The notes beneath the pieces are model-generated. The model made no database searches. It was not told where the DNA came from and saw nothing but the letters and a program-made list of their open reading frames with translations. Shown piece by piece: positions 1-64,000 of a stretch of 64,000 bases of DNA (position 1 is the first letter of the stretch; each line of letters opens with the position of its first letter). The translations under genes and the position numbers were made by a program. Source of the DNA: Maridesulfovibrio sp. (GTDB lineage Bacteria > Desulfobacterota > Desulfovibrionia > Desulfovibrionales > Desulfovibrionaceae); assembly GCF_963678865.1 (NCBI RefSeq), contig NZ_OY787459.1:214501-278500 (forward strand), written 5' to 3'.

Positions 1-558
1 TTGCCCGGCTATGACACCTTGCGATTGTTATTGTCTGAAAAGGTTATTTTAGTTGAGGGGGATTGCGATGAACTTGTTGTACAAAAAATTTATAGCCAGC
101 AGCATGGCGGGAACCTTCCAATACAAGATGGGGTTGATGTGATTTCGGTTGGTCTTTCATATAAAAGATTTATGGAGCTTGCCGGAAAGATTGATAAAAA
201 GGTCGCTGCCCTAAGGGATAATGATGGAAACATCGAATCTATTCGTGAAAATAATGAAGAGTATCTTGAAGATAAAAATGAAAGGCAAGTTTTGTTCTAT
301 GATCTTGTAGTTCATGAATATGAAGGGGCGTTGCCCAAGTATAATTATAACACGCTTGAGCCATGCCTCTTAAGGTCTAATAATATTAGAGTTCTTAACT
401 CTATATTCGGAACTGACTACGAAGACGAAGACGAAGACGGCATATTGAAGTTCATGAAAAACAACAAAACGAAGTGTGCGCTGAAAATATTTGAAACAGA
501 AGTTGATTTCAATGCTCCTGAATATATTCAAAGAGCCTTGGAGTTTATTGATGCCTAA
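1..558 (+). CDS. OLD-family nuclease, C-terminal Toprim part (5' end outside window); GajA-like
   Basis: The reading frame is open from base 1, so this is the C-terminal 185 residues of a longer protein. Visible Toprim features are the LVEGD strand-turn at about residues 17-21, followed by a VDVISVG strand and LRDNDG at 71-76, which supply the acidic residues of an OLD-type metal centre. In full-length relatives an ABC-type ATPase domain precedes this nuclease domain; that part is not visible here. The stop codon lies inside the start of the next gene, a UvrD-like helicase (8-base overlap), so the two are translationally coupled. OLD nuclease plus UvrD-like helicase is the gene pair of Gabija (GajA-GajB) anti-phage systems. 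The defence role is inferred from this pairing. A stand-alone OLD nuclease is the alternative. Confidence 0.75.
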   Translation: MPGYDTLRLLLSEKVILVEGDCDELVVQKIYSQQHGGNLPIQDGVDVISVGLSYKRFMELAGKIDKKVAALRDNDGNIESIRENNEEYLEDKNERQVLFYDLVVHEYEGALPKYNYNTLEPCLLRSNNIRVLNSIFGTDYEDEDEDGILKFMKNNKTKCALKIFETEVDFNAPEYIQRALEFIDA

Positions 559-1654
559 AAGTAAGTGTATAATAGCGGCTGCTGGGTCAGGAAAAACGAC
601 TTACCTTGTCAAAAAGGCTTTAGAAGCGGATAGAGATGAAAGGGTGCTTATTACTACATACACACGTGAGAATGAAGCTGAAATACGTAATAAGTTTATA
701 AAAAAGAATAAATCCATACCCGGTAATGTAACCATACAAACTTGGTGGTCATTTTTACTAGAGCATGGTGTCAGGCCATTTCAAAATTTAATCACAGACA
801 AGGCCATAAAAGGATTAAGGCTCACTGCCAATAGGTCTGGGTTTAGATATAAAACTCGAGGTCGTCCTGTGTATTGGGGACAAAAAAATGTCGAACCTTT
901 TTATTTTAATGGTGCTAGGCAGATCTACTCCGATAAGATCTCGATATTTGTAATGGAATCTAACCGGTTGACAAAAGGGGCAGTTGTAGATCGCATTTCT
1001 AAGATTTATAGACATATCTTTGTTGATGAAGTTCAGGATTTAGCTGGATATGATTTAGATATATTGCACGCTTTAATGAAGGAAATAAGTGTGGTTTTGG
1101 TTGGTGATCCCCGGCAAGTGACATATCATACCCATCACTCCGCTAAACATAAGCAATATAAAGATGGTTTGATTGATCAATTTGTGAACGATAAGTGCGA
1201 TAAAGTATGTGAAGTTGATGCTGAGACTTTGAGCAATTCATATCGATGTCATGAAGAAATTTGCACCTACTCAAGTTCTTTGTTTCCAGACCTTCCGAAG
1301 GTCAGCTCGCTCTCTGATCTGGTCACTTCTCATGATGGTGTTTTTTTTATTCCAACTGATAAGTTAGACGGCTACTTAGCACACTACGAACCTATGCAGT
1401 TAAGGTATGATAGGAGGACCCCTGTTAATGCTAACTATCCGGCATGTAACTTTGGGAGATCCAAAGGCTTAACTTTTTCAAGAGTCGTAATTTATCCGAC
1501 TGACTCCATTAAAAAGCATATCAAAGGTGAGGAGGTGTTGCCGGGCAGCACTTTTTGTAAATTTTATGTCGCTTTGACTAGGGCTAGGCATAGTTCCATG
1601 ATCGTTTGGGATAATCCACCTGAGGTGGAAGGTATCTCTAAGTACCCATTTTAG
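551..1654 (+). CDS. Small UvrD/PcrA-like superfamily 1 helicase, GajB-like
   Basis: This 367-residue protein carries the superfamily 1 helicase motifs in order: Walker A AAAGSGKTT at residues 9-17, motif Ia TTYTRENEAEI, Walker B VDEVQD at 158-163, motif III VGDPRQ, a motif IV-like SYRCH, motif V GRSKGLTF and motif VI YVALTRAR near residue 339. It is far shorter than PcrA/UvrD (about 700 residues) and shorter than typical GajB, so accessory subdomains must be reduced. I chose the ATG at 551, which overlaps the stop of the nuclease gene. An in-frame start at 491 would add 20 residues lying wholly inside that gene. It probably works with the upstream OLD-type nuclease. Whether it unwinds DNA or only senses DNA and nucleotides cannot be told from sequence. 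Confidence 0.8.
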   Translation: MPKSKCIIAAAGSGKTTYLVKKALEADRDERVLITTYTRENEAEIRNKFIKKNKSIPGNVTIQTWWSFLLEHGVRPFQNLITDKAIKGLRLTANRSGFRYKTRGRPVYWGQKNVEPFYFNGARQIYSDKISIFVMESNRLTKGAVVDRISKIYRHIFVDEVQDLAGYDLDILHALMKEISVVLVGDPRQVTYHTHHSAKHKQYKDGLIDQFVNDKCDKVCEVDAETLSNSYRCHEEICTYSSSLFPDLPKVSSLSDLVTSHDGVFFIPTDKLDGYLAHYEPMQLRYDRRTPVNANYPACNFGRSKGLTFSRVVIYPTDSIKKHIKGEEVLPGSTFCKFYVALTRARHSSMIVWDNPPEVEGISKYPF

Positions 1655-1719
1655 GAGTTTTAAAATGTCTTTGCTCTTAAAGAATGCTGTTGTGTCTTAA
1701 CTTATATGTGGGGGGCAGT

Positions 1720-2829
1720 ATGAAGAAAAATAAGTCTAAAAAGATCAATAGAAATAAAAGATTAAGTGCCAGAGGACTGAAGAGGAAAGAAAAGAAGAAT
1801 CAAGAAAAGCTTAAAAAATTAAAACGGCTCAAGAGACTTGAATTACCAGCGATTACGAAACGTCTATTTAATCAGGTTGTTGACGATAATAAACTGTCTG
1901 ACGATTTTAAAAGTCTATTGCTCCCTGCCTATAAGCCTGCCTTAACGATGATGGAGACGTGTTTTCGTGATTATCACGACAAGGATGGAAATTTCATTGA
2001 GCAGTTTCAGAGTACAGGGTTTGATGCGAGGGTTTGGGAGCTTTATCTTAATACGTATTTTTCAAAAACTGGCTTTTCAATATCAGATGAACATAATCGG
2101 CCTGACTTTGTTATTGAAAAAGAAGGGCAGACATTATGTGTGGAGGCCGTTACAACTAATCCATCTCTTGCAGGAGCATTAAAAGGCATAAATAATTTTG
2201 AAACGATTAAAGAACAATACGACTTTGCGTCGATTAAAATGGGAAGTTCTTTATGGAGCAAGCACATAAAAAATTATTGGGATTTACCACATGTCGCAGG
2301 GCGTCCACTTGTTTTCGCAATTGAATGTTTTCATGAGGATGGACCTATTTATTCAAGTGATGGTCCTTTGGTTGACTATTTGTATGGGAAAAATTTCTCT
2401 TGGTCTTTTAATGAAAACAATGAGCTAGTAGTTAAAGAGCATGAAAACGAACGTCATATAATTGAGGATAAGGATATCCCGTCAGGTTTTTTCAATCTTG
2501 CTGGCTCGGAGAATGTTAGTGCTGTCTTGTTTAGCAATAGTGCAACAGCTGCAAAATTTAACAGGAAGGGCAAAGTTAAGTGGCCAAGCTGCGAGGTACG
2601 AATGTTGCGAGAAGGGATGTCCTACAACCATGATCCGAATTCAGATACTCCTAATCCATTTAGCTATGAAGTTGGAACTGAGTCTCCAAAGGAAACTTGG
2701 GGTGAAGGCTTAATAATGTTCCACAACCCAAATGCTAGGTTTGCAGTAGATAAGTCATTGTTTTCGGATATTCCACATGGTGATTATAGTGATGGGTGCT
2801 TTGTTGTCCAGAATATGCCTGATTTGTAG
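1720..2829 (+). CDS. Unknown protein with a PD-(D/E)XK-like motif; possible third member of the defence module
   Basis: 369 residues from ATG 1720, preceded by a GGGGGC Shine-Dalgarno-like stretch. The first 40 residues are extremely Lys/Arg rich and may bind nucleic acid. Residues 107-144 show E107 in a helix (ARVWELYL), D129 in PDFVI and E142-A-V144 in LCVEAVTTNP, the spacing expected of a restriction-endonuclease-like fold, although the usual Lys of ExK is Val. I recall families of uncharacterised proteins with this E...PDF...EAVT.NP pattern but can assign no function. It follows the helicase by 65 bases on the same strand and is closed on its 3' side by an insertion sequence only 8 bases after its stop. 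Co-transcription with the nuclease-helicase pair is likely; membership in one system is inference. Confidence 0.65.
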   Translation: MKKNKSKKINRNKRLSARGLKRKEKKNQEKLKKLKRLKRLELPAITKRLFNQVVDDNKLSDDFKSLLLPAYKPALTMMETCFRDYHDKDGNFIEQFQSTGFDARVWELYLNTYFSKTGFSISDEHNRPDFVIEKEGQTLCVEAVTTNPSLAGALKGINNFETIKEQYDFASIKMGSSLWSKHIKNYWDLPHVAGRPLVFAIECFHEDGPIYSSDGPLVDYLYGKNFSWSFNENNELVVKEHENERHIIEDKDIPSGFFNLAGSENVSAVLFSNSATAAKFNRKGKVKWPSCEVRMLREGMSYNHDPNSDTPNPFSYEVGTESPKETWGEGLIMFHNPNARFAVDKSLFSDIPHGDYSDGCFVVQNMPDL

Positions 2830-2837
2830 TGGTTCAT

Positions 2838-4024
2838 ACTTGATCTGACAGTCTGCCTTTTTGATGGGACCGAAATTGTCAGTTTAGTTTAAACTCAGAA
2901 CCTTGTCGTTCCAGAGTTCTTTTCCATCCAGCATAGTTGCCAGTGGTGTTCGACCGCAACACATTTTTCCCTGATGAGATCGTTGCGTGTTGTATTCATC
3001 AATCCAGATATCAAGATCTGTCTGCAATTCTTCCTGTGAAGTATAGATCTTACGTCTGAATGTGACCCTGTAGAATTCATCCAGAATCGTTTTGTGGAAG
3101 CGTTCGCAAATCCCGTTTGTTTGCGGGTGACGTGCTTTAGTCTTTGTGTGCTCGATGCCGCAAATGCCAAGAAACAGTTCGTAATCGTGTTTCTCAACGC
3201 ATCCGCAATACTCGGTTCCTCTGTCGGTCAGCATGCGTAAAATGCCCATTTCCTGCTCTGCGAAGAAAGGAAGGACCTTGTCGTTGAGCATATCGGCTGC
3301 AGTGATCGGCGTTTTGGTTGTGTAGAGCTTTGCGGCTGCCCACTTGGAATAGGTGTCCACAAAAGTCTGCTGATAGATCCGCCCAACGCCTTTGATTGTG
3401 CCGACATAGAAGGTGTCCTGACTACCCAGATAGCCAGGATGGGCTGTTTCGATTTCACCGCAGGCCAAATCATCATCCTTTTTCTTCTCAAGGGCCTGAA
3501 CCTGCGCCTCGGTGAGTACAACTCCTTGCTCTGCTGAAATCTTCTCCAGCGCAGTCAACCGGAGCTTGAAATTATGGAGATTGTGCCGGAGCCAAATGGA
3601 TCTAACTCCTGAAGGCGAAACAAAAACGCCCAACTTTCTTAGCTCATTACTGGTTCTTGTTTGTCCATGAGCAGGAAAGTCAGTTGCGTAAACAACAACT
3701 GCGTCTTCGATTGCCTGATCTACCCGATTCTTCAGGTTCGGTTTACGACGGGACTTATCAAAAAGTGCTTCCACACCGCCTTCTTCCTTGGCTGAATGAT
3801 ACCGGTAAAAGGTGTCCCGAGAAAAGCCCATCAGCTTGCAAGCTCTGGAAACATTACCGAGTTCTTCCGCCAGATTCAGCAGACCTATCTTGTGTTTTAT
3901 GATGTTTTGATTGAAACTGGACATGTGGTTCTCCTTGGGCACGGTGCCCTGTTTTGATGGTTCCTTAGTATTCCCATCAAAAAGGAGAACCTCTTCTGTT
4001 TCAAGAGGAAATGTCAGATCAAGT
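2838..4024. mobile_element. IS481-family insertion sequence, 1187 bp
   Basis: The element is bounded by inverted 13-base ends ACTTGATCTGACA (2838-2850, and reverse complement at 4012-4024). A second perfectly matched inner block CCTTTTTGATGGGA lies at 2856-2869 and, inverted, at 3972-3985. It holds one transposase gene on the minus strand. The inner and outer blocks are 5 bases apart on the left but 26 apart on the right, where an extra 6-bp hairpin (3990-4008) sits. No target-site duplication is evident from the flanks. Confidence 0.85.
2884..3924 (-). CDS. IS481-family DDE transposase
   Basis: 346 residues. A helix-turn-helix N-terminus (LGNVSRACKLMGFSRDTFYR) is followed by an rve-type integrase core with catalytic Asp in TFVDTYSKW, Asp in LTDRGTEYCG and Glu in GICERFHKT, and the HPQTNG motif typical of the family. 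I place the start at ATG 3924, which has AAGGAG six bases upstream, rather than the GTG at 3942. The gene looks complete, with no frameshift, and fills the element between its inverted repeats, so the copy may still be active. Confidence 0.92.
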   Translation of the reverse strand: MSSFNQNIIKHKIGLLNLAEELGNVSRACKLMGFSRDTFYRYHSAKEEGGVEALFDKSRRKPNLKNRVDQAIEDAVVVYATDFPAHGQTRTSNELRKLGVFVSPSGVRSIWLRHNLHNFKLRLTALEKISAEQGVVLTEAQVQALEKKKDDDLACGEIETAHPGYLGSQDTFYVGTIKGVGRIYQQTFVDTYSKWAAAKLYTTKTPITAADMLNDKVLPFFAEQEMGILRMLTDRGTEYCGCVEKHDYELFLGICGIEHTKTKARHPQTNGICERFHKTILDEFYRVTFRRKIYTSQEELQTDLDIWIDEYNTQRSHQGKMCCGRTPLATMLDGKELWNDKVLSLN

Positions 4025-4482
4025 CGGAACTAATACAGATGATTTCATTTCAGGGCCCCTTCTTTCGCAGGCGCACCATCTTTATCTGCCGGTCTCACAA
4101 ATTTTCTTTGATGCCGAATTTCCCTGCACCACAGTTGGTTGACAGGAGTGCTGTTTCAGACATTTTAATACCGGAGTCGTGAGCCATAATTGAATTACGT
4201 AGTAAAGGACTTTGCTCCACCGTGCGCCATGGCCACAATCAGTATGCGTACACATCTGTCAGAATTTCATTGGCATTGAGTGGACGAAGATTTTGAAAGC
4301 CAAAGCCCCGCTAGTTGTCAGATCCCCGGCTGTTGCTTTTTTGCACCTGCGTGCCCTTTTTTCGAATCTTAGTCTTGGGAGTTTTTAAGTGCTAGTTTAG
4401 GGTTTGATATTATTGAATTTTTTATGTGTATATTTTGGCTTTGCCCCAAGATCTTGGTTGATTTTACCCACGAATGGCCCAG
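4025..4482. other. Gene-free, decayed stretch between the IS and the replication gene
   Basis: No intact gene is visible. On the minus strand one frame shows short peptide-like runs interrupted by stops, for example MAHDSGIKMSETALLS and a preceding NLRPLNANEILTDVYAY, ending near 4080. The runs have ordinary protein-like composition, which suggests the remains of one or more mobile-element genes. I cannot name the parent gene. Confidence 0.35.
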
Positions 4483-4516
4483 CGATGGCCCAAGAAAAAA
4501 GCAACTTGGGCCATCG
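4483..4516. repeat. Perfect 12-bp inverted repeat just downstream of the helicase/primase gene
   Basis: CGATGGCCCAAG at 4483-4494 is matched exactly by its inverse at 4505-4516 around a 10-base A-rich loop. A further ATGGCCCA lies just to the left (4474-4481), giving three copies of the octamer within 40 bases. There is no T-run on either side, so this is not a standard terminator. A 3' mRNA hairpin or protein-binding iterons of the mobile element are both possible. Confidence 0.55.
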
Positions 4517-4527
4517 GTTGGGGTATA

Positions 4528-6756
4528 TTATTCAGCTGAATATTTTGTTCCCTGCTTGGATTCTCCGTGTTTTGTGATGAACTTGGATTCAAGTAGCTTT
4601 TTCAGAGGTTTCTTGAGCTGGTCACTTTTACAGCCAATTTTATATGCAATGGCTGCTCTTTTGAGGTGGACAGGACTTTGTTTCAAGATCTCGATAATCC
4701 GGGTCTCCAAGTCAGACAGCTCAGGCATTGTGTCTGTCGTTTCAACTTCAGTTGGGGACTCAGCTTCAGCTGGTACGTATATCCACTGTTTGCCATTGAG
4801 CGGGTTCTTTGAATCATACGGCAGGTGTGCATGAAATGATTGACCTTTCAGAGCAGGATACGTTTTACACTTCTCAAAGGTAACTGTCATATTGGCTCCA
4901 GGGCCTTGCTGATTTTTTCCATAATCTTTGATCTCGATAATATTCTGGCAAAGAGCTTCTGTTGCCTTGGTTCCGATTGCCTGCCCAGACTTCCCGAGGT
5001 GATGAACAAGAATAACACTGACTTCTTTATCACTGAGCTTCCTACAAAAATCGATTAGCTCTTTGAATTTCTTCTGGTGATTGGAAGCCTCCTCTGCCAA
5101 AGTAAGCAAGTTGTCAACAACCAAGACAGCCCCCTCGGGCAATTCCTCAAGAAGCCGGTTTTGCCAGTATTCTGAAAAGAGGCTCAGTTGACCTTCCTCG
5201 CCATTTTCAGACTGATTATCAACGCCGGAGTATATATGGATTTTGGGTTTTGTATTCTGGGTGACACCATAGGCTGACAAAATCTGCTGACTGCGTTCCT
5301 CGATCCTACCCCTTGAATTTTCTGCATCCAGATAACAAACATCACGAGCAGACTGGACTTCAAAGTTGAAAACGTTGAACTCATAACTCATAGCCAGAGC
5401 GAGAGTCTGTGTGAACAGACTTTTTCCGCCATCCTGATCCCCAACAATAATCGTAATGTTCTCAGGTGCGAGGAGTGCATCCAGTGTCAGGGTGCTATAT
5501 TCCTTTTTAGAAATTCTATCTGCCATGAAAGGGGGCGTGAATAAGGATTTTTTTTCAGTACGAATTTTCTCCTGCTTCAGGCCGATCTCGCACATCCACT
5601 TCCTGTATTCCCTAGTCTGCCATCTATCTCCCAGTGCCTGAATAATATCCATGAGCGGAGTGTGCAAAACATTCTTTCCATGATCCACCAAATATCTTTC
5701 AAACGGACAGACTATTTCAGAACTCTGGTTTTGATCATCCTGCATTGGGAAGCTCTCCGTAAACATAGCAACCTTCGAAACCTTGAAAGAATCACATTCT
5801 ACCTTCTTGCACTTCTCTTTTACCTTCTCCGCGTTCAAGTAGCTGGCATGGTCGGCTCTAGGCTGATAAATGACCTCGCGATCTTCCAGCGGAGAATAGT
5901 CGACATCAGCTAAAGCATCCTTGCCGCCAAACCACGTTGTTGCGAGATACTCAGGAGTGCCCTGTGCGAGGAATTTGTCGTTTAAGGCAAAAGCTAGCGG
6001 TAAGTCCTCGGTAAGAATTATTTTTGCGTCGGGGTGTTTTTCCATGAGGTCCTGCCCAGACAAAGGATAAGGCTTTGGGTAGCACCCAAAGTTAAGGTCG
6101 GGCCAGGAAGTAAAGTGGTACGAATCTTGACTGCAAGACCAGTAGGTCAAAGGGAGCAGAGCTCTTTTTCCGTGCTGATTTTCAAGTGACGCAACCTTAA
6201 AAATGGAAAACTCATGAGGCCCCTTAAAATCGAAAGTATGGATTACCTTCCAGTTTAGTTTTTTAAGTAAAGGTGTAAAGTCATCTATATAAGATGTGGC
6301 TTTTGAGTGCGTGATCTGTTTTATTTCCCAACAGTTGTTCATCGGGGATAAGTGTGGATTCTGGGCATCGATTTTGAACTGGGTTGCTATTTCACGAAGC
6401 GCAGTCTTTCTAGAGATGTTCCGGAGTCGTGCGTATAGAGAGATCCAGCCATGACGGCGGAATTGGTCGTCGTCACAATTTAAATTCCATTCTATCAGAG
6501 AGTATGGACCAAGTGCGGTCGTAGTGAATTTGAATTCAGGTGCTTCCATTGAATGGGTGTTACGATCTAAGTTGGGGAACGTGGACTTTTGTGCATGTAT
6601 CCCCAACTTTTCGATTGGGGTATTTAGCATGCAGGCAATCTCGCAGTATAATTCAAGTGCGGCTAGCTTGTCTTTTTTGGACGGTGTGCAGATGTCGGTT
6701 GTGTTGTGCTGGCCGACAACATGAATATATTTTTCCGTGAATTTTCTGTTGGACAT
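4528..6756 (-). CDS. RepA-like replicative helicase with primase-type N-terminal half, mobile-element encoded
   Basis: 742 residues, start supported by AGGAGG directly upstream. The C-terminal half is a RecA-fold (AAA_25/RepA-like) ATPase with Walker A GDQDGGKS near residue 437, Walker B AVLVVDNLL near 545 and a following LVHHLGKSG near 580, as in hexameric plasmid and phage helicases. The N-terminal half has a Toprim-like stretch (AKIILTEDLPLAFAL) consistent with a primase-related domain but without a clear zinc finger. The last 60 residues form a winged-helix-like segment. The preceding small AlpA-like gene has the same orientation. This arrangement is typical of satellite or integrated plasmid-like elements, where such a protein drives element replication. 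Confidence 0.75.
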   Translation of the reverse strand: MSNRKFTEKYIHVVGQHNTTDICTPSKKDKLAALELYCEIACMLNTPIEKLGIHAQKSTFPNLDRNTHSMEAPEFKFTTTALGPYSLIEWNLNCDDDQFRRHGWISLYARLRNISRKTALREIATQFKIDAQNPHLSPMNNCWEIKQITHSKATSYIDDFTPLLKKLNWKVIHTFDFKGPHEFSIFKVASLENQHGKRALLPLTYWSCSQDSYHFTSWPDLNFGCYPKPYPLSGQDLMEKHPDAKIILTEDLPLAFALNDKFLAQGTPEYLATTWFGGKDALADVDYSPLEDREVIYQPRADHASYLNAEKVKEKCKKVECDSFKVSKVAMFTESFPMQDDQNQSSEIVCPFERYLVDHGKNVLHTPLMDIIQALGDRWQTREYRKWMCEIGLKQEKIRTEKKSLFTPPFMADRISKKEYSTLTLDALLAPENITIIVGDQDGGKSLFTQTLALAMSYEFNVFNFEVQSARDVCYLDAENSRGRIEERSQQILSAYGVTQNTKPKIHIYSGVDNQSENGEEGQLSLFSEYWQNRLLEELPEGAVLVVDNLLTLAEEASNHQKKFKELIDFCRKLSDKEVSVILVHHLGKSGQAIGTKATEALCQNIIEIKDYGKNQQGPGANMTVTFEKCKTYPALKGQSFHAHLPYDSKNPLNGKQWIYVPAEAESPTEVETTDTMPELSDLETRIIEILKQSPVHLKRAAIAYKIGCKSDQLKKPLKKLLESKFITKHGESKQGTKYSAE

Positions 6757-6785
6757 GTGTCCTCCTATTTAAGGGTTGCGGCAAA

Positions 6786-6811
6786 GGAATGGTAAATATT
6801 TTTACCATTCC
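6786..6811. promoter_or_regulatory. 11-bp perfect palindrome upstream of the replication gene
   Basis: GGAATGGTAAA at 6786-6796 and its exact inverse at 6801-6811 flank a 4-base AT loop. It lies between the AlpA-like gene and the helicase gene, 30 bases before the helicase start. It could be an operator for the AlpA-like regulator or an mRNA hairpin. No T-run follows on the minus strand, which argues against a terminator. Confidence 0.45.
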
Positions 6812-6862
6812 CCGTCCCTGTCGTTTGCGTTGATAGAGAATTGTTCCGTTGCCTTCTGTTAG

Positions 6863-7057
6863 TTAGCTGCGTGCAACAGGTTCAATGCGATGTTCCGCCA
6901 TGAACTTTTCGATGTCGTTTACTCTGTATCGAACGGTGCGCTCGATCTTGTGGTAAGGGATGCCCTTACAAAGGTGGCGGTCGCTTCTGAGCTTGGAGAG
7001 CGACAAGGCCGTGATCTTTGCAACCTGTTGTTCAGTAATGTAATGTTCGGTATCCAT
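6863..7057 (-). CDS. AlpA/excisionase-like helix-turn-helix protein
   Basis: 64 residues with the pattern of MerR-superfamily HTH_17/AlpA proteins: ITEQQVAKITALSLSKLRSD forms the helix-turn-helix, followed by PYHKIERTVRYRVNDIEKFM, which is the wing and the typical 'R.V.RYR..DIE.F' ending. Such proteins control integrase or replication genes, or act as excisionases, in satellites and prophages. An AAGGAA ribosome site precedes ATG 7057. The gene lies directly upstream of the replication gene and divergent from the large unknown gene on the other strand. The direct target is not shown by sequence. Confidence 0.8.
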   Translation of the reverse strand: MDTEHYITEQQVAKITALSLSKLRSDRHLCKGIPYHKIERTVRYRVNDIEKFMAEHRIEPVARS

Positions 7058-7212
7058 GCTGTTCCTTGTGGAAGGTCGACCTTCGTGGTTTTATTTGCGC
7101 ATGGTTTTGTATAGAATTTTGAAGCTCTTCTTGCCTTAGGCCAATTTTTTTAAACGAGCTATTTTGTTGTATGTATCTTATTATATGGGATATTTTTTTA
7201 GAGGGAGATAAT

Positions 7213-8682
7213 ATGAGACGCAACTATAAAGAGCAGCAAAAATATTTTACCGATCCTCTTTTCAGGATTGAAGGTGTAGGTTTTCCAGGTGATGGAAATG
7301 AGTTCGGGCGTGATTTTTGGAGTGCTGTGGAGGTCGGTCAGTTTTGTTCTCAGAATGATTTAAAGTTAGTCAAAAAATTAATAGTCGCGATAGAAAAGAT
7401 GATGAAGGATGGTAAGCTGGAATTTTTATCAATTCATAGTACCCATAATTCTTCAGAGTGTTATTTATATATGTTTTTGGCTTATAAAAGTTGTATGTAT
7501 AAAAGAAATGGAGAGCTCTCTTTAAGGCGTGTTCTAGAAGCATATAATAGTAAGTCACGTCATGTCTTTATTGATTTACTTGTCAATAACGGTAGAGGTC
7601 TTCACTATCATGGTCAATATAAGAAAAGTAAAAGTAATATTATTAAATTATCAAAAAAAATTAAAGATATTGCAAAGGGTCTGAAAGGATATATGCGCCT
7701 TCTGGAAGAAGATAAATCTGCTAACGATATTTTATTTTGGCATGTTGAGTATGTAAAACGTAAATTTAAATTAGATTTAGTACGCGATAAAGTTTTCTTT
7801 CATGAATTTAATGATTTTTATAAATTATGTAATGATTTGTTTGATTTTTTAATAAAAAGGAAATCCAGCCTATGTCATGATTGCGGCTGGGGAGCCAAAA
7901 GAAAAGGGTGGCCTTTTGTTTTTAAAGGGATTGGGTGTGGAAGCAGACGGTGCGATTTTAATATATACTTATCGCAGCAGGTAGAAGGTCTGTGCATGGG
8001 ACCTGAGTTTTATGACCCTTCAGTTCCTGCTCCTGCATTGCCCCCGTTTCAGTTTTGTAAGCCAGTAAAAGTTTTCGGGGGATGTTTTTCGACATTGATT
8101 TTTGCTATGAATTTAGCTGTTACATATGGTGTCTATCCATATGAATTGTTTCACTTAGCTACTTCCGATCAAATTGTGAATTCTCTTCATTCAGAAGAAG
8201 GACTTCCTGAGAGATGCCTATTTTCCAATGTGTACTATGTAAGAGATCCAAAGACTATGTCAGCTGGGAAGGCTGTGTCTACTAGGTATAAGAATGTGAA
8301 AGAGGCGTTATATCTGAATGAGTCTGGCGAAAAATCAAACTATCACAATTTAAATGAGTACAGGATTGTAGGGCTATGGATTTGGGATAATTTGTATTTT
8401 CCTAATGTCGCAGTGGGAAACGAAAACTGGGATGAAGTAACGAAGGAGCTAGCACAGGCTCATAGAAATAATGAAGATAATTTTATGCGGCTTTTAAAAA
8501 AATTGCCACAAGAAGAGTGGTATTTAAAATTAGAAATAAGCAAGATAGATGGGGATCTGCTGGGGGATAACGTTATCTGGGAAGATAAAAAGATAGCAAT
8601 TGAAAAATATCGTAAGCATTACAAGCTGGCTAGAAAATGCATCGAACAAGGAAAAGTTTTACCCTTGAACTCTGTCAGGTAG
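7213..8682 (+). CDS. Unknown 489-residue AT-rich cargo gene with a possible zinc-binding cysteine cluster
   Basis: I do not recognise this protein. Start ATG 7213 has GAGGGAG upstream; an in-frame ATG at 7171 lacks one. Base composition is much richer in A+T than the flanking core genes, a sign of transfer. Residues 60-215 are Lys-rich and mostly helical in appearance. A cysteine cluster follows: C221-x2-C224, then C242-x4-C247. The C-terminal half is mixed alpha/beta, with an LWIWDNLYFPNV stretch. There is no signal peptide, and I see no nuclease, ATPase or recombinase motif; in particular no R..HxxR..Y pattern of tyrosine integrases. Its place between an AlpA-like gene and the tRNA, with its own terminator, is where satellite elements often carry defence or other cargo genes. 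Confidence 0.7.
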   Translation: MRRNYKEQQKYFTDPLFRIEGVGFPGDGNEFGRDFWSAVEVGQFCSQNDLKLVKKLIVAIEKMMKDGKLEFLSIHSTHNSSECYLYMFLAYKSCMYKRNGELSLRRVLEAYNSKSRHVFIDLLVNNGRGLHYHGQYKKSKSNIIKLSKKIKDIAKGLKGYMRLLEEDKSANDILFWHVEYVKRKFKLDLVRDKVFFHEFNDFYKLCNDLFDFLIKRKSSLCHDCGWGAKRKGWPFVFKGIGCGSRRCDFNIYLSQQVEGLCMGPEFYDPSVPAPALPPFQFCKPVKVFGGCFSTLIFAMNLAVTYGVYPYELFHLATSDQIVNSLHSEEGLPERCLFSNVYYVRDPKTMSAGKAVSTRYKNVKEALYLNESGEKSNYHNLNEYRIVGLWIWDNLYFPNVAVGNENWDEVTKELAQAHRNNEDNFMRLLKKLPQEEWYLKLEISKIDGDLLGDNVIWEDKKIAIEKYRKHYKLARKCIEQGKVLPLNSVR

Positions 8683-8694
8683 CCGTGTATTTCC

Positions 8695-8720
8695 AGCCCT
8701 CAAACTAACGAGGGCTTTTT
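8695..8720 (+). terminator. Rho-independent terminator of the unknown cargo gene
   Basis: GCCCTC (8696-8701) pairs with GAGGGC (8710-8715) and is followed by five T, 14 bases after the stop codon. Confidence 0.8.
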
Positions 8721-8749
8721 CATGGATTTGTATCAATTTTCATCCCAAC

Positions 8750-8770
8750 TGTGGGGGATAGTGTGGGGGA
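8750..8770 (+). repeat. Two TGTGGGGGA direct repeats near the tRNA-Arg 3' end
   Basis: TGTGGGGGA occurs at 8750-8758 and 8762-8770, twelve bases apart, about 60 bases from the 3' end of tRNA-Arg. Paired short repeats beside a tRNA are what an integrase arm-site region can look like. No integrase is present to support it. Confidence 0.3.
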
Positions 8771-8828
8771 CGGAAAACCAAAAGAAAAAGGGTTTACCTT
8801 CCGAAGAAGATAAACCCTGTAATTTCAG

Positions 8829-8905
8829 TGGCGGGGCAGGAAGGATTCGAACCCTCGGCCAACGGCTTAGAAGGCCGTTGCTCTATCCAACTGAGCTACT
8901 GCCCC
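8829..8905 (-). tRNA. tRNA-Arg (TCT)
   Basis: 77 bases with a seven-pair acceptor stem (GGGGCAG with CTGCCCC), D-stem GCTC/GAGC, anticodon loop CTTCTAA giving anticodon TCT, a GGTTCGAATCC T-loop and an encoded CCA. The accessory region 1-8828 ends at its 3' side, so it is the likely integration site of the mobile element. Confidence 0.95.
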
Positions 8906-8969
8906 GCTCGAGAGATGCTTATTTATACAAAGCGTACCTTACGGTCAAGTAAAAAAACAGGAAAATGTT

Positions 8970-10196
8970 TTGAAATTTAAAAATTTTGTAGAATTCAGTG
9001 CTTATCTGGATGATCTCGGTCTTTTTCATATGGATTTGAGTCTCGGCAGAATGGAGGGATTTGTCCATAACTGGGGTGGAAAATCCTGCTTTCCGGTTAT
9101 TCATGTGGTGGGGACTAATGGAAAAGGTTCAACCTCATCATATTTGACTTCTATCGCTTGTGAACACGGCTTGAAAGTCGGTACGTTTACATCTCCACAT
9201 TTTGTTACTCCCCGTGAGAGAATTACCTTTAACGGGGCAATGCTTTCCGAAGAGAAGTGGTGTGAGCTTGCTAATCAGGTGCTGGAAATCGCTCCGCAGG
9301 CAGGATTGACTTATTTTGAGTTGCTGACCTGTATGGCGCTGGTTGCCTTTAAAAATAATGGAGTTGACCTGGCAGTGATGGAAGCCGGACTGGGGGGACG
9401 TTTTGACGCAACCAATACTGTTGACCCGGACCTGACCGTATTTACTCCTATAGGGCTGGATCATGAAAAAGTGCTCGGGGCAACAATTGATCTTATCGCG
9501 GCTGATAAGGCTGATGCCATGCGCGAAAACGGCATCGCGATTACAGCTGTACAGGTCCCGGAAGCATCTACGGTTCTTGCTGCCCGTGCTGCGGCGTTGG
9601 GCTGTAAGCTTCACACTATTGATGATCTTGATCCTGTTGCGGACCTCAGGCCGAGTCTTGCCGGGGAACATCAGAGGGAAAATGCACAGCTTGCCGTTGC
9701 GGCCTGGAGGCTGTTTTGCAGGAAGTCCGGCGTTGAATTTAATGCTGATAAGGTGCGTAGCGGGGTGGCAAAAGCGTTTATTGCCGGAAGGCTGCAAATA
9801 GTTGATTCGGATAGAACTTATATTCTTGACGGGGCACACAATTCCCATGCATTTGATGCTCTTGAGGCCGAGTTGAAACACTCAGACGTTAAACCGGATG
9901 TTATTATTTTTTCCTGCATGAAGGATAAAAATCTCGGTCCGGTTAAGGAAACCCTCTTGCGTTTGACAGACGGAGCAGTAATTGCTTGCGGTATTGAGAA
10001 CAACGAGCGGGCGTATCCCTATAAAGAACTGGCCGAAGTTCTTGGAGAGCGGGTAAAAGCTGCGGCAAATATTGACGAAGCTCTTGCAATGCTTAATTCC
10101 GGTGATAGAACTGTTCTAATTTGCGGGTCCTTGTTTTTGCTGGCAGCTTTTTATACAAGATACCCAGAATTTTTAAGAATGCCTCCAGCAGCTTAA
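8970..10196 (+). CDS. folC: Folylpolyglutamate synthase / dihydrofolate synthase
   Basis: 408 residues of the Mur ligase-like family that adds glutamate to folates, and often to dihydropteroate, in the cytoplasm. Visible motifs are the P-loop VVGTNGKGSTSSYL near residue 46, FTSPHFVTPRERI, the AGLGGRFDATN loop near 141-151, an IGLDHEKVLG metal-site segment and the DGAHNSHAF motif of the C-terminal domain. The start is a TTG with AGGAAA upstream. The last five residues (MPPAA) and the stop are encoded by the left border of a dispersed intergenic repeat, so the C-terminus has been shaped by that element. selA follows at once on the same strand. Confidence 0.93.
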   Translation: MKFKNFVEFSAYLDDLGLFHMDLSLGRMEGFVHNWGGKSCFPVIHVVGTNGKGSTSSYLTSIACEHGLKVGTFTSPHFVTPRERITFNGAMLSEEKWCELANQVLEIAPQAGLTYFELLTCMALVAFKNNGVDLAVMEAGLGGRFDATNTVDPDLTVFTPIGLDHEKVLGATIDLIAADKADAMRENGIAITAVQVPEASTVLAARAAALGCKLHTIDDLDPVADLRPSLAGEHQRENAQLAVAAWRLFCRKSGVEFNADKVRSGVAKAFIAGRLQIVDSDRTYILDGAHNSHAFDALEAELKHSDVKPDVIIFSCMKDKNLGPVKETLLRLTDGAVIACGIENNERAYPYKELAEVLGERVKAAANIDEALAMLNSGDRTVLICGSLFLLAAFYTRYPEFLRMPPAA

Positions 10197-10240
10197 ACCC
10201 TTTATGGAAAAGGGCCTGAAAATTCCCCAAAACTTTTTTG
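10179..10240 (+). repeat. Dispersed palindromic repeat, B-type core (overlaps folC stop)
   Basis: The border ATGCCTCCAGCAGC is followed by a degenerate TTAAACCCTTT...AAAGGGCCT palindrome and an AATTCCCCAAAACTTTT tail. It matches, in opposite orientation, the copies at 13298-13372 and 36860-36927. Confidence 0.6.
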
Positions 10241-10328
10241 GTTTATATCTGGCTGAAGTTCGAACGAGATGTCTTTCGTATCAGCCCAGAGCGGGATGTT
10301 GTTGGCGGCTTCAAATTTTGGAGGCATT

Positions 10329-11729
10329 TTGTCCAATTTATTTAAATATCTGCCCTCTGTTGACTCTGTATTGACCCGTCTTGAAGATGAAGGTGTCATA
10401 GATGGATTGCCGAGGACCCTTTCCCGTGATCTGGTTAACGGTTTTCTCGATGTTTGCCGTGAAGAAATCAAGGGCGGAATCATTACTGAAGAAAAACAAC
10501 TTTCGGCGGATGTTCTTTTTCCGCGTCTGACCTGCCATGTGCGGGCCGGTGCCAAGCCTCATTTCAGGCGGGTGCTTAATGCGACCGGGGTGGTTGTGCA
10601 TACCAATCTCGGGAGATCGCTGCTGGCGGAGTCTGCCGTAAGGGCCGTTACCGAGGCTTGCGCCTGTTATTCCAACCTTGAGTTCGACCTTAATACCGGG
10701 GAGCGGGGCAGTCGTTACAGCCATGTGGAAAAATTAATCTGTGAGATTACGGGGGCCGAAGCTGCTCTGGTGGTCAACAACAACGCATCGGCAGTGCTGA
10801 TTACCCTTGAAACTCTTGCCAAAGGACGTGAGGCTATCGTCTCGCGGGGCCAATTGGTCGAGATAGGAGGATCATTTCGTATCCCGGATGTTATGAGCAA
10901 AAGTGGGGCTTTTTTGCGTGAAGTGGGAGCGACCAATCGCACACACCTCCATGATTATGAGAATGCCATCAATGAAGAGACTGCGTTACTCATGAAGGTT
11001 CACACTTCCAATTTCCGGGTTATTGGTTTTACCAAGGAAGTTTCCGGCGGAGAACTTGCTGAACTGGGCCGCAAGCATGGTCTTCCTGTCTATGAAGATC
11101 TCGGCAGCGGTAATTTGACCAATTTTTCAGGGTTGGGACTGATGCGAGAACCCACGGTGCAGGAGGTTGTGTCCGAAGATGTGGACGTGGTTTCATTCTC
11201 TGGTGACAAAGTTCTCGGCGGACCGCAGGCTGGAATAATTGTCGGCAAAAAAAAATATATTGATGCAATCAAGAAAAATCCGCTCAACCGGGCGGTGCGT
11301 ATCGACAAGATGACCCTCGCAGCCCTTGAAGCAACCTTGCGGCTGTATCTTGATCCGGAAACAGCCAAACGTGAAGTGCCGACAGTTCGTATGATTACCG
11401 AGCAGCCTGAGAATCTTAAAAAGCAGGCCCAGGCATTAGCCCGTACATTGCGCCGTGGATTGTCTGAAACTGCTAAGATCGGCATTCGTGAGGGTGTTTC
11501 CCGTGTCGGCGGTGGAGCTTTTCCAGAGCAGGACTTAAAAACTTTTCTGGTGACCGTGGTGCCGGAAGGTAAAGTAACAGTTGAAGAATTAAAGGAAAAA
11601 CTTCTTTCAACAGAGCCCCCGCTGGTGGGGCGCATTGAAGAAGACGCATTCTGCCTTGACCCAAGAACGCTTGCCCGCGAAGAATATAAACTTTGCGCTG
11701 AAGCACTACATCAAGTTCTAGAAGGATAA
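10329..11729 (+). CDS. selA: L-seryl-tRNA(Sec) selenium transferase (selenocysteine synthase)
   Basis: 466 residues from a TTG start at 10329, chosen because GGAGG lies five bases upstream and the protein then begins SNLFKYLPSVDSVL like other SelA. An in-frame ATG at 10269 would add 20 residues without a ribosome site. SelA is a PLP enzyme converting seryl-tRNA(Sec) to selenocysteinyl-tRNA using selenophosphate. The PLP lysine is K294 in SFSGDKVLGGPQAGI. TGVVVHTNLGRS, EIGGSFRIPDVM and MKVHTSNFRV are family signatures. It lies upstream of an M18 peptidase and selB. With selB it implies the organism makes selenoproteins; selC was not seen here. Confidence 0.95.
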   Translation: MSNLFKYLPSVDSVLTRLEDEGVIDGLPRTLSRDLVNGFLDVCREEIKGGIITEEKQLSADVLFPRLTCHVRAGAKPHFRRVLNATGVVVHTNLGRSLLAESAVRAVTEACACYSNLEFDLNTGERGSRYSHVEKLICEITGAEAALVVNNNASAVLITLETLAKGREAIVSRGQLVEIGGSFRIPDVMSKSGAFLREVGATNRTHLHDYENAINEETALLMKVHTSNFRVIGFTKEVSGGELAELGRKHGLPVYEDLGSGNLTNFSGLGLMREPTVQEVVSEDVDVVSFSGDKVLGGPQAGIIVGKKKYIDAIKKNPLNRAVRIDKMTLAALEATLRLYLDPETAKREVPTVRMITEQPENLKKQAQALARTLRRGLSETAKIGIREGVSRVGGGAFPEQDLKTFLVTVVPEGKVTVEELKEKLLSTEPPLVGRIEEDAFCLDPRTLAREEYKLCAEALHQVLEG

Positions 11730-11735
11730 TGGTAT

Positions 11736-13124
11736 ATGAATAAACAACTCGAACATGAACCTAAAAGCTGCTGGGAAATTTTTAAAGACGAAGAACACCA
11801 GCAGGCTATGGATGATCTCGCAGCCCGTTACATCGATTTCCTGAGTCGCTGTAAAACAGAACGTGAAACCATTAAATACGTCGAAGACAGGCTTCGTGAA
11901 GAAGGATTTGAAGATTATCTCGGCGCGGACCAGTGCTTCCGTTCCTTTAGGGATAAGACAATTTTTATTGCCCGTAAGGGTAAAAATCCCCTTTCAGATG
12001 GTTTCCGTCTGGTAGGCGCGCATGCTGATACCCCCCGGCTCGATTTTAAGCAGCACCCCCTGTATGAAGATCTGGGCATGTCTATGGCCAAAACTCATTA
12101 TTATGGCGGTATCCGTAAATATCAATGGCTGGCACGTCCTCTTTCCCTGCACGGTGTAGTGGTTAAGGCCGACGGTACCAAAGTTGATGTTGTGATTGGC
12201 GAGGATGCTGATGATCCGGTCCTTTCCATTCTCGATCTGTTGCCGCATCTTGCTTATAAGCAGGTGGAAAAGAAGGTCAGTGACGCTTTTGAAGCAGAGA
12301 AACTGAATATTCTCATGGGGCACTCCATGTCTTTTACCAAAGATGAGGATGATGAAGATGAGTGCGAAGACAAACCTTCGGTAAAACGTAAGCTCTTGGA
12401 ACTTCTTAACGATAAATACGGCATAGTGGAAGAAGACCTGTTTAGTGCTGAAATGCATATTGTACCAGCAGGACCGGCCCGTTATGTAGGATTGGATAAG
12501 TCCGTTGTCGGCGGATATGGTCAGGATGACCGTTCCTGCGTTTTTCTCGCTCTGGAAGCTTTTCTGAATGCCCCTGAACCGGATCACGCCCAGATTGTGC
12601 TTTTCTACGATAAGGAAGAGATCGGCTCGGAAGGGTCCACCGGTGCCAAGTCTCTCTTTTTTGAGTACTGCCTTGAAGATTTGATCGAAGCATGGGAACC
12701 CAATGCCAAGATGTCTCGGGTAATGATGGCAGGAAAAGCCCTTTCTACTGATGTTCATGCAGCAATCGATCCTGATTATCAGGATGTTCATGAAAAGCTT
12801 AACTCTGCATATCTTGGGTACGGCCCTTGTTTCTGCAAATTTACCGGACATCGCGGTAAAGTAGGGGCGAACGATGCTCACCCTGAGTTCGTTGCATGGC
12901 TTCGTAATATTCTCAATGAAGCCGGGGCTCCGTGGCAGATGGCCGAGCTGGGTAAAGTTGACCTTGGCGGCGGCGGTACTGTCGCTAAATTCCTTGCCCT
13001 TTATGGTATGGATGTAATCGATTTCGGACCTCCGGTGCTCTCAATGCATAGTCCCTTCGAGCTGACCAGTAAGGCTGACTTGTATGCTACTGAACTGGCT
13101 TTCAGGACTTTTCTAAAGAACTAA
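11736..13124 (+). CDS. M18-family metalloaminopeptidase (aspartyl aminopeptidase-like)
   Basis: 462 residues of the M18 family of cytoplasmic, dodecameric, two-metal aminopeptidases. Metal-ligand and catalytic motifs are visible in order: VGAHADTPRLD (His ligand and catalytic Asp), GGYGQDDRSC (bridging Asp), FYDKEEIGSEGSTGA (catalytic and ligand Glu), ALSTDVHAA (Asp ligand) and VLSMHSPFE (His ligand). The length fits bacterial members. It begins six bases after the selA stop, so it is probably in one operon with selA, and selB follows after a repeat-filled gap. A link to selenocysteine biology is not implied by the family. Peptide recycling is the usual role. Confidence 0.9.
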   Translation: MNKQLEHEPKSCWEIFKDEEHQQAMDDLAARYIDFLSRCKTERETIKYVEDRLREEGFEDYLGADQCFRSFRDKTIFIARKGKNPLSDGFRLVGAHADTPRLDFKQHPLYEDLGMSMAKTHYYGGIRKYQWLARPLSLHGVVVKADGTKVDVVIGEDADDPVLSILDLLPHLAYKQVEKKVSDAFEAEKLNILMGHSMSFTKDEDDEDECEDKPSVKRKLLELLNDKYGIVEEDLFSAEMHIVPAGPARYVGLDKSVVGGYGQDDRSCVFLALEAFLNAPEPDHAQIVLFYDKEEIGSEGSTGAKSLFFEYCLEDLIEAWEPNAKMSRVMMAGKALSTDVHAAIDPDYQDVHEKLNSAYLGYGPCFCKFTGHRGKVGANDAHPEFVAWLRNILNEAGAPWQMAELGKVDLGGGGTVAKFLALYGMDVIDFGPPVLSMHSPFELTSKADLYATELAFRTFLKN

Positions 13125-13159
13125 TTTGATGCGCTTTGCGCCTTAAGAATTGAAATATT

Positions 13160-13250
13160 ATGCCTCCGGCGGCTGGGGAAGGGAAACTTTTGCATAAGTT
13201 TCCCTTCCTCAGACCCCATCCCTTCAAAATCTTTTAATATGCTTCGCATT
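13160..13250 (+). repeat. Dispersed palindromic repeat, A-type core
   Basis: The border ATGCCTCCGGCGGC leads into a long hairpin (TGGGGAAGG...CTTTTGC arm inverted as ...CCTTCCTCA), then GACCCCATCCCTTCAAAA and a tail ending ATGCTTCGCAT. Near-identical copies lie at 44784-44872 (inverted) and 57504-57596. Confidence 0.8.
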
Positions 13251-13297
13251 CAACTTGAAAAAGGCGACTTTCGAATAAACAGTTGGTCAAGCTTAAA

Positions 13298-13372
13298 TAA
13301 AAGGTTTTGGGATTCTTAAACTCTTTTGCAAAAGGGTTTAAGGCTCCCGGCAGGGTCGCCGAAGGCATTCCC
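13298..13372 (-). repeat. Dispersed palindromic repeat, B-type core
   Basis: AAAAGGTTTTGGGATTCTTAA leads into the palindrome AAACTCTTTTGC/AAAAGGGTTT and ends at GTCGCCGAAGGCATTCC. It shares outer borders with the A-type copy 50 bases to the left but has a different hairpin. It ends about 13 bases before selB. Confidence 0.7.
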
Positions 13373-13385
13373 AAAAGGAGCGTAA

Positions 13386-15293
13386 ATGCCCGTAGTTATG
13401 GGAACTGCCGGTCATATTGACCATGGTAAGACCAGCCTGATCAAGGCATTGACTGGAACTGACTGCGACCGTCTGGCCGAGGAAAAGAAGCGTGGCATCA
13501 CCATTGAACTGGGGTTCGCAAGCCTTGATCTCGGCGGTGATGAACAGCTGAGTATTATTGATGTTCCGGGCCATGAAAAATTTGTGAAAAATATGGTTGC
13601 CGGGGCTGCGGGTATTGATTTTGTGCTGCTGGTCATAGCCGCAGATGAGGGAGTAATGCCCCAGACCCGTGAACATCTGGAAATCTGTACCTTGCTTGGT
13701 ATTGAAAAAGGTTTCGTTGTCCTGACCAAGTCCGATATGGTCGATGAAGAATGGATGGAATTGGTTCAGGAAGATGTGCGGGAATTTTTAGCATCGAGCT
13801 TTCTGGCTGAGGCCCCTATCCTTGCTGTTTCCTCACATACCGGACAGGGGTTGGATGAATTGCGCGGCGAGATTGCTAGTTTTATGAAAGATTTCTCTCC
13901 GAAACGCAGGACCGACCTTGCTCGTTTGCCCGTGGATCGTGTTTTTACCATGAAAGGACACGGCACGGTTGTAACCGGGACTTTGATTTCCGGGCAGCTG
14001 TCTGTAGGGGATGATGTTGTGCTTTATCCCAAGCTGACTGAAACAAAGGTTCGTAGCCTGCAATCGCACGGGGTTTCTGTAGAGAGCGCCCCGGCCGGAC
14101 GCAGGACAGCCATAAATCTGCACGGCGTTGAAGTCGAAGATATTGAGCGTGGTGAAATTTTGGGGCGACCGGGAACGCTTTTCCCATCCAAGGTTTGGGA
14201 TGTGGAATTGACCTGTCTTCCGTCGTCACCGAAAAGTTTGAAACACCGAAAGGAAGTTCATTTCCACCACGGCTCTAAAGAAGTTATGGCCAAGGTTTAT
14301 TTTCTGGACCGCGAAAAACTTGAAAAGGGCGAACGGGCAGTCTGTCAGATCCGTTTTGATAAACCCATGACAGGGGTTTACGGAGACCGTGTGGTGCTGC
14401 GTTCTTTTTCCCCGTTGCGTACCATTGCCGGGGGCAGCATCATCAATCCGCTGGGTCGCAAGGTGAAACGCTTTTCTGATGATGTAAAGCGTCTGGAGTC
14501 GCTCATTGCTGCCGAGCCTGAAGAATTGGTTTTGACCCAGCTTGATCTGGCTGGAAGAACGGGACTTACTTTTCAGGAACTTTCCATTTTGAGTAATGTG
14601 GCCTCAAAACCTTTGGAGAAAATGCTGCAGAGCATGGGCGGGCAGCAGAAAATTTTCTTGTACGACAAGGAAAACCGCAGCTACGTTTCCGGCACTCATT
14701 ACGAAGATCTTGTGCAGGGATTACTGAATCACCTCGAGGAATTTCATCGGAATGAACCTATGAAGCCGGGGGTTTCTCGCGGGGAGATCGGTTCTACCTA
14801 TGGAAAAGGGCTGCCGGAAAAGCTGTTCCATTCCATTGTAGAACGTTTGCTCAAGAAAGAGGAACTCGTGGCCGAACAGGAAATTTTGCATCTGCCCGGT
14901 CATAAAGTCTCTCTTGCTTCGGACCAGCAGAAGCTGCGTGATACCCTGATGGCTACCTATGAGGAGGGAGGGCTGACCCCTCCCAATTTAAAAGATGTTC
15001 TCGATCCTCTTGGACTTGTCTTTAAGGAAGCTACCCCGGTCTATAGGCTCCTGCAGGATGAAGGACTGCTGGTAAGGATCAAGGAAGATATGTATTTCGC
15101 CAAGTCTGCAGTTGAAGGTTTGCAGAAGAAACTCGAGGCTTACTTTGCGGAAAATGAAGAACTCGGGCCGCAGGATTTTAAGGCTTTGGTCGGTTTGTCT
15201 CGAAAATTTTCCATTCCGCTGTTGGAGTACATGGATAAAGAGAAGATAACCATCAGAGTCGGTGATAAGCGCAGGTTGCGTAGACAGAATTGA
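13386..15293 (+). CDS. selB: Selenocysteine-specific translation elongation factor
   Basis: 635 residues; AAAGGAG precedes the ATG. SelB is an EF-Tu-like GTPase that brings selenocysteinyl-tRNA to UGA codons marked by a SECIS hairpin. GTPase motifs are GHIDHGKTS (8-16), the DVPGHE G3 box near 60-65, and LTKSD near 117. Two beta-barrel domains follow, and from about residue 350 the C-terminal winged-helix repeats that bind the SECIS RNA (for example [16 protein letters not shown]). The length matches bacterial SelB. It is the partner of selA upstream. A terminator follows 10 bases after the stop. Confidence 0.96.
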
Positions 15294-15302
15294 TTTAAGT
15301 TG

Positions 15303-15335
15303 AAAGCCCGGATTCATGTGAGTCCGGGCTTTTTT
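15303..15335 (+). terminator. Terminator of selB
   Basis: AAAGCCCGGA and TCCGGGCTTT form the stem, followed by a run of T, directly after the selB stop. Confidence 0.88.
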
Positions 15336-15433
15336 GCGTCTTTATCTGGCTGAGACCGGTTTAAGGGGAGTCCATGCAGGATGAACTTTCAACCTGATTT
15401 GGGAATTTTAATTTTCCGGGGACAGAAAAGAAA

Positions 15434-15460
15434 AAAGACCGGAAAATTTCCGGTCTTTTT
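15434..15460 (-). terminator. Bidirectional terminator after the tRNA-His pair
   Basis: AAAGACCGGAAA and TTTCCGGTCTTT form a symmetric stem with A-run on the left and T-run on the right. It lies just 3' of the minus-strand tRNA-His genes and can stop transcription from either side. Confidence 0.8.
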
Positions 15461-15466
15461 AAAATA

Positions 15467-15542
15467 TGGGGTGAGTGAAGGGACTTGAACCCTCGGCCAC
15501 TTGGGCCACAACCAAGTGCTCTACCAACTGAGCTACACCCAC
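15467..15542 (-). tRNA. tRNA-His (GTG), copy 1
   Basis: Acceptor GTGGGTG pairs with CACTCAC, anticodon loop TTGTGGC gives GTG, and CCA is encoded. The base before position 1 is G and the discriminator is C, giving the G-1:C73 pair that identifies tRNA-His (G-1 is the complement of base 15543). Confidence 0.95.
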
Positions 15543-15586
15543 CTTAAGAAAGGGGTCAGGGATTCCTGATCCCTAGAGATGTCAAA

Positions 15587-15662
15587 TGGGGTGAGTGAAG
15601 GGACTTGAACCCTCGGCCACTTGGGCCACAACCAAGTGCTCTACCAACTGAGCTACACCCAC
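15587..15662 (-). tRNA. tRNA-His (GTG), copy 2
   Basis: Identical to the copy 120 bases to the left, including the G-1 position (base 15663) and encoded CCA. It is upstream of copy 1 on the minus strand, and both are probably processed from one transcript. Confidence 0.95.
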
Positions 15663-15663
15663 C

Positions 15664-15989
15664 GCGTGTGAGAGGTGTGTTTAACTAAGCTGGGTGCGAT
15701 GGTCAAGAAGTTTTTGTAAAAAAGGTGTTTTTTTTTGTATTCGGCAAAGCTCACAAGTAAAAGAGATGATTAACTTGTTTATAAAACGGCATTTTGCTCT
15801 TAATAAAAAAATAGGTTAAGCGCAGTCTTCACTAAATAGTCATTTTGTGCCACAAATGTTTTTGTTGTTTTTTGTTCATGAAAGTAATCAGGGGTCGCGG
15901 AAAGGCATGTCTTTTCACCGGGTTGCCGGACGTTGATATCTAGTTGTTGACGTTGGTAGCTTATTACCTGATAAGTATAAGGATTTAAG
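15664..15989. promoter_or_regulatory. AT-rich intergenic region with a likely murA promoter
   Basis: There is no gene here. Much of it is A/T runs. Towards its right end TTGACG (15948-15953) lies 17 bases before ATAAGT (15971-15976), a plausible sigma-70 promoter for murA. The left part probably holds the promoter of the minus-strand tRNA-His pair. Confidence 0.4.
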
Positions 15990-17243
15990 ATGGATAAATT
16001 AGTTATTGAAGGTGGGGTTCCCCTTAATGGTCCGATCAGAGTCAGTGGCTCAAAGAATGCAGCACTGCCCATCCTGTTGGCTTGTATTTTGCCCGAAGGA
16101 CCGGTTTGTCTCAGCAATGTTCCCCGTTTGAGAGATATTCATACCACACTTAAGCTGCTTGATATTCTGGGCTGTGAGACTTCCTTTGACGGTAATACCG
16201 TATGCAGCGAAGTTAAAGACTTGAAGATTGAGGCCCCGTATGATCTGGTCAAAACCATGCGCGCCTCCGTGCTTTGTCTTGGTCCTTTGCTGGCCTTAAA
16301 AGGTGAGGCCAAGGTTGCTCTGCCCGGCGGATGTGCAATCGGTGCTCGTCCCGTTGATCTGCATTTGAGCGCATTTGAACAGATGGGCGCAACATTTGAT
16401 CTCGATTCCGGTTACATACATGGCAGATGCGATAAACTTAAAGGCGCACACATTCACTTTGATTTCCCTACTGTCGGCGGTACCGAGAACGTGCTCATGG
16501 CTGCAGCTCTTGCTGAAGGTGAAACAATTATCGAAAACGCAGCCCGTGAGCCCGAAGTTGTGGATCTTGCCAGATTTCTGATTGCCTGCGGGGCGAAAAT
16601 TTCCGGGCATGGGACCAGCATAATTACCGTGCAGGGCGTTTCTTCGCTCAAAGGGTGCAATTACAAGGTTATGCCTGATCGCATTGAAGCCGGAACCTAC
16701 ATGGTTGCCGCTGCAATGACCGATGGAGAGCTCTTGATTCAGGATTGCCCGTTTCAGGAGCTGGACTCCGTTGTTTACAAGATGCGCAAAATGGGCGTCT
16801 GGTTGGAGGAGGAAGATGGCGGAGTTCGCGTTCGCCGTACCAACGGCCTGATTTCAGGAGTGGATATCACCACCCAGCCCTATCCGGGATTTCCCACAGA
16901 CATGCAGGCCCAGCTCATGACCCTGATGTGCCTTTCAAACGGTGCCGGGACCATTGAAGAAAAGATTTTTGAAAACCGTTTCATGCATGTACAGGAACTT
17001 GTGCGCATGGGGGCGAATATCAAGCTCAAAGGACGCACGGCCATGATTCGTGGCGTTGATAAGCTCACCGGTGCTCCGGTCATGGCTTCGGATCTGCGGG
17101 CCAGTGCTTCTCTTGTGGTTGCCGGACTGGCTGCTTTCGGGCGTACTGATGTGCAACGTATCTATCATCTTGATCGTGGATATGAAAAATTGGAAGATAA
17201 GCTTTCCGCTGTGGGCGCGAGGGTCTGGCGCGAGAAAGAGTAG
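15990..17243 (+). CDS. murA: UDP-N-acetylglucosamine 1-carboxyvinyltransferase
   Basis: 417 residues. This cytoplasmic enzyme does the first committed step of peptidoglycan synthesis, moving enolpyruvate from PEP to UDP-GlcNAc. The N-terminus MDKLVIEGG and [13 protein letters not shown] are family hallmarks, and the catalytic, fosfomycin-reactive Cys is C115 in [23 protein letters not shown] and the [15 protein letters not shown] segment are also typical. comEC begins 13 bases after its stop on the same strand, so the two probably share a transcript. Because C115 is present, the enzyme should be fosfomycin-sensitive in principle. Confidence 0.97.
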
Positions 17244-17255
17244 CCGTTTCATTTC

Positions 17256-19658
17256 ATGCTTTCTGTTGAGAATTCTATTTCCGGGAACAGGTCCGGTCTT
17301 CCGGGCCTGTTTTTCTGGGAGCTTCTTATTCCTGCCTTTGTTTTCGGCATCCTGTCTATCGAATGGGTGCTTCCTTCCCTGACTGCTCTGCTGGTCTATA
17401 CTTTAATTGTTTTTGTCTTCCGTCCTGAAAAGGGTACTGCTTTTCTGTTGCTGTTATTGTTCGGTTTCGGTCACTGGTATGCTGGATTTATGTTGCCTCC
17501 CGGGCCGTCCGGTATGCCTGAGTGGATGGCTGGGCGTGAAAAAGTGCAGCTTAGCGGGACTATTCACAGCCTCAAGGGAGCACCGGGCCAGCGTTTAAAG
17601 ATATTGCTCGAAAATGTGACCTGCAACAGTACCAAAGGGCAGACCCGGCTTGATGGATTTCTGAATTGGACATGGGATGAACCTGATCAACGGCCTTTTG
17701 CGGGCCAGCAGGTTTCGCTTCGTGTACGTGTGAAGCCGATTCATGGATTTCGCAATGACGGATTGTGGGATTATGATTTCTACTGCCGGACTCAGGATAT
17801 CCGTTACCGGACCTACTCGCGTGGACCGATCAAAAATGGAGGCCTGAAACCTTATGAACCGCAGGTCTTGCAGAAATTGAGGGCTTCACTGCATGAGCAT
17901 ATCCTTAAAAATGCCCCGCCGAATCAGGGAGGAGCTATTTTCCCGGCTTTACTCGCTGGTGACCGCTTTTATCTTTCGCGAGACAGTGTTGAGTTGATCC
18001 GCCGGGCCGGAGTTTCTCACATTCTGGCTCTTTCCGGTCTTCATGTTGGATTTATCGTTGCCATGGGATTCGGATTGTCATGGATCGCAGGGGGGATTTA
18101 TCCCCGCATTTATCTAAGGATCACCCGTATGCGGCTGGGGGTGCTGTTTTCAATTCTCCCTGTCCTGCTTTATCTCTGGCTGGGCCAGTTCAGTCCATCT
18201 CTCTTGCGGGCAGTCTGCATGTTCGGCTTCTGGGGATTGCTCATGTTTATCAACCGGGGCAGGATGCTGCTGGACGGTTTGTTTCTTGCCGTGTTGCTGA
18301 TTCTTGTGTTTTCGCCGCTCAGTGTTTTTGATCTCGGATTTCAGCTTTCGGTTCTGGCGGTGGGGGGGATTATTTTATTTTATCCTCTGTTTTCCCGGTT
18401 GTTGCCTGCAGGGATCAGTGTGTCGAGCAAGGCAGTTCGTTTTATTTTGGCCCTTATTTTTATCAGCCTGTGCGCGAATATAGCTTTGCTCCCCGTATTG
18501 ATCTGGAATTTCGGGGTGCTTACACCGAATCTTTTGTTCAACGTGCTTTTTGTGCCCCTGATAGGTTCGTTTATCCTGCCGGTCTGCGGAGTGGGGGGGC
18601 TTCTCGCGTCATATGCAAGCCCTCAACTTTCCAAATATTTATTTTCATCAGGCTCCGTGACCTTTGAGTGGTTGCTTGGCTTGGTGCAGAAATCAGTCAA
18701 TGCCGGGATGCTGCCGGAATATGCCTTCTACCGTCCGCATTGGGAAGGTCTACTGATTTATTATCTTTTGCTAGGGGCTGTGCTGCTGTTTTCCCACGGA
18801 TATGTGAAGCGGGGAAAGGTGTTGCTGCTTTCGGCCTTACTTCTTTTTGCTGTTCGCAGTTACGTGTGTATGGGGCCGGAACAGGTGCGCATGGATGTTC
18901 TGGATACCGGGCAGTCGCAGTGTGTTGTTGTCACCGGTCCTGAAGGTTCCCGGACCGTAATTGACGGTGGTGGCGGATTCGGCAGTAGCTTTGATATGGG
19001 GCGGTCAATCGTTGGCCCGTGGCTGGCATATGGCCATCTGCCGAAGGTGGACAATATTTTTATGACCCACGGAGACCGGGACCATGCCGGAGGCCTTGCT
19101 TTTTTGCTGGAGAAATTTTCCGTGGGTAGTTTTTATTCGAATGGTGATCTGCCGAAAGGAATTGTCGGGGAGCGTTTTAGGGCAGCCTTCAAAGAGAACG
19201 GAATTGAGCCTCAAGTCCTGACGAAAGGAACTGAGGTTATTTTGGAGCCGGGGCTGATTATGGAAGTTCTGCATCCGTATGCTTCTTTTGCCGGATCTAC
19301 CAATGACCGTTCTCTATATCTTCGTCTGCTCTGGAACGGGCATCCTCTGCTGTCCATTTCCGGAGATTTGGATTGTAAAGGGCTCAGGGCTGTTTTAGAA
19401 AGCGGGAATGAGCTTTCATCAAGCGTGCTTGTGCTGCCGCACCATGGTAGTGCCGGATCATTTTCACCGGAATTATATGAGCGGGTTAATCCTGAAATTG
19501 CAATTGCCGCTTGCGGATTTTTGAATCGGTTTAAATTTGTTTCAAAAAAAGTTGAGCAGGAACTGAAAAAAAGACACATATGTATGTATACGACTTCTGC
19601 AAACGGAATGTTGGCAGTCAAATGGAATAGAGATGGCCGGATACTGACTGTTCGTTGA
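17256..19658 (+). CDS. comEC: ComEC/Rec2-family DNA uptake channel protein
   Basis: 800 residues in the usual three parts: an N-terminal soluble OB-like (DUF4131) domain flanked by membrane helices, a polytopic Competence domain around residues 230-520 beginning RRAGVSHILALSGLHVGFI, and a C-terminal metallo-beta-lactamase-like domain with MTHGDRDHAGGLAFLL near 600 and LPHHGSAGS near 727. In competent bacteria ComEC carries single-stranded DNA across the inner membrane, and the MBL domain is a candidate nuclease. The protein looks complete. Other competence genes are not in the window, so natural transformation cannot be concluded. Confidence 0.92.
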   Translation: MLSVENSISGNRSGLPGLFFWELLIPAFVFGILSIEWVLPSLTALLVYTLIVFVFRPEKGTAFLLLLLFGFGHWYAGFMLPPGPSGMPEWMAGREKVQLSGTIHSLKGAPGQRLKILLENVTCNSTKGQTRLDGFLNWTWDEPDQRPFAGQQVSLRVRVKPIHGFRNDGLWDYDFYCRTQDIRYRTYSRGPIKNGGLKPYEPQVLQKLRASLHEHILKNAPPNQGGAIFPALLAGDRFYLSRDSVELIRRAGVSHILALSGLHVGFIVAMGFGLSWIAGGIYPRIYLRITRMRLGVLFSILPVLLYLWLGQFSPSLLRAVCMFGFWGLLMFINRGRMLLDGLFLAVLLILVFSPLSVFDLGFQLSVLAVGGIILFYPLFSRLLPAGISVSSKAVRFILALIFISLCANIALLPVLIWNFGVLTPNLLFNVLFVPLIGSFILPVCGVGGLLASYASPQLSKYLFSSGSVTFEWLLGLVQKSVNAGMLPEYAFYRPHWEGLLIYYLLLGAVLLFSHGYVKRGKVLLLSALLLFAVRSYVCMGPEQVRMDVLDTGQSQCVVVTGPEGSRTVIDGGGGFGSSFDMGRSIVGPWLAYGHLPKVDNIFMTHGDRDHAGGLAFLLEKFSVGSFYSNGDLPKGIVGERFRAAFKENGIEPQVLTKGTEVILEPGLIMEVLHPYASFAGSTNDRSLYLRLLWNGHPLLSISGDLDCKGLRAVLESGNELSSSVLVLPHHGSAGSFSPELYERVNPEIAIAACGFLNRFKFVSKKVEQELKKRHICMYTTSANGMLAVKWNRDGRILTVR

Positions 19659-19729
19659 ATTTAAATATTTTTGCTAATTACTGATATGTAAACTTGATTT
19701 TCATGTGCAAAAGTGCCAATGTCTAGCCA

Positions 19730-19758
19730 TTGACCGAAGTTTAAGACTAATGCTTAAT
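19730..19758 (+). promoter_or_regulatory. Probable sigma-70 promoter of the response regulator gene
   Basis: TTGACC (19730-19735) and CTTAAT (19753-19758) are separated by 17 bases; GGAGGT follows at 19765 before ATG 19779. Confidence 0.4.
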
Positions 19759-19778
19759 ATGAGTGGAGGTTTGCCTGC

Positions 19779-20177
19779 ATGAGAGTGCTGATTGTTGATG
19801 ATGATTTTTATTGCCGCAATATGTTGCATGAGATCATGAAACCATATGCACAGTGCGATATTGCCGTTAACGGTGAGGAAGCTGTTTTCGCTTTTAAAAG
19901 AGGCCTTGAGTCCGGCAATACGTATGATCTTGTCTGTCTGGATCTGGTTATGCCGGAGATGGACGGACAGCAGGCTTTGCGTGAAATCCGGTCGATTGAA
20001 AAAGATTTCAAGATCAATGATGATTCCGGTGTAAAGGTCATTGTTACGACAATGCTTGATGACCGCAAAGAAACCCACGACGCTTTTTTTCTCGGTGGTG
20101 CAACCTCTTATCTGGTCAAACCCATTGAAGAGGATAAGCTGGTGAAAGAGCTGAAAAATCTCGGTTTTTCTGTGTAG
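19779..20177 (+). CDS. Single-domain response regulator, CheY-like
   Basis: 132 residues consisting only of a receiver domain. The acidic pair D7/D8, phospho-acceptor D55 in LVCLDLVMPEMDG, the switch Thr in VIVTTML and Lys in SYLVKPIEE are all present, so it should accept phosphate. There is no output domain, so it acts by protein contact or as a phosphate sink. No histidine kinase is adjacent. The gene has its own promoter-like sequence and terminator and appears monocistronic. Stand-alone receivers in related bacteria serve motility or stress phosphorelays; the specific role is open. Confidence 0.9.
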   Translation: MRVLIVDDDFYCRNMLHEIMKPYAQCDIAVNGEEAVFAFKRGLESGNTYDLVCLDLVMPEMDGQQALREIRSIEKDFKINDDSGVKVIVTTMLDDRKETHDAFFLGGATSYLVKPIEEDKLVKELKNLGFSV

Positions 20178-20243
20178 CTTGTTTGAAATGTTTAAGGACA
20201 CTGATTTAGTCCTGTTTTATATTTTGCCCTGAAAGACGGGCTG

Positions 20244-20273
20244 AATCCGCGGCTTTTGCTGCGGATTTTTTTT
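20244..20273 (+). terminator. Terminator of the response regulator gene
   Basis: AATCCGC and GCGGATT form a stem around GGCTTTTGCT with a run of eight T. Confidence 0.85.
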
Positions 20274-20415
20274 GCTTAATATTAAAAATTGTATTATTAA
20301 AGGTAATTGGAGATAATTAACGGAATTGAAGTTCCGCAGGAAGTGGTCTATTGTACCTCCTTCACATCAAGTTTTATCCGCTTTCATTTGCGGTTTTATA
20401 TAAGGTTTTTTAAGA

Positions 20416-21744
20416 ATGTCACAGATATTAGGTGTAAAATTTAACGATTTCGGGCAGATATATTATTTCTCGTCCGGGCCTTTCGTTGTCCGCGAAGGTC
20501 ATTCGGTTATAGTCAAGACCGAGCAGGGCATGGGGCTGGGCAAGGTCTTTGTTGTTCAACAGGATCTGCCAGAGGAAGTAACAGAGGACTCCATAAAGAC
20601 TATTTACCGTCTTGCAGGCGAGGAAGATCTGGAGTCGGAAGTTGAAAATAGGGATCTTTCCCGCGTTGCACACAGGTTCTGCAAAGACTGCATTGATCGC
20701 CAGAAGCTTGAAATGAAGCTTGTGGATGTGGAAGTCTTTTTTGACCGCAGTAAAATGATTTTTTATTTCACTGCTCCGGGAAGAATTGATTTCCGTGAAC
20801 TGGTCAAGGATCTGGTTAAAGAATACAGAACCCGTATTGAACTGCGCCAGATCGGTGTGCGCCATGAAACCCAGATGCTTGGGGCCATTGGCAACTGCGG
20901 GCAGATTTGCTGCTGTCGCAGGTTTATGCGAAAATTCATGCCTGTAACTATCAGGATGGCTAAAGAGCAGAATCTGTTCCTTAACCCGACCAAAATTTCC
21001 GGGATTTGCGGAAGGTTGCTTTGCTGTCTTTCCTTTGAGCAGGAAAACTACGAGGACTTCCATCGTAAGAGTCCTAAAACAGGTAAGAAGTACAACACCG
21101 TACATGGAGTTGTGCGGGTAACTAGGACAAATTTTTTCCGCAACACTTTGACCGTTTTGCCGGAACAGGGCGATGAGATAGAAATCCCCCTTGATGATTG
21201 GCCGGATATTATTAAAGGCCCCGGTCAGGACCGTGATTCTGATTCCCGTGAAGGGGAAAGCCGGGGTGGACGTTCCGGTGGAAATGAACATGGCTGGGGT
21301 GATGGTGAAGGTGGAGAATCAAGGCCTCAACGGGCTCGTCCTGAGCGCAGGCGTCCCGAACGTTCCCGTCCAGATAGAGGGCGGCCTGACCGTTCCGGAG
21401 CGGAGCATTCCAAGTCAGAATCCTCCAGTTCAGAACGGCCTGGTCCGGAACGCCGCAATGTGCAGCGTGACAATGCAGACGAAGTCGTTAACGTCAGTGA
21501 AAGACGTGAAAAAACAAGTTCTGAGCGGCGCAGTGATGATTCAGCGCAGGACCGCCATAAACGTCCGGTCAAAAAGGACCGTCCGCAGAATAAGCCGGAA
21601 GGAGAACAAAAATCTTCTGCTCCTGCAACATCTGAGGAAAAAAATGAATCCGCTGCCGACAAGTCGAAGAAGTCGTCGAACCGTCGTCGGCCTTCAAGAC
21701 GCAGGCGTAAGCGTAAGCCTGCCGGAGCACGGAAGAGTAAATAA
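20416..21744 (+). CDS. ricT: PSP1-domain protein, RicT (YaaT) homologue with a long charged tail
   Basis: 442 residues. Residues 1-270 are the PSP1/RicT core, with the cysteine set of the family: RFCKDC near 88, GNCGQICCCRRFM near 158-170 and GICGRLLCCLSFE near 196-208. In Bacillus RicT with RicA and RicF forms an Fe-S complex steering mRNA processing, and in other phyla the protein is linked to replication or cell signalling. Residues 272-442 are low complexity, first Gly/Glu rich and then Arg-Pro-Glu-Ser repeats (such as RPERRRPERSRPDRGRPDRS) and a basic end, probably disordered and RNA-binding. This tail is much longer than in Bacillus RicT. metG follows on the same strand after 248 bases. 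Confidence 0.85.
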   Translation: MSQILGVKFNDFGQIYYFSSGPFVVREGHSVIVKTEQGMGLGKVFVVQQDLPEEVTEDSIKTIYRLAGEEDLESEVENRDLSRVAHRFCKDCIDRQKLEMKLVDVEVFFDRSKMIFYFTAPGRIDFRELVKDLVKEYRTRIELRQIGVRHETQMLGAIGNCGQICCCRRFMRKFMPVTIRMAKEQNLFLNPTKISGICGRLLCCLSFEQENYEDFHRKSPKTGKKYNTVHGVVRVTRTNFFRNTLTVLPEQGDEIEIPLDDWPDIIKGPGQDRDSDSREGESRGGRSGGNEHGWGDGEGGESRPQRARPERRRPERSRPDRGRPDRSGAEHSKSESSSSERPGPERRNVQRDNADEVVNVSERREKTSSERRSDDSAQDRHKRPVKKDRPQNKPEGEQKSSAPATSEEKNESAADKSKKSSNRRRPSRRRRKRKPAGARKSK

Positions 21745-21992
21745 TGTTTCATAGTTCGGGCCGATTATAAATATTGTCCTGAACAAAGTTGCTTATATTC
21801 GGGTTCTTCGCTATATGCGTTCTGCTCGTGAGCGGTAACCTGTCTTGTGGCCGGTTGAAAATGTCAGTATTCTCATCCGGCTGTTAAGATTTTTTACGCT
21901 GTATTTTTCTCGGATTTTGTATGCGGCCAATGCTGTTTTTTTATAACCTTATTTAAATCCGATTGTTATCACCTTAACAGGAGTGACTGATT

Positions 21993-23933
21993 TTGGATTC
22001 GTTTTTTATTACAACTCCCATCTATTACGTTAATGCAAAGCCGCATCTCGGCCATGCCTATACTACAATTCTTGCTGATTCCATGAACAGGTTTCACAAG
22101 CTGCTGGGAGATGAAACATTCTTTCTCACCGGAACAGACGAACACGGTGACAAGATTGTGCAGGCCGCAGAAAAGGGCGGTCAGACACCCCGTGAATACG
22201 TCGATGAGATAAGTGCCCTGTTCAGCGGCCTGTGGCCGGGATTGCAGATTGAAAATGACGATTTCATCAGAACCACTCAGGAACGACACATAAAGTGTGT
22301 GCAGGAAGTACTGCAAAAAGTTTACGATAAAGGTGATATCTATTTCGGCGAATATGGCGGTCACTACTGCTTCGGTTGTGAAAGGTTTTATACCGAGAAA
22401 GAACTTGTGGACGGCAAATGCCCGCAGCACGAAACAGTTCCCGAATACATTGCTGAGAAGAACTATTTCTTCAAGATGTCTAAATATCAGGATTGGCTTA
22501 TCGGCCATATCAATGCCAACCCGGATTTCATCCGTCCTGAAAGATACCGCAACGAGGTATTGAGTTTACTAAAATCCGGCGCTCTTGAAGATCTTTGCAT
22601 TTCACGGCCTAAAAGCCGTCTGGAGTGGGGAATTGAACTTCCTTTCGATAAGGATTTCGTGACCTACGTATGGTTTGATGCTCTTATTAACTACATTACC
22701 GCCCTTGAGTATCCCGAAGGTGAAAATTTTGTAAAATTTTGGCCTAAAGCCAACCACCTTGTAGCCAAGGATATTCTCAAACCTCATGCAGTTTTTTGGC
22801 CCACCATGCTCAAGGCTGCTGAAATTGAACCTTACCAGCACTTGAATGTACACGGTTACTGGTTGATCAAGGACACCAAGATGTCCAAGTCTTTGGGCAA
22901 TGTTGTTTCCCCGCTGGAAATGGCCGAGAAATACGGTGTCAACGCATTCCGTTATTTTTTGTTGCGTGAAATGGTATTCGGTAATGATTCCAGCTTTTCC
23001 GAAGAAGCTCTTGTCGGTCGTCTAAATGCGGACCTCGCCAATGATCTCGGTAACTTGTTCAGCAGAACCCTCTCCATGACCCATAAGTATTTTGAGGGCA
23101 GGGTGCCGGATCAGGGAGATGAGGCTGATGAAGATTGCGAAATCAAGAGCATTGGCCGTAAGGCCATGGCTGAATTCCAGAATAATTTTATGGAAGCAAG
23201 GTTTTCCCGTGGGCTTGAAGGACTGTGGGAGCTTGTGCGCGGTCTGAATAAATATATTGATACCACTCAGCCGTGGACTCTTTATAAAGAAGAGAAAATG
23301 TCCCGTCTTGGAACCGTGATGTACGTGTTGCTCGAAAATATGCGCAAGATCGCGGTTCATCTCTGGCCCATTATGCCGGAAGCCAGTGAAAAGATGCTTG
23401 AGCAGCTGGGGATTAAATTTTCTCCTGAAAAGGTTAACCTGCAGGGCGAAATTGATGTTTGGGGTCTGCTTGATCCCGGTACCGAGGTAGCCAAGAAATC
23501 CAATCTGTTTCCGCGTGTTGAACTGCCCAAGGAAGAGCCTGCTCCCAAGAAGAAGGAAGCAAAGAAATCCAAGAAGCAGGCTGAACAGGCCAAGGAAGAA
23601 ATTCCCGGAGTTATTGAGTTTCCCGATTTTCAGAAAGTGGACATGCGTGTGGGAACAGTGCTTTCCGTAGCCAAACACCCAGACGCAGATAAACTTCTGA
23701 TTGTCAAAATCGACACCGGCGATGACGAACCGCGTCAGGTTGTTGCGGGTCTGGCGGAATTCTTCAAGCCCGAAGAGCTGGAAGGCCGTCAGGTTGTTGT
23801 GGTTGTAAACCTCAAGCCCCGCAAGCTGCGTGGAGAAGTGTCTCAGGGCATGATTTTAGCTGTGCGTAACGGTGAAGAGATGCAGCTGTTGAGTGTTTCC
23901 GCTCCTGTGGCGAACGGTTGTAAAGTTTCGTAA
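21993..23933 (+). CDS. metG: Methionyl-tRNA synthetase with C-terminal tRNA-binding domain
   Basis: 646 residues from a TTG start with CAGGAG upstream. Class I signatures are PHLGHAYT (the HIGH motif) near residue 17 and KMSKSLGN near 298. A zinc knuckle CFGC...CPQH is in the connective insertion near 127-149, with a single CxxC-type cluster. After the anticodon-binding helical domain comes a Lys/Glu-rich linker (about 515-540) and then an EMAP/Trbp111-type OB fold starting [18 protein letters not shown], which dimerises the enzyme and helps bind tRNA. A strong terminator follows. Confidence 0.97.
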
Positions 23934-23956
23934 AGACTACTCCCAGATAGAAAGAT

Positions 23957-23994
23957 AAAATCCCCCGCATGCTTTTGCAGCGGGGGATTTTTTT
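23957..23994. terminator. Bidirectional terminator between metG and the slyX-like gene
   Basis: AAAATCCCCCGC (23957-23968) pairs with GCGGGGGATTTT (23980-23991); T-runs lie on both strands. It serves the convergent metG and slyX-like genes and overlaps the stop codon of the latter. Confidence 0.9.
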
Positions 23995-24226
23995 AAACTT
24001 GTCCGTAATGCGGCGGTGGCACATCATCCTGCGGAGAAGAGTGGGCTACGGCGTCTTTCAGGTCCTTCATCTGCCTGACCACGAGTTCAAGCTTCTTTTC
24101 AAGTTCACTGATCTGCTTCTGTTGAGCAATAATGAATTTATTCATCTCTTCGACATTTTGATCCTGAAGCGCGAGGGCGGTTTCAAGACTTTCAATTCTT
24201 TCTTCAGTTGATTTTGTGTTACTCAT
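23993..24226 (-). CDS. SlyX-family coiled-coil protein
   Basis: 77 residues. The body is a single amphipathic helix, probably a coiled coil (ERIESLETALALQDQNVEEM and following heptads), and the C-terminus ends PPPHYGQV, the proline-His-Tyr ending typical of SlyX. The SlyX function is not established. I prefer ATG 24226 over an in-frame TTG at 24271, since only the shorter form begins like SlyX. It may be cotranscribed with the 88-residue unknown gene upstream. Confidence 0.75.
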   Translation of the reverse strand: MSNTKSTEERIESLETALALQDQNVEEMNKFIIAQQKQISELEKKLELVVRQMKDLKDAVAHSSPQDDVPPPHYGQV

Positions 24227-24285
24227 AAGTAGGAAAATGCCAGAAGAGATGGACGAAGGCAAATGAAACAAGCGAAAGAAAAAGT

Positions 24286-24552
24286 TCAGGCTTTTGTTTT
24301 TTTGGGCAGGTCGTAGGGTACGTCAGTTCCGTTGACTACCAGACTGATAACACGCCCTTCGGTGCGTTCCACGAATTCTTTGTAATTTTTGAGGGAGTTC
24401 ATCGTGGCTATGATATCTTCTGTGTTTGACCAGACCCCATAGGAAGCTTTGTTCTGGTCGTGAATTTTTTTCATTTCCAGAATGGTGAGCGACCACCATG
24501 AACGGTCATTGGCAAGGATTTCGAGGGATTGCCACTTTGCGTCTGATCCCAT
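24286..24552 (-). CDS. Unknown small protein, 88 residues
   Basis: I do not recognise a family. It is soluble, with two Trp-rich stretches (DRSWWSLTILEM) and a conserved-looking VNGTDVPYDLPKKTKA ending. There is no signal peptide, no membrane segment and no cysteines. It lies between a slyX-like and a feoA-like gene on the minus strand, with short gaps compatible with one operon. The codon use and length of open frame favour a real gene. Confidence 0.6.
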   Translation of the reverse strand: MGSDAKWQSLEILANDRSWWSLTILEMKKIHDQNKASYGVWSNTEDIIATMNSLKNYKEFVERTEGRVISLVVNGTDVPYDLPKKTKA

Positions 24553-24600
24553 GACTGAATTCTCTTGATTTGTTTGGCGAAAGATTGTGGTACGTGTATA

Positions 24601-24873
24601 TTAAAATGCACTGCATTTATCGCAATCGCAAACCGGAATGGCTAGAATTTTTTTGGCCATTTCACAACCAAGGGCAAACTGGGAACTGCGTACCCGAATA
24701 TTCATCCGTCCATTGTTGGAGATGACATTGACGATGGTGCCGGGGATAATTCCCATGGAAAGCAGTCTGCTGCGGCAGCACTTTCCACCGTCAAATCCGG
24801 TTACCCTGACCGACATTCCGGCTTTATAGCTGGGGAGCGGTCTTGCTTTTGTTGTATCTGCCATTATGTTCAT
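24601..24873 (-). CDS. FeoA-domain protein
   Basis: 90 residues with the SH3-like FeoA fold pattern: AGMSVRVTGFDGG, RLLSMGIIPGTIVNVI and RVRSSQFALGCEMAKKILA. FeoA helps the ferrous transporter FeoB and also occurs alone or fused to regulators. No feoB is adjacent. The C-terminus has a CDCDKC cysteine cluster not needed for the fold, and another CC pair lies in the first loop, so metal binding is possible. It is divergent from carB. Confidence 0.85.
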   Translation of the reverse strand: MNIMADTTKARPLPSYKAGMSVRVTGFDGGKCCRSRLLSMGIIPGTIVNVISNNGRMNIRVRSSQFALGCEMAKKILAIPVCDCDKCSAF

Positions 24874-25044
24874 TGCAATTGAAATTTAAAGTCAGTTGTG
24901 GTCTTTGTCAATGGCAGGGTGGGATTATCATACAAATAAGAACGACAACTCTATGCTTGCTCATCTGCGAGTAATGTTTTATGTGTTTTCGTCTCACCCA
25001 CAAGTCCTAACGCCAATATTTCAAACCATTATTGGATGGAGTTC

Positions 25045-28000
25045 ATGCCTAAACGCACTGATATTAAGAAAATTATGCTCATCGGCTCCGGGCCGATTGT
25101 CATCGGTCAGGCCTGCGAGTTTGACTATTCCGGAACTCAGGCTCTTAAAGCCCTTAAAGAAGAGGGGTATGAGGTCATACTCGTCAACTCTAACCCCGCA
25201 ACCATCATGACCGATCCCGTTTTGGCGGATCGCACATACATTGAACCCATCGAGCCCGGCACTATTGCCAAAATTATTGAAAAAGAACGACCGGATGCAT
25301 TGCTGCCCACCCTTGGTGGTCAGACCGCACTGAATACAGCACTTGCCGTTGCAGAAATGGGTGTGCTGGATAAATTCGGTGTCGAACTGATCGGTGCCTC
25401 CGTCGAAGTAATTGAAAAAGCCGAAAGCCGTGAACTTTTCCGTGCAGCCATGGATAAAATCGGCCTTAAGGTTCCTACCAGCCGCATTGCCCGCAACATC
25501 GATGATGTTCGCCGCTGTGGTAAGGAAATCAGTTTTCCCATCATTATCCGTCCGGCCTTTACCCTCGGCGGCACCGGAGGCGGTGTTGCGTACAACATGG
25601 AAGATCTGGAAGAGATTGCCATGAAGGGTATTTCCGCCAGTCTCCAGAATGAGGTTATGCTCGAAGAGTCCATTCTGGGCTGGAAGGAATATGAACTTGA
25701 GGTCATGCGTGACCGCAAGGATAACTGTGTTATTATCTGTTCCATTGAAAATATTGATCCCATGGGCGTACATACCGGTGATTCCATCACTGTAGCACCT
25801 GCCCAGACCCTGACTGATGTGGAATACCAGATGCTTAGGGATGCATCTCTCGCTATTATGCGTGAGATTGGTGTTGAAACCGGTGGTTCAAACGTCCAGT
25901 TTGCAATCAACCCCGAGAACGGCGAACTGGCCATCATTGAGATGAACCCCCGTGTTTCCCGTTCTTCCGCCCTTGCATCCAAGGCTACCGGATTCCCCAT
26001 CGCCAAGATCGCGGCAAAGCTTGCGATCGGTTATACTCTCGATGAGATTCCCAACGACATTACCCGTGAAACAATGGCCTCCTTTGAGCCGACCATTGAC
26101 TACTGTGTAATCAAGATACCCAGATTTACTTTTGAGAAATTCCCAGGTGCTGAAGATTACCTTACCACCGCCATGAAGAGTGTCGGTGAAACAATGGCGA
26201 TCGGCAGGACCTTCAAAGAGTGTCTGCAGAAAGGTCTGCGTTCTCTTGAAGTAGGTATGCCCGGCTTTGGTAAGGTTTTTGAGCCTTGCAATATGGACCG
26301 CGAAAAACTGGTCGGTCTGCTGCGTAAACCAAACTCCAAGCGCATGTTCTATCTGCGTGAAGCTTTTCTGGCAGGTATGAGTCTTGAGGAAATTTTTGAT
26401 ATTACCAAGATTGATCCCTGGTATCTGCACCAGCTCGAGGATCTTGTTAATTTTGAAAAGGAACTCAGGCAGTTCTCGCTTGAAATCGGTCTTTATTCAG
26501 GAGATGAGCGGGTTCCGGCCATGCTCAAGAAAGCCAAGGAGTACGGTTATTCCGATCCGCAACTGGCAACCATGTGGAGAGAGACTGAACATAATGTCAG
26601 GAATTTCCGCAAGGATCTCGGTTTGATACCGACATACTATCTGGTAGATACCTGCGCTGCGGAATTCGAGGCTTACACACCTTATTTTTATTCCACTTAT
26701 GAGCCCGGGCAGGAAGCCGAATCCATGCCGGAACGTAAAGTCATGATTCTGGGTGGCGGTCCTAACAGGATCGGTCAGGGAATTGAGTTTGACTACTGCT
26801 GCTGTCACTCCGCCTTTGCTCTTGAAGATATGGGTGTGAAATCCATCATGGTCAACTCCAACCCGGAAACTGTCTCTACCGACTATGATACTTCGGATAG
26901 ACTCTATTTTGAGCCGCTCACTTATGAAGATGTGCTTAATATCATTGAGTTTGAAAAGCCTGAAGGCGTGATTGTGCAGTTCGGTGGTCAGACACCTCTG
27001 AACCTCGCTATTCCGCTGCTCAAGGCCGGGGTCAACATTCTGGGAACTTCCCCGGATGCAATTGACCGTGCCGAAGACAGGGAAAGATTTCAGGCTCTGC
27101 TCCAAAAGCTTGATCTCAAGCAGCCGCCGAACGGAACTGCAATGTCACTTGAAGATGCCAAGACCATTGCCGCTCGCCTGGATTATCCACTGGTGCTGCG
27201 TCCTTCCTACGTTCTCGGCGGACGCGGAATGGACATCGTTTACAGCGATGAGGAGTTTGATTCTTACTTCCGTGAAGCTGCGGTCATCTCTCCTGAACAC
27301 CCGATCCTCATCGACAAGTTCCTTGAGAATGCGGTTGAAGTTGATGTTGACGCTCTTTCCGATGGCGAACAGACTTATGTTGCCGGTGTTATGGAGCACA
27401 TTGAGGAAGCCGGGATTCACTCCGGTGACTCCGCCTGTGTGTTGCCTCCGCACACTTTGAGTGATGAAATTGTCAAGGAAATTGAACGTCAGACCGTGGC
27501 CCTTGCTGAAGAACTGGAAGTCGTCGGCCTGATGAATATCCAGTTTGCTGTCAAGGATGACGATATATATATTATTGAAGTCAACCCCCGTGCATCCAGA
27601 ACCGTGCCTTTTGTAAGTAAGGCTACCGGTATTCAGCTTGCCAAGATGGCAACCAAGGTTATGCTCGGTGAAAAACTCAAGGATCTCGATCCTTGGTCCA
27701 TGCGCAAGGAAGGATTTTATTCTGTGAAAGAAGCGGTCTTTCCCTTTAACAGATTCCCCAATGTGGACGTAATGCTCGGACCAGAAATGCGTTCCACCGG
27801 TGAGGTTATGGGCATGGATTACACCCCCGGTCTGGCTTTTATGAAAGCCCAGCTCGGAGCTGGAATCAAGCTTCCTCTTGAGGGGACAGTCTTCATCTCC
27901 GTGAAAGACAGGGATAAAGAAGCCATCCTGCCCACAGCCAGGAATTTCGAAAAACTCGGATTCACTATTCTGGCGACAGGCGGCACAGCTGATTTTCTTT

Positions 28001-28278
28001 TTGAGCAGGGGATTGCAACCAAGAAAATACTGAAGGTTAATGAAGGTCGTCCGCACGTTGTTGACTACATCAAGAACGGCGATATAGACCTTTTGATCAA
28101 CACGCCTTCCGGTAAGCAGACGGTCTCTGATTCCAAGGAAATCAGGCAGACAGCATTGCTTTACGGGCTGGCATATACAACAACTGTCGCGGGCGCCCAT
28201 GCCATGAGTCTGGCAATTGAGGAGCAACGCGGCAAAGGACTTGATGTGCAGTGCTTGCAGCGCTACCACAACATGTAG
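25045..28278 (+). CDS. carB: Carbamoyl-phosphate synthase large subunit
   Basis: 1077 residues, start at ATG 25045 because TGGAG precedes it and the protein then begins [20 protein letters not shown] like other CarB; an ATG nine bases earlier lacks a site. Two tandem ATP-grasp halves are visible, the second beginning [20 protein letters not shown] near 563, and a C-terminal MGS-like allosteric domain from about 945 ([19 protein letters not shown]). It makes carbamoyl phosphate for pyrimidines and arginine together with carA, which is not in the window. A terminator follows, so it appears monocistronic here. Confidence 0.97.
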
Positions 28279-28298
28279 GACGTTAATAAACAGGAAAC

Positions 28299-28326
28299 GG
28301 ACCGGGCATTACGCACGGTCCTTTTT
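28299..28326 (+). terminator. Terminator of carB
   Basis: GGACCG (28299-28304) and CGGTCC (28316-28321) form a stem followed by TTTTTCCTTTT. Confidence 0.78.
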
Positions 28327-28640
28327 CCTTTTGTGAAGATTCGGCGGCCGGGGCTGTTCTCTATATCCCAAAATTTGAGCAGGAAGCTCACTTAACGGCT
28401 ATAGTTAAAAAACTTTTGATACAAGTTTTCCGGATTCTTCAACATTTTTAATCGTAACAATTTATCGCTTCAAGCGGCGAAGCCTTGTAAAAGGTTTTGG
28501 CTTTTTTAAACCCTTTAGTCACAAATCTGCAGGATAGCGGGTTAGGGCGTTGACGAAAGAAAATACTCCGCAGGAGTGTGACACAGGAAGTGGCTAATCA
28601 AGGGGTTTAAGCCGCCGGAGGCATTCTTCGGGAAATAAAA
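28327..28640. other. Intergenic region before purF with repeat fragments
   Basis: No gene is visible. Segments of the dispersed repeat are recognisable: AAGCGGCGAAGCCTTGTAAAA and GGTTTTGGCTTTTTTAAACCC (about 28474-28513), and GGGGTTTAAGCCGCCGGAGGC at about 28600-28621. They look like one B-type repeat whose two arms have been separated by about 90 unrelated bases. A purF promoter must lie here or upstream, but I see no convincing -35/-10 pair. Confidence 0.5.
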
Positions 28641-30032
28641 ATGAAAAAAGAATATTGCGGACTGTTCGGGATTTATGGACATCCTGAAGCGGCGAGAATG
28701 ACCTATTTCGGCCTTTACGCCATGCAGCATCGTGGGCAGGAGTCTGCCGGTATCGTCACTTGGGACGGTGGAACTATCCGTGAACAAAAAGGCATGGGGC
28801 TTGTTGCCGATGTTTTTAATGAACGTCATTTGGGCAAAGAACTCAAAGGTGACATTGCCATCGGGCATATCCGCTACTCCACAACTGGAGCTTCCCTGAT
28901 CAGGAATGCCCAGCCTTTTCTCGTCCGTTTCGGTGAACTGAATCTGGCAATCGCCCATAACGGAAACCTCGTGAACACACTTGAGCTGCGCAAGGAGCTT
29001 GAGGCACAGGGGTCAATTTTTCAGACCACTATGGATTCCGAGGTATTTGTCCATCTGATCGCCAAGAATCTCAACGGTAATACCATTGAAGATGCGATTA
29101 TGAAGGCATGCCGCAAGGTTAAGGGTGCTTTTTCACTGCTGATCATGGCTAATGATAAGATGATCGCCGTGAAAGATCCCAACGGTTTTCGTCCGTTGGC
29201 AATCGGCCGTGTCGGGGATAATTATGTTTTTGCTTCCGAAACCTGTGCCTTTGACCTGATTGATGCCGAGGAAATCCGTCCTCTTAATCAGGGTGAGATG
29301 GTTGTAGTCGAGGGCGGCAAGATGACCTCCTACACCTATTGTGAAAGCGCACCCAAGCGTCAGTGTATTTTCGAATTGATTTATTTTGCCCGTCCTGATT
29401 CCACTGTATTCGGTGAAGTTGTATATGAGCGGCGCAAAAAAATGGGCGCGGTGCTTTCTACCGAACAGCCTGTGGACGTCGATTTCGTCATGCCGTTCCC
29501 GGATTCAGGTAACTATGCTGCTGTAGGTTATTCTCATGAATCAGGCCAGCCTCTTGAACTGGCAATGATCCGCAACCACTACGTAGGCCGTACTTTTATT
29601 CAGCCTTCTCAGGATATGCGTGACTTCAGCGTAAGAGTTAAGCTTAATCCTGTGAAATCCATGATCAAAGGTAAGAAAATCATGATTGTGGAAGATTCCA
29701 TTGTGCGCGGGACAACCACCCGCACCAGAATCAAGAAGCTGCGCGAGCTTGGTGCCCGTGAGATCCACATGAGGGTCAGCTGTCCGGCGATTCGTTTTCC
29801 CTGTTATTACGGAATTGACTTCTCTTCAAAAGGAGAACTTATTGCCGCTAACAGTACTGAAGAGGAAATCGCACGTTTTCTGGGCCTCGATTCCCTGCAC
29901 TACCTGTCCATCGACGGCTTGCTCAGTTCTGTGGGAGAAAAGGATTCCTACTGCCTTGCCTGCTTCAACGGCGATTATCCCATCGCTCCCTGTGAGGGGT
30001 ATGGGAAAATGTGTCTTGAGGATGAGAAATAA
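28641..30032 (+). CDS. purF: Amidophosphoribosyltransferase
   Basis: 463 residues. It catalyses the first step of purine synthesis, PRPP plus glutamine to phosphoribosylamine. The N-terminal nucleophile is C6 in MKKEYCGLFG, exposed after removal of a five-residue propeptide, and HRGQESAGIVT and GHIRYSTTG belong to the glutaminase domain. The PRPP loop IMIVEDSIVRGTTTR lies near 350. CNxC-type cysteines that could hold an Fe-S cluster are not all evident, though CYYG and the C-terminal CLAC...C cysteines (YCLACFNGDYPIAPC) are in the positions used by cluster-bearing PurF. A YkgJ-type gene follows within 25 bases. Confidence 0.96.
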   Translation: MKKEYCGLFGIYGHPEAARMTYFGLYAMQHRGQESAGIVTWDGGTIREQKGMGLVADVFNERHLGKELKGDIAIGHIRYSTTGASLIRNAQPFLVRFGELNLAIAHNGNLVNTLELRKELEAQGSIFQTTMDSEVFVHLIAKNLNGNTIEDAIMKACRKVKGAFSLLIMANDKMIAVKDPNGFRPLAIGRVGDNYVFASETCAFDLIDAEEIRPLNQGEMVVVEGGKMTSYTYCESAPKRQCIFELIYFARPDSTVFGEVVYERRKKMGAVLSTEQPVDVDFVMPFPDSGNYAAVGYSHESGQPLELAMIRNHYVGRTFIQPSQDMRDFSVRVKLNPVKSMIKGKKIMIVEDSIVRGTTTRTRIKKLRELGAREIHMRVSCPAIRFPCYYGIDFSSKGELIAANSTEEEIARFLGLDSLHYLSIDGLLSSVGEKDSYCLACFNGDYPIAPCEGYGKMCLEDEK

Positions 30033-30056
30033 TTTGGCGGGAGCCATTGAATAATT

Positions 30057-30587
30057 ATGAGCGATCCTTTTGTCTGTGCCAGATGTGCCGCCAAGGGGCC
30101 GACATGTTGCGAATTGACCCCCGGGACCGAGGAAGTTTGTTTTCCTGTCTCTGAATATGAACGGGAGCGCATTCTTGAATGCGCTCCCGATTCCGGCGGT
30201 TTTGCCCTTCAGCTTAATACGCCTGTCTTTATTGAAAATATGCTCAGGCTTTTTCCGGGACAACGCAGGATGGTGAAAAAACTTTTTCCTCCCGGTGGTA
30301 CTCATTACCGGTTGGAGGTTTCATCCGGAGGAAAATGTCTGTTTCTCGGTGACGAAGGGTGTATTCTTCCCAAAAAAGCCCGGCCCTTGTATTGCCGGCT
30401 TTTTCCTTTTTGGACGGATGCTAACGGACGTATTACATTACTGGAAGTTGAAGGCTGTCTTGCGCAACAGGAAAACCGGACTCCGGGAAAACTTTTCAAG
30501 GCTCTCGGAGTAACACAGTCTGAGGTTCGTGAATTACACGGTCAATTACGAATAGCCTGGGGTATTGTTTCCCATGCAGACGACTGA
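30057..30587 (+). CDS. YkgJ-family cysteine-cluster protein
   Basis: 176 residues. Cysteines are arranged as CARC...TCC near the N-terminus and GKCLFL..EGCILP..ARPLYCRLFPFW around 97-126, the pattern of YkgJ/CxxCxxxCC proteins thought to bind zinc or an Fe-S cluster. The biochemical function is unknown. It lies between purF and the penicillin-binding protein gene with small gaps, suggesting one operon, though no functional link is evident. Confidence 0.8.
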   Translation: MSDPFVCARCAAKGPTCCELTPGTEEVCFPVSEYERERILECAPDSGGFALQLNTPVFIENMLRLFPGQRRMVKKLFPPGGTHYRLEVSSGGKCLFLGDEGCILPKKARPLYCRLFPFWTDANGRITLLEVEGCLAQQENRTPGKLFKALGVTQSEVRELHGQLRIAWGIVSHADD

Positions 30588-30599
30588 AGAGAATCATAA

Positions 30600-33011
30600 A
30601 TGAAAAAAATATATAAAATCCTTCTGATTGTGACGCTGGTGATGGGGATTCTCGGTGTCGGTTCGATGGCTGGACTTTATTACTGGGCGTCCAGTGATCT
30701 GCCCGGTTTTAAAAACATTACTGACTATAATCCCCCGCTGGTTACAACTGTATATTCCCGCAACCATAAGGTTCTCGGCTATTTTTATAAGGAAAAACGT
30801 TTTCTGGTCCGTATGGACGAGATGACCCCGCTGTTGCCCAAAGCCTTTCTGGCTGCGGAAGATGCCTCCTTTTATCAGCATGACGGTGTTGATTTTACCG
30901 CTATTTCCCGTGCATTCGTTGCCAACATGAAGAGCGGTGCCAAAACTCAGGGCGGGAGTACCATTACCCAGCAGATCATCAAGCGTCTGCTGCTTTCTCC
31001 CGAAAAGAGTTACAAGCGTAAGATCAAGGAAGCCATTCTCGCATTTCGTCTGGAGCATTATCTTGAGAAAGATGAAATCCTGACCATTTATTTGAACCAG
31101 ATTTATCTCGGCGCAGGCGCTTACGGCGTCGAAGCCGCCGCCCGTACGTATTTCGGTAAGCATGTCGGTGAGCTCAGTATTGCTGAATGTGCCTTGCTGG
31201 CCGGATTGCCGCAGGCTCCCAGCCGTTATGATCCCCTGCGTCATCCGGAAAAAGCTAAAGCCCGTCAGCTCTACGTTCTCGGACAGATGTATGAGCATAA
31301 CTGGATTTCACGCGATGAGTACAACAAGGCTGTTGAAGAACAGTTGGTCTATAAAAGCATGGAAGATCCTTCATGGAAACATGGCCCGTATTTTCTAGAA
31401 GAGGTCCGGCGTTGGCTGATCGATAAATATGGAGAGGAGACTGTCTACAAGGGCGGTTTGAATGTATACACCACCTGTGACATCAAGCATCAGGATGCAG
31501 CGGACGAGGCGGTGAGAGAAGGACTTGAGGCTTCTACCATGCGTCGTGGCTGGAGAGGGCCTTTGCTGGAACTCAAACCTGCAGATTATGCCGGATTCCT
31601 CGCTTCTGAAGTTCTTCCGGAGTCGGACCTGCGTCCTGGCAAGTGGGTGAAAGTTCTGGTGACCAAAGTTGAAAGCAAAGAGGCTGCTGTTAAGTTTGGG
31701 AAATATGCGGCCACTATGCCGGTTACCAGCATGAAGTGGTGCCGTACTCCGGATGTGAAAAAAGCCCCAGAAGATGTCCGTCCCCAGAAGGATGCCACTA
31801 AAATCCTCAAAAAGGGTGATGTGGTCTGGGCAAGACTTGATAAAGCTTTTTTCAAGGATGGAAGCGAAGTTAATTTTAATCAGGTTGATCCTGATACCGA
31901 TACCCTTGGTGATGTAAGTTGGCTGGTATCTTTGATGCAAAAGCCCGTGGTGCAGGGGGCTCTTGTCTCCATGGATCCCAAGACAGGGGATGTGCTGGCC
32001 ATGGTCGGCGGCTATTCTTTCGGCGGGAGTGACGGTAGTCAGTTTAACCGCGCAACACAGGCCAGGCGTCAGCCCGGTTCAGCTTTCAAGCCCATTGTAT
32101 ATTCCACAGCCATGGATAACGGTTTTACTCCGGCATCCATTCTGATGGATGCACCTTTTGTCTATACAGATATGGAGGCCGGAAAACTCTGGAAACCAGA
32201 GAATTTTGAAGGTGTTTTTTACGGTCCGACCCTGCTGCGTACTGCACTGGTCAAGTCCAGAAACCTCGTGACCATCCGTCTTGCCCGTAAGATGAGTATC
32301 GACAAGATCATCCAGCGCGCCAAAGACATGGGACTTGAGAGTGAATTCCCGAGAGACCTTTCCGTGGCACTCGGTTCTGCATCCGTAACCCTGCTTAATA
32401 TGGTTGAGGCCTACTCGACATTTGCACGGGGCGGGTCAAGAGTAAAAGCCCGTCTGGTACTCTCGGTAAACAGTGCATGGGATGAGCTGCTTTACGATTC
32501 TAAGCCGGAAGTAGTTGACGCCATCAGTCCTCAGACTGCCTACATCATGTGTAATTTGATGAAGGAGGTTGTGCAGCACGGAACGGGTTGGAGAGCTAAA
32601 GTCCTGCGCCGTCCTGTAGCCGGTAAAACCGGAACTACCAACAACGAACAGGATGCATGGTACATGGGTTTTTCCCCTTATCTGGTAACCGGGGTTTTTG
32701 TAGGATTTGACCAGTTGACTCCCATGGGTAAGTGGGAAACAGGTTCCCGTGCGGCCAGTCCGCTCTGGGTTTCTTATCGAATGAAAGTGGAGAAGGATTA
32801 TCCTTATGAGGATTTTCCGCAGCCAGAGGGTGTGGTTATGGCCAAGATCGATGCTGCTTCCGGTCTGCTAGCCGGACCAGGCTCAACTAAGACCTTTTTC
32901 CTGCCCTTTAAGGAAGGCACTCAGCCCACAAGGACCGCAACCGGTTCCGGTGAAGAAGGAGAGTCCGGTGGCGGAGGTTCCAGTGAGGATCTGTTCAAAC
33001 AGACCTTTTAG
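30600..33011 (+). CDS. Class A penicillin-binding protein (PBP1a type)
   Basis: 803 residues. A short cytoplasmic start and one membrane helix (about 6-29) are followed by a GT51 glycosyltransferase with AAEDASFYQHDGVDF near 82-96, GGSTITQQ and RKIKEAILAFRLE. A transpeptidase follows with the SxxK motif in QPGSAFKPIVY near 493, an SRN-type triad in VKSRNLVT and the KTGTTN motif near 676. Between them is the OB-like insertion of PBP1a. It polymerises and crosslinks peptidoglycan at the periplasmic face. The C-terminal 30 residues are Gly/Ser rich. A bidirectional terminator follows. Confidence 0.93.
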   Translation: MKKIYKILLIVTLVMGILGVGSMAGLYYWASSDLPGFKNITDYNPPLVTTVYSRNHKVLGYFYKEKRFLVRMDEMTPLLPKAFLAAEDASFYQHDGVDFTAISRAFVANMKSGAKTQGGSTITQQIIKRLLLSPEKSYKRKIKEAILAFRLEHYLEKDEILTIYLNQIYLGAGAYGVEAAARTYFGKHVGELSIAECALLAGLPQAPSRYDPLRHPEKAKARQLYVLGQMYEHNWISRDEYNKAVEEQLVYKSMEDPSWKHGPYFLEEVRRWLIDKYGEETVYKGGLNVYTTCDIKHQDAADEAVREGLEASTMRRGWRGPLLELKPADYAGFLASEVLPESDLRPGKWVKVLVTKVESKEAAVKFGKYAATMPVTSMKWCRTPDVKKAPEDVRPQKDATKILKKGDVVWARLDKAFFKDGSEVNFNQVDPDTDTLGDVSWLVSLMQKPVVQGALVSMDPKTGDVLAMVGGYSFGGSDGSQFNRATQARRQPGSAFKPIVYSTAMDNGFTPASILMDAPFVYTDMEAGKLWKPENFEGVFYGPTLLRTALVKSRNLVTIRLARKMSIDKIIQRAKDMGLESEFPRDLSVALGSASVTLLNMVEAYSTFARGGSRVKARLVLSVNSAWDELLYDSKPEVVDAISPQTAYIMCNLMKEVVQHGTGWRAKVLRRPVAGKTGTTNNEQDAWYMGFSPYLVTGVFVGFDQLTPMGKWETGSRAASPLWVSYRMKVEKDYPYEDFPQPEGVVMAKIDAASGLLAGPGSTKTFFLPFKEGTQPTRTATGSGEEGESGGGGSSEDLFKQTF

Positions 33012-33090
33012 GCAGTTAAAAAGTGTAAGTTATGTTGACAAAATGAGAATTGGCAGAGTTTTGCTAAATAGCCGATTCTGAGAAATAAAG

Positions 33091-33136
33091 AAAAGGCTGG
33101 AACGGCGTGTGTCTATCACGAGTTCCAGCCTTTTTT
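33091..33136. terminator. Bidirectional terminator between the PBP gene and the phosphonate operon
   Basis: AAAAGGCTGGAAC and GTTCCAGCCTTTT form the stem around an 18-base loop, with A and T runs on the outer sides, between two convergent transcription units. Confidence 0.85.
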
Positions 33137-33165
33137 ATTGCTTGCGGATCTACAGGGTGCAGGAG

Positions 33166-34239
33166 CTAAACGGATCCGAAAAATTGCGTAAGTATGGTCA
33201 GTAAGATTTTTTTGTCCGGATTAACCGGATTATTTTTAAGTCGTTCCAGATTGACGTATTCTACGATTCTGCCGTAGACCGATTCTGGAATTCCCAATTT
33301 ATTTATGCTGAACTCCAAGCCGCACCGCTTCATTTTTTCATACCAGAGATCACAGCATTCTTCGGCTGTTTTGCAATTCATTAATTCATATAACCTGCTG
33401 GGAACAGCTTCTTTATTGATTTTGAAAAACAGGCCTGTGAATATTGCCACGGCATGCCCATGTGGGATGTGGTATTTTGTTGTTAAATAATATGAAAAGG
33501 CGTGGGGAGCGGTTGTTTTGCTTATATTGATGGCTTTTCCTGCATAATGAGCCCCCATAGCCATACTTTCTCTGCTTTCTTGATCAGGGTTGAGGACGGC
33601 TTTTTCAAGGTAAGGAAGAATCATGGAAATAGCTTTAGAGGCGTACTCCCGGCTTTCCTTGGTCGCCCCTTTGGCCCAATAAGATTCAATAGCCTGACTG
33701 AGTGCATCAAATCCAGAACATGCTGTAAGGTATGGCGGCATTGAGGAGCTAAGTTCCGGATCGATTGCCACCCCGTCAGGAAGAAGTTTTTCGTGAGCCA
33801 GAGAGTATTTCTGTCCATCCATATAAATGACAGCAAAATGTGTGGCTTCACTGCCCGAACCTGCTGTTGTCGGGGCGCAAAAGAGAGGTAGTGTCCTACT
33901 GATTTCTACTTGCCCTCGAATGGCTTGTCTTAAGTCTTCGTCCAAAGATAATGTTTTGGCCATATCAATGACACTCCCGCCGCCAATGGCCAAGATGGCT
34001 TCAATACCGGAAGATTTAATTGTATGGTATCCTTTGCCTGTCTCTTCAAATTTTACATTGGGTGAAAAATCGGAAAAAAAGACAAGCTCGCTGCTTTGGA
34101 GTTCAGAAATAATTTTGTCTTTTAAGCCGGATTGCTTAAATGATGTTTTGCCGGTTACTACTAATATTTTCCGGTATTTTTGATTTCTTATTTCGGCCAG
34201 AAGTTGTTTCAGGCTTCCTGCACCGCTGAATGTTATCAT
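33166..34239 (-). CDS. Iron-type alcohol dehydrogenase, probable phosphonoacetaldehyde reductase (FomC/PhpC-like)
   Basis: 357 residues of the group III metal-dependent alcohol dehydrogenases. The nucleotide-binding GGGSVIDMAK near 92, PTTAGSGSEAT near 123-133, the metal-ligand region DALSQAIESYW near 180 and HGHAVAIF near 265-272 are visible. The family includes enzymes that reduce phosphonoacetaldehyde to 2-hydroxyethylphosphonate. That substrate is inferred from context: the start overlaps the stop of the phosphonopyruvate decarboxylase gene by four bases (ATGA), and PEP mutase lies upstream. On its own the sequence would also fit another short-chain aldehyde substrate. Confidence 0.85.
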   Translation of the reverse strand: MITFSGAGSLKQLLAEIRNQKYRKILVVTGKTSFKQSGLKDKIISELQSSELVFFSDFSPNVKFEETGKGYHTIKSSGIEAILAIGGGSVIDMAKTLSLDEDLRQAIRGQVEISRTLPLFCAPTTAGSGSEATHFAVIYMDGQKYSLAHEKLLPDGVAIDPELSSSMPPYLTACSGFDALSQAIESYWAKGATKESREYASKAISMILPYLEKAVLNPDQESRESMAMGAHYAGKAINISKTTAPHAFSYYLTTKYHIPHGHAVAIFTGLFFKINKEAVPSRLYELMNCKTAEECCDLWYEKMKRCGLEFSINKLGIPESVYGRIVEYVNLERLKNNPVNPDKKILLTILTQFFGSV

Positions 34240-35348
34240 CGGAAATTTTCCATAAACATTTTTTTGTTTTCCAATGGAGTACTGGTCGGCCTGCCAATGT
34301 CTTTTGATTTGGAGTTATTGGTCATAACCTCCAGGAAACAAAGATTTTCAGCTTCAGCCAGTTTCTTGTCGAGTGTTTCTTCTGACTCAACCCTCGCTGC
34401 TGTAGAGTACCCGCACGCTCTGGCTATCTCACACAGGTCAATTTCTCTGGCAACTGTCGGTTGTCCGCCGGTAGAACCGTGCTCTCCATTGTTGATTACA
34501 ATGTGGATCAGATTGTTTATACCGCTTGAACCGATTGTTGCCATTGCCCCAAGGTGCATGAGGCAGGCCCCGTCACCATCAAGGCAGATTACTTTTTTGT
34601 CTGGGGAATTGGCCGCTATTCCTAAGGCAATGGATGAAGCATGCCCCATGCCGCCTACTGTAAGAAAATCGGTCCCGTGTGAAATTTCGTTTTCTTTTCT
34701 GGTATGAAAGAGTTCTCGGGAAGCCATGCCGGTAGTGGCGACAATCACAGTATTTTCAGTTTGGGCTTTAACAATGCATTCAACTGTCTTTTGCCTGCTC
34801 AGCGGATAGGCCTTGCCTGTACTGTTCTTCTTTGCCGTGTACTCGGAGAAAGTCCCTTTTTTTATCAGCATGGCATAGGGCGAATCATGGTTTTGGAAGA
34901 AAGAAACTGCCTTGAAAAGTTCTGCTTCAATCTCTGAATTTTCGTCGATAACAGAGAAAGGTATCTCGAGATTCTGCAGCATTTCACAGGTTATTCTACC
35001 CTGAAATTTGTGCTGCGGTTCATCTTTAACACCGGGTTCGCCTCTCCAGCCGATCACAAGCAGCATGGGGATTGAGTATATTTCTTTCGCAACCAGCGAC
35101 GTAAGTGGATTAACCGCATTCCCCAACCCTGAATTCTGCATATATACTACCGGGACTCCGGCGGTGGACAGATGGTAACCGATGGCAGCACCGACGGCGG
35201 CACCTTCGTTTACGCATATAGTGTGCTTTAATTCCTCATCATCAGTTGCTGCAGTACAGAAATGCTTCAATGTGGAGTCCGGGACTCCGTAAAATGAGCT
35301 GAAACCTTTCTCTTTGCATATTTCTAGAAAAAAAAGGGGATCAATCAT
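34236..35348 (-). CDS. Phosphonopyruvate decarboxylase
   Basis: 370 residues of the ThDP-dependent decarboxylase family: FYGVPDSTLKHFC and INEGAAVGAAIGYHL-type (here CVNEGAAVGAAIGYHL) at the N-terminus hold the catalytic Glu, QNSGLGNAVNPLTSL is the family signature, and GDGACLMHLGAMATIG...NNGEHGSTGGQPT near 267-305 is the ThDP/Mg site. It makes phosphonoacetaldehyde from phosphonopyruvate, the irreversible step that pulls the PEP mutase equilibrium forward. Only one base separates it from the PEP mutase gene upstream, and the reductase overlaps downstream, so the three are translationally coupled. Confidence 0.93.
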   Translation of the reverse strand: MIDPLFFLEICKEKGFSSFYGVPDSTLKHFCTAATDDEELKHTICVNEGAAVGAAIGYHLSTAGVPVVYMQNSGLGNAVNPLTSLVAKEIYSIPMLLVIGWRGEPGVKDEPQHKFQGRITCEMLQNLEIPFSVIDENSEIEAELFKAVSFFQNHDSPYAMLIKKGTFSEYTAKKNSTGKAYPLSRQKTVECIVKAQTENTVIVATTGMASRELFHTRKENEISHGTDFLTVGGMGHASSIALGIAANSPDKKVICLDGDGACLMHLGAMATIGSSGINNLIHIVINNGEHGSTGGQPTVAREIDLCEIARACGYSTAARVESEETLDKKLAEAENLCFLEVMTNNSKSKDIGRPTSTPLENKKMFMENFR

Positions 35349-35349
35349 T

Positions 35350-36645
35350 TTATTTTGTTCCGGGTATGAGTTCGAGAATTTCTTTGATGCTCATGCAGGT
35401 GTCGTTGCACTCGAAAGATCGTTCGTTTTTAAGTATGGTCCGGGCAACATCCATCATGGCAGGGTATGCGGCACGCAACAGGTGGTTGGCATAAATAACA
35501 ATTTTTACTCCAGCATCAATTAGCTGCTGTTCGTAAACCTGATTGTAGCTGGAAGGGACAGCAATAATGGGAGCTGTATGACCAAGTTCCTGATAGCGCC
35601 GGCAGAATTCAATGATATCTTTTTCTGATTTGCTCTTGGTGTGGATCATTACGCCGTCGGCACCGGCCCCCAGATAAGCGGTGGCCCTTTCAATGGCGTC
35701 ATCTACAGGCTTGTTGAAAATAAGGCTCTCAATTCGGGCAAAAATCATAAAATCCTTACCGACCTGACTTTTCTTCCCGACCTCGATTTTATGGCAGAAA
35801 TCTTCAATGGATGCTTGATACTGTTCAACTTCTGTTCCGAACAGTGAGTTTTTTTTCAGGCCAACTTTGTCTTCAATAACAATTGCAGAAACTCCAAGCC
35901 TCTCAAGCGAACGAACGGTAAATGCCAGATGTTCCGGTTTGCCGCCAGTGTCTCCGTCGTAAATCATGGGTTTTGTGGTGACTTCGAAAATTTCATTTAT
36001 GGTTTGCAGCCGTGAAGTTGTGTCCACCGCTTCAATGTCGGGTTTGCCCTTCATTGTTGAGTCCGTCAGGCTGCTTTCCCAGATGGCGTCGAATTCTACT
36101 ACGCGTCCGTCCTTTTTTACATTTGCGTTTTCAACTATCAGGCCGCTGAGTCCGCTGTGTGCTTCAAGGGTGCGGACAATTGTTTTGTTCGCCAGAAGTC
36201 TTTTGAGCCTTTGCTGGCGTGTTACAGGTGAAACCCCGATTTCTTTGAGCATGCCGTTTAACTGGGTGGAACTGATCCCTTTCGTGTACTCGGGTTCAAT
36301 AAGTTCTCCACCCCATTGGGCGATAGTAGCGATAACTCTTTCCCTGGTCTGCTTTTGCGGTCCTGTTTTCCAGTCATCGCCGTGAACAACGTAATCAGGG
36401 CGGACTTTTTCAAGATTTTCAACGTAATCAAGAGTATGCTGCGGTATGACTTCGGTAACACCCTTGATGTTATTTATGACCATTTCCCGTTGTTCGTAGG
36501 TCATGAACGGGAGTCGTTTGTAACTTGCAATAGCCTTATCTGTCAGTAGTCCGACAACAACTTCCCCATACGATGCTGCAATATTGAGGATGTTCATGTG
36601 GCCGGGATGAATAAGGTCTGCACTCATTCCTACGTAAACTTTCAT
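35350..36645 (-). CDS. Bifunctional cytidylyltransferase-phosphoenolpyruvate mutase (Fom1-like)
   Basis: 431 residues in two domains. Residues 1-140 are a nucleotidyltransferase with HPGH at 13-16 and KGISSTQLN near 122-130, matching the HxGH and ISTT-type motifs of CTP:glycerol-3-phosphate and phosphocholine cytidylyltransferases. Residues 150-431 are PEP mutase with IYDGDTGG and the signature [11 protein letters not shown] near 253-264, which separates true mutases from lyases. PEP mutase forms the C-P bond of phosphonopyruvate. In the fosfomycin enzyme Fom1 the same fusion also makes CMP-2-hydroxyethylphosphonate, which I infer here because reductase and decarboxylase genes follow. An AAGGACC site precedes the ATG. 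No gene for a later fosfomycin step is adjacent. Confidence 0.92.
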
Positions 36646-36808
36646 GGTCGGTCCTTGGGATCGTAGTTTAATTAATGAAGAAAAAGATAAAACAGTCGTT
36701 TTGCCTGAATAAACCTGACGTTAGTTTCAGACTATACTCCTGCATCGTATAATTAATCAATCCCGGCAGGCCTTTAAAGTTGATTTCAATCCATTTGCAA
36801 ATAAAAAA

Positions 36809-36841
36809 CGGGAAGATGATTTTTGAAAACCATCTTCCCGA
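36809..36841 (-). terminator. Minus-strand terminator between pyrE and the phosphonate operon
   Basis: CGGGAAGATG (36810-36819) and CATCTTCCCG (36831-36840) form a 10-bp stem. Read on the minus strand it is followed by TTTTTTATTT, so it ends transcripts coming from pyrE and isolates the phosphonate operon. Confidence 0.8.
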
Positions 36842-36859
36842 TATGAATCCGGGTAAAAA

Positions 36860-36927
36860 CTATAAAAGTTTTTGGGATTATTAAGCCCTTTTGTAAAAGG
36901 CTTCGGCAGAGCCGCCGAAAGCGTTCT
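36860..36927 (-). repeat. Dispersed palindromic repeat, B-type core, at the pyrE 3' end
   Basis: AAAAGTTTTTGGGATTATTAA, then AGCCCTTTTGT/AAAAGGCTT and GCCGCCGAAAGCGTTCTT. It has the same layout as the copy at 13298-13372 and abuts the pyrE stop codon. Confidence 0.65.
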
Positions 36928-37622
36928 TACTCAGGGTAAGTAGAGATTCCACCGTGAGCGGCGGACCACTCAACAGGGTTGTTGAGGAATTTTTCTACTT
37001 CATCAAGGGACTTGCTGTCGAAGTACTTTTCCTTCTTGGCAACATTGAGGATATCCCACCATGTTGCGAGAGAGAGCATTTCAAGTCCGGCTGCAGCCAG
37101 GGTTTCCTTGGTCTTGGGGAAGATGCCGTAGTGGAAGAGTACGAAGGTGTGAGTTACTTCCGCTCCGGCATGGCGCAGGGCCTGTGCGAAGTTGATCTTG
37201 CTGCGACCGTCGGTGGTCAGGTCTTCAACCAGCAGGACTTTGGAACCTTCTGAAAAATCACCTTCGATCTGGGCGTCACGGCCAAATCCTTTGGGTTTTT
37301 TACGTACGTACTGCATGGGCAGCATGAGGCGGTCGGAAAGCCATGCGGCAAAAGGAATGCCTGCGGTTTCACCGCCGGCAACGCAGTCGATGGATTCAAA
37401 ACCGCATTCACGCAGGATTATGGATGCGCCGAAATCCATCAAGGTATTACGGACGCGGGGGAAGGAAATAAGTTTGCGGCAGTCAATGTAGACCGGGCTG
37501 GCCCAGCCGGAGGTGAACTTGAAGGGTTCATCTGCTCGGAAGTGAACTGCTTCTACTTCAATAAGCATCTTCGCTGTGATTTCAGCGATGGTCTCATTGT
37601 CGGGAAAGCTGGTGGGAACCAT
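36927..37622 (-). CDS. pyrE: Orotate phosphoribosyltransferase
   Basis: 231 residues. It converts orotate and PRPP to OMP in pyrimidine synthesis. The PRPP-binding motif [15 protein letters not shown] lies near 128-142, and [16 protein letters not shown] near 34-49 and [12 protein letters not shown] near 104-115 are family segments. The C-terminus is about 20 residues longer than in E. coli. It sits alone between pyrC and the phosphonate operon, on the same strand as pyrC with a 67-base gap. Confidence 0.95.
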
Positions 37623-37689
37623 TTTTTCTCCTTGTGTTATTTGTATCGCGAAAAAAAAGCTGAACCGGAATATAACGGCTCAGCCTTTA

Positions 37690-38733
37690 TCAATCAACCA
37701 TATCCCAAAATAAGGGAGTGTCGGGCTTGAATATCTTTACGATATCAGCACCGACTTTGATCTGCCAGTCCATTTCGACGGCTTCTTCCTGTTTGGCTAA
37801 GGTAATAGTGCTGCCATTGGTGGAAAAACCGTAAAATCTGGCACCATATATTGAAGTAAACCCTTCGAGTTTGTCCAGAGCATTAAGCTCGTCAAATACC
37901 TGGGTTACATATCCTATTGAAGTGGGGGCATTGAAAATACCTGCAGCAGCGCCTGCTTTTTCCTTTGCACGGGCCGGATGGGGGGCGGAGTCAGTGCCGA
38001 GAAAAAACCTTTCATCACCGGAAACAGCTGCTTTGCGCACGGCCTCGCGGTCTTCAAATGTTTTGGCTACAGGCAGGCAGTACATGTATGGATTCATGCC
38101 GCCTTTGAAAAGATCATTGCGGGTCAGCAGCAGGTGGTGCGGGGTTATGGTGGCAACCATATTTTTATCCTGCTCCAGCACGTAATCAACCCCGTCCTTG
38201 CTGGTCAGGTGTTCGAATACGATTTTGAGTTCGGGAAATCTTTTGCGAACCGGCTCCAGTACCCGCTCGATGAATACAGCTTCCCGGTCAAAAACATCCA
38301 CTTCCGGGTCTACAACTTCACCGTGTACGGAAAGGGGCAAGCCGATTTCCTGCATGGCCTCCAGCACGGGGTAAACCTTTTTGATGTCGGTAACTCCGTT
38401 ATCGGAGTTGGTGGTTGCCCCGGCAGGAAAAAGTTTTACAGCATGAAAAGCCTGAACTGCAAAAGCTGTATGAAGTTCATCCGCGGAAGTGGAATCGGTC
38501 AGGTAGCAGGTCATGAGCGGTTCGAAGTGTGATTCTTCCGGTCTCACTGCAATGATACGCTTGCGGTATTCTTCTGCCTGTTCAGCTGTAGTTATCGGAG
38601 TCACCAGATTGGGCATGATAATGGCCCGACCGTAAATCTTTGCACTGGAAGGGAGTACTGCCGCAAGCATCTCGCCATCACGCAGGTGAAGGTGCCAGTC
38701 ATCAGGTCTTATGATGGTTATTTCAGTGTTCAT
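37690..38733 (-). CDS. pyrC: Dihydroorotase (class II type)
   Basis: 347 residues, matching E. coli-type homodimeric dihydroorotase. The zinc HxH is in DDWHLHLRDG at 12-21. IIMPNLVTPITT, the SVHGEV His ligand near 140, the EHLTSKDGV His near 178 and the catalytic Asp in GTDSAPHP near 250 are all visible. It closes carbamoyl aspartate to dihydroorotate. Its ATG overlaps the stop of the M20 amidohydrolase gene by four bases, an unusual coupling that places it at the end of the TRAP transporter operon. Confidence 0.95.
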   Translation of the reverse strand: MNTEITIIRPDDWHLHLRDGEMLAAVLPSSAKIYGRAIIMPNLVTPITTAEQAEEYRKRIIAVRPEESHFEPLMTCYLTDSTSADELHTAFAVQAFHAVKLFPAGATTNSDNGVTDIKKVYPVLEAMQEIGLPLSVHGEVVDPEVDVFDREAVFIERVLEPVRKRFPELKIVFEHLTSKDGVDYVLEQDKNMVATITPHHLLLTRNDLFKGGMNPYMYCLPVAKTFEDREAVRKAAVSGDERFFLGTDSAPHPARAKEKAGAAAGIFNAPTSIGYVTQVFDELNALDKLEGFTSIYGARFYGFSTNGSTITLAKQEEAVEMDWQIKVGADIVKIFKPDTPLFWDMVD

Positions 38734-40061
38734 GAGCTGAACTCCGTAATTGTGCGGTGCAGTACAGAAAGGCCCCGGATAAAATCATCCATATCCATTT
38801 CTTCTTCCGGGTTGTGGGAGCCGTTGCGGTTGCGTACGAAAATCATGCCTGTAGAAACACCCGCGTTGGCGAAGAGCGAGGCATCGTGTCCTGCTCCACT
38901 TGGAATTGCTTCTACAGGTAAGCCTTCCGCAATGCAAGCATTGTTTATACGATCCACAATTTCCTGATCAATAACAGCAGGCGGAGTCTTAACCGGTTTG
39001 TCAAATTCAAAATGTACCCTGCGTTCATGGGTGATGGTGGCGCACTCCGAGTGGAGCAGGGCCTCAATGGCCGCAAGGGTATGTTCGTATTGGCTGCGGG
39101 CTTCGAAACTGAAAGTCACTTCACCGGGAATGCGCGACATGGCATGATGCTGCGGATCGGTACATAAAATGCCGCAGGTTGCTACAAGATCTCCACCATG
39201 CTGAAGGATGGTGGTCCAGTGGTCATCAATACGGGTGATCAGTTCCGCGGTAGCGAAGACCGCGTCTTTGCGCAACCAGCGGGGAACAGCTCCGGAATGT
39301 CCGGCCTCACCTATGCATTTGATCCTGCGGTGGCGGATATTGCCCCTGATTCCGGTCACAGCAGCAACCGGGAGGTTACGGGCGATCATTACCGGCCCCT
39401 GTTCTATATGCAGTTCGAAAAATGCTTTGATCTTTGAGGTGTCAATGAGCATTTCTCCTTTGGCAATGCGCTCTATATCCGCTCCGCAGGCAGCCATGTG
39501 TTCTTTGAGCGGACGGCTGTCATCGCGCTGAAGGAGTTCCTGTTCGGACTCTTCCAGTTTGCCGAGCAGGGCTTTGGAGCCGAGGTAACAGGCTCCGAAC
39601 CATGCACTTTCTTCTCCCCGCAGGGCAATGACTTTTACCGGAGTCTCAGGAGTCTTTCCGCTTCGCTTGATTTCCGTAAGGCAAAGCAGTCCGGCGATAA
39701 CACCGGCGGCTCCATCGTAGTTTCCACCCTGAGGTACAGAATCAAGGTGTGATCCGATGAGGATGTATTCTGCGTCAGAGGGAATTTTCTCCAACTCAAT
39801 GACAAGGTTTGCAGCATTGTCGCGGTGGGTGAGCAATCCTTCTTTTTGAGCGAATTTTTCAATCATCTCAAAGGCTCGTGTTTCCGCTTCGCCGTACGAA
39901 GGACGGGATACTCCTTCTACATCGCGTGAGAGTTCTTTCAGATCGTCAAAGAGCTGTACAGCATCGGCGGTAAGATGCTCCAGAGATGCCGGAGTCTGGG
40001 GTACCGGGTGCGGACTTGTGCTGCCTGTTCCGCCTATATTACTGGTCATAGCATTCATCAT
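38730..40061 (-). CDS. M20-family amidohydrolase, N-carbamoyl-amino-acid hydrolase / allantoate amidohydrolase type
   Basis: 443 residues. Metal-site segments of the hydantoinase/carbamoylase branch are present in order: GSHLDSVPQGGNYDGAAG (His and bridging Asp), ALRGEESAWFG (Glu-Glu), ELHIEQGPVM (His), GEAGHSGAVP, and the late SGAGHDASLFA (His). Enzymes of this branch cut ureido groups from N-carbamoyl amino acids, ureidopropionate or allantoate. The precise substrate cannot be read from sequence. The start has AGGAAG upstream. It is 15 bases after dctM and overlaps pyrC, so uptake by the TRAP system followed by cleavage of a ureido compound is a reasonable inference. Confidence 0.87.
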   Translation of the reverse strand: MMNAMTSNIGGTGSTSPHPVPQTPASLEHLTADAVQLFDDLKELSRDVEGVSRPSYGEAETRAFEMIEKFAQKEGLLTHRDNAANLVIELEKIPSDAEYILIGSHLDSVPQGGNYDGAAGVIAGLLCLTEIKRSGKTPETPVKVIALRGEESAWFGACYLGSKALLGKLEESEQELLQRDDSRPLKEHMAACGADIERIAKGEMLIDTSKIKAFFELHIEQGPVMIARNLPVAAVTGIRGNIRHRRIKCIGEAGHSGAVPRWLRKDAVFATAELITRIDDHWTTILQHGGDLVATCGILCTDPQHHAMSRIPGEVTFSFEARSQYEHTLAAIEALLHSECATITHERRVHFEFDKPVKTPPAVIDQEIVDRINNACIAEGLPVEAIPSGAGHDASLFANAGVSTGMIFVRNRNGSHNPEEEMDMDDFIRGLSVLHRTITEFSS

Positions 40062-40076
40062 TCTAGACTTCCTTTT

Positions 40077-41354
40077 TTAGGGAGCAATGAGGCTGGGCAG
40101 GAATGTTGCCAGACCGGGGACATAGGTGACCAGAATGAGGACCAGAATATTGATGAACAGGAACGGCCAGACTCCATTGATGATGGACATAACCGGCTTT
40201 TCAAGTGTGGAGGAGGCTACGAAAATGTCCAGCCCGAAGGGCGGGGTGATCATGCCGATGCAGATGTTAAGGCAAACTATCTGACCGAAGTGGATTGGAT
40301 CAACACCCATGGAAAGTGCTACCGGATAAAGAGGCGGCACGAGAATCAACAGAGCCGAGTTAGGATCAATGAACATTCCTGCAAGGAAAAATGCAATATT
40401 GACAATCATCAGAAAAGTGATCGGTCCTGCATCAATTGCAGTTAAAAAGTTTGTGATAAGTACAGGAACCTGAGCAAGGGTTACAAAGTAGGAAAGAACG
40501 CTGCCCATAGCCAGCAGGATGAAAATGATGGTGGTGGAAATAGCAGCCTGTTCGGTGATTTTGATCAATCTGGAGAATGACAGGTTCTTGTATATGAAAG
40601 CTTCGATAATAATCGCGTAAACTACAGATATCGCGGCCGCTTCTGTAGGGGTGAACAGTCCGGAGTAGATACCGCCGAGAATAATGACCGGAAGTCCCAG
40701 TGCCCACGCAGCTGATTTGAATACGGTGAAAAAAGGCTCGCTGGCTTTTTTCCCGCGACCGACGCCTTTGCGCAGGGATTCAAAGATTACCAGACCGCCA
40801 AAAGCCAGTCCGAGTGTTATTCCGACTCCCAGACCTCCGATGAACAGCCCGGTGATGGATGTCCCGGTCATCCAGCCATAGATGATCAGGGTTATACTGG
40901 GCGGGATGAGCAGGGCGGTTTCAGCGCTTGAAACAATCAGGCCGAGGCTGAATTTTTCGCTGAATCCGGTTTTACGCAGTTCCGGATACATAAGCTTGCC
41001 CATGGCAGCCACTGTTGCCGGGGCAGAGCCGGAAACGGAACCGAAGGCCATGGAACCGCAAATTGTAGTGTGGCCGATGCCGCCGAGACGGTGACCGGTG
41101 AAAAATTTGATCAAGTCGGTGAGGCGTTTGGCAATCTGGCCGGAAGCCATAAGTTCTGCGGCAAAAATGAAAAAGGGGATTGCCAGCAGGGTGGAAAAGT
41201 TGATGCCGCCTACAAGCTTCTGGATCAGAACCGGATCCGGAATACGGGGAAACAAGAAAGTTTTGGTGAGGAATGCCGGTATACCAAGTACCAGAAGCAT
41301 TTCAAAACCACAGACGAGCATTAAAAGGGCGATGAGTATAATTACGGGAGTCAT
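40077..41354 (-). CDS. dctM: TRAP transporter large permease subunit (DctM family)
   Basis: 425 residues with about 12 hydrophobic helices. It is the ion-coupled membrane subunit of a TRAP transporter. Typical motifs are PFFIFAAELMASGQIAKRL near 60-80, GGIGHTTICGSMAFGSVSGSAPATVAA near 95-120 and the FIDPNSALLILVPPLYP segment late in the protein. It belongs to a dctP-dctQ-dctM set on the minus strand and is followed at once by the M20 amidohydrolase gene. Confidence 0.95.
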   Translation of the reverse strand: MTPVIILIALLMLVCGFEMLLVLGIPAFLTKTFLFPRIPDPVLIQKLVGGINFSTLLAIPFFIFAAELMASGQIAKRLTDLIKFFTGHRLGGIGHTTICGSMAFGSVSGSAPATVAAMGKLMYPELRKTGFSEKFSLGLIVSSAETALLIPPSITLIIYGWMTGTSITGLFIGGLGVGITLGLAFGGLVIFESLRKGVGRGKKASEPFFTVFKSAAWALGLPVIILGGIYSGLFTPTEAAAISVVYAIIIEAFIYKNLSFSRLIKITEQAAISTTIIFILLAMGSVLSYFVTLAQVPVLITNFLTAIDAGPITFLMIVNIAFFLAGMFIDPNSALLILVPPLYPVALSMGVDPIHFGQIVCLNICIGMITPPFGLDIFVASSTLEKPVMSIINGVWPFLFINILVLILVTYVPGLATFLPSLIAP

Positions 41355-41468
41355 GTCAGCTACCTGTCTTTACTGCTGTTGCACGTATTAAAATCATGAA
41401 GATGAATTTAATGAATAAAATTAATGTGAATTTCTAAAATAATTTGGTTTTATTTGAATGACTGCACA

Positions 41469-41987
41469 CTACTTTGTAATAGTGGCGATGGGCCGTGTGT
41501 GGCGGTCATTGATGTTTAAAAGTTCGAGCAGGTAGCGAAGCGCCAGCAGTCCGAAACCGATGGTGGGCGCTATGTAGAGCCAGTACATGGGTAGTCCGAG
41601 AGTCGGGCTGAGCTGTCCGGTGCGCATTACGAATTTAACAAGGGCGACACCAAGCCAGACCAGATAGCAGCTGAAAACAGTCCCGGTAAGGTTGATCAGA
41701 ATGCTGACCGCCTTGCGGGGCAATTCGGGCATTTTTTCGAAAAGCGTGGTTACTGCCACTTGACGGCCCCTTTCAAGGGCAAGGCCGAGGGCGATAAAAA
41801 CGGCCCAGACCATGAGCAGTCTGGTGGCTTCATCAATCCATGCGAAGGTACTGGAGTATTGGGGCATTGTTTCCCTGACAAGAACATTAAAGGTATACAG
41901 GCCGACCATGATCAGGTTGATGGAAATGATCAGCACCCTTTCTATTATACGTATCCCTCCAAGCAGGGATCCCAGTAATTTACGCAT
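41469..41987 (-). CDS. dctQ: TRAP transporter small permease subunit (DctQ family)
   Basis: 172 residues with four membrane helices. DEATRLLMVWAVFIALGLALE is the DctQ signature region (conserved acidic residue, then the hydrophobic W.V..G segment). An AGGAG site precedes the ATG. It pairs with the large subunit 114 bases downstream and with the binding protein upstream. Confidence 0.92.
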   Translation of the reverse strand: MRKLLGSLLGGIRIIERVLIISINLIMVGLYTFNVLVRETMPQYSSTFAWIDEATRLLMVWAVFIALGLALERGRQVAVTTLFEKMPELPRKAVSILINLTGTVFSCYLVWLGVALVKFVMRTGQLSPTLGLPMYWLYIAPTIGFGLLALRYLLELLNINDRHTRPIATITK

Positions 41988-42082
41988 TTGGAACTCCTGA
42001 TGTAACTTCCTGAAAATAAAATTATGTTCATTCTCAGGTAAAATTTACACCAAATGATTATCTCGTGAGTGGAATTACTAAA

Positions 42083-42110
42083 AGGCAGGAGAGGCTGACC
42101 TCTCCTGCCT
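42083..42110 (-). terminator. Intra-operon hairpin between dctP and dctQ
   Basis: AGGCAGGAGAGG and CCTCTCCTGCCT form a perfect 12-bp stem with a four-base loop, followed on the minus strand by TTTAGTAATT. It lies 15 bases after the dctP stop. A leaky terminator or 3' mRNA stabiliser here would keep binding protein levels above permease levels. Confidence 0.7.
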
Positions 42111-42125
42111 TGAATGAACTTATAA

Positions 42126-43145
42126 CTATTTTACAATACGTGCGTATTCTTCTTCGTAAAGCTTGATAAGCTTTTCGCCTTCAGCACCAGCGCGCTCAAG
42201 GTAGGCTTCTTTGGTTTTGGGGTACATGAGTTCACGCATGGCAGCGCGGTCTGCAGGCTGCAGGGGGGAAACATTAACACCTGCTTTCTTGATGACTTCA
42301 AGAGCGTCCTGCTGAGCCTGCTCTTTGTGGGCTTCTACTCCGGGCATTACTTCCATGAAAGCATCAACGATGATCTTCTGGTAATTTTCAGGAAGGGATT
42401 CCCAGTAAGTGGGGTTGAAGAGAACATAGTCTTCCATGGCGCCGTGTTCGGAAGTAACGAGGTATTTCTGTACTTCGTAGAACTTCATGCGCTGGATGGT
42501 ATCGAGGGGGTTTTCCTCGCCGTCAACAACGCCGTTCTGCAGGGCGGTGTAAAGTTCGCCGAAAGGCAGGGCGATTGCGGAAGCACCTATAGCTGCAAAC
42601 TGTTCGATAAGGATTTTTGAGTCCATTACGCGGAAGGACTGTCCTTTGTAGTCTGCAATGGAATTGATAGGCTTGTTGGAGGTAAAGTTCTTACGACCGT
42701 TGGGCCATGTTGCGATTGCTTTGAATCCTCTGGAATCAAAGGATTTGAGCAGGGCTTTACCGAATTTTCCCTGACGCAGTTCCTGTGCTTTTGCGCGGTC
42801 GACAGGAAGCAGGAAAGGGATGTCCATGATGGAAACAGCAGGGTTGAATCCGCCGAGAAAAGCAGCTGGAGAAATAGTACCTTCGATGGTTCCGAACTGA
42901 ACACCTTCGTTCATCTGGCGCTGGTTGCCGAGCTGGGAAGAAGGGAAAATTTTAAATTCCACTTCGCCGTTTGTGCGTTCTTTAACGAGTTTGGCGACTT
43001 TTTCCAGTCCCTTATGACGGGGCTGGAGAGGTGATTCAAGGTGACCGATGCGAGCTTCATATTTGGCGGCATTGGCGGCAATTACTCCACCCATGACCAT
43101 GCATAAAGCCAGAACTATTGTAACAATTCGTCCGAAAAATTTCAT
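42126..43145 (-). CDS. dctP: TRAP transporter periplasmic substrate-binding protein (DctP family)
   Basis: 339 residues with a Sec signal peptide (MKFFGRIVTIVLALCMVMGG, cleavage likely after ANA near 27). The mature protein has the DctP pattern: EVEFKIFPSSQLGN, the FRVMDSKI segment carrying the conserved Arg that binds carboxylates, and ALPFGELYTALQNGVVDGEENP. The ligand is therefore expected to be a carboxylate. It is the first gene of the minus-strand operon, with AGGAGG upstream, and is divergent from an XRE regulator. Confidence 0.95.
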   Translation of the reverse strand: MKFFGRIVTIVLALCMVMGGVIAANAAKYEARIGHLESPLQPRHKGLEKVAKLVKERTNGEVEFKIFPSSQLGNQRQMNEGVQFGTIEGTISPAAFLGGFNPAVSIMDIPFLLPVDRAKAQELRQGKFGKALLKSFDSRGFKAIATWPNGRKNFTSNKPINSIADYKGQSFRVMDSKILIEQFAAIGASAIALPFGELYTALQNGVVDGEENPLDTIQRMKFYEVQKYLVTSEHGAMEDYVLFNPTYWESLPENYQKIIVDAFMEVMPGVEAHKEQAQQDALEVIKKAGVNVSPLQPADRAAMRELMYPKTKEAYLERAGAEGEKLIKLYEEEYARIVK

Positions 43146-43475
43146 TGAGGAAGCCTCCTGAAAGTGTGTAAGTGAAACTGCCTGACAGTATCACATGATC
43201 AAGTTTTACCGGAACCGTGCAGTCCGGCATTTTTTCCGATCGACAATCGAGTTTGATTGCAAATTTAACAGCCTGCAGGATTAATTCAAAGGAAATTCGT
43301 TTCTGCGTGCAGTTATGATTTGGAAATTTAACTTTGGGTCAAAAAATAGATTATTGTCAAGTGAAATCTCATTTTTGACACAATTCAAATAAATGTTCAC
43401 AAAAATGAGATTTTGAGTCATAATTGATAACAATTATGGAAATTAAAAGTTTTAAGCTCTTACGGAGACCGGCGA
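43146..43475. promoter_or_regulatory. Divergent control region between dctP and the XRE regulator, with a 14-bp operator-like inverted repeat
   Basis: AAATCTCATTTTTG (43364-43377) is repeated exactly in inverse orientation at 43400-43413, with 22 bases between, so the arm centres are 36 bases apart. TTGACA (43375-43380) overlaps the left arm. A second short palindrome, ATAATTG/CAATTAT, is at 43420-43437, just before the regulator gene. This layout suggests binding by the adjacent HTH protein and control of itself and of the TRAP operon. The left half (43146-43330) shows nothing else distinctive. Confidence 0.6.
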
Positions 43476-44360
43476 ATGAGTGAACTCAGTCCTAAAGAAA
43501 TAGGTCAGCGCCTGAAGGCTTTCAGGCTGGGAAGTAAATACAGCACCGAAGAGATTGCGAGCAAGATCGGGATATCAAGGGCTGCTTTATACAGATATGA
43601 AAAAGGTGATCCCCCTAAATTGGAAGCTCTGGAATCCATTGCTGAGTTGTTCGGGGTTTCCCTGCCCTCATTAATGGGGGTTGGGGTGGAGTACATATCT
43701 TCTGCCATCAGTTTTTTCGAGCGCATGCGTCAGAATGAGGCTGAATCCGAGCAGTTGTCGGTTATGTTCGGGCTGGTTTCGTATTTGCTGACTACGGATG
43801 AATTTGACGAATACCTTGAAATATCCATTAAAGAAGGTTTGCCAGAAGAATTGCAGAATGATCCTGATACGCTGCAGCACATATCTGATGTTTTAGCTGT
43901 TTTGAAAGAGCGAAAAAAGGGATACAAACAGCGCAGACCAAGTATGGTCAACCTTGCCTCGGCGACGACTCTTGAGCAATTTCTGCGGAGTGGTTTTGTG
44001 GGGACATTCGATTTGCCCGATAGGGTGTTGCAGGAACGGCGTGAGGTTGCCCGGCGCGAGGTTGAAAACGTAATTAAGCTGTTGGAAGAGCAACCCATCG
44101 GTGTGCAGATCGGTCTGCTCGTTGATTCTGTTCCGAGCACTCATTTTCAGATTTTCCGCCAATCTGAACGATCCACTCTTTGCCTGAGTCCCTATAAATT
44201 GTCGCATTTTCCCAATGTACGGCTTGGCGTGGGCATGCTAACATCTGCCCCCGAAGCACTTGAGTTGCATCAGCAAATGATTACCGAGCTCTGGGGGCCA
44301 GCCCTCAAGGGGGGGCGGGCTGCTGATTATCTGCGTAAAATGATGGAAGATTGTAAATAA
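43476..44360 (+). CDS. XRE-family transcriptional regulator with a large C-terminal domain
   Basis: 294 residues. Residues 6-68 form a Cro/C1-type helix-turn-helix (IGQRLKAFRLGSKYSTEEIA, SRAALYRYEKGDPPKLEALE). The remaining 220 residues contain no cupin signature that I can see, unlike many XRE regulators near transporters. The last third (SERSTLCLSPYKLSHFPNVR) might bind a ligand. It is divergent from the TRAP operon and faces a 14-bp inverted repeat, so it probably regulates that operon and itself. The MIF-like gene follows by 14 bases and is likely cotranscribed. Confidence 0.85.
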   Translation: MSELSPKEIGQRLKAFRLGSKYSTEEIASKIGISRAALYRYEKGDPPKLEALESIAELFGVSLPSLMGVGVEYISSAISFFERMRQNEAESEQLSVMFGLVSYLLTTDEFDEYLEISIKEGLPEELQNDPDTLQHISDVLAVLKERKKGYKQRRPSMVNLASATTLEQFLRSGFVGTFDLPDRVLQERREVARREVENVIKLLEEQPIGVQIGLLVDSVPSTHFQIFRQSERSTLCLSPYKLSHFPNVRLGVGMLTSAPEALELHQQMITELWGPALKGGRAADYLRKMMEDCK

Positions 44361-44374
44361 TCCGGGAGAAGTTT

Positions 44375-44713
44375 ATGCCTTACGTGAGAGTAGAAACAAA
44401 CGTTGAAATTTCGGATGATGATTTTGTGGCAGACCTTTCAAAATTGACTGCCGGCAATGTCGGCAAGCCTGAAGGGTTCGTCATGGTTGCTGTGCATGAC
44501 GGATTGAAGATGGGGTTCGGCGGCAAGACAGATCCATGTGCTTTGCTCAGCTTTAAGAGTCTTGGCCTGCAGCCGGAGCAGTGTAAGGACCTTTCCGCTA
44601 CCCTGTGTAAATTTATGGAGGATAAAGCCGGAATTTCAGCAGATCGGATTTATATTGAGTTTGCCGATCATGAAAGGATGATGTTCGGCTGGAATGGCGG
44701 TACTTTTGGTTAA
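44375..44713 (+). CDS. MIF / tautomerase-superfamily protein
   Basis: 112 residues. Met is followed by Pro, the N-terminal catalytic base of tautomerases after Met removal (MPYVRVETN). The internal segment DRIYIEFADHERMMFGWNGG and the NGGTFG end follow the pattern of macrophage migration inhibitory factor (IYI.F.D....GWNG.TF). GGKTDPCALLSFKSLG matches the central strand region. A keto-enol tautomerase activity is likely, with unknown substrate. It is cotranscribed with the XRE regulator, so the substrate may relate to the TRAP ligand. Confidence 0.85.
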   Translation: MPYVRVETNVEISDDDFVADLSKLTAGNVGKPEGFVMVAVHDGLKMGFGGKTDPCALLSFKSLGLQPEQCKDLSATLCKFMEDKAGISADRIYIEFADHERMMFGWNGGTFG

Positions 44714-44783
44714 TTGCAAGGCGTACTGACTTGTTTGCGGGTAAACAGGATCAGAGGTTTAAGTAAATTTTTTGTCTACAGCG

Positions 44784-44872
44784 GCGAAGCCTTATCAAGA
44801 GGTTTTGAAAAAATGGGGTCTGGGGAAGGAAAGCTTTTGCAAAAGTTTTCCTTCCCCAGCCGCCGGAGGCAT
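44784..44872 (-). repeat. Dispersed palindromic repeat, A-type core, inverted, at the U32 gene 3' end
   Basis: Reading left to right: CGAAGCCTTATCAAGAGG, a TTTTGAAAAAATGGGGTC spacer, then TGGGGAAGGAAAGC/TTTTGC hairpin closed by CCTTCCCCA and GCCGCCGGAGGCAT. It is the reverse complement of the copy at 13160-13250 with few changes. Confidence 0.8.
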
Positions 44873-46848
44873 TACAGTAAGCTTAAATCCCAGTTGAAAT
44901 TACTGGTACGTTGCGGTTCGGGTACAGCGCGCGGCCAAGGCTCTTCGATATTGAGGAACATGGTATAGCCGGAATTTTCCAGCACCTTGCGTTCAGCGTT
45001 GAAATCGAGCGGCCAGCCGGGATAGATCCAGTAGGTCTGTCCGTATTGTCGCGCCCAGCAGATTTCCTTTTTCTGGCTGTAAATCGGGCTCATCAGCTCG
45101 GTTTCATCGGCCATTATCCTTGAAAGTCCAAGAGGCCACATGCCGGAAAGGATAACTCCGAGCGGAATCGGGCTGTTCCGGGGCAGGGCAAGGAAGTCCT
45201 CACGGGCCAGTTCCGGGCTGACGTATGCGGATGAAAAGCCCATGTCGGCCAGTATCTCGATGGTCAGCGGGTTGGATACGTTGCAGAACGGTCCCGCATG
45301 AAAGCGGACTTGGGCATTTTTGGGAAAGAAAGCCTTCTGCCAAGGTGAGTTGAGCACGAAATCACGTCCACCACCGCTAAGGCAGATGTCGATGATCTTC
45401 TGGACTTCCTTTTCTTCGTCGGGCCAGACCACCGGGGGCAGATGCCACCATATTTTGGAAACAGCCGGACGCGGAGTGCGCTTGAGGGCGTTCATGGAAA
45501 GCCAGACATCTGTACCGAATTTGGTTTTCCCCTTGGGGGGATTGCGCTGCAAAGTGTGGCGGGCGGTTCTTTCCGGAAGCGGGCAGGGCTGTGGCAGATC
45601 TATAACCATCTCGCTGGCTGCATTCTCCGCAACACTGATCTTTGAAAGTTTTGCATCAAGCCTTTTAAGCGCCTTGACCAGACCTTCTTCGCGGCGGTCA
45701 ATGAGGAATACCCGTGTGCCGGATTTGAGGCGTGTTTTGCCTTTGACCGGAATGGATACTTTGCCCCTTTTGGGGATGAATTTGCGTATCTTCATGGTCT
45801 GGTGGCCGGGTTGGTCCTGATAACCGATGCGCAGGAAGTCTCCGGCAAGGAGCTCCTGACGGCAATTGAAAAAAGGCTTGCCGTCTTTTTCCTGCTTGGT
45901 GATACCGATCAGAAACCCTGAACCGGTTTCGTTGGAAGGATCCAGAGGAGTGAACGGACGTTGCGGCAGGAATACCGAATGTGAAGAAGGTCTGCCCAGT
46001 GCAAGTTCCAACAGCTCCACAGCATCTTTTTTGACCTTGGCGTCATTGGGGTTGTCGCGTAGCATTTTGTACGCAGCAACGGTGTAATATACGTAGTGGG
46101 GGCCTTTTTTACGGCCTTCGATTTTCCATGAGCTGACTTTGGGGATGGCAAGGGTCGGTTTGGTCAGAATATCGAGGCTGAGATCAAGACAGGAGAATAA
46201 GCGTTTGGGTGCTTCCTTACGCTTGGCTCCGGAGTAGAGTCTGCGGCATGGCTGGACACAACGGCCACGCAGGCTGCTTTTGCCGCCGAAGAAGGAGCTC
46301 CAGTAGCAGCGCCCGGAAACGGAATAGCAGAGCGCACCGTGGACAAACATTTCTAAAGTCATGGAATCAGGGCAGGCCTCGGCCATCATTCTGATTTCAT
46401 CAAGATTGAGTTCACGGGGAACAACCACGCGGTCCACGCCCAGTTCTTTCGCTGTTTTCAGGGCCGCAGGGTGGCTGACGTTGGCGAGGGTTGAAAGGTG
46501 CAGCTCACCTTCAAAGCCGGCCTGACGTGCTATCTCAACCATGGCGATATCCTGAATGATCAGGGCATCCGGCTTGACTGTACGGGAGATTCGTTCCACA
46601 AGGCGTGCTGCAGAGTTTATATCATCAGGTTTGATGAGGGTGTTCATGGGAATATGGGTGCGGACTCCGTTTTCCCTGCCCAGTTCCGCAAGGGCTGCAA
46701 GCTCACTGGTAGCGAAATTATAAGCTTCCATGCGAGCGGAAAAATGTTTAAGTCCGGCATAGACGGCATCCGCACCTGCGGCTATGGCTGCAAGGAAAGA
46801 CGATTTGTCGCCTGCCGGAGCAAGAATTTCTGGTTTATGTTCATTCAT
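44872..46848 (-). CDS. U32-family peptidase / RlhA-like protein
   Basis: 658 residues. The N-terminal half is the U32 TIM-barrel-like domain: PEILAPAGDKSSFLAAIAAG, GADAVYAGLKHFSAR, and the family signature EMFVHGALCYSVSGRCYWSS near 165-184, with further cysteines in RGRCVQPCR near 196 that bind an Fe-S cluster in characterised relatives. U32 proteins include collagenase-like peptidases and RNA-hydroxylation enzymes (RlhA, TrhP). The sequence does not decide between them, but the cysteine set favours the RNA-modification side. The long C-terminal half (about 300-658) has a second barrel-like region (RFHAGPFCNVSNPL). Confidence 0.88.
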   Translation of the reverse strand: MNEHKPEILAPAGDKSSFLAAIAAGADAVYAGLKHFSARMEAYNFATSELAALAELGRENGVRTHIPMNTLIKPDDINSAARLVERISRTVKPDALIIQDIAMVEIARQAGFEGELHLSTLANVSHPAALKTAKELGVDRVVVPRELNLDEIRMMAEACPDSMTLEMFVHGALCYSVSGRCYWSSFFGGKSSLRGRCVQPCRRLYSGAKRKEAPKRLFSCLDLSLDILTKPTLAIPKVSSWKIEGRKKGPHYVYYTVAAYKMLRDNPNDAKVKKDAVELLELALGRPSSHSVFLPQRPFTPLDPSNETGSGFLIGITKQEKDGKPFFNCRQELLAGDFLRIGYQDQPGHQTMKIRKFIPKRGKVSIPVKGKTRLKSGTRVFLIDRREEGLVKALKRLDAKLSKISVAENAASEMVIDLPQPCPLPERTARHTLQRNPPKGKTKFGTDVWLSMNALKRTPRPAVSKIWWHLPPVVWPDEEKEVQKIIDICLSGGGRDFVLNSPWQKAFFPKNAQVRFHAGPFCNVSNPLTIEILADMGFSSAYVSPELAREDFLALPRNSPIPLGVILSGMWPLGLSRIMADETELMSPIYSQKKEICWARQYGQTYWIYPGWPLDFNAERKVLENSGYTMFLNIEEPWPRAVPEPQRTSNFNWDLSLL

Positions 46849-46904
46849 AATGTATCACGCTTATGCCGCAAGGTGCGGTCAGCAAAAATCTACAGGATTA
46901 AATC

Positions 46905-47699
46905 ATGAGTGCAAACAATTGCAGGGCTGTGAAAGTCATTAGCAACAAGCCCCTCGGATTATCCTCACCCGGTGAGGAAATAGTCGAACTCAAACTCGAA
47001 TATCCGGACTGGAAGCCGGGTTGGCGGGCCGGACAGTTCGTCATGATCAGGCCCTTTTCATGGCCTCTGGACCTCGTCTGGGGACGTCCTTTTTCCATTT
47101 GTAACGCAGATGAGACCAGTCTGACTATCCTTTTTCAGGTTGTCGGTCGCGGGACTGCCCGTCTGCTGGAACTTAAAGAAGGCGATGAAGTGAATATCTG
47201 GGGACCGCTGGGTAACTTTTTCAGTAAACCGCAGGATCGACCCGTACTCATGCTCGCCGGAGGGATGGGTTTAGCCCCCTTTTGCGGATATGTCGATACC
47301 CATCCGCAGCCTGAAAATTTGAAATTATTCTTCGCTCACCGTCCTCCGCTTGAAAACTATCCTTACAAAGGTATTGCGGACAAGGTTGATGTGGAAGATC
47401 TCCGTGAAACCAAACCTGAAGATATCCCCTCCATTATTGCAAGGGTGGAGGAACTGGTAAAGGAATACGCTGAAAATGGAGGCCTTATCGTGGCCTGCGG
47501 TCCTCACCCGTTCCTGAAAACAATCTGGGCCGCAGCCAACAGGTTCGGAGCTGATGCAGAGCTTTCCCTTGAAAACCGCATGGCCTGCGGAGTAGGGGCC
47601 TGTCTCGGCTGTGTCTGCAAGGATACTGATGATCATCATACTCAGGTCTGTACCACCGGGCCTGTTTTCAAAGCCAATAATCTCAGTCTGGAGGATTAA
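46905..47699 (+). CDS. pyrK: Dihydroorotate dehydrogenase electron transfer subunit
   Basis: 264 residues. The FAD-binding RPFSICN near 65, the NAD-binding VLMLAGGMGLAPFCGYV near 116-132, and a C-terminal 2Fe-2S site CGVGACLGCVC...C near 225-247 match PyrK. It passes electrons from dihydroorotate via PyrD to NAD. It ends three bases before pyrD, so the pair is translationally coupled and makes a class 1B enzyme. The start ATG is 56 bases from the divergent U32 gene. Confidence 0.95.
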   Translation: MSANNCRAVKVISNKPLGLSSPGEEIVELKLEYPDWKPGWRAGQFVMIRPFSWPLDLVWGRPFSICNADETSLTILFQVVGRGTARLLELKEGDEVNIWGPLGNFFSKPQDRPVLMLAGGMGLAPFCGYVDTHPQPENLKLFFAHRPPLENYPYKGIADKVDVEDLRETKPEDIPSIIARVEELVKEYAENGGLIVACGPHPFLKTIWAAANRFGADAELSLENRMACGVGACLGCVCKDTDDHHTQVCTTGPVFKANNLSLED

Positions 47700-47702
47700 G
47701 AC

Positions 47703-48620
47703 ATGGATGTATCAATTGATTTTGCCGGACTGAAGCTTAAGAACCCCATCCTCACCGCTTCCGGGACATTCGGATTCGGCCTCGAATTCAAGCGTTTCGG
47801 CGATCTTGAATCTCTGGGGGGAATTGTGGTCAAGGGGCTTTCCCTCAAGCCGAGAGAAGGGAATCCCATGCCCAGAATCGCTGAAACCCCTTGCGGTATG
47901 CTCAATGCCATCGGTATCCAGAATCCGGGTGTGGAAGTATTCCTCAAGGATAAGCTGCCTAAGCTGCCGTGGAAGACACTGCCTGTACTGGCAAACCTTT
48001 ATGCCACTGATGCCGAGGAGTTCGGCGAGCTGGCCGGAGTTCTGGCCGGTGAAGAGGGCGTAGCAGCCCTTGAGGTCAATGTTTCCTGCCCGAACGTAAA
48101 AGAGGGTGGTATTGCCTTTGGACAGGACCCTAAGCAGATTACAAGGGTTGCCGAGGCCGTTAAGAAGAATTCCGGCAACAAGCCGGTCATCATCAAGCTT
48201 TCGCCCAATGTCACCGACATCACTGTCTGTGCCAGAGCTGCGGAAGACGGCGGGGCGGATGCTCTTTCGCTGATCAACACCCTTTCCGGCATGGCTGTGG
48301 ATATCGAACGCAGAATCCCGCGTCTTGCCAACGTAATCGGAGGTCTGTCCGGTCCTGCTGTGAAGCCTGTGGCGCTTCGTTGCGTATATCAGGCTGTGAA
48401 TGCCGTAAAAATTCCGGTCATGGGACTTGGCGGCATCACCACAGCCGAAGATGCGGCAGAATTTCTGCTCGTCGGCGCACGGGCAGTGCAGATCGGAACC
48501 GGAAACTTCATCAGCCCGGATACTGCCTTCAAGATTGCGGAAGAGTTGCCGAAAGTTCTGGAGCGCATAAAAGCCGAGTCTCTGGAAAAATTTATCGGAA
48601 GCCTGCAGTTGCCTAAATAG
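47703..48620 (+). CDS. pyrD: Dihydroorotate dehydrogenase, class 1B catalytic subunit
   Basis: 305 residues. The FMN-binding barrel has N-terminal LKNPILTASGTFGFG, the catalytic C129 in EVNVSCPNVKEGG (a Cys is diagnostic of class 1, where class 2 has Ser), and GLGGITTAEDAAEFLLVGA near 240-258 for the phosphate site. Class 1B needs PyrK, encoded immediately upstream. It oxidises dihydroorotate to orotate in the cytoplasm with NAD as final acceptor, fitting an anaerobe. Confidence 0.96.
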   Translation: MDVSIDFAGLKLKNPILTASGTFGFGLEFKRFGDLESLGGIVVKGLSLKPREGNPMPRIAETPCGMLNAIGIQNPGVEVFLKDKLPKLPWKTLPVLANLYATDAEEFGELAGVLAGEEGVAALEVNVSCPNVKEGGIAFGQDPKQITRVAEAVKKNSGNKPVIIKLSPNVTDITVCARAAEDGGADALSLINTLSGMAVDIERRIPRLANVIGGLSGPAVKPVALRCVYQAVNAVKIPVMGLGGITTAEDAAEFLLVGARAVQIGTGNFISPDTAFKIAEELPKVLERIKAESLEKFIGSLQLPK

Positions 48621-48715
48621 GGCCATTTTTGCATTTAATTTAAAATAATTGAAGAAAATTTAAAAAAGTACTTGCCAAGCAGGTCTGATTTAGCTAAACC
48701 CTTTTTCACCCAAGC

Positions 48716-48805
48716 GGAGAGGTGTCCGAGTCCGGCTTAAGGAGCACGCCTGGAAAGCGTGTATAGTTAACGCTATCGGAGGTTCAAATCCTCTCCTCTC
48801 CGCCA
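48716..48805 (+). tRNA. tRNA-Ser (GGA)
   Basis: 90 bases with a long variable arm typical of class II tRNAs. Acceptor GGAGAGG pairs with CCTCTCC, anticodon loop CTGGAAA gives GGA, T-loop GGTTCAAATCC, and CCA is encoded. Confidence 0.95.
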
Positions 48806-48819
48806 GCTTGAATTCACAA

Positions 48820-48850
48820 AGGCTTACGTTGAAAAACGTAAGCCTTTTTC
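48820..48850 (+). terminator. Terminator after tRNA-Ser
   Basis: AGGCTTACGTT and AACGTAAGCCT form an 11-bp stem with a short A loop, followed by TTTTTC. Confidence 0.88.
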
Positions 48851-48906
48851 TTATGGTCTATTTTGCGGCTTCCTTAAAATTTGTTTTGCAATAAAATTAT
48901 CAAATA

Positions 48907-49899
48907 TTAAAGAATGTCTCCCCTGCGAAGAGAATTGCGAAGACTGTTCAATGTCTCTTCCAGTTCTTTTAGTTTGATAAGTTTTTTCTGCTCGTTACCG
49001 GTAGTTTTAATGATTTTTTCAATCCCGCCATTTTTAATAATTATCCGCTGGTCGGCACAAAGGGCGAGATAGGGATCATGGGTAGCAATGAGCACTATTT
49101 TATTGTTATCGATAAGCAATTCAAGGGCCTTGCCTTTATCTACTCCTGCATTTTCGATTTCGTCGATAAGTATAATCGGCGCCTGACTCAAAAGAGCTGT
49201 GTCTGCAATCATGAGAGCACGGCTTTGCCCACCGGAGAGTTGAGTAACCGGAGTATCTTTAAAGAAGGGCTCACCTGCCAGATTGTTTGCCTTTTCAAAA
49301 ACGGTTTCGACCAGATTCTCAACATTATCAGCCAGTTTGCTCTCGGCATGCATGGTTAGAAATTCCTGAACAGAAAGGTCCATTACATAGTTCATATTTT
49401 GTGAAAGCTGAGCGATTAATCGTCCTTCACAGGAAAAACGGGCGTCATAGGAAGGCTCTTCACCATCTACCAGAATTTTTCTCCGGGTTGGAGTATCCCT
49501 CTGGGCCAGACATTCTATATCCTCCAACAGCCTGCTTTTACCTGATCCTGTGGGACCTACAATTGCTGTAATCTTTCCCATTTCAAGCAACACTTCATGG
49601 GATTCTGATTTTCCCGTTTTATTGCGTCCGGGAAGAATCTTAATGGATTTAATTTTATTGGTCTTACTTTCAGCGAAAGTATTCATTTCTTCTAGATAAA
49701 GAAAAAAAATATTCGAAAAATCGGAAGGTGAAAGACCTCTCTCCGAGTAAAAATCTTCAGTCAAGGATTTGCAAAGTGTATCAAAAGAACAATTTTTCCA
49801 TTTTGAACTGTCAATTGAGTAGGTTGAAAAAAAATCTTCAGCCCAAGGAAACTGCTCCAGAAGTTTTCCAATGGTAAAACTAGAGTATTTGTCCATCAT
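48907..49899 (-). CDS. Soluble ABC-type ATPase with DUF1858/ScdA_N-like N-terminal domain
   Basis: 330 residues. Residues 5-65 (FTIGKLLEQFPWAEDFFSTY and following) resemble the small helical DUF1858/ScdA_N domain. From about 90 to 310 is an ABC ATPase with Walker A VGPTGSGKSRLL near 114-125, signature LSGGQSRALM near 219, Walker B IILIDEIENAG near 236 and the switch His in LIATHDPYLAL. There are no membrane segments and no permease gene nearby, so it is not an ordinary transporter ATPase. Its ATG overlaps the stop of the GTPase gene by four bases. Its probable partners are the two upstream genes; the role is unknown. Confidence 0.85.
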   Translation of the reverse strand: MMDKYSSFTIGKLLEQFPWAEDFFSTYSIDSSKWKNCSFDTLCKSLTEDFYSERGLSPSDFSNIFFLYLEEMNTFAESKTNKIKSIKILPGRNKTGKSESHEVLLEMGKITAIVGPTGSGKSRLLEDIECLAQRDTPTRRKILVDGEEPSYDARFSCEGRLIAQLSQNMNYVMDLSVQEFLTMHAESKLADNVENLVETVFEKANNLAGEPFFKDTPVTQLSGGQSRALMIADTALLSQAPIILIDEIENAGVDKGKALELLIDNNKIVLIATHDPYLALCADQRIIIKNGGIEKIIKTTGNEQKKLIKLKELEETLNSLRNSLRRGDIL

Positions 49900-50585
49900 C
49901 CATCAAATTCCATGAGCTTTGAAACCCCGATCTGTTTATCTTCCCCAATAGCTTTTTCACCAAGGCAGTATGAACACAAGGCTCCGGGCATGGTAAAACG
50001 TAGCGTTGATCCTCTAAGTGAACCGATCTCGTCCGTTTCAGGAAGAGCTTTTTTCAGATAGAAACTTCCCTGTCCGGTAACACCATTAAATTGAATGATT
50101 TTAGCCCGCGGGTTTACCTGCCGGACTCTAAAGGCAAATACTTCACGTTCAGCCTGAGAGACAATATCTCCTTTTGTGATGACAACAATATCAGCCAGTT
50201 TTAACATGGGACCGATCTTTTTAGGAGTATTAACTCCGCTTAAGTTGTCTATTACACACACCGCAAGAATATTCTTTATGTGTGGAGAGCAGCGGTTACA
50301 AAGTCCGGCACTTTCAGTGATCAGATAGTCAAACTGCTCACCCTGAGCCCATTCAAGGGCTGCTTCAATATTGCTGACATAAAAATGATCGGGACAAAGG
50401 TTGCCTGAAAGTCCTGTTTTTATCGGAATATCTTTTGTGTGATATAAAATCTGGTCCTGAGCTGAAAGGCAGTCAAATTTGACCACCCCGCATTTTGTTT
50501 TTTCTTCCCGTAAAGCTTCTATGGTTTTTATGATGACACTGGTCTTCCCTGATGAGGGTGGACCCGAGACTGTTACAAGCCTCAT
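49896..50585 (-). CDS. HypB/UreG-like (SIMIBI class) GTPase
   Basis: 229 residues. The P-loop is GPPSSGKTSVI at 8-18, a switch region ends in YLITESAGLCNRC near 90-102, and ITKGD near 141-145 is the guanine-specificity motif (NKxD-like with T). Cysteine pairs CNRC and CSYC could bind a metal, as in HypB, UreG and CooC-type proteins that load nickel or other cofactors into enzymes. Overlaps of four bases with the genes on both sides show tight translational coupling with a substrate-binding-like protein and an ABC ATPase. The target enzyme is not in the window. A metallochaperone role is inference. Confidence 0.8.
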   Translation of the reverse strand: MRLVTVSGPPSSGKTSVIIKTIEALREEKTKCGVVKFDCLSAQDQILYHTKDIPIKTGLSGNLCPDHFYVSNIEAALEWAQGEQFDYLITESAGLCNRCSPHIKNILAVCVIDNLSGVNTPKKIGPMLKLADIVVITKGDIVSQAEREVFAFRVRQVNPRAKIIQFNGVTGQGSFYLKKALPETDEIGSLRGSTLRFTMPGALCSYCLGEKAIGEDKQIGVSKLMEFDG

Positions 50586-51829
50586 ACATATCCTCCCGTT
50601 GCGCGAAAATTCTCCATAAAATTTTTCTCTATGTCCTTTTTCAGCTGCCCTATGTCATTTTGTTTTAAGAAATCCCATCCCAGCCATAAAAGTTCTTCAA
50701 TATGGGATGTTACGTTCTTTACTTCGGGGTTTACTGCAGGGAAGTAAGCATCCGCACATAACTGACCGAATTCTGTGCTGAGCAGGAAGTCAGTTATTCC
50801 TTTAACTTTATCCTGAGAATCTTTTTTAACAAACATCTGTACAGGGCTGACTATGGCTCCCTCGTTTGGAATACGTATAGAAACACGTTCCTTATTTTTG
50901 ATTTTTTGAGCGAAGAAATAGGGCATAATGTAAAGTGGAGCGACATCAGTCTTCCCGCTGTCGATCATTTTTACCATTTCTGAGGGATGAACCCCGGTTC
51001 GCACTGAACGGGCAAGGTTTGTAATCCCTTCCATTCCAAAAAGTGAATAAAAGGGTAGCAGGACTCCGTTGCAGAAAAACTCTGCCTGACCGCGCATTAC
51101 TACTCCGTTTTGAAATTCAGGAGTCATAATGTCTTTCCATGATTCTACCGCAGGTTTTTCTTCAAGCAGTTCGTCAATTGAGACCAGAACCAGAAGGTTT
51201 GCCGAAAGCATGGTAAACTGGCTGTCAGGATCATTAAAAGCGATTTTTTCAAAGTCGGCATTAATTTTATTGGGAAGCAGATCTACAAAGCCTTTTTTCT
51301 CGAGGAAATGTTCTCGAAAGGACTTGTGATAGAAGCTGTTAATATCGGAACTGATCACAATATCCGGTAGTTCTTCAAAAGACTCCACCGAGTCTATGTA
51401 TTTATAGTATGAAAGTTCGTGGTTTACATTACCTTCAAGCAGATATTTTAACGAGTTGCCGTGTTCTTTGTTGTACTCTGTAGTGAAGGCTTCAAAGGCA
51501 CGTGTAAAGGGCATTTTTAAACCACAGGGCAACAAGGCAAGTAAGGTGAGGTCCTTCTGTCGTTCTGGATTTTCAGTCAACGTGAAATCAGAATTTTTAC
51601 TATGTTCGAGGATGCTTTCATTAAGCAGTTCAACAAAACTTCCTTTATTGATCCCCATCATTTTTAAAGGAGTTTTCAGCTTGAGCAGAGGTCCCAGTTT
51701 TTCGAGAATTTCAGTTTGCTCGAATTTACCCAATCCATATTCTTTGAATAAACCGATCAGATAAGGATGATTTGTCAGGATTTCAAAAATGCTCATATTT
51801 TCATTTACTGCAGCAAACTGTTCTCTCAT
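50582..51829 (-). CDS. Cytoplasmic substrate-binding-like protein with DUF1858-like N-terminal domain
   Basis: 415 residues. The first 70 resemble the DUF1858 helical domain (MSIFEILTNHPYLIGLFKEY). From about 95 to 390 the layout follows periplasmic type 2 binding proteins (LALLPCGLKMPFTRAFEAFT, LPDIVISSDINSFY, a hinge-like SWKDIMTPEFQNGVVM, DVAPLYIMPYFFA), as in ABC iron or polyamine binding proteins. No signal peptide or lipobox is present, so it should stay in the cytoplasm, which is unusual for this fold. It is the first gene of a three-gene coupled operon and is downstream of an array of palindromic operator-like sites. Confidence 0.78.
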   Translation of the reverse strand: MREQFAAVNENMSIFEILTNHPYLIGLFKEYGLGKFEQTEILEKLGPLLKLKTPLKMMGINKGSFVELLNESILEHSKNSDFTLTENPERQKDLTLLALLPCGLKMPFTRAFEAFTTEYNKEHGNSLKYLLEGNVNHELSYYKYIDSVESFEELPDIVISSDINSFYHKSFREHFLEKKGFVDLLPNKINADFEKIAFNDPDSQFTMLSANLLVLVSIDELLEEKPAVESWKDIMTPEFQNGVVMRGQAEFFCNGVLLPFYSLFGMEGITNLARSVRTGVHPSEMVKMIDSGKTDVAPLYIMPYFFAQKIKNKERVSIRIPNEGAIVSPVQMFVKKDSQDKVKGITDFLLSTEFGQLCADAYFPAVNPEVKNVTSHIEELLWLGWDFLKQNDIGQLKKDIEKNFMENFRATGGYV

Positions 51830-52276
51830 GTCCTCTCCTGATGTTCATGTTCCAAAATATAGCGCTATGGTCTTTTGATGAATTCTGGATAAAATATTAA
51901 TTTCTACAAAAATGAACCAGATGTTTATACATGCTTGTATTTTAAACTACAAAATTACAGCGTATACTATCCTGACTGCAAAACAGAGTCCAAAATTTTT
52001 CATATATAAATTGTAGCAGGTGATGGAATAACTTCGCAAATTGTTATTCTTTAATATTGTAATCTACAAAAATGTAGCAAACCTACAAATTGGTAGTTGT
52101 CGGTGCATTCATTTTTGTATGCATTATAACGGCAATAGATACGGTGGATTTTATATACCTGTAATAATTGATTTATAAATATGGCACACTCCATGCTCAA
52201 AATACCGCAAATTAGAATGCTTGGGCTGGGTATTCTGAATTTCAATCATAGATACGAAATTGGAGCGAGATCAATT
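51830..52276. promoter_or_regulatory. AT-rich control region with repeated CTACAAA...TGTAG palindromes
   Basis: Two palindromes, CTACAAAAATGTAG (52064-52077) and CTACAAATTGGTAG (52083-52096), are 19 bases apart centre to centre. Related half-sites occur at 51904 (CTACAAAAATG), 51947 (CTACAAAATTACAG) and 52008-52016 (AAATTGTAG, inverted). The sites lie between the divergent binding-protein operon and the hydrolase gene and so could control both. No gene fits the region, and no regulator gene is adjacent. Confidence 0.6.
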
Positions 52277-53113
52277 ATGGCTACTTTTTTATTATTGCAT
52301 GACGCATTTCAGGATAGTGGAGTTTGGAAACAAATATATTTGGAGCTTAGGGATAAGGGACATGAAGTTCATACACCGAGTTACATGGATTCCATGGAGG
52401 GATATACTTCCGGGACAGGCGAAAGCTTAATCAGTAATGCTGTTGATAAGCTGAAAAGGTACATTTGTGATGTGGGCCTCTCAGATGCAGTACTTGTTTG
52501 TGTAGGTTTTTCCGGTATGCTGGGTCCATGCATTGCAGCTGCTTTTCCTTCAGCTATAGGGCATTTAGTGTTTTGGGACGCTGTTGTTCCTGAGATAGGC
52601 AAAAGTTATATTGAACTGTGTCCGGCTGACTTTGCGGAGAGTCTTCGTGCCTATAGCGGAGAGGTAATGGTTGCTCCTGTGAAGTTGGGATCTTTGCCAC
52701 GTCTTGAATCCTTTGACCATCTTCCCCCAAAGCTGTTTCCTGTTCCTTTATCTGTATTTATGGAAAGTTATGAAGGTCCATCAAAGGAGGAGTGGCCAAA
52801 GGTTACAATGCTGCATACGTCTTCAAGTGATGCTTTCGATATTGCAATAACGAGTAAACAATCCAAACAATATAATGCAGACTGGATAGAGTTGGATCTC
52901 GATGAATATCCCGTAATGGGCAAGGCCCAGGAGGTTGCCGGCGCTATCGCAAGTGTTGTTCCCAATCTGATGGAAACAGCACAGGGTGGGTGTGGCAGAA
53001 GGACGATGCCCATGAATTACGCATGCAGTATTGTTCCCTGTATCGTAAACGTCAGGAATTGGCTGAGCTTTCCGTTCACCGTATTGATATACCTGAATGT
53101 GTGGCAGGCATGA
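52277..53113 (+). CDS. Alpha/beta-hydrolase-fold protein
   Basis: 278 residues from ATG 52277, with GGAGCGAG upstream; an in-frame ATG at 52181 would add 32 residues and has no ribosome site. The N-terminus FLLLHDAFQDSGVWKQIYLE matches the oxyanion region of esterase/hydroxynitrile-lyase-type hydrolases, and the nucleophile elbow is VCVGFSGMLGP near 86-96, degenerate because the position after Ser-x is Met and not Gly. No catalytic His is obvious late in the protein. From about residue 233 the sequence stops looking like a hydrolase, and another frame carries a more protein-like tail to 53121, so a frameshift is possible. The substrate is unknown. Confidence 0.7.
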   Translation: MATFLLLHDAFQDSGVWKQIYLELRDKGHEVHTPSYMDSMEGYTSGTGESLISNAVDKLKRYICDVGLSDAVLVCVGFSGMLGPCIAAAFPSAIGHLVFWDAVVPEIGKSYIELCPADFAESLRAYSGEVMVAPVKLGSLPRLESFDHLPPKLFPVPLSVFMESYEGPSKEEWPKVTMLHTSSSDAFDIAITSKQSKQYNADWIELDLDEYPVMGKAQEVAGAIASVVPNLMETAQGGCGRRTMPMNYACSIVPCIVNVRNWLSFPFTVLIYLNVWQA

Positions 53114-53259
53114 TGAATTAGTTTTTTCCGGGTGATCTGGAAAAGAGCTTAAATCAGAATAGCTAGCAGCGGTGTGTGGGGTAGCAGCCTGTTGTTCTGT
53201 GGCGTAATGTTCTGTCTGGACGTATCGATACGGACTTATATTATGTGTGATTTTTAGTA

Positions 53260-53315
53260 ATAAAAAAACGGGAAGCCATATCCTTTGGAGAGGGCTTCCC
53301 GCTTTCAATTTTTTA
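53260..53315. terminator. Bidirectional terminator between the hydrolase gene and cheZ
   Basis: CGGGAAGCC (53269-53277) and GGCTTCCCG (53293-53301) form the stem. The minus strand then has seven T in a row, and the plus strand TTTCAATTTTTT. It sits between two convergent units. Confidence 0.8.
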
Positions 53316-53349
53316 GTGAAAACAGAATTAGGGCAATGCTATAAACTGA

Positions 53350-54090
53350 TTATAAACCAAGGGATGCCAACAGATCGTCAACATCTCCCTGATCGGCTTT
53401 TTCAGTGGGCCCCTGCAGTTCGCTCATTTTGTTTTCAGTTTCCTGATCAAGCTGCGCAAGAGATTTTTCAGGAGCCTCTTCGCGGGCTTTGATTTTAAGT
53501 CCGGTGGACATGTAAAGGTCGAGAACGATTTTTTCAACGCTTTTGATGGTATCAATGATGATTTTGATACGCTGGCCAGTCAAATCCTGAAAGGATAGTG
53601 TTGTCATGATGGTCATGATATCCTGACCCAGAGTGTCGTTGATGTTGGACAGTTCAACTCTTTGTTCTTTTTTTACGCCCCCGGACTCAAAAGCCTTGAT
53701 GATTTTTGCAAGGGCACTCTGGGTTTCCTGTGTCTTTTCAAGAATATCCATAATGTCCTGTGTGGCTTTTTCTGTGGTGCGCATAATGGCATCGAGCTGG
53801 TCGGATGCTTCATTAAAAAGCTGATCCGGGTCTGAATCAACGCAGACAACGGTTTCAGAAGCACTTGCAGGGCCTTTTTTGGCCTTGGCTACTTCCTGAT
53901 AAATGTCCCGAAGACCGTTTTGCAGGTCAATATTGATGCGACGGTAGAATTCGCCTTCCAGAAGAGTTTGGGACATGCTCTTGGAAATTTCCTTCTGCAC
54001 TGCATCCGCAATGCTTTCCTTAAGGCTTTTGCTAAGGTCATCGGAAACCTTTTCCATCATCTCCCGCACTATCTGATCATCATGAATCAC
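53350..54090 (-). CDS. cheZ: Chemotaxis phosphatase CheZ
   Basis: 246 residues from a GTG start with AAGGAG upstream. A long helical hairpin contains the CheZ core LSFQDLTGQRIKIIIDTI near 161-178, where the Gln-Asp of SFQDLTG supply catalysis. After a linker the C-terminus QGDVDDLLASLGL is the classic amphipathic CheY-binding peptide. It removes phosphate from CheY-P. It is longer than E. coli CheZ (214), with extra N-terminal helices. No other chemotaxis gene is adjacent; a PilZ-like gene lies directly upstream. Confidence 0.93.
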   Translation of the reverse strand: MIHDDQIVREMMEKVSDDLSKSLKESIADAVQKEISKSMSQTLLEGEFYRRINIDLQNGLRDIYQEVAKAKKGPASASETVVCVDSDPDQLFNEASDQLDAIMRTTEKATQDIMDILEKTQETQSALAKIIKAFESGGVKKEQRVELSNINDTLGQDIMTIMTTLSFQDLTGQRIKIIIDTIKSVEKIVLDLYMSTGLKIKAREEAPEKSLAQLDQETENKMSELQGPTEKADQGDVDDLLASLGL

Positions 54091-54129
54091 TGCGTTCTCC
54101 TTCGCGTTGATATATTAATTTTGCAGGGG

Positions 54130-54642
54130 CTATCCCAGCTTCTCAGTCCTTATAAGTTCCCGTTGTTCACTGAAAACAAACTGGATGATGGATTCCAGAT
54201 CGTGTTCCCGGATTTTTTCAAATGTCATAACCCAGTACCCGGCTTTTTTTGCGGCTTTGACATTTCCTTTGGCTCCGGCCAGACGTAAGGGAATCTGCTG
54301 AATTTCCATTACAACTTCCATAATGCCGGGGCGTATGTTGTCTTCAGAACGAAAGGTCATTCCGTTGCCGGAAATCTTCATAATTTCAAGGTTAATGGGG
54401 AAATCCTGCTTGAGGTCTTTTTTGCTTTGTATTCCCAGAAGCTGGTCAAGTTTGCGGTCCAGCTCTGTTACATACACTTTTAACCATTCCGGAACTTTTG
54501 AATCATCAAGGTCTTCAGCCGGGTGTTTTTTCATACCCGTAAAACCACGGAAAACGGGCTGGCTGTCCAAGGAGCCTGAAAGGCGTCCGTAGCCCTTGAT
54601 TCTGGTTTTCACACTTGCGTAGTGCGGAGTATTCCGGTCCAT
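54130..54642 (-). CDS. PilZ-like domain protein
   Basis: 170 residues. The central and C-terminal part (INLEIMKISGNGMTF, GIMEVVMEIQQIPLRLAGAKGNV, WVMTFEKIREHDLESIIQFV) follows the beta-barrel and final helix of PilZ domains. The canonical RxxxR and D/NxSxxG c-di-GMP residues are only partly recognisable (KISGNG matches the second), so ligand binding is uncertain. It precedes cheZ by 39 bases in the same orientation and may couple second-messenger level to motility. Confidence 0.65.
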   Translation of the reverse strand: MDRNTPHYASVKTRIKGYGRLSGSLDSQPVFRGFTGMKKHPAEDLDDSKVPEWLKVYVTELDRKLDQLLGIQSKKDLKQDFPINLEIMKISGNGMTFRSEDNIRPGIMEVVMEIQQIPLRLAGAKGNVKAAKKAGYWVMTFEKIREHDLESIIQFVFSEQRELIRTEKLG

Positions 54643-54666
54643 GCGGATTCCTTTTTCTTGTGCTGT

Positions 54667-55095
54667 TTAATCCTGCGGATCGACTTCCATGGCCCGCACG
54701 GGACATACTTTGGTGCAGAGACCGCAGGCAGTACATTTGTCCAGATCAAAAAGTACCATGCGGGTTTCTTTATCCAGTGAAAGGGCGCCGGTGGGACACA
54801 TGGCGAGGCACATGCCGCAATGCATACAGGATTCTTCATCCCTTGCTATTTTCTGGGCTACTGGGATGAGCCGTACGCCGTTTTCTTTAAGGTAATTGAT
54901 ACCCTTATGGTAATCTTCCTCAAGACCGGTAATCTCAAGGGTCATGCTTCCTTCAAGTCTGGGGTTGATGTCAGCTTTCAGGATGTTAAAGCTGAGGTTG
55001 TAGAGTTTGCCCAGATTGCATACCACCGGGCGACCGGAAGTATTGGGAGGGAAGGAAAGGTGGATGATTTTGTTAAAATTCTTACTGTCAGTCAT
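54667..55095 (-). CDS. NIL-domain ferredoxin, two [4Fe-4S] clusters
   Basis: 142 residues. Residues 8-80 form a NIL domain (ferredoxin-like, as in the methionine importer ATPase MetN and in homocysteine-synthesis proteins of anaerobes). Then come two cluster motifs CMHCGMCLAMCP and CTACGLCTKVCP near 90-130. Stand-alone NIL-ferredoxins of anaerobes have been tied to homocysteine formation together with COG1900/MA1821-type proteins; that partner is not in the window. The operon position between a lipoprotein gene and a PilZ-like gene gives no clear clue. Confidence 0.88.
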   Translation of the reverse strand: MTDSKNFNKIIHLSFPPNTSGRPVVCNLGKLYNLSFNILKADINPRLEGSMTLEITGLEEDYHKGINYLKENGVRLIPVAQKIARDEESCMHCGMCLAMCPTGALSLDKETRMVLFDLDKCTACGLCTKVCPVRAMEVDPQD

Positions 55096-55113
55096 TGTCT
55101 TTATCCAGTTAAA

Positions 55114-56037
55114 TTATTTTAAGTTTTTTATAATGCTTTTGGCGCGTTTTGCTTCAGCGGAATCCGGGGACTTTTTGATCAGGTCCTCAAGAATATAACG
55201 CCCTGATTTGGTTTTACCCAGTTTGATCAGGCAGAGTCCTTGCTTAAGCAGTGCCGGTCTGTATTTATTGCTCTTGGAATATTTGGCTATAACTCCCTGA
55301 TATTTCAGGGCTGCATTAGCGTAATCCTTGAGCTGGTAGTAACATTCACCTTCCCAGAAAATAGCGTTGGGAAGAAGCTTGTGTTTAGGGAAAGTCTTTG
55401 TAAATTCAGCCATATCTCTGATGGCATCTTTATATTTACGTCCCTTGAATTCAGCGAGTCCCTTGTCGTACAGGGCCTGAGCCGGATCAGCAGATTCTGC
55501 TTTTTGGGGATCGGGAGCTACAACTGCTGCAATTCCGCCCACAGCTGCTGCGGTTTCAGCTACAGCTTCCTGAGTGGCTTTATTTTTGGTATTCTGAGCC
55601 TTTATCAAGCCGAGGTCAATAGCCAGTTGGCTTTCAAGGGCCATGCGCATATGTTCGACTTTTTGGGAAAGTCCTTCCAGAGTTACGGTGCTGTTGCTGT
55701 CCCCGGCATCAAGCCTGTTAACAGATTCAGACATGGTGATTATGGTGCCTTGAAGTTTGGCGACCTGCATTTTCAGGGCGTTTACTTCTGCGTACATGTT
55801 TGCCTGTTGGGTTTGAACTGGAGAGCTGGACTTCTTTATCTCTTCCCGCAGGGTAACATTATCGGCAGCTGTCTGCTGCTCGACATTGTCGATTTTTTTA
55901 TTGAGCTGGGATCTGGTCTGGCGCAGTTCCATACGTAGTTTGTCCATATCGGATGTGGTAACGCAGCCGTTAAGACCTGTAGCCAGCGGAAAGGCGATAA
56001 GAGCGGCAATGAGAGATTTCTTCATATTATTCTTCAT
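55114..56037 (-). CDS. CpoB/YbgF-like lipoprotein with TPR repeats
   Basis: 307 residues from ATG 56037, with GGGGGA upstream; an ATG 27 bases earlier is weaker. The signal peptide ends in a lipobox (ATGLNGC), so it is a lipoprotein, and lgt and lspA lie in the same gene block. A coiled-coil region follows (about 30-130), then from about 195 TPR repeats (ALYDKGLAEFKGRKYKDAIR, KYQGVIAKYSKSNKYRPALL), as in CpoB/YbgF of the Tol-Pal system, which coordinates outer-membrane constriction and PBP1B. Tol genes are not in the window. Confidence 0.82.
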   Translation of the reverse strand: MKNNMKKSLIAALIAFPLATGLNGCVTTSDMDKLRMELRQTRSQLNKKIDNVEQQTAADNVTLREEIKKSSSPVQTQQANMYAEVNALKMQVAKLQGTIITMSESVNRLDAGDSNSTVTLEGLSQKVEHMRMALESQLAIDLGLIKAQNTKNKATQEAVAETAAAVGGIAAVVAPDPQKAESADPAQALYDKGLAEFKGRKYKDAIRDMAEFTKTFPKHKLLPNAIFWEGECYYQLKDYANAALKYQGVIAKYSKSNKYRPALLKQGLCLIKLGKTKSGRYILEDLIKKSPDSAEAKRAKSIIKNLK

Positions 56038-56263
56038 TATATTTTTTCCCCCTTTTTCTGCCAAGTAGAAAGTAAGCCATGCAGCCTAAAAATGGAATAA
56101 AGATCGAGAGCTGAATCCAGCCGACCTTTTCCATGTTTGACGGGAATTCCCTGTTGAATGCATCCCATATGGCGAAAAGTGTCAAGACCGCAAAAAGACC
56201 GACACTGCCGAGGATGATGAGCCAGGTTTCCATGGGAAGATTGGGAATTGCTCCGAAGAACAT
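56027..56263 (-). CDS. Small PLDc_N-type membrane protein
   Basis: 78 residues, AAGGAG seven bases before ATG 56263. Two membrane helices (WLIILGSVGLFAVLTLFAIW and IQLSIFIPFLGCMAYFLLG) end in GRKRGKK, the pattern of the PLDc_N domain seen at the start of cardiolipin synthases and as stand-alone small proteins. No catalytic HKD motif exists, so it is not an enzyme by itself. Its stop overlaps the start of the lipoprotein gene, and its ATG overlaps the lgt stop (TAATG), giving a tightly packed operon. Confidence 0.8.
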   Translation of the reverse strand: MFFGAIPNLPMETWLIILGSVGLFAVLTLFAIWDAFNREFPSNMEKVGWIQLSIFIPFLGCMAYFLLGRKRGKKYNEE

Positions 56264-57018
56264 TAGGTGCTCCTTTTTTTATATATTGATAACAGGTATA
56301 TACCAATTGCGAAAAAGACAAGTGTTATGAATTGGGTCATGGACAATGGACCGAGTTCGCCCCGGTAATCAGCCCTGAAAAATTCAATAATAAATCTGAA
56401 CGCAGAAAACAACACAAGGAATAGACCTGTGATTCGGCCTTCTGTTTGCAGTTTGTTTCCCACGGCTAGTAAAATAAGAAATGTAATCAGTCCGGCAAGG
56501 GAGTGATACAGCTGGGTAGGATGCAGGGGCTGGAAAAGCGGCGCAAGGGATGAGGTGTTTTTGAAAGTCACAGCCCATGGCAGATCACTCGGTTTACCGT
56601 AACAACAGCCGGCAAAGAAACAGCCCAGCCGGCCCACGGCCTGTCCCAGAGCGATTCCCGGAGCAAAACAGTCCATCCAATCCAGAAGCGGCTGCTGTTT
56701 GGAACGCAGGTAGAGCAACCCGGCCAGTGAACCGAAAATTATGGCACCGGAAAAAACCAGTCCCCCCTGCCAGATATAGAATATTTTGAGCAGGTTTCCA
56801 GTGAATTCCTGGGGATACAGTCCGATATAAAGAGCCCTTGCTCCGATAATACCGCTGAGAATTGCGATTATTCCGGTGGCTGGAGCCAGTTTGTAATCCA
56901 GTTCCCAAAGTCTTGCAGCGCGCATGGTCCAGCCCATAGCCAGCAGGCATCCGGCAGTCAGGTACACACTGTAAGCGTAAATATTTACAGAACCTATGCT
57001 GAACAGGATCGGATTCAT
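56263..57018 (-). CDS. lgt: Prolipoprotein diacylglyceryl transferase
   Basis: 251 residues with about seven membrane helices. It transfers diacylglycerol from phosphatidylglycerol to the lipobox Cys. The signature GRLGCFFAGCCYG near 128-140 and HPTQLYHSLAG near 165 include the conserved Arg and His region. It overlaps the PLDc_N gene downstream and starts one base after lspA ends, so the first two steps of lipoprotein maturation are coded together. Confidence 0.94.
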   Translation of the reverse strand: MNPILFSIGSVNIYAYSVYLTAGCLLAMGWTMRAARLWELDYKLAPATGIIAILSGIIGARALYIGLYPQEFTGNLLKIFYIWQGGLVFSGAIIFGSLAGLLYLRSKQQPLLDWMDCFAPGIALGQAVGRLGCFFAGCCYGKPSDLPWAVTFKNTSSLAPLFQPLHPTQLYHSLAGLITFLILLAVGNKLQTEGRITGLFLVLFSAFRFIIEFFRADYRGELGPLSMTQFITLVFFAIGIYLLSIYKKRST

Positions 57019-57019
57019 A

Positions 57020-57490
57020 TTACTTGTTTTTGTAAAAGGATATGATCATGGCAAAAGCGCCCAGACAGATGGCAATATCCGCTATGTTGAATGCCGGCCA
57101 ATGGTGGGAACCGAAGTAAAAATCCAGAAAATCAGTTACTTCATGGTAGAGAATCCGGTCGATCAGATTGCCGAGAGCACCACCCAGTACAAGTCCCAGT
57201 CCCACAATCTGAAATTTATCCCGCTCCTCAGCGGATTTGAGCAGCATCCCGATTGCACCGAGGGCAATAATGGTAACCACGATAAAAAAGTTGCGCTGCC
57301 ATGTAATATCGGCGCTGTTCAGGAATCCGAAGGCCGCACCTTTGTTGATTACGTGGACCAGATTAAACAATCCGGGAATAACGACTTCCGATGTCCAAAG
57401 AACCATCTTTTCCCGAACTGCAATCTTTGTGACCTGATCCAGTATCAGCGTCACTGTCGCAATTATCCCAGCTGAAAAGTACTTATTCAT
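57020..57490 (-). CDS. lspA: Lipoprotein signal peptidase (signal peptidase II)
   Basis: 156 residues from ATG 57490; an in-frame start 75 bases earlier would read through the dispersed repeat and is not credible. There are four membrane helices, with the two catalytic Asp in NLIDRI and FNIADIAI and the GGALGNLIDR signature. It removes signal peptides of diacylated prolipoproteins. It precedes lgt by one base. ileS lies upstream, the common neighbour of lspA, but with a 315-base repeat-containing gap that includes an ileS terminator. Confidence 0.94.
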   Translation of the reverse strand: MNKYFSAGIIATVTLILDQVTKIAVREKMVLWTSEVVIPGLFNLVHVINKGAAFGFLNSADITWQRNFFIVVTIIALGAIGMLLKSAEERDKFQIVGLGLVLGGALGNLIDRILYHEVTDFLDFYFGSHHWPAFNIADIAICLGAFAMIISFYKNK

Positions 57491-57503
57491 AGGAACCCTT
57501 TTG

Positions 57504-57596
57504 ATGCCTCCGGCGTCTGGGGAAGGTGAAACTCTTGCAAGAGTTTCACCTTCCCCAGCCCCCATCCCCTTCAGAACCTTTTAGTATGCTTCGCAT
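57504..57596 (+). repeat. Dispersed palindromic repeat, A-type core, upstream of lspA
   Basis: ATGCCTCCGGCGTC, then the hairpin TGGGGAAGGTGAAACTCTT / GCAAGAGTTTCACC with TTCCCCA, then GCCCCCATCCCCTTCAGAA and a tail ending ATGCTTCGCAT. The hairpin arms carry compensating changes relative to the copy at 13160, keeping the pairing. Confidence 0.8.
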
Positions 57597-57739
57597 GTAG
57601 CATGCAGATAAGTCCGTTGAATATGAAGATGGCGAAAGCCCTAATAAAAGTTTTAGGAGAGTCCAGAGAACCCTTTTCCAAAAGGGTTCTTTGGCCCCCG
57701 GAGGGACTCTCGGTAGATCCGCCGGGGGCATCTTTCTTT

Positions 57740-57777
57740 AAAAATGCCCCCGTCCTTCGGGAAGGGCGGGGGCATTT
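57740..57777 (-). terminator. Terminator of ileS
   Basis: AAATGCCCCCG and CGGGGGCATTT form an 11-bp stem closed by a TCCTTCGGGAAGG tip. On the minus strand the hairpin is followed by a short T run. It lies 28 bases after the ileS stop. Confidence 0.85.
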
Positions 57778-57805
57778 ACTTATTCAATTTACAAAGAGCT
57801 GGAGA

Positions 57806-60619
57806 TTAACCGACGAGAACTGCTGCGCAGCGCGGGCAGAGTTCGGGATGCTCAGCGTTAGTGCCGAGAGTGTCGTATCTCCAACAGCGGCTGCATTTTT
57901 CGCCTTGTGCCTTTTCAACCTTGATGGCCAGACCATCCAGTTCTTCCGGTTTGACTGCATCTTCGGGAGCTTCGGCCAGCGGAGCAATCTCAACACCGGA
58001 TACGATGAAGAATTCGCGACGCTCGATACCATCGAGAGCTTTTGCAATGTCTTCGTCGGCGAAGAGGGTGATCTTGGTATCGAGAGAGTGACCGATGACC
58101 TTTTCGCGGCGCAGAGGTTCAATTGCCTTGGTTACTTCGGTACGGACTTCCATGAGCAGTTCCCATCTTTTGCGCTCAGCATCGTCTATGGAGGGCTTGA
58201 GCAGCTCAGGACGGATGGCGAAGACGGTTTCAGCATCCCCTTTCATTTCTTCAGGCAGGTGGGAATAAGCTTCCTCTGCGGTGAAGGAAAGGATCGGTGC
58301 CATGTCCTTGAGCAGCATAAGCATGGTCTGCCAGAGCACGGTCTGCGCAGAGCGGCGCTCGAGGCTTTTCTCTCCTGAGACGTACAGTCTGTCCTTGATT
58401 ATATCGAGGTAGAAGGAAGAGAGCTCCGTGGTGCAGAGATTGTGCAGGGTATGGTAAACCTTGTGGAATTCAAAGTTAGTGTACGCCTTCTGGATTACCT
58501 CATGCTGGCGGTTGACCATATCAAGTGCGAAATGGTCGATGGGCAGCATATCAGCCGGTGCAACTGCATCAGTTTCGGGGTTGAAGCCGTCGAGGTTGCC
58601 GAGAATGTAGCGGCAGGTGTTACGTACCCGGCGGTAGGTATCAACCATGCGGCTCAGGATTTCGTCGGAGATGCGGACATCTTCCTGATAGTTTACGGCG
58701 GAAACCCACATACGCAGGATTTCAGCACCGTGCTGGTCTATGATTTCCTGCGGCGCCATAACGTTGCCGATTGATTTGGACATTTTTCTTCCGTCTTTAT
58801 CAACTACGTAACCATGGGTAAGTACGGTCTTGTAGGGAGGCACGCCGCGGGTACCTACGGAAGCGAGTAGGGAGCTGTGGAACCAGCCTCTGTGCTGGTC
58901 GGAACCTTCGAGGTACAGATCAGCGGGGAAGCGGTGTTCCTTGCGTTTTTCAACAACAGCAGCGTAACTGGTACCGGAATCGAACCATACGTCGAGAATG
59001 TCGTCTTCTTTGGCCCAGTGGGTGCCTCCGCATTTGGGGCATTTCAGGCCTTCGGGAACGATTTCTTCCATCGGTTTCTCAAACCAGTAGTCGCAGCCGC
59101 GTTCATGCTTTTCAAATTCGTCTACTATAGAGAAAACCCATTCGGGGTCATTATAGACCTCGTCGCAGTCCTCGCAGATCAGTGCGATGATGGGGACACC
59201 CCAGTTGCGCTGACGGGAAATACACCAGTCAGGACGGTTTTCAACCATGCTGTAGATGCGGTTTTCACCCCATGCAGGAATCCAGTCAACATCATCTTTA
59301 ATGGCTTTGAGTGCCTTGGAGCGCAGGTCATTTTCTTCCATTCCGATGAACCACTGAGTGGTTGCGCGGAAGATGACAGGCTCTTTGCAGCGCCAGCAGT
59401 GGGGGTAGGAGTGGGTGATCTTCTCCTGCGCCAGCAGGTTGCCAACCTCTTCCAGTTTTTCGATGACTTTAGGGTTGGCTTCCCAAACATTCATACCGGC
59501 GAAGAATTCTACTTCCTTAAGGAACACACCGCTGTTGTTCATGGGGGAGTAAATTTCCAAACCATTCTTGAGGCCGGTTTCAAAGTCCTCGCGACCATGG
59601 CCGGGAGCGGTGTGAACACAGCCGGTACCGGAGTCGAGAGTTACGTAATCGGCCAGTACAATGGGAGATTCGCGGTCATAGAAGGGGTGCTTGGCTACTG
59701 CGCCTTCGAGTTTGGCACCTTCAACGGTAGCCAGAACATTCCAGCTTTCCCAGCCGAAGGATTCGGCACAGACGGGCAGCAGTCTTTCAGCGAGGATGTA
59801 AATATCGCCGTTAACTTCGGTAACAGCATATTCAAAATCAGGATGAACAGCCACAGCCCCGTTATCGGGAATGGTCCAGGGAGTGGTGGTCCAGATGCAT
59901 ACGTAGGTGCGGGAAAGGTCCACTTTGGAGGCAACATCTTCTGGAAGTGCTTTCAGAACTTTTTCATCGTTAAGGGGAAAGCGTACATAGATGGAAGGAG
60001 AAGTGTGATCTTCGTATTCAACTTCCGCTTCAGCCAGAGCTGTACGGCAGTCGCAGCACCAGTGGATGGGCTTCTTACCGCGGATAACTGAGCCTTTTTC
60101 CATGAAACGGCCCAATTCTCGGGCAGTTGCAGCCTCGTATTCCGGTTTCATGGTCAGATAAGGATCTTCCCAGTTACCGAGCACACCCAGACGCTTGAAT
60201 TCCTTCCGCTGGATATCAACGAATTTTGCTGCGTATTCGCGGCAGAGTTTGCGGATAACAGTGGTGGGAAGCTCTTTTTTCTTTTTCTTAAGTTCCTGCT
60301 CTACTTTGTGCTCAATGGGCAGCCCGTGGCAATCCCAGCCGGGAACATATTCGGCCTTCATACCTTGAAGGTTGCGGGATTTTACAATGATGTCCTTAAG
60401 GACTTTGTTCATGGCTGTGCCCATGTGAATGTGTCCGTTAGCGTACGGGGGGCCGTCGTGCAGGACGTATTTGTCAGCATCGGCATTGGCTTCGACCATC
60501 TTGTCGTAGACGGACATTTCCTCCCAGCGCTTAAGCATTTCGGGCTCACGCTGTTTGAGGTTGGCCTTCATGGGAAATTTTGTCTTGGGCAGACACAGGG
60601 TCTTTTTATAATCGCTCAT
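57806..60619 (-). CDS. ileS: Isoleucyl-tRNA synthetase
   Basis: 937 residues. Class I signatures are [10 protein letters not shown] (HIGH) near 58-67 and KMSKSIGN near 607. The [10 protein letters not shown] segment and the editing domain ([12 protein letters not shown]) are present. A C-terminal zinc finger CSRCWRY...CPRC lies near 910-933, as in the bacterial (mupirocin-sensitive type) branch. GGAGG precedes the ATG by 12 bases. The upstream region has no T-box. It is followed on the same strand by lspA after a terminator. Confidence 0.97.
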
Positions 60620-60884
60620 GACTGGAAAAGTCCTCCGGAACTCTCTTGGATATGATATTTGATTAAAGGTTGTTTTTAAGCACTTACCGCTGCCTGATAG
60701 ATGTTGTTCAAAACAAGAACTAAAGATATCAGCTTGTTATGTTGTAAATGAACAATTTTTGACAGCTTGTGGAAAAGCACACAACCATTCAGGCAAAACT
60801 TTGAAAATAAAAAAATGCTCAAAAATGAGCGGCGTCATCTTTAAACAAGGTGTGATGGAAGTCAACCCGGAGTTGCTTCATTCT

Positions 60885-61145
60885 TTATAATGAAATGAGG
60901 CCTTCAATGGTTGAAGCTTTTTGGTACATGGTCACGATTTCATCGGAGCAGGTTGCGTGGATAGTTACGGTCACACTGGTGTATTTGCCTGTCTTGGAAT
61001 CTTTTTCACTATGCTGAATACCTTCAAGCATGGATTTAAGTTCATCAAGGGATTTACCCGGAACGATGAATTTAAAGGTGTAGTCGCAGGGCCACTCGTG
61101 ATGTTCATCAAGAGTCGTCTTGAATTTATCCATAGATTGATCCAT
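60885..61145 (-). CDS. DUF493 (YbeD-like) protein
   Basis: 86 residues from ATG 61145, which has AAGGAG six bases upstream; an in-frame ATG 48 bases earlier has none. WPCDYTFKFIVPGKSLDELK and the SKTGKYTSVTVTIHATCSDE...IYxx-type ending follow the ACT-like ferredoxin fold of YbeD/DUF493, including the K.S..G.Y.S.T pattern. The function of the family is not established, and an allosteric regulatory role has been proposed for YbeD. It appears monocistronic. Confidence 0.85.
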   Translation of the reverse strand: MDQSMDKFKTTLDEHHEWPCDYTFKFIVPGKSLDELKSMLEGIQHSEKDSKTGKYTSVTVTIHATCSDEIVTMYQKASTIEGLISL

Positions 61146-61359
61146 GTTTATCTCCTTATATTTATTGTAAATATTTTTTAGTTTGTAATGCAAGAGACGG
61201 GAGCTTCAATACCTCCTCTTCGGCATTGTTGATATATGAATCGTATATGAAGCTGTCAATGGTGTTAAAATATTTTTTCTCTTATCCCTAAAGGAATTAT
61301 TACTGATGTCGATATAGCAGACAGTTGTTCCTAACTAATAAGAACGAAAGGGCTTAAAA

Positions 61360-61779
61360 ATGAGTAAAAAAAATATCCATGCAACAAATTTCCGGAAAGT
61401 TCTTGATTTGTTCAATGAAGGGCGCAGCTCTGATGCAGAAAATCTGCTTAGAATAATTCAGGAAGACTATCTTGATATGTATGAGGAAAATAAAGAATTG
61501 CGATCTCAAATTAAAGAAGTCGCCGAGATTCTTGACCTAGCTGAATGCATGGAATTTGATGGGCAGAAATACTGGATAAATGAGGAAAATGAGAAAACAG
61601 GTCCATACTGCCAGATTTGCTATGACCGTGACGGAGTCCTGATCAGGCTTCAGGAACGGTCCAAGCATTGGGAGTGCTATTCCTGCCAGAATCTGTTTGT
61701 GAAAATGCCTACCGGCAATGTTATTCATAAAAGCAGGCCCAAGAAGAACTCCAAGCCTCTGCTCAGGCTTTTCAGCTAA
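61360..61779 (+). CDS. Unknown protein with C-terminal zinc-ribbon-like cysteines
   Basis: 139 residues. The N-terminal half is helical and possibly coiled coil (DAENLLRIIQEDYLDMYEEN and following), and the C-terminal half has YCQIC and WECYSC pairs, a CxxC...CxxC zinc-ribbon pattern. The end is basic (KSRPKKNSKPLLRLF). The same layout, helix then ribbon with GPYCQIC, occurs in short proteins often found beside integrases or toxin-antitoxin genes. No such neighbour is present here. The function is unknown. GAAAGGG precedes ATG 61360. Confidence 0.65.
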   Translation: MSKKNIHATNFRKVLDLFNEGRSSDAENLLRIIQEDYLDMYEENKELRSQIKEVAEILDLAECMEFDGQKYWINEENEKTGPYCQICYDRDGVLIRLQERSKHWECYSCQNLFVKMPTGNVIHKSRPKKNSKPLLRLFS

Positions 61780-61819
61780 GTACCGGTATTCATTTTTTCA
61801 GTCCTTGATAAGAACCCTG

Positions 61820-61864
61820 AAATGGAACTGTTTACAATTGTAGGCAGTTCCATTTCTATTTTCA
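61820..61864 (+). terminator. Terminator after the zinc-ribbon gene
   Basis: AATGGAACTG (61821-61830) and CAGTTCCATT (61845-61854) form the stem, followed by TCTATTTTC. The tail is imperfect, so strength is uncertain. Confidence 0.65.
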
Positions 61865-61973
61865 GGACCAGGTAATTGTCACAAAAAAACGGTGGATGTA
61901 ATATTTAATTAGAATTATGGGAGTTACTGACTTTATAGGCATGTTGTATTGAAATAACGGAGAATCCGAAATC

Positions 61974-62519
61974 ATGATCCTCAATGAACGACATATACAG
62001 CTTCTGAAGCACGTTAAAAGTTATTCTAAAATTCAAAGATATCACGGGTTATTGCCAAAAAGGGAAACTTTTCTTTACGATCCGGAGCTCATCGGCGAAC
62101 TTCTTGATGCGGGGCTGATTGATGAGGGGTGCATTTGTGTAGCCTGCGGCAACAATCTTGAGGGTTACAGGATTTCCAGAAAAGCCGAGAAAGAGTTTGA
62201 TAGACTGGGCATGGCTGTGAGGGATCAGGACTGGGAAACATTTTGCGGCATTAATGTTGAGGTTAATGAAATCCTGGATAAGGTTCATATCAGGGCTTTA
62301 ATAGATATTTTTCATTTCTCACGAATTTCACTTTTTCGTGGTATTGCCCCGAAGCGTCTGCTGCAGGAGGCTTTTACCGAAGATATCCTGAATGTCTTGC
62401 TTGATGTGGGGTATATCAATAAAATTTCCCTTAAGGGGCCGACTATATCGTATGAAAGCGGATTTGTTCTGGCCGACCGGGCTTCTCGGATGCTTAAGCA
62501 GGCCGGGTATGTGAAATAA
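61974..62519 (+). CDS. Unknown protein with two related winged-helix-like halves
   Basis: 181 residues. I do not recognise a family. Residues 1-75 and 105-180 look like two versions of one unit: each has a helix pair followed by 'L.D.G.I' (LIGELLDAGLIDEG and ILNVLLDVGYINKI) and a beta hairpin ending in a short basic helix (ISRKAEKEFDRLGMA and LADRASRMLKQAGYV). This is the look of tandem winged-helix modules, but DNA binding is not shown. One CxxC-like CVACG is in the first unit. A strong terminator follows. Confidence 0.65.
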   Translation: MILNERHIQLLKHVKSYSKIQRYHGLLPKRETFLYDPELIGELLDAGLIDEGCICVACGNNLEGYRISRKAEKEFDRLGMAVRDQDWETFCGINVEVNEILDKVHIRALIDIFHFSRISLFRGIAPKRLLQEAFTEDILNVLLDVGYINKISLKGPTISYESGFVLADRASRMLKQAGYVK

Positions 62520-62540
62520 GTTTATTTATAATCTATTGTT

Positions 62541-62575
62541 AAGGCCTCCCGGTGGTCCGGGAGGCCTTTTTTTAT
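62541..62575 (+). terminator. Terminator of the tandem winged-helix-like gene
   Basis: AAGGCCTCCCGG and CCGGGAGGCCTT form a perfect stem around a four-base loop, followed by a long T-rich tail. Confidence 0.9.
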
Positions 62576-62693
62576 TTTTCATAGCCATGAAGTGTTAATA
62601 TCTTGCTTTACCGGCTCTTAGTGTTGGATTTCAACATATAATTGGTATAGTCTTCACTGTACTCCATTAGTGCTCAAACTGTGAGGAAGTAAT

Positions 62694-64000
62694 ATGTCAG
62701 GCAAATTTTTGTGCATCCATGGCCATTTTTACCAGCCCCCTCGCGAAGATCCCTGGTTGGATATGATCTTTCCAGAAGGGAGCGCGGCTCCGTTCAGGCA
62801 TTGGAACGAACGCATCTGTCGGGAAAGTTATGCTCCGCTGGCATGGGCCAGACGAATGGGCAGTGCCGGAATTTTCGATATTATCAATTGTTATGAGTGG
62901 ATGAGTTTTAATGTTGGCCCAACCCTGTTTCGCTGGATAGAACGGTCCGAGCCGGAGCTCTATGCCAAGATTCTGGAAGGTGATGCGTTAAGTCTTCAAC
63001 GCTGGGGACACGGAAATGCTATTGCACAGATTTATCATCATGTGATTATGCCGCTTGCTTCGAAGCTGGACCGTGAAGCTGAGGTTGCATGGGCTATTGC
63101 TGATTTTGAATCACGTTTCAAACGCAAACCGGAAGGAATGTGGCTTTCCGAAACCGCCTGCAACACCGAAACCCTTGAAACTCTCGCTGATCACGGGATT
63201 ACTTTTACCCTGCTTGCTCCGCGACAGGCTGAAGCCGTTGCCGAAATTGGTTCCGATGAGTGGCAGGAGGTAGATGAACATTCTTTAAACATAAAAGAAC
63301 CGTATCTTGTTGAATTACCTTCAGGCAGGAATATTTCCATCTTCTTTTACGATGGAGGGCTGTCGCAGGCCATTGCTTTTGAAGGTCTGCTTAAGAATGG
63401 CGACGATTTCTGGAACAGGCTTTCCGGTGCTTCGTCTGAAGGCCTGCTTTCCATAGGCACTGACGGAGAAACTTACGGGCACCATGTTGAGTTCGGTGAA
63501 ATGGCACTGGCTTATGTGCTTTCTCAAGCACTTGAAGAGAGAGACGGTGTCTCGTTGCTCAATTACGGTGCTTATCTTGCCCAGCATCCGCCAACCCGTA
63601 AGGTGAAGATTCGAGAGGATTCATCATGGAGCTGTTATCACGGGATTGAACGCTGGCGTAGTGATTGCGGTTGTTGTACCGGAGGACATCCTGATTGGAA
63701 CCAGCAATGGCGGAAACCACTGCGTGAAGGTCTGGATGCAATAAAAGTTTTGATGGATGCTCACTATTTTAACTATGGGGATAAAATTTTCAAGGATTCC
63801 CGTGCCGCTCTGATTGAGTATGGTTCTGTTTTAAGCGGTATTCTTTCTGAAGATGATTTCTTCAAGCAGCATTTTACGGTCTCGAAGGGCAGTGCTGATG
63901 CCGACCTTGGCTGGAAACTTCTTTCCATGCAGAAATGGGCGCTTTCCTCTTTTGCAAGTTGCGGCTGGTTTTTTGATGATCTGGCCCGGCTTGAGCCGGT
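62694..64000 (+). CDS. GH57-family glycosidase (DUF3536-type), 3' end outside window
   Basis: 435 codons from ATG 62694 (GAGGAAG upstream) run open to the window edge. The N-terminus KFLCIHGHFYQPPREDPWLD carries the GH57 first-strand His (HxHxYQP). MWLSETACNTETLETLADHG near 145-165 holds the catalytic Glu, and LSIGTDGETYGHHVEFGEMA near 255-275 the Asp-containing motif. GH57 enzymes act on alpha-glucans (alpha-amylase, branching enzyme, 4-alpha-glucanotransferase). The DUF3536 long form is usual in this lineage. The substrate is not determined, and glycogen metabolism is likely. Confidence 0.88.
   Translation, partial: MSGKFLCIHGHFYQPPREDPWLDMIFPEGSAAPFRHWNERICRESYAPLAWARRMGSAGIFDIINCYEWMSFNVGPTLFRWIERSEPELYAKILEGDALSLQRWGHGNAIAQIYHHVIMPLASKLDREAEVAWAIADFESRFKRKPEGMWLSETACNTETLETLADHGITFTLLAPRQAEAVAEIGSDEWQEVDEHSLNIKEPYLVELPSGRNISIFFYDGGLSQAIAFEGLLKNGDDFWNRLSGASSEGLLSIGTDGETYGHHVEFGEMALAYVLSQALEERDGVSLLNYGAYLAQHPPTRKVKIREDSSWSCYHGIERWRSDCGCCTGGHPDWNQQWRKPLREGLDAIKVLMDAHYFNYGDKIFKDSRAALIEYGSVLSGILSEDDFFKQHFTVSKGSADADLGWKLLSMQKWALSSFASCGWFFDDLARLEP

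What the first reader, a model, noticed from the sequence alone, without database searches (positions are those of the whole stretch)
33166..36645. A complete PEP-to-CMP-hydroxyethylphosphonate gene set outside a fosfomycin cluster
Seen: cytidylyltransferase-PEP mutase fusion, phosphonopyruvate decarboxylase and iron alcohol dehydrogenase, overlapping or one base apart. Known: in fosfomycin producers Fom1 (same fusion), Fom2 and FomC make 2-hydroxyethylphosphonate and Fom1 then makes its CMP ester; a methyltransferase and an epoxidase follow. Here those later genes are absent. Inference: the CMP ester may donate hydroxyethylphosphonate to a glycan or lipid, giving a phosphonate-decorated envelope. 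The transferase must lie elsewhere.
Basis: partly seen in the sequence, partly recalled or inferred. Interest (0 to 1): 0.7.

Follow-up and report, generated by a model that had tools for sequence, protein, structure and literature searches.

The report
Phosphonate donor genes for cell-surface decoration
A portable three-gene set very probably makes an activated carbon-phosphorus building block that many bacteria seem to attach to their surface sugars; the set belongs to a known kind, but in this genome the enzyme that would do the attaching was not found.

Summary
In detail: 33166-36645 (minus strand) is a compact operon of a cytidylyltransferase-PEP mutase fusion, phosphonopyruvate decarboxylase and a metal-dependent alcohol dehydrogenase. 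It is a common cassette: in 71 of 74 related loci with enough downstream sequence the same three enzymes stand together, and in 3 loci decarboxylase and dehydrogenase are fused. The fusion, and CMP-phosphonate surface tailoring as its purpose, are already in print (Rice 2019). Best explanation: a donor module making CMP-2-hydroxyethylphosphonate (HEP) for surface glycans. In 64 of 89 loci a LicD-like, PF04464 (CDP-glycerol-transferase-like) or sulfotransferase-fold protein is held; 52 of the 78 class-by-locus cases are directly adjacent, 49 of them on the same strand. In one congener a PF04464-type gene ends 2 bases before the fusion. CDP-alcohol phosphotransferases are a rarer fourth class. 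None of the first three classes was found in the window's own complete genome, so its transferase is unidentified. The cassette sits between pyrE and a penicillin-binding-protein gene, which adjoin without it in 9 of 17 genomes of the genus. The most novel lead lies outside the window: the sulfotransferase-fold neighbours lack PAPS-binding signatures and may be CMP-phosphonate transferases.

The parts
35350..36645 (-). Fusion: N-terminal PF01467 cytidylyltransferase (residues 8-128) and C-terminal PEP mutase (residues 147-430)
34236..35348 (-). Phosphonopyruvate decarboxylase (Ppd), TPP enzyme
   Evidence: TIGR03297 over cut-off; PF02775 and PF02776
33166..34239 (-). Metal-dependent (Fe-ADH family) alcohol dehydrogenase, predicted phosphonoacetaldehyde reductase; metal ligands by alignment D178, Q182, H246, H260
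   Evidence: best solved relative 6jko, the sulfoacetaldehyde reductase BkTauF with the same unusual Gln ligand
36731..36760 (-). Promoter-like site TTGATT-18-TATAGT upstream of the fusion; both hexamers also stand in congener G268 with a changed spacer
   Evidence: comparison by eye. The scan found no more promoter-like sites than shuffles (5 found, mean 6.2), so conservation in one congener is the only support
36809..36840 (-). Intrinsic terminator-like stem after pyrE, separating pyrE from the cassette; a similar stem stands after pyrE at the empty site of congener G269
   Evidence: terminator-like sites in the scan: 6 found, shuffles mean 5.0
33095..33130 (.). Inverted repeat (GGCTGGAAC ... 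GTTCCAGCC) between the cassette and the penicillin-binding-protein gene, possible terminator
   Evidence: read by eye; not listed by the scan

Best explanation
A donor module, probably passed between genomes. PEP mutase makes phosphonopyruvate, Ppd decarboxylates it to phosphonoacetaldehyde, and the metal-dependent alcohol dehydrogenase reduces this to 2-hydroxyethylphosphonate (HEP). The N-terminal domain of the same fusion then charges HEP with CTP to CMP-HEP. A separately encoded transferase moves HEP from CMP-HEP to a surface glycan (or a lipid), giving a phosphonate-decorated envelope. Shown here: gene identities, catalytic motifs, conservation of the three-gene set, its place between pyrE and a penicillin-binding-protein gene that adjoin in 9 of 17 genomes of the genus, and the habit of related cassettes of standing next to a transferase gene. 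Inferred: mobility, the substrate of each enzyme, CMP-HEP as end product, the acceptor, and the existence of a transferase in this genome.
For: Family scores and motifs. N-domain 67% identical over 134 residues to 5x3d. The dehydrogenase's closest solved relative by sequence is the sulfoacetaldehyde reductase BkTauF, acting on the sulfonate analogue of the aldehyde, with Zn ligands Asp-Gln-His-His (PMC6616044 passages); across 70 cassette dehydrogenases the D and both H never vary and the Gln is Gln in 48, His in 22. Of 74 loci with at least 3.2 kb downstream, 74 have Ppd and 71 both Ppd and the dehydrogenase within 4.5 kb on the same strand; in 3 loci (L074, L097, L103) both are in one reading frame. 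64 of 89 loci hold at least one of LicD-like (31 loci), PF04464-type (34) or sulfotransferase-fold (13) domains; hits per kb fall from 57/151 in the first kb beside the cassette to 12/135, 7/122 and 7/116 in the next three; of 52 adjacent cases 49 are on the same strand. Congener G265 has a PF04464-type gene ending 2 bases before the fusion, in a locus that also has a CMP-sugar-synthase type gene and glycosyltransferases.
Against: No LicD, PF04464-type or sulfotransferase-fold family member was found in the window's own complete genome; rang in none of 17 genomes and only weakly in one (a canonical sulfotransferase), so those two empty answers have little positive control in the genus. CDP-alcohol phosphotransferases are 3, as in most congeners. 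TIGR03405 is not reached by the dehydrogenase. One related fusion (L022) stands with a class V aminotransferase and no dehydrogenase, so the fused domain is not tied to HEP alone. The transferase profiles were built partly from the same loci, and the 80 public loci are the best-scoring hits only. 25 of 89 loci, 11 of the 44 with at least 9 kb on both sides, show none of the three classes.
Confidence: 0.7

Rival explanations
1. CMP-HEP is used by a CDP-alcohol phosphotransferase to make a phosphonolipid rather than a phosphonoglycan.
For: CDP-alcohol phosphotransferase genes stand near related cassettes: directly downstream in L080 (PF01066) and L027 (motif), directly upstream in L027 (PF01066 just over cut-off), and near L032, L045, L086 and L090 (motif). 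Of the four partner classes seen, this is the only one found in the window's own genome (3 genes).
Against: The own genome has no more of these genes than 10 of 13 congeners without the cassette (3 each; the other three have 2); the 4 genomes with cassette have 3, 3, 3 and 4, so none is specific to the cassette in G000. The other three classes are much commoner beside the cassette.
Confidence: 0.15
2. The product is a small soluble phosphonate (a fosfomycin-like or other natural product) and CMP-HEP is an intermediate.
For: The fusion's N-domain is closest, among solved structures, to 5x3d, recalled as the Fom1 domain; Fom1 makes CMP-HEP in the fosfomycin pathway (passage of PMC6697681).
Against: No tailoring genes beside the cassette in this genome: the neighbours are a penicillin-binding-protein gene and pyrE. 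Among relatives, the neighbours that I ran through Pfam are largely polysaccharide, glycosyltransferase and transferase proteins.
Confidence: 0.08
3. The fused domain activates aminoethylphosphonate (AEP) or another substrate and the dehydrogenase is incidental.
For: A 59% identical fusion (G339, locus L022) stands with a class V aminotransferase and without the dehydrogenase; AEP cytidylyltransferases are known (PMC6697681), though of another family (PF12804).
Against: 71 of 74 loci have the dehydrogenase in the set; the window cassette has no aminotransferase gene.
Confidence: 0.05
4. The cassette is a passenger without a working partner in this genome (newly acquired or decaying).
For: Sporadic (12 of 348 genomes of the order have a match at E 1e-30, 4 of 17 of the genus, own genome counted), at different sites in congeners, and no partner transferase of three classes.
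Against: All three frames are intact and the fusion is 91-93% identical to those of three congeners, which suggests selection; promoter hexamers are kept in G268.
Confidence: 0.07

Closest known systems
Fom1/Fom2/FomC of fosfomycin biosynthesis (Streptomyces)
   Same: Same N-terminal cytidylyltransferase-PEP mutase fusion (PMC6697681 passage) and, from recall, decarboxylase and alcohol dehydrogenase; N-domain 67% identical over 134 residues to 5x3d
   Different: No methyltransferase or epoxidase gene beside the cassette; genome-wide absence not tested
Phosphonyl tailoring (Pnt) pathways, Rice et al. 2019, PMC6697681
   Same: Nucleotidyl activation fused to PEP mutase for surface decoration; PF01467 fusions are 23.6% of PEP mutases in that survey
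   Different: The characterised PntC enzymes are PF12804 and make CMP-AEP; here PF01467 and, judging by the dehydrogenase, HEP; no LicD-like gene found in this genome
pepM-aepY-phpC sets, 'Global and seasonal variation of marine phosphonate metabolism', PMC9381506
   Same: Same three steps to HEP; that survey names Desulfuromusa kysingii and Arenimonas donghaensis, species that also appear here (L027, L077)
   Different: The passages seen name glycosyltransferase and lipopolysaccharide choline phosphotransferase neighbours in general; partner classes per cassette were not given there
Phosphonoglycans of Glycomyces and Stackebrandtia nassauensis (Yu et al. 2014)
   Same: Precedent for phosphonates on polysaccharide (title seen in a reference list; HEP as the group is recalled); a Candidatus Stackebrandtia locus (L032) carries this cassette
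   Different: Paper not held; gene sets not compared

Membership tests
PEP mutase (TIGR02320) | Curated score cut-off and EDKx5NS motif | tested here: met
   400.1 vs 319.55 bits; [10 protein letters not shown] at residue 258
Fom1-type HEP cytidylyltransferase domain | PF01467 domain fused N-terminally, close to the Fom1 domain | tested here: met
   PF01467 50.3 vs 21 bits; 5x3d E 2.6e-58, 90 of 134 identical; that 5x3d is Fom1 is recalled
Fom1-type HEP cytidylyltransferase domain | HEP preferred as substrate with CTP | not testable with these tools
   Needs an enzyme assay
Phosphonopyruvate decarboxylase (TIGR03297) | Curated score cut-off | tested here: met
   462.9 vs 312.5 bits
Phosphonate-associated Fe-ADH (TIGR03405, Phn_Fe-ADH) | Curated score cut-off | tested here: not met
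   154.8 vs 423.7 bits; it is Fe-ADH by PF00465 and PF25137
Metal-dependent ADH acting on C2 acid aldehydes (BkTauF-like) | Asp-Gln-His-His metal site | tested here: met
   D178, Q182, H246, H260 by the alignment to 6jko; BkTauF ligands from PMC6616044
Fosfomycin cluster | Methyltransferase and epoxidase genes next to fom1-fom2-fomC | tested here: not met
   Flanking genes are a class A penicillin-binding protein and pyrE; rest of the genome not searched for them
Pnt surface-tailoring locus | Nucleotidyltransferase fused to or near ppm, with ppd | tested here: met
Pnt surface-tailoring locus | LicD-like phosphotransferase | tested here: not met
   No LicD match in the genome (PF04991; own profile). 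Glycosyltransferases in the window were looked for by reading only

The most novel reading that the evidence does not exclude
The HEP donor cassette is a plug-in module served by at least four unrelated transferase superfamilies, one of them new: a sulfotransferase-fold family that has lost both PAPS-binding signatures and uses CMP-phosphonate instead. The window's genome would use yet another, still unrecognised, transferase. For the sulfotransferase-fold family: a predicted model matches tyrosylprotein sulfotransferases (Z 16.6, rmsd 4.0, 230 residues); the serine 8 residues after the arginine of RDPRD is absent in 13 of 13 (E 5, D 2, A 4, T 1, Q 1), and the residue before the P-loop [ST]GS is W 8, Y 4, H 1, never K or R. 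Three proteins picked by their basic P-loop (L183, L124, L094) all keep the serine, L094's read by eye.
Probability: 0.3. Interest if true: 0.7.

Novelty: new member of a known kind. Interest (0 to 1): 0.4.

Why it matters
Phosphonates resist hydrolysis and feed marine phosphorus and methane cycles, yet Rice et al. 2019 state that the steps attaching them to surface glycans are unknown. The comparison turns a vague 'transferase elsewhere' into named candidate genes next to the cassette in other bacteria (LicD, PF04464, sulfotransferase-fold, CDP-alcohol), which can be expressed and tested with CMP-HEP. It also marks this organism, and congeners G268 and G269 with no candidate beside the cassette, as cases where the transferase is unrecognised.

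Tried and rejected
A LicD, PF04464-type or sulfotransferase-fold partner in the window's genome: none. An extra CDP-alcohol phosphotransferase: none beyond three. Maf flagellin glycosyltransferase domain (adjacent in L064) as a genus-specific partner: MptE-like PF01973 present in 17 of 17 genomes, so not informative. Unassigned proteins of the own genome's glycan island: a 520-aa protein (L182:12765-14327) scores 11.8 bits with the PF04464-type profile against a best of 9.9 in 2000 shuffles, but in the same background set of 295 ORFs a protein that I read as UDP-GlcNAc epimerase-like scores 16.1, so this is a weak GT-B-like lead only. A 510-aa family at L181:18767 also occurs in cassette-free G270. 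Foreign base composition: cassette 45.0% G+C against 46.8 +/- 3.0 for windows of that size, no signal; the dehydrogenase gene alone is 42.6%. In the Foldseek list rows 1-38 are sulfotransferases or (4 rows) retinol dehydratase; nucleotide kinases begin at row 39; nothing is claimed from absence.

A reading that the common 391-400 aa PF04464 gene of the genus' glycan locus is replaced by the cassette was considered: the strong form of that gene is missing in G000, G268, G269 and also in cassette-free G266, and present in G265 together with the cassette. Too few and related genomes to conclude.
Full report
What is there. The three minus-strand ORFs are at the stated places. The fusion has PF01467 at residues 8-128 and PEP mutase at 147-430, passing TIGR02320; the next passes TIGR03297 (phosphonopyruvate decarboxylase); the last is Fe-ADH but passes no equivalog, and TIGR03405 is well below its cut-off. 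Motifs EDKx5NS, HPGH and GISST are present. The N-domain is 67% identical over 134 residues to 5x3d; that this entry is the Fom1 domain is recalled, the deposited name being phosphoenolpyruvate phosphomutase. The own genome (4,354,367 bases, one contig) has one PEP_mutase-family match, this one. The neighbours are a class A penicillin-binding protein gene and pyrE.

The dehydrogenase. Its closest solved relative by sequence is 6jko. PMC6616044 (passages seen) shows that 6JKO is BkTauF, a sulfoacetaldehyde reductase with Zn held by Asp192, Gln196, His261 and His275, the Gln being unusual. The window protein has D178, Q182, H246 and H260 at these places; across 70 cassette dehydrogenases D, H and H never vary, and the Gln is Gln in 48 and His in 22. 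This fits reduction of the phosphonate analogue, phosphonoacetaldehyde, to HEP; it is an inference.

A common cassette. Of 348 genomes of the order 12 have a match at E 1e-30, of which 9 cover nearly the whole fusion at 59-100% identity and one more at 49%; two match the mutase part only. In the genus 4 of 17 have it, own genome counted. I examined these 80 plus 9 loci of the order (89; the window itself not counted). All 84 fusions that my ORF caller isolated have EDKx5NS. Of 74 loci with at least 3.2 kb downstream, 74 have Ppd and 71 both Ppd and dehydrogenase within 4.5 kb on the same strand; the exceptions are L022, L023 and L090. L022 has a class V aminotransferase between Ppd and fusion, which looks like an AEP version. 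In L074, L097 and L103 Ppd and dehydrogenase domains share one ORF of 729-750 aa.

Partner genes. Clustering of neighbours gave LicD, PF04464-type and a third group that had shown no sulfotransferase match in the first Pfam scans. The third group (13 members) matches PF13469 Sulfotransfer_3 in 9 of 13 members at the loose E of 1, best 1e-12, and a predicted model of one member (mean pLDDT 79) matches tyrosylprotein sulfotransferases at Z 16.6, rmsd 4.0 over 230 residues. With profiles built from members of these groups, 64 of 89 loci hold at least one of the three classes and 25 none (many of these are short contigs); of 44 loci with at least 9 kb on both sides 33 hold one and 11 none. Hits per kb away from the cassette: 57/151, 12/135, 7/122, 7/116, then 0-3 hits per kb bin; adjacent in 19 of 34 (PF04464-type), 10 of 13 (sulfotransferase-fold) and 23 of 31 (LicD-like) loci, 49 of these 52 on the same strand. 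The profiles were made from the same loci, so the totals are not independent evidence, but the fall with distance does not follow from that alone. CDP-alcohol phosphotransferase motifs appear near L027, L032, L045, L080, L086 and L090, those of L045 on the opposite strand; PF01066 passes its cut-off for L080:13601-14341 and, barely, for L027:9083-9922. Four of the 11 'none' loci (L027, L045, L080, L090) are among these.

The congeners. pyrE is followed directly by the penicillin-binding-protein gene in 9 of 17 genomes, by the cassette in G000 and G268, and by other ORFs, with no such gene within the 1.5 kb held, in 6. In G265 the cassette lies in a glycan locus, and a PF04464-type gene (382 aa, E 4.7e-8) ends 2 bases before the fusion start. 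In G269 it lies at another site. So the cassette moves, or has been gained more than once. In G000 and G268 it has a promoter-like site with both hexamers kept while the spacer differs; such sites are no commoner here than in shuffles.

What is missing. In the window's genome PF04464 (E 0.001), LicD (E 0.001) and profiles of the three partner classes (E 0.01) gave nothing. PF04464 gave matches in 15 of the 17 genus genomes, so that search works there. The LicD searches gave none in any of the 17, though the Pfam model rang in 2 of 14 control genomes. The sulfotransferase-fold profile rang once, weakly (E 0.006), in G256, on what Pfam calls an ordinary sulfotransferase (L124). CDP-alcohol phosphotransferases number 3. 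The genome has a glycan island near 1.95-2.0 Mb, homologous to the locus that carries the cassette in G265, with cytidylyltransferase and glycosyltransferase genes; it is a plausible source of the acceptor, nothing more.

Known or new. Rice 2019 (PMC6697681; the first two of eight parts of the text and passages seen) already has the fusion inventory, the CMP-phosphonate idea and the LicD comparison. PMC9381506 (passages) has pepM-aepY-phpC sets with lipopolysaccharide choline phosphotransferase among the neighbours, and names Desulfuromusa kysingii and Arenimonas donghaensis. PMC8931226 (passages) discusses phosphonoglycoproteins of marine microbes. The finding is therefore a new member of a known kind. 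Not found in the searches made here: a sulfotransferase-fold partner (the term sulfotransferase occurs in none of the 12 papers listed of 13) or a CDP-glycerol-type partner (one paper, on a pig pathogen's genome, with one mention of each term; only its listing was seen). The library lacks most subscription journals.

The novel lead. In canonical sulfotransferases a P-loop lysine or arginine and a serine after the RxPxD motif bind PAPS (recalled; the serine position is also seen in the alignments). In the cassette-associated family the residue before [ST]GS is W 8, Y 4, H 1 of 13, and the serine is missing in 13 of 13, replaced by Glu or Asp in 7. Three proteins picked by a basic P-loop, L183 and L124 and L094 (sequence read; my pattern had missed its second motif), keep the serine; because they were picked by the P-loop, only the serine counts as a control. 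Loss of the 3'-phosphate site is what a donor without 3'-phosphate, such as CMP-HEP, would allow. This is a hypothesis resting on sequence, a predicted model and gene position.

Noticed in passing
L057:13428-14381, L019:8235-9245, L020:6647-7630, L021:7377-8411, L083:8834-9877 and 8 more (alignment A2): Sulfotransferase-fold family beside phosphonate cassettes without PAPS-binding signatures; in L019 and L021 it is the C-terminal part of proteins of 870-975 aa.
   Followed up: partly
L074:11304-13493, L097:11260-13512, L103:11305-13506: Phosphonopyruvate decarboxylase and dehydrogenase in one reading frame, in two Gastranaerophilales MAGs and an unnamed bacterium.
   Followed up: partly
L022:6668-10757: Fusion with Ppd and a class V aminotransferase but no dehydrogenase: probably an AEP version of the cassette in the same bacterial family as the window.
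   Followed up: no
window 33012-36926 and the same site in congeners: The interval after pyrE is a variable site: penicillin-binding-protein gene directly next in 9 of 17 genomes, phosphonate cassette in 2, other ORFs in 6.
   Followed up: partly
L064:6338-9868: In Alteromonas lipotrueae a Maf-type glycosyltransferase stands directly upstream of the cassette, hinting at phosphonate on flagellin glycans.
   Followed up: no
L025:5633-8650, L026:5427-8474, L067:13507-16398: Family beside the cassette and a PF04464-type gene; the L025 member joins a YidC-like membrane domain (60KD_IMP) to a sulfatase-fold domain.
   Followed up: no
L018:6383-9175: 930-aa protein joining a sulfatase-fold domain and a GT2 domain directly upstream of the cassette in a genome of the same family.
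   Followed up: no
window 2884-3942 and neighbouring ORFs up to about 8700: An ORF with helix-turn-helix and integrase core domains (transposase-like) lies among several low-GC ORFs (35-39%) at the left end of the window: a likely mobile region.
   Followed up: partly
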